Positions 1-24,975 of a stretch of 24,975 nucleotides of DNA are shown here, one piece after another; the stretch's first letter is position 1, and each line of letters begins with the position of its first letter. The translations under genes were made by a program, and so were the position numbers. The notes under the pieces were generated by a model. That model was not told the DNA's origin. It searched no databases and saw nothing but the letters and a program-made list of their open reading frames with translations. Origin of the DNA: a virus; the IMG/VR virus record IMGVR_UViG_3300021963_009767, positions 1 through 24,975 of that record; one strand, 5' to 3'.

Positions 1-148
1 CTTGGCAAGGCGGTGCTGGGGCCTCTAGTCCACCACAGTACAGCGAGTACTTGATTCTTTTGTAGACCGGGCATGGCGGGCAGCAACCGCAGTTGCATCC
101 GCACCAGCCTCCTGTCCCCAGGCAGAACGGGGGGTTGCAGCTTCCCAT
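1..148 (-). CDS. Small cysteine-rich protein, 3' end beyond window
   Basis: This reading frame starts with ATG directly after the TAG stop of the upstream minus-strand gene and runs off the left window edge after about 49 codons. A good ribosome binding site (AAAGGAG) lies just upstream, inside the end of the preceding gene, so the two are probably co-translated. The visible part contains about ten cysteines, clustered as C-G-C-N-C-G-C-C and followed by a Pro-Cys-Pro stretch, which resembles a metal-binding or disulfide-rich peptide. I do not recognise a family. A second, much more cysteine-rich gene lies at 7358-7687, so such proteins recur in this genome. Confidence 0.6.
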   Translation of the reverse strand, partial: MGSCNPPFCLGTGGWCGCNCGCCPPCPVYKRIKYSLYCGGLEAPAPPCQ

Positions 149-418
149 CTATCTCCTTTCCTCGCCGAAGAACCCGACCGGGTACTCCATCTTCACGGTC
201 CCGTTGCCTCTGGTCGGGCTTCCCGAGTCGTCCTCGACCCACCAGCGCACCTGTTGGACGGGTATATTTAGTTGCTCCATGTGGCATTTGTCCCTAGGTG
301 CCACGGGCATGTGCATCTCCTTGCCTTCTATGAGGACTGCGACCTTGCACTCCTTCTTCTCGGGGTTGTACAAAAGGCAGTTCCCGCAGATCTGCTCGAC
401 TGGCTTTTTGTTCGCCAT
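149..418 (-). CDS. Small four-cysteine protein of unknown function
   Basis: The product is 89 aa with no recognised family. It has an N-terminal C-G-N-C pair, then one cysteine after about ten residues and another in a D-K-C-H context, a spacing compatible with binding one metal ion or a small Fe-S cluster; this is inference from the pattern only. No signal peptide or membrane segment is visible. The start ATG has a GAGAGG ribosome binding site about nine bases upstream. It is transcribed divergently from the dNMP kinase gene across a gap of 44 bases and is followed without a gap by another cysteine-rich gene. Confidence 0.65.
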   Translation of the reverse strand: MANKKPVEQICGNCLLYNPEKKECKVAVLIEGKEMHMPVAPRDKCHMEQLNIPVQQVRWWVEDDSGSPTRGNGTVKMEYPVGFFGEERR

Positions 419-462
419 ACTGATAACCTCTCTGGGCTTACAATTCTCTAAAGGAGTGAAGC

Positions 463-1098
463 ATGAAGGTAATATCGGCCGCCGCCCAGCACAACAACGG
501 GAAAGACGAGCTCTGCGACTTCCTCATCGAGAGGCTTCATGAGCTATACCAACATTCTTGGAAGCGCTCAGCCTTTGCTGACCCCGTCAAGCAAACGTTC
601 TGTGAGTCATTTGGCGTCGATAGGGCCTTCATTGAGAAGTGGAAGAGGATACCCGAGCCTCCTCCCGGCTTCTTGATGCCTGTGCGGCAGGGCCTTCAGT
701 TCATCGGCGACGGCTTCCGCAAGATCAAGGATAAGATTTGGATCGAGATCGCGCTCAGGGGGCAGCACAACCTCATCATAAGCGACTCCCGCTACATCAA
801 CGAGGCCGAGGCGGTCCGTGCCGTCGGCGGAATCAACATACTGCTTTTCAGGCCTGGGTTCTTGAACGACGACCCGAACCCATCGGAGTCCCAACTGAAG
901 CCTCTTGTTGAATTTGCGGCAAGCAAATTCGAGGAGGGCCCTCTTCCTTTGAAAGAGGATTTGCTGGCTGCTGGCGCGCCCCAAGGCCTCGACCAATACG
1001 ATTACTTCTTGGTGAACGGAGGCACGGTGGCCGATTTCCGTGCGAAGATCAAGGCCAAGTTAGTGCCTTGGATTGCCGAAAGGTTTATGTTGTCATGA
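463..1098 (+). CDS. Deoxynucleoside monophosphate kinase
   Basis: The 211-aa product looks like the phage dNMP kinase family (T4 gene 1 type), which phosphorylates dNMPs to dNDPs in the cytoplasm to feed DNA synthesis. The N-terminus carries a variant P-loop ending in N-G-K-D, like the G-K-D of this family, where the first glycine of the classical motif is replaced by alanine. Near residue 108 a D-S-R-Y-x-N-E-A-E-A segment matches the conserved D-x-R-F-x-N-E-A-E-A stretch, followed by a valine-glycine-glycine turn. The start has an AAAGGAG site seven bases upstream. Its stop overlaps the next start in ATGA, so the nucleotidyltransferase downstream is probably translationally coupled. ThyX at 4989 serves the same nucleotide pool. 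Confidence 0.85.
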   Translation: MKVISAAAQHNNGKDELCDFLIERLHELYQHSWKRSAFADPVKQTFCESFGVDRAFIEKWKRIPEPPPGFLMPVRQGLQFIGDGFRKIKDKIWIEIALRGQHNLIISDSRYINEAEAVRAVGGINILLFRPGFLNDDPNPSESQLKPLVEFAASKFEEGPLPLKEDLLAAGAPQGLDQYDYFLVNGGTVADFRAKIKAKLVPWIAERFMLS

Positions 1099-1796
1099 AT
1101 ATTTTGATACCCATGGCCGGCCTTGGCACGAGGGTTGGAGGCTGTGGCGTCCCCAAGCCTCTGGTTGATGTGTGTGGTAGACCCATGATTCAAGTCGTCG
1201 TGGAATCTCTTGGTTTACACAACAGGTATTTCTTCGTGGTGAGGGAAGAGGATGACTATAGATTTAATTTTGACGATGTCTTGCGACGCTTCGTTGATGA
1301 TTTTGAAGTTGTTAGAGTTCCCGGTTTGACCGAAGGCGCAGCTTGCACCGCCCTGCAGGCATCCCCTTTAATCGATAATGAAGAGCCTTTGCTGTTGGCT
1401 GTCTGCGATGTCGTCAACGACCTTGGCTCCAACTGGCAGACAAGATGCCTCAATCGTGGCACCGATGGGATCGTCTTTTGCTTCGAGTCGGACAGCCCTG
1501 CTTACAGCTACGTGAGAACCGACGAAAGTGGCCTTGTTGAGGAGGTCGTCGAGAAGCGCGTTATATCAAATCTTGCGACGACCGGCAACTATTTCTGGAG
1601 GCGTGGCTCGGACTTTGTGAGGTATACCAAGAGGATGGTTGACGAAAACTATCGCGTCAACAACGAGTTCTATCTGGCCCCGGCCTTCAACTTCGCAGCA
1701 AAAGATGGCAGGAGGATCGGCATTGAGATTGCCGGAGACTTCAACGACCTCGGCACAGATGCTGGCATCTCACTCTATTCCGCTAGGGCCCTATGA
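1095..1796 (+). CDS. Sugar-phosphate nucleotidyltransferase (RmlA/GlmU-like)
   Basis: The 233-aa product matches the NTP_transferase family, which joins a sugar 1-phosphate to an NTP to give an NDP-sugar. The N-terminus has the signature G-L-G-T-R followed by P-K-P-L-V-D-V-x-G-R-P-M-I, the nucleotide-binding loop and the catalytic lysine region. A later V-C-D-V-V-N-D segment fits the metal-binding aspartate position, and a C-terminal D-F-N-D-L-G-T segment fits the family end. I chose the ATG at 1095 because it overlaps the preceding TGA in ATGA and puts the motif at residue 8; an upstream in-frame alternative would only add kinase-overlapping residues. The sugar and nucleotide specificity cannot be read from sequence. 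It likely supplies one of the glycosyltransferases in this window. Confidence 0.88.
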   Translation: MNILIPMAGLGTRVGGCGVPKPLVDVCGRPMIQVVVESLGLHNRYFFVVREEDDYRFNFDDVLRRFVDDFEVVRVPGLTEGAACTALQASPLIDNEEPLLLAVCDVVNDLGSNWQTRCLNRGTDGIVFCFESDSPAYSYVRTDESGLVEEVVEKRVISNLATTGNYFWRRGSDFVRYTKRMVDENYRVNNEFYLAPAFNFAAKDGRRIGIEIAGDFNDLGTDAGISLYSARAL

Positions 1797-2503
1797 GGCC
1801 GGTGACCATATTGCTGAGGGGGCAGCATTACCTAGGCCCATCATCTCCCCATGGTCGAAGCTCCTACCAGAGGAATTTTTTCGATATTATCGATCAATAT
1901 TTACTGAACGTTCCACGCGCTTTTGAACTTCAGGGTCGCCCCTTTCGCACCAAGATCATCACCTATGACAGCCCTTGGGCGCATCGGCTGAAGGAAATAG
2001 CACAAGACAAAGACATATGTTTGATTCAAGAGGCGCTCCTGGGAACTGTCGGCCACAGGCAGTTTGAGGTTGTTTCCGAGGGCCTTTGCGGCATTCCTCC
2101 GGACGATGGGTCTGTCGTTCTGGTCCTGCGTTTCGACCTTGTCTACAAGAAGCCGATCACGGATTGGTTCGATTTCGACAAGGACTTCGATCTGTGCGTC
2201 CCATTCAGGGAGGTGGGCTGGGAGCAGTGGTTTGAACATTGGGTGCCATGGAAGGCAAAATACAGCAGCAAAAGGATAGGCGACTGTTTCCACATAATCA
2301 ACAACCAGAGGGGGAACCTACGCAAGTTCATCCGTGCCATTTCCCACGACCCCAGATGCGCCCATGAGAAGCATGAAGATTTTTCCGGCAGGGGGCTGCG
2401 CGTGGAGTTCTGTGTTCAAGGATTCTTCAACAGCGACACGGCCTGCGAGGGCAGGGCGGCAAACAACCCCCTCTACGTTTTGCAGCGACCCTGCCGAGCC
2501 TAA
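1793..2503 (+). CDS. Unknown protein, possibly glycan-related
   Basis: The 236-aa product starts at an ATG that overlaps the TGA of the nucleotidyltransferase gene (ATGA), which suggests coupled expression and a shared pathway. The N-terminus has a hydrophobic strand followed by G-Q-H-Y, then F-F-D-I-I-D, and the middle holds V-L-V-L-R-F-D-L-V-Y-K-K-P-I, a strand ending in an R-F-D motif. I remember similar R-F-D-L segments in unnamed viral proteins linked to surface glycans, but I cannot name the family. It ends at a TAA that shares two bases with the stop of a convergent reading frame at 2500. The function is unknown; a glycosyltransferase or related enzyme is only a suggestion from context. 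Confidence 0.7.
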   Translation: MRPVTILLRGQHYLGPSSPHGRSSYQRNFFDIIDQYLLNVPRAFELQGRPFRTKIITYDSPWAHRLKEIAQDKDICLIQEALLGTVGHRQFEVVSEGLCGIPPDDGSVVLVLRFDLVYKKPITDWFDFDKDFDLCVPFREVGWEQWFEHWVPWKAKYSSKRIGDCFHIINNQRGNLRKFIRAISHDPRCAHEKHEDFSGRGLRVEFCVQGFFNSDTACEGRAANNPLYVLQRPCRA

Positions 2504-2664
2504 AGGACCCTGGAGAACCTCTGGATCGTTTCGTATCCGTTCTTGCCGGAAATGATCTCTCCCAGATGAGGGTGTGCGCCTGCGAGCCACCTTATGCCTA
2601 GCTCCTTGTCCTCGCCTCGAAAGGTGATCTGCTCGTCTAGGATTGTGAGGCGTGCGAGGCTTTT
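2500..2664 (-). other. Out-of-frame C-terminal extension of the nuclease gene
   Basis: After the A-run at 2661-2664 the -1 frame relative to the nuclease gene stays open for 53 codons and ends in TAG at 2500-2502, overlapping the TAA of the convergent plus-strand gene. The peptide looks like real protein (for example I-R-W-L-A-G-A-H-P-H-L-G-E-I-I-S-G-K-N-G-Y) and uses G/C-rich third positions like its neighbours, but no ATG, GTG or TTG suitable as a start lies near its beginning. The simplest readings are a frameshift in nature, a sequencing or assembly indel, or programmed -1 slippage on AAA. With the shift the nuclease would be about 271 aa. Confidence 0.5.
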
Positions 2665-3314
2665 ATGCGTTGCTTCAACTTGCTCATGCCCACCTCTGTG
2701 AGCACCATAAATCCTAATCCCCTCATTTGGCAGTATTGATCGCACGCTGTCCATTTGGCTTTGTTCCTCGGCAACTGTGTTTGCTCTGAAGGCTTGATCT
2801 CCCAAATCTCCACCCGTCCGTCGCTGAAGCTCACCTTCAGGTCCGGGTTGTATTGGTGGATTTGCCCTTCAAAGGTATACTGCACCGAGAAGGGTTCGAC
2901 TTCGTATCCGATGACCTCGGGCATAGCCTCAAGGCACTCGTAGACGTCACACTCCATCCCTGACCTGTAGTGCATTTCCTTGCCGCCATTCTTGGTCGAA
3001 ACCATGTATCCTTCCCTGAACATGGGGCGCCTCTGCTTTAGCCCCCCGTTGCTAGTTTTGTCCTTCCAAACGATCGCTTTCATCTGCCCGACTTTCGGTA
3101 TCTGGTCGTAGGGGTGCTTCGCCTTGAAGTGGGTCCTCACGCACCTTACGGGGCACCCGCACCTGGCCAGCGGGCAGACGACGTACTCGCGTCCCTCCTC
3201 GTGGCTGTCCAGTATGTGTCCCTTGTACTCCTCGTAGCCATCGAAGTTGCATCCGCAGACGAAACATTGGTATCGCCTCTTTCCGGTGGGCTTCTCAAAC
3301 GGGAGCTTGTTCAT
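2637..3314 (-). CDS. Zinc-finger PD-(D/E)XK nuclease, TnsA N-terminal-like
   Basis: The 225-aa product joins zinc fingers to a nuclease domain. A classical C2H2 finger uses C17, C20, H33 and H38. A second Cys/His cluster covers about residues 47-67 and ends in H62 and H67. The nuclease core has E121, then N-P-D158 and E172-I-K174, which is the PD-(D/E)XK catalytic layout, with flanking strands like the TnsA N-terminal endonuclease family often annotated in phages. The start ATG overlaps the upstream stop (ATGA on the minus strand), so translation is probably coupled to the 3311-3724 gene. The annotated stop is at 2637, but the -1 frame continues convincingly to 2500. A role in DNA processing or homing is inference. 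Confidence 0.8.
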   Translation of the reverse strand: MNKLPFEKPTGKRRYQCFVCGCNFDGYEEYKGHILDSHEEGREYVVCPLARCGCPVRCVRTHFKAKHPYDQIPKVGQMKAIVWKDKTSNGGLKQRRPMFREGYMVSTKNGGKEMHYRSGMECDVYECLEAMPEVIGYEVEPFSVQYTFEGQIHQYNPDLKVSFSDGRVEIWEIKPSEQTQLPRNKAKWTACDQYCQMRGLGFMVLTEVGMSKLKQRIKASHASQS

Positions 3315-3724
3315 TTTTTTGTGGCGGCCATCATGATCTTGACTGCGCCCTCTTTGTCTATGACCTTGATTTTCGGCAGGTCCTTGAGTCCGAAAACGCG
3401 CTCAATACCGTTCTCGTCCTCGCCCTCCATGCACCTCAGTAGATTCACAGCAGGGAACCTAGCCTCTTCACGGAAGCCTGGCTCCATCGGGTCGTCCTCG
3501 TCCTCGGTCTTGAGCTTGGCGAATATCAGCCTGCTTGGCTCCGGCGCCCCAAAAAGCTCTTTGCCCACTGTGAAGAAGAGTATCACCTCGTGCTTGTCCA
3601 ATATCTTCTCTATGGCGTCCTTCGACTCGTTGATGGCCATGATTTGGTCCCAACGATCCATGAGGCCACGGAACCCGGAGAAACCAGGCGACTCTTCGGA
3701 AAAACTTTCAACATATTCCTTCAT
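3311..3724 (-). CDS. Unknown 137-aa protein with leaderless-type start
   Basis: The product has no recognised family. It is a mixed charged protein with an acidic D-E-D-D stretch near the middle and a lysine-rich C-terminus. I chose the ATG at 3722-3724; a GTG nine codons further upstream would place the start beyond the TATATA box at 3731-3736, across the promoter. There is no Shine-Dalgarno sequence. The TATATA lies exactly six bases upstream of the ATG, so transcription is predicted to begin at or within a base or so of the start codon, giving a leaderless mRNA. The nuclease gene follows with an ATGA overlap, forming a two-gene minus-strand operon. Confidence 0.7.
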   Translation of the reverse strand: MKEYVESFSEESPGFSGFRGLMDRWDQIMAINESKDAIEKILDKHEVILFFTVGKELFGAPEPSRLIFAKLKTEDEDDPMEPGFREEARFPAVNLLRCMEGEDENGIERVFGLKDLPKIKVIDKEGAVKIMMAATKK

Positions 3725-3742
3725 GGCAAATATATAGATGTT
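3725..3742. promoter_or_regulatory. Shared divergent TATATA promoter between two leaderless starts
   Basis: The 18-base gap between two divergent ATG codons consists of six bases, the palindrome TATATA (3731-3736), and six more bases. On each strand the box sits at the position of a -10 element whose transcription start would be the start codon or within a base of it. Neither gene has a Shine-Dalgarno sequence. No clear -35 element is visible on either side. The layout is seen directly; promoter activity is inference. Confidence 0.6.
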
Positions 3743-4201
3743 ATGCCACACACTTTTGCCGGCTTCCGGTCATTCTTGGAGGAGATGGACCCCTCGCCAG
3801 AAAAGGCGAGGGAGGACAGCGACTCCTCGTCCGAGGGAAGCGAGGGCTCGGAGGACTTCTTCGCTGCTTTGGGTGATGAGCAGGGCATGAACTGGGGAGA
3901 CATTTCGAAGGTTTTCACAGGCGAACCTTGGATATCCACGCACTTCTCGCTGGGCTCGCCCGACCGTGAAGTGCTTTACAAGATGTCGCCCTGGGAGATA
4001 GTCAAGGGCACCCTGAGCCCCAATGGGGCAGACATCCGTCTGAAGCCGATGAGGGCGGGGAGGAGCTACCTCAAGGGCAACAGGCTTAACAAGAGCGACT
4101 ACTTCGACGACCGCCGCTACCACCTGAATCGGGCGGAGCTTTTGGACTTCCTCACGAAGGGCTGGACTCCTGCGGTGCAGGCCGCACAGGGGGCAATGTG
4201 A
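3743..4201 (+). CDS. Putative head-packaged acidic phage protein
   Basis: The 152-aa product is not a recognised family. Its N-terminus, with a T-F-x-x-F-x-x-F-L-E-E pattern in the first 14 residues, resembles the capsid-targeting sequence of T4 internal proteins (M-K-T-Y-Q-E-F-I-A-E), which is cut after [L/I]-x-E by the prohead protease. An acidic, serine-rich stretch (about residues 20-38) follows, then a more ordinary C-terminal domain. The ATG at 3743 is preceded six bases upstream by TATATA and by no ribosome binding site, so the mRNA is probably leaderless. The stop overlaps the GTG start of the next gene. Role as an internal head protein is inference. Confidence 0.68.
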   Translation: MPHTFAGFRSFLEEMDPSPEKAREDSDSSSEGSEGSEDFFAALGDEQGMNWGDISKVFTGEPWISTHFSLGSPDREVLYKMSPWEIVKGTLSPNGADIRLKPMRAGRSYLKGNRLNKSDYFDDRRYHLNRAELLDFLTKGWTPAVQAAQGAM

Positions 4202-4380
4202 TCAAGGGCTTCAAAGACTGGCTTAAATTGCAGGAGGTCGGCACTTCTGCGGGAATGGTCGCACCCTTTGCCATGCCGATTGGGGCATCACCGGTCGCTA
4301 GGATGTACCCCGAACCAGTGCTTTCCTCGCCCGACCCCTTCTTCAGGAAGCGCAAGAAGAAGAAGAAGAAATCCCGCTGA
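4198..4380 (+). CDS. Small basic-tailed phage protein, putative capsid-targeted
   Basis: The 60-aa product begins at GTG inside GTGA, overlapping the stop of the preceding gene by four bases. Its N-terminus G-F-K-D-W-L-K-L-Q-E resembles the short amphipathic capsid-targeting leader of T4 internal proteins, with a possible L-Q-E cleavage site. The middle is rich in proline, alanine and methionine, and the C-terminus is a run of lysines and arginines that could bind DNA. Small proteins with an F-x-D-W-L or F-x-x-F-L start followed by a Gly/Pro-rich middle are typical of large phages in my experience. No enzymatic function is apparent. Confidence 0.65.
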   Translation: MIKGFKDWLKLQEVGTSAGMVAPFAMPIGASPVARMYPEPVLSSPDPFFRKRKKKKKKSR

Positions 4381-4396
4381 ACCTCGGAGTTTTGGC

Positions 4397-5101
4397 TTGG
4401 ACATAGCAGTCTGCTCTGCCTGCGACACGGCGTATGCGCCGCTCCAGTCCTTAACGGCCCCCACAATCAGGGATTATTGCAAGATTCAAGGCTACGAGCC
4501 TAGAGTTTCGATATATGGGAGCCTCATCAGGCCACCTTCATGGCACAAGCTTATCGAAATAGGGAAGTGCTTGGCCGAGGGATTTGAGGCAGTCCTGTGG
4601 GTTGACACCGACGCCATAGTCGTGCGCAAGCAGATTTCAATCCAGAGCCTGATGGTGGAGGGCAAAAACCTTTACTTGAGCAGCAACTGGCTGGGGCTGA
4701 ACTGCGGGGTTATTCTCCTGAAGAACGCGCCCTCAACAAGGAAGCTCCTCCATATGGCTTGGTCCCAAACGCAGCTCATAAACCATCCTTGGTGGGAGCA
4801 GGCCGCAATCAGGGCAATCATAGATAACGGTCTGTTCGATCGCGATGAGCTTCTTGAGTTGCCGTCTAGCATTTTCAACAGCGAGGAGTATTATGGTGGT
4901 TGCCTAGTCTACCACATGCCCGACACGCCCTTGACGGAGAGAATCAAAAGGTTCGGGGCTATACTAAGAAGTCAATCCGGAGATTCAGATGAGAGTCGTG
5001 CGGTCACCGAAAGTCTATCTCGTCGCCAGGCCACAGATCGCCGAGGAGGGACTCAATGCTTTCCTTCAGGAGCAGGGTCTTCGGTGGCCCACCCCCACTG
5101 A
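4397..5101 (+). CDS. Glycosyltransferase, GT34 (GMA12/MNN10)-like
   Basis: The 234-aa product matches the galactosyl/mannosyl transferase family GT34. A strand ending in L-W-V-D-T-D (DxD at residues 70-72) gives the metal and sugar-nucleotide binding motif; a later L-N-C-G-V-I-L-L-K segment matches the family's N-x-G-x-x-x-x-x-N region, and W-W-E-Q-A-A-I fits the D/E-Q-x-A helix. I chose the TTG at 4397, with CGGAG seven bases upstream, because the fold begins at once after it. The last 37 codons overlap the start of thyX in another frame and look like non-native sequence, so the original stop may have been lost. It probably adds a hexose to a glycan outside the window's view. Confidence 0.8.
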   Translation: MDIAVCSACDTAYAPLQSLTAPTIRDYCKIQGYEPRVSIYGSLIRPPSWHKLIEIGKCLAEGFEAVLWVDTDAIVVRKQISIQSLMVEGKNLYLSSNWLGLNCGVILLKNAPSTRKLLHMAWSQTQLINHPWWEQAAIRAIIDNGLFDRDELLELPSSIFNSEEYYGGCLVYHMPDTPLTERIKRFGAILRSQSGDSDESRAVTESLSRRQATDRRGGTQCFPSGAGSSVAHPH

Positions 5102-5864
5102 TGGGGTCAAGGACGCCGAGAGGCTTGTAGAGGCCGCAGGTCGCTGCTGCTACATGAGCTTCGGCGACAAGGCTGGCAGCAAGACAAACTTTCGGTACAT
5201 TCAAAACCTCCTCGGGATGAACGAAGACGGCAGCTTCAAGTCGGGTCCAGCACACGGTAGCGTGGTTGAGCACCCCTGCTGGAGCTTCTTGGTGGTTGGT
5301 GCCGGTCGTGGATTCTCCCACGAACAGGTGCGCCATCGGACGGGCTGGGCTTACAGCCAGATCAGCACCCGCTACTGCGACTTTGAGCGCGAAGAGTCGG
5401 AGGGAACCTGGGATCCAGGATTCTGCATACCTCCTATGGCTCAGCTCTCGGAGGAAACCGCCTCTGCTTTTGACCAAAAATTAAGAGAGAGCCAGCGCGC
5501 CTACTGCGACCTGCTGGGCAAGATAGAGAGCGACCTCAAGAACAATCCTGACTTCATGCAGACTCTCTCTGGCTATGAAGATAGGGAGAAGTCCAGGATG
5601 CTTCGCAAGGCGGCTCGTGGCGCAGCTAGGGACATACTGCCTATAGCCACGGAGGCCATCATGGTGATGAGCGCCAATGCGCGCGCGATCTGGAACTGCA
5701 TTGTTTTGAGGGGCAACGAGCACGCCGAGGCTGCCATAAGGGACATATATGTTCAGATAGCGAAAATCATGGAGGTTGAGATGCCCTCCCTCTTCCGAAA
5801 CATAAGGTACGAGAGGTGCTGGGATGGCACTGAGGTAGTGATAATGCCCAGAGAAAAGCTTTGA
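4989..5864 (+). CDS. thyX: Flavin-dependent thymidylate synthase ThyX
   Basis: The 291-aa product is ThyX, which makes dTMP from dUMP with FAD, methylene-tetrahydrofolate and NADPH. The ThyX motif appears as R-H-R-T-G-W-A-Y-S-Q-I-S-T-R-Y from residue 115, the subgroup form with S-Q-x-S-x-R-Y. Upstream are C-Y-M-S-F-G and H-G-S-V-V-E-H, and downstream the A-R-D-I-L-P and N-A-R-A-I-W segments and the A-E-A-A-I-R helix, all in family order. The ATG at 4989 has CCGGAGA upstream; a GTG at 4998 is a possible alternative. The first 113 bases overlap the end of the glycosyltransferase gene. It works with the dNMP kinase at 463 to supply thymidine nucleotides for phage replication. Confidence 0.96.
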   Translation: MRVVRSPKVYLVARPQIAEEGLNAFLQEQGLRWPTPTDGVKDAERLVEAAGRCCYMSFGDKAGSKTNFRYIQNLLGMNEDGSFKSGPAHGSVVEHPCWSFLVVGAGRGFSHEQVRHRTGWAYSQISTRYCDFEREESEGTWDPGFCIPPMAQLSEETASAFDQKLRESQRAYCDLLGKIESDLKNNPDFMQTLSGYEDREKSRMLRKAARGAARDILPIATEAIMVMSANARAIWNCIVLRGNEHAEAAIRDIYVQIAKIMEVEMPSLFRNIRYERCWDGTEVVIMPREKL

Positions 5865-5969
5865 TGCCACGCCTCCTAGAGGCTTCTTCGGCTCATGACG
5901 AGATATTGAGAAGAAGAAGGTAGCTCTCAAAAGTCTTGCAGATATCCCCATACAATGGTCAGGGGGTAT

Positions 5970-7361
5970 ATGCGCAATATCTATACTGAATTCCTCAACA
6001 AGGTGAAGAGCGCCGACTTGGATATCGCCATCATAGGCGATGCTATGGTCGATGATTACAGGCAGGTGGATATCAAGGGGATATCACCCGAGTTCCCCAT
6101 ACCTGTCATGCGCGCTCATGGCGGCTCGCGCATGTTGCCTGGTGGCGCTGCGAACGTCGCATACCAGCTCGTAGGTTTCGGCAAGAAAGCTCCCTTGTAC
6201 GCTTTGGTTGATCCAGAAGCCATGAGCGTGCTTGGGCAGTGTGGCTTGGAAACCGGTTTTTCGCATCAGATAGTCACAAAGATACCTAGAAAGCAGCGTT
6301 TTTATTGCGGCGACTTCCCGCTTACAAGGCTGGATATTGAGCAGGATGGCTACGGCCTTGCCCCCGAGGCGTTGTGCCAGACTGCGAATGCTCTTTTCAG
6401 GTCGCTCTCAAATCATCGTTGTGTGATATTCTCCGACTACGACAAGGGCGTCTTGAGGTATGCCACCCCAGAGTTGATGCGCCGATTCCCAATTTCGATA
6501 GTCGATCCCAAGAACGGCAACCTTGAGAGGTGGAAGGGTTGCACCGTATTCAAGCCTAACGAGGCTGAGGCCTTGAGACTGAGCGGCAAGAAGTGCGTGA
6601 TTGAGGCAGGGAGGTATCTGAGTTCTTTCTTGGGGTCTAGCGTTGTTATCACTCAAGCTGGCAAAGGCGTCATGGTTTTCAGCGAGGGGCGCGAGCCTGC
6701 TATGGTGTCGCCCCCCAGCAGGCTGGGGCGGCCTGAATCGGTGGTCGGCGCAGGCGACTGCTTTGTCGCGTTTTTGGCGATGTCGCTTTGCTGCGGGTTC
6801 GGCCTCTTGGAGGCCGTAGAGATCGCATTCAGGGCTGGCACGATCTACGTTCGCAGCAAGCACAACGAGCCATTGTCCCCGAGGAGGTTCTTGGCAGATG
6901 TTGATCCGCTGGCCTCAAAAATAATAACCGAGGGAGACATACCCACACTTTTCTCGGAGCGCGACTTCAGGCTCGTGTTCACCAATGGCTGTTACGACAT
7001 GCTTCACCGAGGCCATGTGCATGGCTTCCAGTATGCGCAATCGACCGGGAAGTTGATTGTCGCCGTGAATGACGATCAGAGCGTGAGGCGGCTAAAACCA
7101 GGCAGGCCAGTCCAGAGGCTTGACGAGAGGATGGAAATGGTCGCCTCTTGCCAGTTCGTCGACTTCGTGATCCCGTTCGGCGATCCAACTCCAGAGCGTG
7201 TAATTAGGTTGATCAGGCCAGATGCCGTCGCCAAGGGTGAGGAGTATGCGGAGCGCGACATAGTTGGATATGGATTGGTCCCAGAGATCATCAGGATACC
7301 GATGCTGGAGGGATTTTCCACGTCTTCGCTTCTTGCGAGGATATCAAGCATCCATGACTAA
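5970..7361 (+). CDS. hldE: Bifunctional HldE: heptose-7-P kinase / heptose-1-P adenylyltransferase
   Basis: The 463-aa product has both halves of HldE (RfaE). Residues 1-310 are a PfkB-type kinase with G-D-A-M-V-D-D-Y and S-P-E-F-P-I-P-V near the start, P-G-G-A-A-N-V-A and the catalytic G-A-G-D at about residue 260. The C-terminal third is a nucleotidyltransferase with F-T-N-G-C-Y-D and H-R-G-H (H346) and ends in F-S-T-S-S-L, the ISTTS-like motif. Known HldE enzymes phosphorylate heptose 7-phosphate at C1 and later adenylylate heptose 1-phosphate, making ADP-heptose after a GmhB dephosphorylation. I chose the ATG at 5970 with AGGGGG just upstream over the ATG at 5955, which has none. GmhA, GmhB and HldD are not in view. 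The 105 bases before it hold no gene and only a weak hairpin. The stop overlaps the convergent gene's stop. Confidence 0.95.
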   Translation: MRNIYTEFLNKVKSADLDIAIIGDAMVDDYRQVDIKGISPEFPIPVMRAHGGSRMLPGGAANVAYQLVGFGKKAPLYALVDPEAMSVLGQCGLETGFSHQIVTKIPRKQRFYCGDFPLTRLDIEQDGYGLAPEALCQTANALFRSLSNHRCVIFSDYDKGVLRYATPELMRRFPISIVDPKNGNLERWKGCTVFKPNEAEALRLSGKKCVIEAGRYLSSFLGSSVVITQAGKGVMVFSEGREPAMVSPPSRLGRPESVVGAGDCFVAFLAMSLCCGFGLLEAVEIAFRAGTIYVRSKHNEPLSPRRFLADVDPLASKIITEGDIPTLFSERDFRLVFTNGCYDMLHRGHVHGFQYAQSTGKLIVAVNDDQSVRRLKPGRPVQRLDERMEMVASCQFVDFVIPFGDPTPERVIRLIRPDAVAKGEEYAERDIVGYGLVPEIIRIPMLEGFSTSSLLARISSIHD

Positions 7362-7687
7362 GAGGCGAGGCAGGCTTCGCATTTGCATCCCTCACAGCAT
7401 TGGTGGTCGGGGCAGCAAGAGCATGGCTCTCCATGTATCTTGAAGCATTTGCAGCAGTTCTTCGTTAGGCCGCAACCCTTGCAGCTTTTGCACTTGTCGC
7501 AGCAAGTCCCCAGCTTGGGGCAGAAGCAGCCGTTTCCGCAGCATTCGCATCCGCAGTCACATGGCGCGCATGTCTTCTTGATGTATATTCGCTTCTTTTT
7601 AAGCTTTTGGTTAACAACTTCAAACAAAGTCCTGCCTGCCGCCACAGCAAATGTGATGACTAGGAACTCAATCACGGCCTGTATCAT
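7358..7687 (-). CDS. Membrane-anchored, metallothionein-like cysteine-rich protein
   Basis: The 109-aa product begins with a hydrophobic segment (about residues 2-19) that can act as a membrane anchor, followed by a basic K-L-K-K-K-R stretch, then about 70 residues with 24 cysteines in C-x-C, C-C and C-x-x-C pairs. This density resembles metallothioneins or other multi-metal-binding peptides; no family is recognised with certainty. The positive-inside rule would put the basic stretch and the Cys-rich domain in the cytoplasm. I chose the ATG at 7685-7687, with CAGGAG seven bases upstream; longer frames run into the divergent promoter. Its TAG overlaps the TAA of hldE in CTAA. Metal storage, sequestration or redox buffering at the membrane are possible roles. 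Confidence 0.75.
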   Translation of the reverse strand: MIQAVIEFLVITFAVAAGRTLFEVVNQKLKKKRIYIKKTCAPCDCGCECCGNGCFCPKLGTCCDKCKSCKGCGLTKNCCKCFKIHGEPCSCCPDHQCCEGCKCEACLAS

Positions 7688-7720
7688 GCGCGCTCCTGCG
7701 AAATGAAGTTTTAGCACAAA

Positions 7721-7733
7721 TATATAATCTGGC
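7721..7733. promoter_or_regulatory. AT-rich divergent promoter with leaderless plus-strand start
   Basis: TATATAAT at 7721-7728 lies between the divergent Cys-rich and HNH genes. On the plus strand TATAAT (7723-7728) ends five bases before the HNH ATG, so transcription should begin at the start codon, and no Shine-Dalgarno is present. On the minus strand the same box would give a leader of about 30 bases that contains CAGGAG. No good -35 element was found on either strand. Promoter function is inferred. Confidence 0.55.
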
Positions 7734-8015
7734 ATGGCCCAAAGAAAAAAGCATCTGGTAAACAAGGTCGCCAAAAAGCGATTTGATGGAAAGTGTAAGT
7801 TTTGTTCATGTGACGTGTATGAGCTGCTTGACTTGCACCGAATCAAGGAGGGGTGCGACGGTGGAGCTTATACCGAACCGAACACCGTCACTTGCTGCGC
7901 AAACTGCCACAGGCTGATACATGCTGGATATATAAAAATAGACCGGAAGTACCCCTCCATGTCCGGAAGATGGGTTCTTCACTACTGGGTCGATGGCGTG
8001 GAACACTATGACTGA
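7734..8015 (+). CDS. HNH endonuclease-like protein
   Basis: The 93-aa product has the HNH zinc-finger nuclease layout: C-K-F-C, then a D-L-H-R-I strand, then E-P-N-T-V-T-C-C-A-N-C-H-R-L-I-H-A-G, where the two C-x-x-C pairs bind zinc and the histidines and asparagine form the beta-beta-alpha metal active site. A basic N-terminus may contact DNA. Such small HNH proteins occur as homing endonucleases and as phage packaging helpers; this one is free-standing and outside any visible intron. The start has no ribosome binding site but a TATAAT five bases upstream, so its mRNA is probably leaderless. The next gene follows after eight bases. Confidence 0.8.
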   Translation: MAQRKKHLVNKVAKKRFDGKCKFCSCDVYELLDLHRIKEGCDGGAYTEPNTVTCCANCHRLIHAGYIKIDRKYPSMSGRWVLHYWVDGVEHYD

Positions 8016-8023
8016 GGGCCGAC

Positions 8024-8209
8024 ATGAAGACTTTTGAGGACTTCCTGAACGAGAGGGCGAAGCCGCCGGGCTGCTTCACCAAGGCCAACAGCCCGAACCG
8101 GCTTCTTGCCAAGGGAGCCTCGAGGCCTGCCTCTCCGACTAGGCCCAAATATGCGGGGCTTGCCGTCACGAAATTGTACCCTGTCGCTAAATTCGGTCGC
8201 ACACTCTGA
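8024..8209 (+). CDS. Small protein with T4-type capsid-targeting leader
   Basis: The 61-aa product starts M-K-T-F-E-D-F-L-N-E, which aligns position by position with the capsid-targeting sequence of T4 internal protein III (M-K-T-Y-Q-E-F-I-A-E), including a possible prohead-protease site after L-N-E at residues 8-10. The rest is basic and rich in proline, alanine and serine with a single cysteine, compatible with a DNA-associated peptide inside the head. A GAGGG site lies six bases before the ATG. The following gene begins six bases after the stop. The N-terminal likeness is seen directly; packaging into the capsid is inference. Confidence 0.68.
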   Translation: MKTFEDFLNERAKPPGCFTKANSPNRLLAKGASRPASPTRPKYAGLAVTKLYPVAKFGRTL

Positions 8210-8215
8210 TATCTC

Positions 8216-8806
8216 ATGGGTGTTTCCTATACCGGCGATGGCCTCACGGTGCTGCTTTCATGCGACTGGATAGTCCAGCACGACTGGATGACCTTCCTTT
8301 GCTGGCATTCCGTTCGGCAGAGCCTGCCAGACAGCAGGCTGCTGCTTGCTTGCAATCGGACGAGGATGGATTGCCACATGCTGACTTGGGCCAAGAGGGC
8401 GGGCCTGCCGATCATGACTAACAAGGCGGCCAGCCAATTCAACCAGGCGGATTGGGCTAGGGAAAGATTTGGAATTGAGGGTCCTATCGTGGTCGCCCGC
8501 CCGGATGTGCTCTGCGTCAGGGATTTTGACGAGGCGGGATTCGACAGGGGCACACTTGAGCGCACTATGCTTCTTGATTTTTCGGGCGATCTTTGCAGCC
8601 CAGTGAAGCAAGAAAATCCTACCGTATTCGTTAATTACCGTGATGGCTGGGGCAACTTTGTACCTTCTGAGTGGATAAATAGTGTTGAGCCTCCTTTGCT
8701 CGCCCGTCGCGACTTCGGTTCCGTCGGAATGAGCGCCAACGAGGTGCGGATGTCGAGGCTGTGGAATTCGGCCGCCCTTTTGTACAAGACCTTATCAAGG
8801 GGATGA
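8216..8806 (+). CDS. Unknown 196-aa protein
   Basis: I do not recognise the family. The N-terminal part has a hydrophobic strand leading to C-D-W-I-V-Q-H-D-W-M-T-F, then L-L-L-A-C-N-R, and the middle has P-I-V-V-A-R-P-D-V-L, alternating strands and helices that could belong to a Rossmann-like or glycosyltransferase-like fold, with F-V-N-Y-R-D-G-W-G-N-F later. This is only a fold impression. No Shine-Dalgarno sequence precedes the ATG at 8216. The stop TGA is two bases before the next ATG. The surrounding small genes share a strand and end at the terminator near 9469, so it belongs to that operon. Confidence 0.65.
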   Translation: MGVSYTGDGLTVLLSCDWIVQHDWMTFLCWHSVRQSLPDSRLLLACNRTRMDCHMLTWAKRAGLPIMTNKAASQFNQADWARERFGIEGPIVVARPDVLCVRDFDEAGFDRGTLERTMLLDFSGDLCSPVKQENPTVFVNYRDGWGNFVPSEWINSVEPPLLARRDFGSVGMSANEVRMSRLWNSAALLYKTLSRG

Positions 8807-8807
8807 T

Positions 8808-9083
8808 ATGAGAAGATTTGACTATGACGACAACGACGAGTTCCGTGAGGACGTCGATCGCTTCCTTAACGACAATGCCGACAAGTACGAGCAACTCGTG
8901 CAGGAAGAAATAGCGATGCAGGAGGCCCAGCTTGACATCGCGCACAGGGAAATCAACGTCAAGATTTTCAGGACTGCGATTCGCGTCTGCGAGAAGTCTT
9001 GGTTCTGGCCTTTTTATTCGCTCAACACTCGCTTGAAGATGATACACGAAACCGTCAAGCGCCTGAAAAGGCTTAATGACTGA
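8808..9083 (+). CDS. Small charged helical protein
   Basis: The 91-aa product has no recognised family. The first 40 residues are strongly acidic (D-Y-D-D-N-D-E and E-E repeats), then a long predicted helix rich in Glu, Gln, Ile and Arg, and a basic C-terminus. A short W-F-W-P-F-Y-S segment near residue 67 may pack or touch a membrane. The ATG at 8808 has AAGGGGA a few bases upstream, inside the end of the preceding gene, which suggests coupling. No function can be assigned. Confidence 0.65.
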   Translation: MRRFDYDDNDEFREDVDRFLNDNADKYEQLVQEEIAMQEAQLDIAHREINVKIFRTAIRVCEKSWFWPFYSLNTRLKMIHETVKRLKRLND

Positions 9084-9107
9084 TTCAGGGCGCAGAAGAG
9101 GTGCAAT

Positions 9108-9443
9108 TTGCCGAATTTCTCTTTCTCATGCAAGAAGTGTTCTGCCAACTACTCGGACATCGTTCCGTTTGACCCGACGGGCAAGTACAAGGATGTGGCT
9201 TGCCCACGGTGCAAAAGCAAATCGAAGGTCAAGCTCATGACTACTTGCTCCTTCGCGTTCGCCCAGCCTGAGGGGACTGACAAGTGGAACAGCGAGTCGG
9301 CTGGTCACGACTATAGGTTCAAGCACAAGCTTCCCCAGGTGATCGAGGAGCGCAAGAACGCAGAGCTTGCGAACAAGGGCGCGCTGCCTTACAACCAGAT
9401 AGACGATCTCGGTGACGATGCCAACTGGGGCGACGTGAAGTAG
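9108..9443 (+). CDS. FmdB-like zinc-ribbon protein
   Basis: The 111-aa product begins with a zinc ribbon: C8-x2-C11 and C32-x2-C35, preceded by an aromatic strand, like the FmdB/CxxC regulatory protein family. The remainder is hydrophilic and ends in an acidic D-D-L-G-D-D tail. The start is TTG at 9108 with AGAGGTG five bases upstream; no ATG near the zinc ribbon is available. It is the last gene before the strong terminator at 9469. Small zinc ribbons of this kind often occur in phages, sometimes as transcription modulators, but the role here is unknown. Confidence 0.72.
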   Translation: MPNFSFSCKKCSANYSDIVPFDPTGKYKDVACPRCKSKSKVKLMTTCSFAFAQPEGTDKWNSESAGHDYRFKHKLPQVIEERKNAELANKGALPYNQIDDLGDDANWGDVK

Positions 9444-9468
9444 TAGTCGATATGATTAAATTTTTCAG

Positions 9469-9496
9469 AACCTAGCCTCACAGGCTAGGTTTTTTG
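9469..9496 (+). terminator. Rho-independent terminator
   Basis: A perfect 10-bp stem (AACCTAGCCT paired with AGGCTAGGTT) with a three-base CAC loop is followed by a run of six T. It ends the plus-strand operon that closes with the zinc-ribbon gene and separates it from the PrkA operon. Confidence 0.93.
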
Positions 9497-9510
9497 TTTT
9501 GATATGGTCT

Positions 9511-9516
9511 TATAAT
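9511..9516 (+). promoter_or_regulatory. TATAAT box upstream of prkA
   Basis: A perfect TATAAT lies 15 bases after the terminator and 36 bases before the PrkA start codon. The -35 position falls in the T-run of the terminator and shows no good TTGACA match, so it may need an activator or a modified polymerase. It probably drives the PrkA-YeaH-SpoVR operon. Confidence 0.6.
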
Positions 9517-9552
9517 GCTAAGAAGGACTGTCGATAATTTGGGGGTTTGCAC

Positions 9553-11631
9553 ATGACCAGCGTGTTCAAGAAAGTCGTCGGCGGGTTTGACCGAGCATCG
9601 TTCCTTGACCTGAACACAGAGATGAGCTTTGCCGAGTATCTGGAGCTCTGCTACCAGAACCCTAGGCTGCTGCGAAACTCCTGGCAGATCATCTTCGACA
9701 TGATTACCGAGAAGGGCAGCGTGACAGTCGAGGAGTATCGAAAGACTTACCAGAACTACAAGTTCTTCGACGACCCCGATTGCCCGATCATCGGCCTCGT
9801 CCCCATGAAGGACGCGATTGTCAAGTTCATCAAGGGCGCCGCAGGCGGCTACGGGACTGAAAAGCGCATCTTGCTGCTGCACGGTCCCGTGGGCAGCTCC
9901 AAGTCGACTCTGTGCCGGCTCATCAAGCGCAGCATGGAGAAGTACTCTAGGACCGACGCCGGGGCTTGGTATTCATTCAAGTGGGTCAACCTCCCCACCG
10001 GCGCCGAAGGAATCTACACGGACTCGGAGTGCTCGTGCCCGATGCACGAGCAGCCCCTGAAGCTCCTGCCCGCCGATCTGCGCCGTGGCGTCATGGCCGA
10101 GTTGAATGCTATCCACGAGAAGCAGGTGGCCGAGGAGAAGCGCGCCGACCTCTACACGCTGAAGTGCGAAGACGAGCTCGACCCGCTCTGCAAGAGGTTC
10201 ATGACACTGCTTCTGAAGAGGTACGACGGCGACCTCGAGAAGGTGCTGGAGAACCACGTTCGCGTGGTCCGCAAGGTTTACAGCGAGGCAGACCGATGCG
10301 GCATCGCAACCTTCCAGCCGAAGGACGAGAAGAACCAGGACAGCACCGAGCTCACTGGCGACCTCAACTTCCGGCAGATCGGCAACTTCGGCAGCGACTC
10401 CGACCCGAGGGCCTTCTCCTTCGACGGCGAGTTCTGCGTTGGCAACCGTGGCATCATCGAGTTCATTGAGGCTCTCAAGCTCGACACCGCATTCCTCTAC
10501 GACCTCCTCGGAGCAAGCCAGGAGCAGAGCATTAAGCCGAAGAAGTTCAGCCAAGTCAGCATTGACGAGGCGATCATCGCACACACAAACGACCCCGAGT
10601 TCCAGAAGCTCAAGAGCAACCAGTACATGGAGGCCTTTAGGGACCGCACCACCAAGATCGATGTCCCCTACACGCTGAAATGGTCTGAAGAGTTGAAGAT
10701 TCTTGAAAAAGACTACGGCCCAGGCAAGGTTCGCCAGCACATCGCGCCCCACACCTTGGAGATCGCAGCCCTATGGAGCATCCTTACGCGCCTTGAGGAC
10801 GATAAGGACGGCAAGCTCTCGCTGGTCGAGAAGGCGGAGCTCTATGACGGCAAGCTTCTGCCAGGCTGGACCGAGGACTCCGTGAAGGAGCTCAAGGACA
10901 AGTATCCCGACGAGGGAATGCAGGGCGGCGTCAGCGTCCGATACCTACAGGACAAGATCAGCAACTGCCTGTCGAACAACCACGACTACGTCAATATGTT
11001 CATGGTCCTTAATGAGTTGCGCGACGGCCTCGACCACAGCTCGCTGCTGACCAACAAGGAGCAAGTCGGCCGCTTCATCACTTGCATAGACCTAGCTCTG
11101 AAGAAGCTGACCGAAATCCTCAAGACGGAGGTGCAAAAAGCACTTGTGGGCGACGAAGAAGCAATCAAGAGGCTGTGCGCCAACTACATCGACAACGTCA
11201 TGGCCTACATCTCCAAGAGCAAGATCAAGGACCCGATCACGGGCCAAGACCGAAAGCCCGACGAGAGGCTGATGCGTGCAATCGAGGAGAAGATCCAGAT
11301 TCCAGACACCGGCTGCGATGACTTCCGAAGGCAGATATCCTCCTTCATCGGGCACCTCGCCCATGAGGGCAAGAGCTTCCAGTGGGACAGCAACCCCAAG
11401 CTGCGCAAGGCCTTGGAGGCCAAGCTCTTTGAGGACGTCAAGGACACCATCAAGCTGTCTGCTCTCAACGTGAGCGGGGCAACGGTCGTCGACAAGGATA
11501 TTCAAGAGAAGATCGATGCGGTCAAGACAAGACTCATCAAGAATTATGGCTACAACGAGCGCAGCGCCACGGACGTCCTCGATTTCGTCGGGGGCATATT
11601 CGCACGGGGCGACCTCGCAGAAGACGAGTAA
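9553..11631 (+). CDS. prkA: PrkA-family serine protein kinase (YeaG-like)
   Basis: The 692-aa product matches PrkA, an AAA+-type serine kinase known from spore-forming Bacillus and as YeaG in Escherichia coli stress responses. An E-Y-L-E-L-C opening and D-D-P-D segment lead into the AAA domain with Walker A G-P-V-G-S-S-K-S-T at about residues 111-119. A G-A-E-G-I-Y and C-S-C-P-M-H-E-Q-P-L segment and R-G-I-I-E-F-I-E-A-L-K follow in the order seen in PrkA, then the C-terminal kinase part with Y-T-L-K-W-S and G-G-V-S-V-R-Y. Length is close to the usual 640 aa. I chose the ATG at 9553 over a TTG two codons before; GGGGG is the only ribosome-binding-like run. YeaH and SpoVR follow on the same strand, the classical partners. 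Confidence 0.94.
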   Translation: MTSVFKKVVGGFDRASFLDLNTEMSFAEYLELCYQNPRLLRNSWQIIFDMITEKGSVTVEEYRKTYQNYKFFDDPDCPIIGLVPMKDAIVKFIKGAAGGYGTEKRILLLHGPVGSSKSTLCRLIKRSMEKYSRTDAGAWYSFKWVNLPTGAEGIYTDSECSCPMHEQPLKLLPADLRRGVMAELNAIHEKQVAEEKRADLYTLKCEDELDPLCKRFMTLLLKRYDGDLEKVLENHVRVVRKVYSEADRCGIATFQPKDEKNQDSTELTGDLNFRQIGNFGSDSDPRAFSFDGEFCVGNRGIIEFIEALKLDTAFLYDLLGASQEQSIKPKKFSQVSIDEAIIAHTNDPEFQKLKSNQYMEAFRDRTTKIDVPYTLKWSEELKILEKDYGPGKVRQHIAPHTLEIAALWSILTRLEDDKDGKLSLVEKAELYDGKLLPGWTEDSVKELKDKYPDEGMQGGVSVRYLQDKISNCLSNNHDYVNMFMVLNELRDGLDHSSLLTNKEQVGRFITCIDLALKKLTEILKTEVQKALVGDEEAIKRLCANYIDNVMAYISKSKIKDPITGQDRKPDERLMRAIEEKIQIPDTGCDDFRRQISSFIGHLAHEGKSFQWDSNPKLRKALEAKLFEDVKDTIKLSALNVSGATVVDKDIQEKIDAVKTRLIKNYGYNERSATDVLDFVGGIFARGDLAEDE

Positions 11632-11643
11632 CAGGAGGCACAC

Positions 11644-11859
11644 ATGAACAATCCCTGGCTCATAAGCGCGTCCAAGAAGAAGATGTTCGAGGAGATCGAC
11701 CAGATCGCCCTCAACATCTGGGGGCAGGACGGCACTCTCAGCGACTTTTTCGCGTCCTTGACTGACGAGCAGACCGACTTCCTCTTTGCGATGAAGATCA
11801 AGGACTTCGCAAGCGACCCTATGGATCTGTCCTGCGGGTTTGAGCTCATACAACCGTGA
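11644..11859 (+). CDS. Unknown 71-aa protein in the PrkA operon
   Basis: The product is short, acidic overall and probably helical, with a K-K-K basic patch near residue 11 and no cysteine cluster or membrane segment. I recognise no family. A strong CAGGAGG site lies six bases upstream of the ATG, so it is probably well translated. It sits 12 bases after prkA, and its stop is part of the ribosome binding site of the following glycosyltransferase gene. Its place directly behind prkA makes a kinase partner or substrate conceivable, which is inference from position alone. Confidence 0.68.
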   Translation: MNNPWLISASKKKMFEEIDQIALNIWGQDGTLSDFFASLTDEQTDFLFAMKIKDFASDPMDLSCGFELIQP

Positions 11860-11866
11860 GGTCGAC

Positions 11867-12688
11867 GTGAAGCAGAATCTGCTGCTTGGCAACTCCAAGG
11901 GCTACAGCCTCGGGCAAATCAGGAACTGGCTGGTCAGCGCGATCAAGCACAGGGAATCCTATGATATAGCCCTGCTACTCTGCGACAACAATGCAGACAT
12001 CCTCGACTTCTGCGACGCACATGGCGTCTATGTCTACCCCCACTTCGATCTTGAAGAGGAAGGGCACTACTTTTTCATTCGGTGCGGGCTGCTCGCAGAC
12101 ACCCTCCGAAAAGTACCCACCACATACGTGCTTTCCGCAGACGTGAGGGACCTGGTCTTCCAGCGAGACCCTTTCCCCGAGTTCATCCAAAAGCTCAACT
12201 ACAAGAGGGGCGTTCTGACCACAGAGAACATCCTTCTTCGCGATGAGCCTTGGAATGCCAAGGTCTACCAAGACATTTACGGGGCCAAGAGCTTTAACGC
12301 CATATCAGACAAAGAAGTTGTCAACAGCGGGGTAATCTTCGGGGAATCGATGTTCATCTCCGAGATTTACATGATGCTTCATGACGCTGCCAAAATGCCC
12401 AATGCGTGGTCCGAGCAGCCCGTGCTGAACCACCTGTACCACCACTTCAGCATGATTCGGGACAACATCAGTCTCGCCACGGCAGATGACCATCTGGCGG
12501 CTCACATAGGGGTCGCAGGTCCGACCAAGTGGTGGGAGTCATGGAACTTTCACAAAAACCTTATTCGGGGAAGGGTCGAGATGAGAGAGGGCATCGCCTA
12601 CGACGCCCATGGTGAGGTTTTTGCCATAGCTCACCAGTACGACAGGGTTGATGACTGGATGCAGCAGGTCGACTCCCTCTACTCCTAG
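11867..12688 (+). CDS. Glycosyltransferase-like protein with DxRD motif
   Basis: The 273-aa product resembles nucleotide-diphospho-sugar transferases of the GT-A fold. It has Y-V-L-S-A-D-V-R-D-L-V-F-Q-R-D-P-F (key D92 and D95), the D-x-R-D-x-x-F-Q-x-x-P-F signature of this group, and later V-V-N-S-G-V-I-F-G, the N-S-G-x-x-x-G region that shapes the acceptor site. I chose GTG at 11867 because GAGG lies five bases upstream and the protein strand begins there; an upstream TTG at 11840 would overlap the preceding gene. It stands between prkA and yeaH, which is unusual for that module and may mean recruitment or simple insertion. Sugar specificity is unknown. Confidence 0.78.
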   Translation: MKQNLLLGNSKGYSLGQIRNWLVSAIKHRESYDIALLLCDNNADILDFCDAHGVYVYPHFDLEEEGHYFFIRCGLLADTLRKVPTTYVLSADVRDLVFQRDPFPEFIQKLNYKRGVLTTENILLRDEPWNAKVYQDIYGAKSFNAISDKEVVNSGVIFGESMFISEIYMMLHDAAKMPNAWSEQPVLNHLYHHFSMIRDNISLATADDHLAAHIGVAGPTKWWESWNFHKNLIRGRVEMREGIAYDAHGEVFAIAHQYDRVDDWMQQVDSLYS

Positions 12689-12736
12689 CGCCTTCAGGGC
12701 ATAGATAAGTCATAATGCTGAACAAGAGGGCCAGAA

Positions 12737-13939
12737 ATGCCACGCCGCATAGAAGAGGATCATAAAGACTTCCGTGACGTAGTGTCGGGGCGCATCCGCA
12801 GGGAGCTCAAGAAGTTCATCAAGAGCGGCCAGATAGTCCGTAAGAGGGGCAAGAACGGGAAGATAAGCATCAGCATCCCGAAGATCGACATCCCCCATAT
12901 CGTGTATGGCTCTAACGGCGAGGGTGCAGGTCGTGGCCCCGGCAAAGAGGGCGATGTGATCGGCAAGGACCCAGGCAAGGGCAAGGGCAATGGCGCCGGG
13001 CAGGGAGAGTCCGAGGGCATTATCATCAACCTGACCCTTGAGGACGTCCTGAAGTTCATGCAGGACGAGCTGCAGCTCCCAAACCTCAAGAGGAAGCCCA
13101 ACGAGATCTATGACGAGGTCAAGATCAAGTACAACAAGATCAGCCTCATCGGCCCAGAGTCCCTGCGCCACAACCGCCGAACCCTGATGCAGACCCTGAA
13201 GAGGCAAGCCGCAGAGGGCACCCTCAACAAGCTTGAGCACGTCCCAGGGCTCAAGGACCCCGTCCGCATCCTCCGCCCCATCAGCGAGGACAAGAGGTAT
13301 AGGCAATACAACGAGATCAAGCTGCCATCCAGCAATGCGCTCATCGTGTTCGCGCGAGACGGCTCTGGATCTATGGATGAGGCGAAGTGCTCCATCGTCA
13401 GCGATATGGCATGGTGGATAGACACCTGGATACGCAGGTTCTATGAACGTGTGGACAGGCTTTACGTCTGGCATGACAGCACGGCGATGGAGGTCGATGA
13501 GGACAAGTTCTACAAGTACAGGTTCGGCGGCGGCACGACTTGCTCCTCGGCCCTGAAGTTCATCACTAAGCAGTTCGAGAACAGGTACACGCCGGACAAG
13601 TGGAATGTCTATGTTTTCTATTTCACGGACGGCGAAAACTGGGGCGAGGACAACGAGGTGTTCATCAACACGCTCGCAGAGGAGTTCAAGCCTCATGTCG
13701 TAAACTTCACCGGCATCACCCAGATACTCGCCTCCAGCTACTCTGATTCAGTCAAGTACCACGTGGACGAGGCGATCAAGAGCGGCAAGCTAGACGGCGA
13801 CTGCGTCAGGACAGTGTCTATAGGCGGCGCGACAGACAACAAGTCTGCGTGGTCCATACCCTCGCTGAGCGAGGACAACCGTAACCAGCAGATCATCGAG
13901 GCGATCCAGCAACTTCTTGGTAACCCCGCAAGGGCTTAG
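12737..13939 (+). CDS. yeaH: YeaH/YhbH family (DUF444) protein with VWA domain
   Basis: The 400-aa product matches DUF444. The N-terminal 60 residues are basic (M-P-R-R-I-E-E-D-H-x-D-F and R-R-E-L-K-K), followed by a glycine-rich linker with repeated G-x-G-K (about 60-95), as in bacterial YeaH. The C-terminal half is a von Willebrand A-type domain with the MIDAS motif D-G-S-G-S-M at residues 208-213; the usual V-S-G-S is R-D-G-S-G-S here. A later F-G-G-G-T-T-C and Y-F-T-D-G-E-N supply the other MIDAS loops. In bacteria it is co-inherited with PrkA and SpoVR and is thought to bridge them. AAGAGGG precedes the ATG by six bases and a CATAAT box lies in the 48-base gap upstream. Confidence 0.93.
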   Translation: MPRRIEEDHKDFRDVVSGRIRRELKKFIKSGQIVRKRGKNGKISISIPKIDIPHIVYGSNGEGAGRGPGKEGDVIGKDPGKGKGNGAGQGESEGIIINLTLEDVLKFMQDELQLPNLKRKPNEIYDEVKIKYNKISLIGPESLRHNRRTLMQTLKRQAAEGTLNKLEHVPGLKDPVRILRPISEDKRYRQYNEIKLPSSNALIVFARDGSGSMDEAKCSIVSDMAWWIDTWIRRFYERVDRLYVWHDSTAMEVDEDKFYKYRFGGGTTCSSALKFITKQFENRYTPDKWNVYVFYFTDGENWGEDNEVFINTLAEEFKPHVVNFTGITQILASSYSDSVKYHVDEAIKSGKLDGDCVRTVSIGGATDNKSAWSIPSLSEDNRNQQIIEAIQQLLGNPARA

Positions 13940-13947
13940 GGGGCACA

Positions 13948-15546
13948 ATGTCCAGCAAGTTTTTCCATGGCTCCAGCGTCCTTTTGGGTGACAATACCGT
14001 TCCAGGCGTGCAGCTTAGTCCAGAGTTGAAGAAATACATCCCCGTGGTGCTGAAGGCCTGCAAGGACTGGGGCTTGGATTTCTACCCGACCGTAGTTCAA
14101 CTCTTGACCTATGACGAGATCAGCGAGATCGCAGCCTACGGGGGATTCCCAGTCCGCTTCCCGCACTGGTCCTTCGGCATGGAGTACGAGGAACTCCAGC
14201 GTGGGTACGAGTTTGGCGCTCACAAAATATATGAAATGGTTATCAATAGCAATCCATGCTATATTTACAATCTTTCTAGCAATACGCTTGCAGACCACTT
14301 AACCGTGGTCGCGCATGCCACAGGCCACAACGACTTTTTCAAGAACAACATCCACTTTTCAGCCACCGACACAAACATGCTGAACAAGATGGCCAACCAC
14401 GGCACAAGGATAAGGAAGTACATAGCGAGGTGGGGCAAGGAGAGGGTCACTGAGTTCCTTGACCACGTCATGAGGCTCGAGACGCTCATCGATGGCGCAG
14501 AGGCGTGGACCGAGCGAGTCGTGAAGGAGCCGAACATTCGCGACGAGCGCAAGTACAGGAAGCCACACAGGCTCACCGTCGACAAGAGCCGAATGTATAT
14601 GGAGCCATTCCTCAACACCTCGGACTTCCGGCGGCGCGAGAACGAGAGGGTCCATGAGAGGGACTTGGCCGACGAGTTGGGAATCTTCCGGAGCCCAACC
14701 AAGAACATACTTGGATTTCTGCGCGACAACGCGCCGCTCAAGCCGTGGCAGGCCGACATAGTCGCCATGCTTTACGAGGAGGCGATGTACTTCTATCCGC
14801 AGCGCCAGACAAAGGTGCTGAACGAGGGGTGGGCCTCCACAGTCGACAGCATCATCATGGCAGAGAACGGACTGATCGGGTTAGGTCAGTCAAGCCACGA
14901 CTGCGGCATAGTCGAGTATTCTGCCCACAAGATGGGCGTCCTCGGCGGCAAATACTCGACCAACCCTTACAAGCTTGGCTACTATCTCTTGGCTGACATC
15001 AGGGAGAGATGGGATAAGGGCCGCTTCGGCCAGGAGTGGGAGGAGTGCACGGACCTTCACAAGAAAGAGAACTGGGACGTCCCGACCAATCTGGGCAAGG
15101 ACAAGATTTTCGAGGTCAGGAAGTACTACGACGACCTCACCTTCATCCATGAGTTTTTCACCGAGGACTTCTGCCGCAAGCAGGAGTACTTCTACTGGAA
15201 GCACTACCCGAACGGCGAATACAGGATAGAGAGCAGGGACTTCCGGAAGATCAAGCACTCGCTGATGAGAAAGCACATCAACGGGGGTTTGCCCGACATC
15301 AAGCTAGCAGAGCCGAACTATGCAGGCCGAGGCATCATGATGCTCCAGCACGAACACGACGGCAGGGAGCTGTATCTGCCCTATATCTCGGACGTGCTTG
15401 CTTCCATCAGGGCAATCTGGAATAATGACGTGATCCTCAGCACCGTCGCCGACTCTGGTGAGGAGGTCATCTTCTACGCCAGCGGACCGATGCCAGAGCG
15501 CGTCGACAGCATGACGAGGAAGAAGTTCGACGCAATGATGGGCTGA
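13948..15546 (+). CDS. spoVR: SpoVR family protein (YcgB-like)
   Basis: The 532-aa product is a SpoVR homologue, near the usual length of about 500 aa. It carries H-W-S-F-G-M-E-Y-E near residue 73, N-P-C-Y-I-Y-N-L near residue 103, H-A-T-G-H-N-D-F-F-K-N-N, the N-E-G-W-A-S-T helix in place of the common N-E-G-W-A-S-Y-W-H, and N-P-Y-K-L-G-Y-Y-L, all in family order. Bacterial SpoVR is needed for spore cortex formation in Bacillus, but its biochemical activity is unknown. The start has TAGGGGG eight bases upstream, and the gap after yeaH is only eight bases, so the two are co-translated. With prkA it completes the three-gene module. Confidence 0.95.
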   Translation: MSSKFFHGSSVLLGDNTVPGVQLSPELKKYIPVVLKACKDWGLDFYPTVVQLLTYDEISEIAAYGGFPVRFPHWSFGMEYEELQRGYEFGAHKIYEMVINSNPCYIYNLSSNTLADHLTVVAHATGHNDFFKNNIHFSATDTNMLNKMANHGTRIRKYIARWGKERVTEFLDHVMRLETLIDGAEAWTERVVKEPNIRDERKYRKPHRLTVDKSRMYMEPFLNTSDFRRRENERVHERDLADELGIFRSPTKNILGFLRDNAPLKPWQADIVAMLYEEAMYFYPQRQTKVLNEGWASTVDSIIMAENGLIGLGQSSHDCGIVEYSAHKMGVLGGKYSTNPYKLGYYLLADIRERWDKGRFGQEWEECTDLHKKENWDVPTNLGKDKIFEVRKYYDDLTFIHEFFTEDFCRKQEYFYWKHYPNGEYRIESRDFRKIKHSLMRKHINGGLPDIKLAEPNYAGRGIMMLQHEHDGRELYLPYISDVLASIRAIWNNDVILSTVADSGEEVIFYASGPMPERVDSMTRKKFDAMMG

Positions 15547-15562
15547 CTTGGAGTAAACTGAC

Positions 15563-15796
15563 ATGGAAGAGACTAATCTGCTCCTTACCCCCGAGTTCAT
15601 CGCCTTCTCCGATAAGATAAAGTCTATCTTTGAAGAGAAGAGCGCTAAGAAGGCAGAACTCAAGGCCTTCTTCGAGAAGATCACCGCCGAGATCAAGGGG
15701 CTCGACGCCAAGGCCAAAGCCGCCGAGGACGAGTTCAACGCCTGGAAGAAGTCCCAGTCGGCCAACCAAGAGGCTGCCCCCAAGACCAAATCCTGA
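15563..15796 (+). CDS. Small coiled-coil protein
   Basis: The 77-aa product is rich in Lys, Glu and Ala and reads as one long helix with heptad-like spacing from about residue 12 to 65, ending in a polar, flexible tail. I recognise no family. GGAG lies ten bases before the ATG. It lies 16 bases after spoVR and 17 bases before the DnaE N-terminal gene, so it is on the same transcript. Its role could be structural or as an adaptor, but nothing in the sequence decides this. Confidence 0.7.
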   Translation: MEETNLLLTPEFIAFSDKIKSIFEEKSAKKAELKAFFEKITAEIKGLDAKAKAAEDEFNAWKKSQSANQEAAPKTKS

Positions 15797-15813
15797 TTGC
15801 CGTAAGGGCCGAT

Positions 15814-17211
15814 ATGCAGCCTAAGATAGTCGGCTTTGAGCACCTCCACCTTCACACCGACAACTCCCTCCTCGATGGTTATGGGATGGTGGAGGAATAT
15901 GCCCATCGCGCCCCCAAGATAAACCAGAAGTTCCTCACGGTCAGCGACCATGGGATGCTGGGTGCAATTCCGAGGCAGATCAGGGCGTGCGAAAAGGCGT
16001 GCGAGTCCAAAGGCAAAGACGCGCTTAGCCCGATCTTCGCCTGCGAGCTCTATGTCAACAGCCTGCAGCCGGAATCCGACAGCCTCGATGACGTGAGGGC
16101 TTTCATTTCCACCCTGGACGACTCCCAGAAGTCTAGGTTCAAGAGCAGCGCGCACCTTCTAGCCATCGCCTACAACGAAACTGGCTACAAGAACCTTGTC
16201 AGGCTTTCCTCATGGGGCTGGACCAGGGGCTTCTATGGTCGCCCTCGCGTCAATCACGAGCAGCTCCTGAAGCACAAGGAGGGACTTTTCTTCACGAGCT
16301 GCTGCTACAACAGTGAGATAGGCCGTGCGTTCGACTCGGGTGGCGAGGAGCTCGGGTTCGACATGGTCGAGCGCTACATCGAGATGTTCGGCAAGGATCA
16401 CTTCTTCCTTGAGATCATGCTGCTCGACTTCAAGAAGCAGAAACCCTATGACGCATTCATCATCAAGGCTCACCAGAAGTACGGACTGAAGGTCATAGTG
16501 ACACAGGATGTCCACTACTGCAACAAGGAGGACAGCAAGTACCAGAGGCTCATGCTGATGGTGCAGACCGGCAAGACCGTCAGGCAGATAGAGGAGGCCC
16601 TGCGCGAGAACAGCGGCTACGACGCGTTTGAGTTGCAGGACAGCAACCTGTGGATGAAGTCGGAGGAGGAGCTAAACGAGAAGTGGGTTTCCGACTACAT
16701 GGAGGTCGTTCCCTACGAGGTGTTCCAGCAGGCCAAGCTCAACACGGTCGAAATCTGCAACAAGGCCAAGGGCGTGAAGCTGGACAGGAGCCTCAAGCTG
16801 CCGAACATACCCGACGCCGATGATATACTGCGCGACGAGGTAAAGAGGGGCTTCTTCGCCAGGCGACTTCCCAAGAACAAGGTCTACCTTGACAGGCTTA
16901 AGGAGGAGCTTAGCCTCATCACGCGCAAGGGGTTCGCAAGTTACTTCCTAATCCAGAAGATGATGACAGACGAGGCTAGGCGCGTCTGCTCCGAGATCAT
17001 AGGTTTCGGCGACGGAACCCAGGCAGTCGGTCCCGGTCGTGGTTCTGCCGTGGGTGCGCTCGTCTGCTACTGCCTCGGTATAACCTCCGTCGATCCCGTT
17101 AGGGAAGGGCTGCTCTTCAGCCGATTCCTCAGCGAGGCCAGAGGTGGAAGGTCGCTTCAGTTGAGGTTCAGGAACATGGACCCGCTGCCGCCCGATCAAG
17201 CTTTCAGCTGA
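15814..17211 (+). CDS. dnaE: DNA polymerase III alpha, N-terminal piece (PHP and first half of palm)
   Basis: The 465-aa product matches the N-terminal part of DnaE-type replicative polymerases. It opens with the PHP domain: H-L-H-L-H-T-D-N-S-L-L-D-G at residues 10-22, V-S-D-H-G, A-C-E-L-Y, and V-T-Q-D-V-H-Y, so the metal-binding residues seem intact. The palm begins with Y-L-D-R-L-K-E-E-L and Y-F-L-I-Q and reaches G-P-G-R-G-S-A-V-G at residues 406-414 and L-L-F-S-R-F-L. Where bacterial DnaE then has the P-D-I-D-I-D-F catalytic aspartates, this protein has a short unrelated tail and stops. The matching catalytic part starts at 24631. Its stop lies within the convergent glycosyltransferase gene, overlapping by 16 bases. 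AAGGGCC precedes the ATG. Confidence 0.93.
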   Translation: MQPKIVGFEHLHLHTDNSLLDGYGMVEEYAHRAPKINQKFLTVSDHGMLGAIPRQIRACEKACESKGKDALSPIFACELYVNSLQPESDSLDDVRAFISTLDDSQKSRFKSSAHLLAIAYNETGYKNLVRLSSWGWTRGFYGRPRVNHEQLLKHKEGLFFTSCCYNSEIGRAFDSGGEELGFDMVERYIEMFGKDHFFLEIMLLDFKKQKPYDAFIIKAHQKYGLKVIVTQDVHYCNKEDSKYQRLMLMVQTGKTVRQIEEALRENSGYDAFELQDSNLWMKSEEELNEKWVSDYMEVVPYEVFQQAKLNTVEICNKAKGVKLDRSLKLPNIPDADDILRDEVKRGFFARRLPKNKVYLDRLKEELSLITRKGFASYFLIQKMMTDEARRVCSEIIGFGDGTQAVGPGRGSAVGALVCYCLGITSVDPVREGLLFSRFLSEARGGRSLQLRFRNMDPLPPDQAFS

Positions 17212-18023
17212 ATGGCTCTTGTGACCTCCCTGGGCACCACGGCGTTTTGCCTGATTCGTAGAACGCTGAAATTCTTCGGGTCGCAGCATGGCAGCGAGGA
17301 CGCTTTGTACCTCAACAACTCTGGCCTGCTAAAGACCCAAGACAGCATTTGGTGCTGCCAGTAAATCCTCCTGAATACCTTCTCCTCATCGGGGTACAGT
17401 AGGGTCATTCTAGGGTGGGAAATTGCCCCGGCGTAATGGCTTGTGCCCGTGTCGCAACCCACGAACATGTGAGACAACTCTATGATGCGGAATGTCGTTT
17501 GGATGTTGTCGCTTGCGAAGACGCCATCGGCTTCTTGCACGAGAGAGGCCTTGGCCTTGTCGATCACCATTAGGGAGTTGGGCCAGTGCCTCCTGATTTC
17601 CTTAAACACCTCCATGGCATTGGCAGGCGATAGCTCCCTGTCCTCGTTGTATTCGGCCTTAAGGCAGGGACAGAAAACGCAGTCGTACCTTGCCTGGCTG
17701 CCGCTGTGGCAAGAGTTTGATGATGTGTAGAAGCCCTCGTTCCTTAAAAAAGGCGCCCAGACCCAAAGGTTGAGCGGGTCGAACTTGGGAAGCCTGCGTT
17801 CATTGCCCCTTACGAACCTGACGATTCCGCTGGGGAACACTGCTGCCGCCGAAACCTTCGCGCATGCGTCCTTGTAGTCTATCTCAAGGCCCTTGTGCTT
17901 CAGGTAGGCCATCATGGCCGTAGTCTGTATCTCGTCGCCTATTCTGTTCTCGGGATGCTCGTGGTAGATGCCGTACTCCACGCTCTCCCAGTTGCTTTTG
18001 AACTCAAACCATATTTTTTCCAT
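17196..18023 (-). CDS. GT9-like glycosyltransferase (heptosyltransferase family)
   Basis: The 275-aa product ends with a GT-B fold signature of the GT9 family: M-F-V-G-C-D-T-G-T-S-H-Y-A-G-A, the counterpart of G-x-D-T-G-x-x-H-x-A-A in ADP-heptose transferases, followed by a strand and Y-P-D. The N-terminal half has G-D-E-I-Q-T-T-A near residue 30, where GT9 enzymes have G-D-x-x-x-T. A C-V-F-C-P-C cluster in the middle may bind metal. It starts at the ATG at 18021-18023 with GAGGGAG just upstream and overlaps the end of the DUF6065-like gene by 20 bases. Because hldE at 5970 makes ADP-heptose precursors, heptose transfer is a reasonable guess, but the donor is not proven. Confidence 0.8.
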   Translation of the reverse strand: MEKIWFEFKSNWESVEYGIYHEHPENRIGDEIQTTAMMAYLKHKGLEIDYKDACAKVSAAAVFPSGIVRFVRGNERRLPKFDPLNLWVWAPFLRNEGFYTSSNSCHSGSQARYDCVFCPCLKAEYNEDRELSPANAMEVFKEIRRHWPNSLMVIDKAKASLVQEADGVFASDNIQTTFRIIELSHMFVGCDTGTSHYAGAISHPRMTLLYPDEEKVFRRIYWQHQMLSWVFSRPELLRYKASSLPCCDPKNFSVLRIRQNAVVPREVTRAIQLKA

Positions 18024-18852
18024 CTGACTCCCTCGGCCTGTCATGGAGTCCTGAAAATGGGCAGCGGACTATTTTCGCTTCTGCATTTGGCAAACCTTGG
18101 TTGTCGAGTATCCTCTTTCGCTCCATGTAGAACGTGGTGGAGTCTTTGAAAGAATTCTCCTTGGGTTTCCCGAACTTTCTCTCGTTGTAACGCATCCAGT
18201 ACTCAAACACGTCATTTGACTCTTGGGTGTCCCTGTTCGCCTCTGACACCTCCAATCTCCAATCCGATGAGTAAGCCTCTCTTCGCATGGGTATCAACTG
18301 GGCTATCGGGCTCGTTTGGTTTATTCTGAATGACGCAGGCTCATTGGCCCTGTCGAAGACAAGGTTCATCCATATGTCATATTGCATCCAGTCGGTTTCA
18401 AGAACGCCGTCCATGACATGGAAGGGCTGCGAATGGTAATTTATTGGACTTTTGATGTGCAGGCACCATCCGGGTGGCGTCTTGAAGATCAGGCCGGTCC
18501 ACAGTTGTAGAACGTTCGGCTCGACGCTGCCTAGGGACATCTTCGTCCTGCCCGTCCCGAACGGGCACCACTTGTCCGGGTTCACGCCGTCCTCAGGCTT
18601 CACCAGCTTTCGCACCAAGTGGGCATCCTCGTCGGAGTTATAGTACTCGTCTAGGAACCTGACCCCGAACTTTTCGCCCGTCCACACGACGTCGAAGTCG
18701 GATGGAGGGTAAAGCCACCAGCCAAGCGCGTTTACCGTGCTGAAGGGGTGGCACCACTTCACGCCCTCCTTGTGTGCCGTGCCCCCAAGGGTCTTCTCGG
18801 CTTTTTGTATACGGCAGGCCTGTGGGTGAAGCCGGTAGACCTGTAGTGGCAT
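18004..18852 (-). CDS. DUF6065-like protein
   Basis: The 282-aa product resembles DUF6065, a family of unknown function found in bacteria and phages. It shows the family's landmarks: N-A-L-G-W-W-L-Y-P-P-S-D-F-D-V-V-W near residue 38, F-K-T-P-P-G-W-C-L-H-I-K-S-P near 125, a V-L-E-T-D-W segment, a strand M-N-L-V-F-D-R, and I-P-M-R-R near residue 200. I chose the ATG at 18850-18852; the frame stays open further upstream, but that part is the tmRNA. The A of this ATG is the last base (discriminator) of the tmRNA, so the two abut with a one-base overlap and no ribosome binding site outside the tmRNA. The C-terminus overlaps the glycosyltransferase gene. Confidence 0.78.
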   Translation of the reverse strand: MPLQVYRLHPQACRIQKAEKTLGGTAHKEGVKWCHPFSTVNALGWWLYPPSDFDVVWTGEKFGVRFLDEYYNSDEDAHLVRKLVKPEDGVNPDKWCPFGTGRTKMSLGSVEPNVLQLWTGLIFKTPPGWCLHIKSPINYHSQPFHVMDGVLETDWMQYDIWMNLVFDRANEPASFRINQTSPIAQLIPMRREAYSSDWRLEVSEANRDTQESNDVFEYWMRYNERKFGKPKENSFKDSTTFYMERKRILDNQGLPNAEAKIVRCPFSGLHDRPRESDGKNMV

Positions 18853-19200
18853 GGAGTTGAGGGGAGTCGAACCCCTGTCTTCAGCGAGAGACATCCGGAC
18901 CTCTACATGCTTGTTGCGTCGTTCGTTTTCTGCCTTCGGACCACGGCGCACAGAGGTCTCTAGGCAACACCAACATAAACTATCGCCACGCAAGTTGGCA
19001 GCGCGACGCTTGCGGGATTCACTTCGGGCCTTTGGGCGCTACCCGCTCGCCCCCTCGGCCCGTGGCAGGCCTAAATTAGGCAGCCAGGGAAAGAACAGTT
19101 TCGTCGTTTGTTGCGACAGCCGAATTTTTAAGAGGCCCTTCGGCCAACCTCTGCATGCCATCCGGGCGCCGCACCGTTGAATCGATACCGGAACAACCCC
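18852..19200 (-). ncRNA. ssrA: tmRNA (one-piece), tag ATNDETVLSLAA
   Basis: The 349-base minus-strand RNA rescues stalled ribosomes by acting as alanine tRNA and then as mRNA for a degradation tag. The 5' end GGGGUUG pairs with CAACUCC near the 3' end to form the acceptor stem, with discriminator A; CCA is not encoded. The T-arm is AGGGG, loop UUCGACU, CCCCU. The 5' segment G-C-A-U-G-C-A-G-A-G-G and the resume region G-U-C-G-C-A match known tmRNAs. The tag frame ends in the protease signal Leu-Ala-Ala. No permutation into two pieces is seen. It is transcribed with the DUF6065-like and GT9-like genes, and its promoter is at 19233-19260. Confidence 0.96.
19076..19114 (-). other. tmRNA tag reading frame
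   Basis: The resume codon GCA at 19112-19114 opens a 12-codon frame, ATNDETVLSLAA, closed by TAA at 19076-19078. Compared with the Escherichia coli tag (ANDENYALAA) it keeps N-D-E near the start and ends in L-A-A, the signal read by ClpXP-type proteases, but differs in the middle. Confidence 0.93.
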
Positions 19201-19207
19201 GTTTTGT

Positions 19208-19227
19208 CGGGAGTAATTTTTCTCCCG
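19208..19227 (-). other. Hairpin in tmRNA precursor leader
   Basis: CGGGAG pairs with CTCCCG around an eight-base A/T-rich loop. The predicted transcription start from the promoter at 19233-19260 falls at about 19226, so this hairpin would form the very 5' end of the tmRNA precursor, upstream of the expected RNase P cut at 19200. The stem is seen; its role in stability or processing is inference. Confidence 0.5.
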
Positions 19228-19232
19228 GCGAC

Positions 19233-19260
19233 ATTATATATGTAACACGGGCCGAATCAA
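19233..19260 (-). promoter_or_regulatory. Sigma70-like promoter for the tmRNA operon
   Basis: On the minus strand TTGATT (19255-19260) and a perfect TATAAT (19233-19238) are separated by 16 bases, which is near the sigma70 optimum. Transcription should begin at about 19226 and read through the tmRNA into the DUF6065-like and GT9-like genes. The same AT-rich core may also serve the divergent gene at 19277. Confidence 0.72.
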
Positions 19261-19276
19261 TCCAAATGGAGAAATC

Positions 19277-20191
19277 ATGGGATACATTTCATTTCACGAG
19301 TATGTGGACAAGAATAGCAAGTCCCCCAAGAAGGGCGACAAGTCGCCGAAAGCAAAAACCGCAGTTGTCGCCGACTACGACGGTCCCATGAAGGATTCGC
19401 CCGAGCTTGCGAAGATGCCACCCGATGCTGGCGGAGTCGGCCAGTCGGGTAAGGTCACCCCCTATAAGGGCGGGAAGGACGCCGCTGACCCCAACAAGGG
19501 CAAGTTGGTGGACGGCCTTGCGAAGAAGCCAGGCAAAGAGGGCATGGGTGAGCTCGGAAAGCCTGAGAAGGTTCTGGGCAACTACCCCTCGATCAAGACA
19601 TCGGAGTGGATCGATAGCCACAAGGGCCTGTCGCTCTCGGAGTTCGCCAAGAAGGTCAGGGAGAACAGGTTGTCCGGAGTGGAGAACCCCAGCCGAGCCT
19701 ACGAATCTATCAAAGAGACATTCGATGTTTGCAAGAAGAACGGGTCCTATGTGATGGACGTGGTTCTTGAGATGAGGCGCGCTGGGCTGGCCGGCACCTT
19801 CGTTTCTGTCCTCGCCCAGCAGCCGGAGTGCATCAACGTCATCGCACACATGATGGAGAACGACGAGAGCTTCGCCAGGAAGCTGAGCATGGCTCTTGAA
19901 GAGATGGTCGGCCCTCCGGTCGGTGGCGACGAGGAGATGGAAGACGATCGCGAGGAGATGGGCGATGAGCCTGTTGAGGGCGAGGCTGGAGAGTCGGGCG
20001 AGGATGACGATGAAGACGCTGAGGTCGGGGATGCAGAGGCCGAAGGAGAGGACGAGCTTTCCGATGACGGCGAGGGGGACGAGGTAGAGGACGCAGAGAT
20101 GGAGGTCGAGGTTGAGCCAGCCGAGAAGCCGATGAGCAAGGCTAAGGACAACCTCCAGAAGATGCTCATGAAGATGATGGGCCACCGATAG
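19277..20191 (+). CDS. Putative virion protein with long acidic region
   Basis: The 304-aa product has no recognised enzyme domain. The first 95 residues are basic and rich in Lys, Gly, Ser and Pro; residues 100-205 look like a folded helical domain; about 210-285 is a highly acidic Glu/Asp/Gly/Ala tract; and the end is a short basic, methionine-rich helix. The opening I-S-F-H-E-Y-V faintly resembles the capsid-targeting leaders at 3743, 4198 and 8024 but lacks an L-x-E cleavage site. A GGAG lies in the leader eight bases before the ATG. The gene is alone between the divergent tmRNA promoter and a strong terminator, suggesting its own expression control. A head or scaffold role is a guess. 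Confidence 0.72.
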   Translation: MGYISFHEYVDKNSKSPKKGDKSPKAKTAVVADYDGPMKDSPELAKMPPDAGGVGQSGKVTPYKGGKDAADPNKGKLVDGLAKKPGKEGMGELGKPEKVLGNYPSIKTSEWIDSHKGLSLSEFAKKVRENRLSGVENPSRAYESIKETFDVCKKNGSYVMDVVLEMRRAGLAGTFVSVLAQQPECINVIAHMMENDESFARKLSMALEEMVGPPVGGDEEMEDDREEMGDEPVEGEAGESGEDDDEDAEVGDAEAEGEDELSDDGEGDEVEDAEMEVEVEPAEKPMSKAKDNLQKMLMKMMGHR

Positions 20192-20218
20192 TCAGTTTTG
20201 CCCAAAAGTTTGATATGC

Positions 20219-20245
20219 AAGACCCCCTCTAGCAGGGGGTCTTTT
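20219..20245 (+). terminator. Rho-independent terminator
   Basis: A perfect 10-bp stem (AAGACCCCCT with AGGGGGTCTT) and five-base loop CTAGC lead into a short T-run. It ends the acidic-protein gene 28 bases after the stop. Confidence 0.93.
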
Positions 20246-20248
20246 GTT

Positions 20249-20254
20249 TATAAT
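20249..20254 (+). promoter_or_regulatory. TATAAT box upstream of the GT2-methyltransferase gene
   Basis: A perfect TATAAT lies four bases after the terminator and 29 bases before the next start codon. The -35 position overlaps the terminator stem and shows no consensus. The arrangement repeats the terminator-TATAAT layout before prkA. Confidence 0.6.
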
Positions 20255-20283
20255 TGTTCGTCCATTCCAGAAAAGGGTGAGCA

Positions 20284-21510
20284 ATGAAGATATCAGTTTT
20301 TACTCCAACTCATAATCCGAAATATCTGAATAGGCTTTATGAGTCTCTCAAGGCTCAGACATCATCCGACTGGGAGTGGGTGGTGGTCCCCAACGGCAAC
20401 TGTGTTGTAAGCTTGCCCAGCGATCCACGCATCAAGGTGGTGGCCACGAATTCCAGCACCAATATTGGTTACCTAAAGAAGTTTGCATGCGCGCAAGCCA
20501 CAGGTGACGTCTACATGGAGGTTGATCACGATGACGAGCTTTTCCCCGATGCAATAGCGGAGTGCGCCAAGGCCTTTTCGGACCCCACCGTGGATTTTGC
20601 CTACTCCAACTGCTGCGACGTGACCGAAGGATACAAGCCAAGGGTGTTCAGCGAGACTTTTGGGTGGCTCAACCGGCCCTGCAAATTCAAAGAGCACGAG
20701 CTCATGGAAATGGTCTGCTTTGAGCCGGATCCTGCGAGCATCAGCAAGATTTGGTTTGCCCCCAACCACTTCAGGGCATGGAGGGCGTCGTTCTACAACC
20801 GCATCGGCGGCCATGATGAGTCGATGGACATCCTTGATGACCAGGACATTCTTTGCAGAACTTACATCCATGGCAAGATGCACCATATCGACAAACCCCT
20901 TTATGTCTACCACATCCATGAGGGCAACACCTGCTATGGCGACAAGAACGCCAAGATTCAGGACATGACCCTAGAGCTTCACGACAAGTACATCTACCAA
21001 CTCGTTGAGAAGTGGTGCGACCTCAAGGGGCTTAGGAAGATTGACCTGTGCGGCGGCCACAGCAAGCCGCCCGGCTATGAGAGCATCGATCTTTTGAACG
21101 GCGATATTGTCCACGACCTCAACAAGCCTTGGCCCTTCAAGGACGGCGAGGTAGGTTTGTTCCGTGCACACGACGCGCTGGAGCACCTTTCGGACACGAT
21201 ACACGTGATGAAGGAGGCGCACAGGTGCCTTGCGCCCAAGGGTTGGTTCCTTACTTTTACCCCCTCCACCGATGGTCGTGGAGCCTTCCAAGACCCGACT
21301 CACGTCAAGTTCTTCAACAGCAACAGCTTCTGGTACTACACCAAGAAGGAGCAGGCCCAGTACATAGGAACGCCGGTGAGGTTCCAGCTGAACAGGATCA
21401 AGAACTACTACCCAAATGACTGGTGCAAGATGCACGACATCGTGTATGTTAAGGCCGATCTCTACAAATTCGACGAAACCGGGAGAACCCCGGGGCTTAT
21501 TGAGATCTGA
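20284..21510 (+). CDS. Fusion of GT2 glycosyltransferase and SAM methyltransferase
   Basis: The 408-aa product has two domains. Residues 1 to about 235 are a GT2 (GT-A fold) transferase: S-V-F-T-P-T-H-N at the start, N-I-G-Y-L-K-K near 60, and the metal-binding D-H-D-D at 81-84, then L-D-D-Q-D near residue 185. From about residue 250 a class I methyltransferase begins with I-D-L-C-G-G (SAM loop), E-S-I-D-L, D-A-L-E-H-L-S-D and L-A-P-K-G-W-F-L-T-F-T-P. One polypeptide could add a sugar and cap or modify it by methylation, but acceptor and order are unknown. An AAGGGTGA site precedes the ATG by about four bases. A 94-base gap without a recognisable gene follows. Confidence 0.9.
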   Translation: MKISVFTPTHNPKYLNRLYESLKAQTSSDWEWVVVPNGNCVVSLPSDPRIKVVATNSSTNIGYLKKFACAQATGDVYMEVDHDDELFPDAIAECAKAFSDPTVDFAYSNCCDVTEGYKPRVFSETFGWLNRPCKFKEHELMEMVCFEPDPASISKIWFAPNHFRAWRASFYNRIGGHDESMDILDDQDILCRTYIHGKMHHIDKPLYVYHIHEGNTCYGDKNAKIQDMTLELHDKYIYQLVEKWCDLKGLRKIDLCGGHSKPPGYESIDLLNGDIVHDLNKPWPFKDGEVGLFRAHDALEHLSDTIHVMKEAHRCLAPKGWFLTFTPSTDGRGAFQDPTHVKFFNSNSFWYYTKKEQAQYIGTPVRFQLNRIKNYYPNDWCKMHDIVYVKADLYKFDETGRTPGLIEI

Positions 21511-21604
21511 GCTGCGCAGGCAACTGGGGCGGGCAGGCCTTGCGACCGCTGGGCTTGTCCGCAATTGTTTCAACTGCCTCCTTGACGGGGGCTAGGACGA
21601 AGAT

Positions 21605-22573
21605 ATGCCGTTGTCTAAGAGTCGAATCGCAAGAATAAAAAACATCATTAGGGGAAGCGGATTGTCTGACTATCAGGTTTTCCCGGTATCCGATCAGGAC
21701 GGGGTATCCGACAAGCTCACGGATTGCGTTCAGTGGACTTCCTCGGACAACAAGAATTTTATACCCACCTCTAGGACTGTTGAGAGGCTGCCCCCAGGCA
21801 CCTACGAAATCGGCACGAACCAGGCAAATGGCCTGTTCTTTGAGAAGGTCCCAGTCTTGGACAACGATCTGGTGATGTTCCCAGAGAGCAACACCGAGAA
21901 GATCGTGGAGGAGATTCGCCGCTTCTGGGATCGCGAGGAGATATACCGACGTCACAGACTTGCCTTCAAACGGGGGATACTTCTGTACGGACCCCCGGGG
22001 TCTGGCAAGAGCTGCACGATTCAGTTAGTCATGAATGACGTCGTGGAGCGGGAAGGCATCGTCATCAACTTTCGCGAGGCCGACCTGTTTGTTGCAGGCA
22101 CCAGAAAGCTTAGAGAGATTCAGCCCGACACACCAGTGGTCGTGCTGATGGAGGACCTTGACTCAATATTGCAAGACACCGACGAGAGTTCAGTGCTCAA
22201 TGTTCTCGATGGCGTGAACCAGATCGACAAGGTGGTTTTCCTTGCCACAACCAACTACCCCGAAAGGCTTGGCGAAAGGGTCATCAACAGGCCCAGCAGG
22301 TTCGACAAGCGTTTCAAGATCGGCTATCCGGACGAGAGGACCAGAAGGATATATTTCGAGCGAATCATCGGCGACAAGCTGATAAGCGATCTGAAAATCG
22401 ACTTGGACCTTTGGGTCAAGAAGACCGACGAGTTCAGTATGGCTCACCTGAAGGAGCTATTCGTGGCTGTGGCGATCCTTGGGGACGACTTCGACGAGGC
22501 TGTTGAAACTTTGATTTCGATGAAGGAAGATGGCATTAGCTCTAGGGACGACGCAAGGAAGATGGGCTTCTAG
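21605..22573 (+). CDS. AAA+ ATPase
   Basis: The 322-aa product is an AAA+ ATPase. An N-terminal domain of about 110 residues has no clear match. The core has Walker A G-P-P-G-S-G-K-S at residues 129-136, Walker B V-V-V-L-M-E-D-L-D at about 178-186, sensor 1 A-T-T-N, and an R-P-S-R-F-D segment that supplies arginine fingers, in an order like BCS1 or proteasomal/FtsH-type AAA proteins. No protease motif is present. It is cytoplasmic and probably a remodelling or assembly machine. AGGACGAAG precedes the ATG. The carbamoyltransferase gene begins nine bases after its stop, so the two are co-expressed, although no functional link is evident. Confidence 0.9.
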   Translation: MPLSKSRIARIKNIIRGSGLSDYQVFPVSDQDGVSDKLTDCVQWTSSDNKNFIPTSRTVERLPPGTYEIGTNQANGLFFEKVPVLDNDLVMFPESNTEKIVEEIRRFWDREEIYRRHRLAFKRGILLYGPPGSGKSCTIQLVMNDVVEREGIVINFREADLFVAGTRKLREIQPDTPVVVLMEDLDSILQDTDESSVLNVLDGVNQIDKVVFLATTNYPERLGERVINRPSRFDKRFKIGYPDERTRRIYFERIIGDKLISDLKIDLDLWVKKTDEFSMAHLKELFVAVAILGDDFDEAVETLISMKEDGISSRDDARKMGF

Positions 22574-22582
22574 GGGAGAGAA

Positions 22583-24136
22583 ATGGAAATCGCCGTATAC
22601 GGCTGGCACGACTCCTCTGTCTGCGTCAAGGACGGTGGGAAGTATTTTGTCTATGAGTTCGAGCGTTTCGCCAACAGGCGTTACGCAGTCATGACGCAGC
22701 ACTATCCTTCGGCCGCACACCCTCAAGGCGAGGTCGTGGACTTTTTAAGCTATATCAAACACCGGCACCATGTCCCGCACATTGACTTGGTGCTCTACGA
22801 CCAGATATTCGACTGCGACCACGACACATTTAAGTCAGTATTCAGCGTGGGGCAGTACCGCAAGTTCGGCCATCACTTCGCCCACGCATATGGAGCTTAC
22901 GCACAGTCCCCATTTGATGAGTGCTTTGTCATATCTTACGACGGCTCTGGGGAAAACGAGAACGGCAGCCAGAGCAGCTTCACGGTTTGGAGCGCAAGCC
23001 CCGATGGCGTCGTGTTGCTGAAGGATTTCCAGCCTTACTTCTCCCACAGCCTGGGCAACTGCTACCTAGCCCTGACCGTTCCGCTGGCATCAATAAAGAA
23101 GCCCGTCAAGGACCCGGACAACTACTACTTCTACGGGGGCAGCGCAGGCAAGCTCATGGGCCTAGCCGCATTCGGCACCCCGGTAGAGGAATGGAAGCCG
23201 CACTTCCGTGCATTCTTCGACGGAGGACGAATTTGCGATGAGGAGAGCCTCAGCGATAGCGTTGGCGTCGACATAAGGCGCTTCAACCACTTGCATGGCC
23301 AGAAGGAATTCGATTTTGCCGCCACTATTCAATGGGCCTTTGAGGACAAGTTCTTCAGGACCTTCGAAACCTTGGGTATTCCTGAAGGCTCAAAAATCTG
23401 CATGACTGGCGGTTGCGCTCTCAACATAAATGTCAACCAGAGGCTGGCTGACATGGGCTACAAGGTCTTTGTTCCGCCAAACCCCTCCGATTGCGGGCTG
23501 TCGCTAGGGATGCTAAGCGCGCATCACGGCGACAGGAATATCGACGTCACCTATTCAGGCTTCGATATCCTTGACCACGAAGTTCATGGGCTCCGCAGCG
23601 AGCCGATGGACATAGCCGGACTCGCTTCCAGTCTGTTTTTCCGTCGCAAGATAGTGGGCTTGATACAGGGTCCCTCTGAATGTGGGCCTAGAGCTTTGTG
23701 CAACCGCAGCATAATTTGCTATCCGGATATTCCCATGCTCAAGGAGAGAATCAACTCTGACATCAAGTTCAGGGAATGGTTCAGGCCTTTTGGGGCCGTC
23801 GTGAGGGCCGAGGACATTGACAGGTTCTTCGTTAACGGCAGAGAGTCGAGATTCATGAGCTTCTGCCCGACCCTTCGCGAAGAGTATCGTTTGCCCAGCA
23901 TCACCCACATAGACGGCACCTGCAGGGTCCAAACTGTTTCGGCATCGCAAAATCCTCTGGCGCACTCTCTGCTTTCGCAACTGGAGAACCTCGGGGCTTT
24001 GCCGATTCTTCTCAATACCAGCTTCAACATAAAGGGCAAGCCAATTCTCACTAGGCTCTCTGATGCTGCCGCAGTGCTTAACGAAACAAGGCTTGAGGGT
24101 TTCTATTACGAGGGCAGGTTTTACGAGAGGGCATAG
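22583..24136 (+). CDS. NodU/CmcH family carbamoyltransferase
   Basis: The 517-aa product transfers a carbamoyl group from carbamoyl phosphate, through a carbamoyl-adenylate, to a hydroxyl, as in nodulation factors and antibiotics (NodU, TobZ, CmcH). It has G-W-H-D-S-S near the start, the metal-binding H-H-F-A-H-A at residues 97-102, Y-D-G-S-G-E, G-K-L-M-G-L-A-A-F-G, T-G-G-C-A-L-N-I-N-V-N, and the C-terminal (YrdC-like) E-C-G-P-R-A-L-C-N-R-S-I and N-T-S-F-N-I-K-G segments, all in family order. It is slightly shorter than most relatives. The AGGGGAGAG site is strong. It may carbamoylate the sugar assembled by the nearby glycosyltransferases; the acceptor could also be a modified nucleotide. Confidence 0.95.
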   Translation: MEIAVYGWHDSSVCVKDGGKYFVYEFERFANRRYAVMTQHYPSAAHPQGEVVDFLSYIKHRHHVPHIDLVLYDQIFDCDHDTFKSVFSVGQYRKFGHHFAHAYGAYAQSPFDECFVISYDGSGENENGSQSSFTVWSASPDGVVLLKDFQPYFSHSLGNCYLALTVPLASIKKPVKDPDNYYFYGGSAGKLMGLAAFGTPVEEWKPHFRAFFDGGRICDEESLSDSVGVDIRRFNHLHGQKEFDFAATIQWAFEDKFFRTFETLGIPEGSKICMTGGCALNINVNQRLADMGYKVFVPPNPSDCGLSLGMLSAHHGDRNIDVTYSGFDILDHEVHGLRSEPMDIAGLASSLFFRRKIVGLIQGPSECGPRALCNRSIICYPDIPMLKERINSDIKFREWFRPFGAVVRAEDIDRFFVNGRESRFMSFCPTLREEYRLPSITHIDGTCRVQTVSASQNPLAHSLLSQLENLGALPILLNTSFNIKGKPILTRLSDAAAVLNETRLEGFYYEGRFYERA

Positions 24137-24137
24137 C

Positions 24138-24623
24138 GTGTCGAAGATTTTGCTTGATGAGGAGTACATCCTCGTTTTGGACACGGACAGTTTAAGTATC
24201 GATTTCTATCGGGAGATGTGCTCGTTCTGCACGGGCCACGATGCTGACTCATGTCGGAGCATGGTTGAGTCCGATCGTTTCCATGATGATTTTCAGGATG
24301 AAAATCCATTTTCGGTGAATATCAAGTACAAGGACGACGGAGAGGGCGGCGAAACCCCTTGCTCTGTCTGGCTCAACAAACGATACGGCTGCGACGAGGA
24401 CGGCAACTTCGGCTTGTTAGACGAGAACAACTTCCAGGCTTACGGCTTCCCTGCGCCCATGAGCGTCGGTATATTCTTCCTGACTGAGCCCACCCAGGCC
24501 CAGATAGACTTGGTTCGGTCAAGGGCAGAGGCGTTTCTGGCGGAGCGCAAGCCCTCCCCGAAGCTTGAGTCCCTTCGCCTAATCACCCATACCAAGTACG
24601 GCGAAGAGCGCGTCCTGAGCTAG
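24138..24623 (+). CDS. Unknown 161-aa acidic protein
   Basis: I recognise no family. The product is acidic, with several D/E clusters, three cysteines near residues 28-40 (C-S-F-C-x7-C) and a repeated D-E-D-G / D-E-N pattern around residues 88-98, compatible with metal binding but not diagnostic. No membrane segment. I chose GTG at 24138 with GAGAGG seven bases upstream, one base after the carbamoyltransferase stop; the frame upstream lies within that gene. Its stop overlaps the ribosome binding site of the DnaE C-terminal piece, so the genes are co-translated. Confidence 0.68.
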   Translation: MSKILLDEEYILVLDTDSLSIDFYREMCSFCTGHDADSCRSMVESDRFHDDFQDENPFSVNIKYKDDGEGGETPCSVWLNKRYGCDEDGNFGLLDENNFQAYGFPAPMSVGIFFLTEPTQAQIDLVRSRAEAFLAERKPSPKLESLRLITHTKYGEERVLS

Positions 24624-24630
24624 GAGAGCC

Positions 24631-24975
24631 ATGAGCAAGGAATCGTTCGTAGCCATTTGCGAGGACGCGCTCAGGTCGAAGGGCTTGCACGAGAACCCAA
24701 GGTTTGTCAAGCGCTTCCGCTGGGAGATCGACGAGATCCTTGGCAAGGAGGACCATCAATACTTTCTCGACCTTGTTGACAGCAAGACGCGCTACCCCAT
24801 GAACCAGAACAACCTTCTGGTTTGCTGGCTGCTAGGCATAGTTCCCGACTTCGACATAGAGAGGGAGCCTGCCAGCGTCTTCACGGGCGACTTGCCCGAC
24901 ATCGACATCGACTACCTCCCTGAAATCAGGGAGTACCTCAAGAACAGGTGGTCGATTGAAAGATTTGGCTCTGAG
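24631..24975 (+). CDS. dnaE: DNA polymerase III alpha, catalytic piece (continues beyond window)
   Basis: At least 115 residues are visible before the window ends. The opening E-S-F-V-A-I-C-E-D-A-L-R-S-K-G-L corresponds to the E-S-x-L-x-x-L-C-x-E-G-L helix before the DnaE palm, then F-V-K-R-F-R-W-E-I and Y-F-L-D-L-V-D match the next palm strands. The G-P-G-R-G-S motif is missing at its expected place (Q-N-N-L-L-V-C-W-L-L-G-I instead), but L-P-D-I-D-I-D-Y follows, with D90 and D92 at the positions of catalytic D401 and D403 of the E. coli enzyme, and I-R-E-Y-L-K-x-R-W after it. There is no PHP domain; that lies in the gene at 15814. AGGAGAG is three bases before the ATG. Confidence 0.9.
   Translation, partial: MSKESFVAICEDALRSKGLHENPRFVKRFRWEIDEILGKEDHQYFLDLVDSKTRYPMNQNNLLVCWLLGIVPDFDIEREPASVFTGDLPDIDIDYLPEIREYLKNRWSIERFGSE

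Follow-up and report, generated by a model that had tools for sequence, protein, structure and literature searches.

Two separate genes carry complementary parts of a probable two-subunit C-family DNA polymerase in a group of large phages

The nearest precedent for the locus described here is, by analogy, the split gene 43 of Aeromonas phages. According to the available part of PMC2988022, this B-family polymerase gene is divided into 43A and 43B in phages 25 and 44RR, and the 43A and 43B proteins of phage 25 co-purify; the same excerpt names the topoisomerase gene of T4 and nrdA of phage Aeh1 as other split genes, in all of which a phage enzyme comes from two genes whose products reassemble. 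The jumbo phage MIJ3 also has its polymerase in two open frames, but this PolB differs from our case in being of the B-family and in having a putative split intein and an HNH gene between the frames (PMC6892783, in the part available). The cyanobacterial DnaE is likewise made as two pieces, but it is split by an intein (PMC3919608, in the part available). It is rare for a replicative polymerase to be divided across its active site, and the phage polymerases compared here as precedents all belong to the B-family.

The window, that is the whole stretch of DNA that was analysed, is the entire 24,975-bp record IMGVR_UViG_3300021963_009767. It contains reading frames for a DnaE N-half and a DnaE C-half, both on the + strand and 7.4 kb apart (17211 to 24631), and the record end falls inside the C-half gene (Table 1). 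Because this gene runs off the record, the window alone cannot settle what the second gene is. A close relative, the 120,522-bp record IMGVR_UViG_3300020172_005639, has an N-half that is 100% identical and a C-half whose first 115 aa are 95% identical; its halves are also about 7.4 kb apart, and its C-half is complete, with 914 aa. Thus, an early end of the second gene past position 24975, a possibility raised in the preliminary description, did not materialize, and its extension through the relative revealed catalytic aspartates, fingers and an OB fold.

Table 1. Positions of the polymerase halves, their motifs and neighbouring features in the window
Feature	Coordinates	Strand	Evidence
DnaE N-half, 465 aa	15814..17211	+	ORF; Pfam PHP and PF07733; relatives in 63 IMG/VR loci
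PHP domain, N-half residues 10-202	15841..16419	+	Pfam PHP 1.5e-32
N-half palm start, residues 339-443	16828..17142	+	PF07733 match; similar to C-half residues 1-46
GPGRGS (GS motif), N-half residues 406-411	17029..17046	+	Aligned N-halves
N-half tail, residues 441-465, replacing catalytic strand	17134..17208	+	RGG-bearing in 58/58 loci with visible 3' end
tmRNA between the halves	18849..19200	-	ARAGORN; Rfam RF00023 105.5 bits
AAA ATPase	21605..22573	+	Pfam AAA 2.1e-14
DnaE C-half, first 115 of about 914 aa	24631..24975	+	ORF; 95% identical to L066:10001-12745
Second, diverged palm-start copy, C-half residues 1-86	24631..24888	+	hhalign to N-half over residues 1-46; profile alignment
N-Q-N-N in GPGRGS place, C-half residues 58-61	24802..24813	+	Aligned C-halves
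PDIDID, catalytic, C-half residues 89-94	24895..24912	+	Aligns with E. coli and Taq PD(F/I)D(V/T)D strand

The N-half was compared with 63 related loci (L002-L064), 12 of them flagged as repeats of another locus. Five end inside the N-gene, and the 58 with a visible end represent 46 distinct open frames. N-genes stop after SRF(L/M)S and the RGG-bearing tail in all 58, and no PDxDxD catalytic strand follows the palm start in any of them (0/58). The preliminary description had placed at 15814-17211 a gene with GPGRGS that ends before the catalytic aspartates; this frame is confirmed, and a sequencing error at 17211, also considered there, did not occur, the stop being conserved in every locus whose N-gene end is visible. 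An error of sequencing or assembly that cuts a full-length gene has, at most, a vanishing probability and was rejected: the one point in its favour is that the window is a fragment, and it is contradicted by dozens of metagenome contigs in which the two genes and the stop recur, with other genes between.

In alignment A1, made of the window and 35 of the 63 N-loci (near-duplicate, truncated and insert-bearing genes were left out), PHP residues were placed via M. tuberculosis DnaE1. H46, E78, H114, C164, D232 and H234 were invariant (36/36 rows) and D21 was present in all 32 rows bearing a letter there; H12 and H14 were found in 17/36 and 16/36, low counts because, in many rows, the sequence begins late or its start is interrupted. 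These conserved residues are presumably metal ligands. The N-half covers only positions 3-98 of the 260 of the PolIII-alpha domain PF07733 (Pfam). Within its GS motif, G406, R409, G410 and S411 were found in 36/36 aligned N-halves, and G-x-(G/A)-RGS was present in 56/58 loci; the other two, L047 and L056, bear an intein exactly inside the motif, at GPGRG^S. As inteins prefer active-site motifs, their position argues that the GS motif is still vital.

The C-half gene, claimed earlier to start at 24631 and to have PDIDID and no GPGRGS, was likewise confirmed as a frame, and its motifs were counted in alignment A2 (17 complete C-halves). P89, D90, D92, D94 and D249 were present in 17/17 rows; we take D90, D92 and D249, which occur in the C-half only and align with Taq and E. 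coli, to be the three catalytic aspartates. The GS motif is absent from 17/17 C-halves, and at its place N58, N60, N61 and L62 are invariant (17/17); NxHN stands there in L064 and L180, both outside the 17-row alignment. DNA_pol3_finger and HHH_6 were above the Pfam cut-off in the L066 C-half, and OB folds were matched at residues 770-889 of the C-half model. The C-half scored below the NCBIfam cut-offs for known DnaE groups.

Across the pair we thus found the C-family features, a PHP domain followed by the PF07733 palm, GS motif, aspartates, fingers, HHH and OB fold. PF07733 is divided between two genes, and in the window, L002 and relatives these features are not united in a single chain. 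The losses are reciprocal: the N-half has the GS motif without the aspartates, and the C-half has the aspartates with N-x-N-N for GPGRGS. The preliminary description had proposed complementary losses together with a duplicated segment, a palm-start copy being present in each half. This agrees with the alignments of the N-half, C-half and E. coli protein, and the copy is real but diverged: profile-profile comparison (hhalign) aligned N-half residues 334-379 with C-half residues 1-46 at E 1.8e-4 and a probability of only 48%, and the C-half profile, from residue 20 on, aligned to E. coli PolIII-alpha from residue 315 on.

Each half was also modelled alone. The N-half model matched Taq and E. coli PolIII-alpha up to residues 461 and 398, respectively, just before the aspartates (Z 29.4, rmsd 7.7 and 374 aligned residues vs. 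3e0d). The C-half model matched 7pu7 from C-half residue 126 on (Z 23.8, rmsd 9.5, 523 aligned), and in most rows its structural matches began at about residue 118-126, so that only sequence gives the position of the palm-start copy of the C-half and of the D90/D92 strand. Confidence dropped in the N-half at 408-411 and 437-465 (GS loop and tail) and in the C-half near its catalytic strands (83-100, 195-205, 214-254), a pattern that favours the two-chain reading given below but may reflect the shallow alignments (36 and 17 sequences); other stretches of low confidence were N-half 1-22, 268-270 and 323-328, and C-half 120-126, 867-869, 892-899 and 909-914.

The N-half, its palm segment included, is under purifying selection. 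Median dN/dS was 0.09 for the palm segment vs. 0.10 for PHP, as judged from 13 pairs that passed the saturation filter and are not independent of each other. In a palm-only tree of 93 columns the N-half palm segment grouped with unsplit palms (support 97/95), and the C-half copy lay on a very long branch. The C-half tree placed all 22 split rows on one side of a branch (100/100) and did not hold the four unsplit rows together, and the N-half tree was compatible with one or two origins of the split; the sole outgroup of both trees, L182, itself sits on a very long branch.

These data bear on whether the C-half could be a polymerase by itself, with N-x-N-N in the role of the GS motif, and the N-half a PHP nuclease with a leftover palm segment that serves as a proofreading or structural subunit. 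In its favour, all three aspartates lie on the C-half, which also has a palm-start copy of its own where the replacement motif is invariant; the PHP residues are conserved as well. We nevertheless regard this explanation as unlikely, since the N-half GS motif, though devoid of adjacent aspartates, is invariant in 36/36 rows, under purifying selection and an intein target, and the nucleotidyltransferase fold is characterized by the GS/GG motif (PMC11646218, in the part available).

We estimate at about three in four the probability that the two genes encode two subunits of one C-family (DnaE-type) replicative polymerase with a shared active site. What we observe is that the gene is split, that the split is conserved, that motifs are lost reciprocally, that the N-half with its palm segment is under purifying selection and that the C-half motifs are invariant. 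A different essential piece has been lost from each protein, so the polymerase probably works only when both come together. A single-chain DnaE resembling that of LR756511 would have been divided such that the palm-start segment came to be in both products. The N-half would have kept PHP and the nucleotide-binding GS motif and received a new tail for the catalytic strand; the C-half would have given up the GS motif, where N-x-N-N now stands, and retained the three aspartates, fingers, helix-hairpin-helix and OB fold. The chains would then associate without splicing, so that the C-half active site would receive its GS loop in trans from the N-half palm segment. We infer this association and supply in trans, the use as a replicase and the order of evolutionary events. 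We also lean towards an obligate two-protein replicase, with GS loop and aspartates from different chains, that may have arisen via palm-start duplication and then reciprocal loss. Against a two-chain enzyme, the palm-start copy of the C-half could stand in the way of the N-half copy when the chains dock, or a lone C-half might catalyse with N-x-N-N for the GS motif; the NCBIfam scores below cut-off and the A-family polymerase described below also count against it.

The preliminary description saw no intein at either end, and searches matched no intein family to the window N-half and the first 115 aa of the C-half (Pfam) or to the 914-aa L066 C-half (Pfam, NCBIfam). It is thus extremely unlikely that a split intein at the junction joins the halves post-translationally, as in cyanobacterial DnaE, and we rejected this candidate. 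In its favour, split inteins do exist in relatives (L007, L009, L017, L026), though inside the C-half; against it, the N-half ends in a conserved tail and, since the palm start is on both chains, ligation would duplicate about 50-90 residues. The cyanobacterial protein is cut later, not before the catalytic strand. As separate observations, relatives bear inteins at the motifs described here, and some, L021 and L033 among them, have a start interrupted by a hairpin plus stop, which suggests ribosomal bypassing. A scan for hairpins before stops (L001-L144 and the window) gave 153 hits, of which 65 are flanked by open frames before and after, and was not specific, with hits also outside the polymerase gene; one hit in the window's sister contig sits inside a continuous frame.

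The C-half was found downstream on the same strand, about 0.9-9.3 kb off, in 31/63 loci, and 11-13 kb from the N-gene in L019, L021 and L028. When 30 contigs were searched whole, 25 had a C-half and the other five end 0.7-10.4 kb past the N-gene. The preliminary description proposed a search of large phage genomes for the same separation; one of each half was present in 15/15 split contigs (98-459 kb): each had exactly two PF07733 places (profile 2/18-98 and 98/100-259), as against a single continuous match (from 2/3 to 259) in 3/3 unsplit records. A profile search found a complete C-family polymerase in none of the 15, so a full dnaE elsewhere, as envisaged earlier, was not seen as far as these contigs allow, which may be fragments and include near-copies (G004/G005). 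The split is fixed in the 58 loci whose N-gene end is visible. A B-family replicase in place of the split DnaE was rejected (0/18 records). A short A-family (PolA-like) gene was present in 16/18 records, so a second polymerase exists there, and the halves might then be degenerate remnants of a polymerase being lost, with replication by the A-family or host enzyme; in a diverse clade the frames are open, the motifs are conserved and dN/dS is about 0.1, which makes this very unlikely.

The genes between the halves are much as first described, with tmRNA, glycan genes, AAA+ ATPase and carbamoyltransferase (ARAGORN, Rfam, Pfam). Pfam matched a DUF6065 gene, a family 2 glycosyltransferase with a methyltransferase-like part and the carbamoyltransferase. 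The tmRNA is also near the N-half in L007, L013 and L040, there on the polymerase strand. The relative of the AAA ATPase, with 52% identity over 324 columns (L146:13159-14223), lies directly upstream of the unsplit dnaE in LR756511, indicating a shared neighbourhood.

Among the literature matches listed, no title names a split C-family polymerase. Work by Kazlauskas and Venclovas in 2011 may deal with PolIII-alpha genes that are split in phages. In PMC7162821 dnaE occurs a single time and the word 'split' never, and the available part of PMC12926913 names no phage DnaE split. BcepF1 was considered as a possible known split; its annotation gives the polymerase as a single gene of 2871 bp (078), upstream of which lies a short PolIII-like gene (076). 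The best PHROG match of the N-half was 405 (DNA polymerase, 1190 positions); 7513 (461 positions, annotated as unknown function) and 13169 (463) match the N-half along the greater part of their length, and 11165 (782) has only a weak match to the start of the C-half (E 0.057), so pieces of this sort may already have been catalogued.

As with 43A/43B, the polymerase described here lies in two open frames; it differs in that no duplicated palm or reciprocal motif loss is described for 43A/43B in the available part of PMC2988022. If our reading holds, it would test how two genes can share one essential active site, which role the GS motif has in DnaE, and what connects invasion by inteins, introns and similar elements with the division of replication genes in phages; a two-part polymerase for an on/off tool may also come of it. 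The best match in the phage collection was the 595-kb phage record LR756511, at 55% to the N-half and 47% over 75% of the C-half. This protein and those of the IMG/VR loci L177, L178 and L179 have the same domain order as the split pair, but each is one open frame of 1183-1195 codons with one palm start and no duplicated segment, and in 4/4 GPGRGS and PDVDVD or PDADVD stand in one chain. Such single-chain relatives would be the natural before state of a C-family palm built from two chains.

The two polymerase genes claimed in the preliminary description, which proposed a two-subunit polymerase, are both present in the window. The first frame (N-half, 465 AA) stops before the catalytic aspartates; Pfam places in it a PHP domain (E 1.5e-32) and, of the 260 positions of the PolIII-alpha palm domain PF07733, 3-98 only. 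The second (C-half) lacks PHP and the nucleotide-binding GPGRGS (GS) motif and has PDIDID, and is truncated after 115 codons, the window being the entire IMG/VR record of 24,975 bases. Its continuation beyond 24975 was read on IMGVR_UViG_3300020172_005639 (L066; 120,522 bp), where the N-half is 100% and the C-half start 95% identical to the window. The complete 914-AA C-half carries a finger domain and HHH_6, together with PF07733 positions 100-259 (Pfam); complete C-halves of 4 further relatives have 908-915 AA.

Among 36 aligned N-halves, G406, R409, G410 and S411 of the GS motif are invariant, with P407 and G408 in 34, and G-x-(G/A)-RGS was found in 56 of 58 loci, the remaining 2 carrying an intein within the motif. 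The available text of PMC11646218 describes the GS/GG motif as a signature of the nucleotidyltransferase fold, which includes C-family palms. The PHP residues H46, E78, H114, C164, D232 and H234 are likewise invariant, and H12 (17/36 rows) and H14 (16/36) score low because rows begin late or the gene start is interrupted. In 17 aligned C-halves, the residues P89, D90, D92, D94 and K247-F248-D249 never vary, and the position expected for GPGRGS is occupied by N58, N60, N61 and L62; NxHN stands there in L064 and L180, two loci outside the alignment. The C-half profile aligns to E. coli PolIII-alpha 315-890, and the C-half therefore has its own palm start; hhalign matched N-half 334-379 to C-half 1-46 with a probability of 48% (E 1.8e-4). 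The two chains thus have a diverged palm segment in common, with reciprocal losses.

The split is conserved. An IMG/VR scan gave 63 loci with N-gene relatives (L002-L064), 5 of them with the contig end inside the N-gene. In all 58 loci with a visible 3′ end (46 distinct open frames) the gene ends in SRF(L/M)S followed by a tail that bears RGG; PDxDxD was found in none of these 58 N-genes. A same-strand C-half follows about 0.9-9.3 kb downstream in 31/63 loci, and 11-13 kb downstream on the contigs of L019, L021 and L028. The C-half was present on 25 of 30 contigs searched whole; in the 5 misses the contig ends 9.0 (L003), 0.7 (L004), 8.7 (L022), 1.0 (L035) and about 10.4 kb (L062) after the N-gene. 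For L047 the one C-half piece found was a late one, on the opposite strand. Exactly two PF07733 places, one per half, were seen in 15/15 split contigs (98-459 kb, of uncertain completeness), and a single continuous one in 3/3 unsplit records. A further set of 14 records, also of uncertain completeness and sharing G031 with the first, showed one place per half in 8 (including G037, whose C-half place covers profile 3-259), an N-half place only in 2 and one continuous place in 3; the two PF07733 pieces of G045 both come from its intein-bearing N-gene.

Most likely, the N-half and C-half bind each other and form one palm by trans-complementation, in which the N-half would supply the GS loop and PHP, and the C-half catalysis and DNA binding. 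The chief rival is that the C-half is self-sufficient and the N-half a separate PHP subunit; against this counts the GS motif, invariant in a chain without the aspartates. A saturation filter applied to all pairs of the 36 N-halves left 13 non-independent pairs, with a median dN/dS of 0.097 for PHP and 0.089 for the N-half palm segment. In structural comparison, the N-half model (mean pLDDT 78.1) follows Thermus and E. coli PolIII-alpha as far as chain residues 461 and 398, respectively (3e0d: Z 29.4, rmsd 7.7, 374 aligned). Matches of the C-half model (mean pLDDT 78.4) start at its own residue 126 (7pu7: Z 23.8, rmsd 9.5, 523 aligned), and its residues 770-889 match OB folds. Confidence falls at the N-half GS loop and tail and around the C-half catalytic strands, as expected if each chain misses its partner, but shallow alignments could also cause it; some other stretches of both models are also low.

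Unsplit DnaE was found in LR756511.1 (595 kb; 1179 AA) and in the IMG/VR loci L177, L178 and L179, the GS motif and PD(V/A)DVD lying in one chain in 4/4. The LR756511 protein is 55% identical to the window N-half and 47% to the L066 C-half, and the AAA ATPase just upstream of its gene is 52% identical to that of the window. All 22 split rows fall on one side of a branch of the C-half tree (100/100), and the N-half tree does not settle their grouping. In a palm-only tree the N-half copies join the unsplit palms (97/95), and those of the C-half branch off at very great length. We read this as a duplication or overlap when the gene split and infer, for the order of events, that the C-half copy was afterwards free to change.

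Inteins occur in both halves of some relatives (table), their domains matched by Pfam and NCBIfam, several under curated cut-offs. Those of the N-half are contiguous and placed at the PHP and GS motifs. Split inteins divide the C-half near residue 345 (RPG..) in L007, L009 and L017, and at GFNx^SH in L026, so that three genes encode the polymerase; the gap between the C-half pieces is about 1 kb in L007, L017 and L026. No intein was found at the N/C junction in the window or L066.

In many relatives, not in the window, the N-gene is broken after ..GFEHLHLH by TAG or TGA plus 2-5 bases (5, 6, 7 or 8 nt in total), the frame resuming at (S/T)DFS or similar. Of the 62 sequences classed (the window and 61/63 loci), 26 belong here, and the 40-mers upstream of the interruption are of 12 distinct kinds. 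A 12-bp stem (G-U allowed) lies directly before the stop in 12/12 of these distinct sequences; at the same position 21 distinct uninterrupted genes form 4-9 of the 12 pairs (6 in the window), and a class with longer hairpin inserts 7-11. Folded alone, three interrupted sequences gave z of -3.7 to -4.9, and the window -0.4. Across 13 sequences 3 pairs change on both sides, and the covariation score and both-sided cell count were each reached by 0/500 shuffles, the both-sided pair count by 136/500 and the pair types by 499/500, although related sequences can beat shuffles without any structure. A pattern scan of IMG/VR for the interrupted start returned 41 stretches. Of the 40 with sufficient length for examination, 27 were N-genes, mostly on contigs already in the set, all with 12/12 pairs, and 13 were other sequences with 2-7. 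In L060/L212 another stop follows soon after the frame resumes.

The gap lengths span all three phases, which speaks against simple frameshifting, and TAG, terminating 29/189 long frames in 20 interrupted loci, is not obviously recoded. The layout resembles T4 gene 60, for which the available text of PMC5009743 describes a take-off codon followed by a stop, and the formation of a take-off stem-loop. By this likeness, programmed ribosomal bypassing is our leading idea for the interrupted starts, as an unproven candidate. Longer insertions lie nearby, two codons further on, in L013, L016, L026 and L057 (spacing 55 or 56 nt vs. 15); they hold a strong inverted repeat and differ in length modulo 3. 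In L030, L035 and L037, 6 nt that end in TAA (CTTTAA/CTCTAA) are inserted in frame between the N-half DFSV and LDGY. The group I intron of L040 is near the bypass-like site, and L054, with a similar 242-nt spacing, probably has such an intron too.

Coordinates and sites of the features in the window and related IMG/VR loci (L) or larger records (G)
Feature	Location	Remarks
N-half gene	window 15814-17211	
C-half gene	window from 24631	
tmRNA	window 18849-19200	between the two halves; tag DETVLSLAA
Interrupted N-gene starts	L007:9959-10030, L021:9959-10020, L033:8170-8235	and 23 others of L002-L064, plus L060
Group I intron	L040:9767-9992	N-half PHP start; Rfam RF00028, 90.7 bits
Intein, N-half, GPGRG^S	L047, L056	LAGLIDADG-like matches
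Intein, N-half, PIFA^CELY or IFA^CELY	L050, L029	LAGLIDADG-like matches
Intein, N-half, D^CHY	L062, L064	LAGLIDADG-like matches (L062 below cut-off)
Intein, C-half, GFNx^SH	L007, L064	
C-half divided by split intein	L007:15537-20477, L009, L017, L026:12189-16516	
Short A-family polymerase gene	G029:C1:10849-11670	example

In 3/6 loci scanned (L007, L013 and L040) the N-half likewise has a tmRNA nearby. Short A-family polymerase genes (frames of 429-478 codons) occur in 16 of 18 large records, split and unsplit alike, and a B-family polymerase in 0/18.

Split phage enzymes are known: the available text of PMC2988022 names gene 43A/43B of Aeromonas phages, T4 topoisomerase and Aeh1 nrdA, and that of PMC6892783 a MIJ3 PolB carrying a putative split intein. 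As we found among the literature matches listed neither a C-family case nor a duplicated palm with reciprocal losses, we count the C-family split with reciprocal losses as a new form of the known splitting of phage genes.
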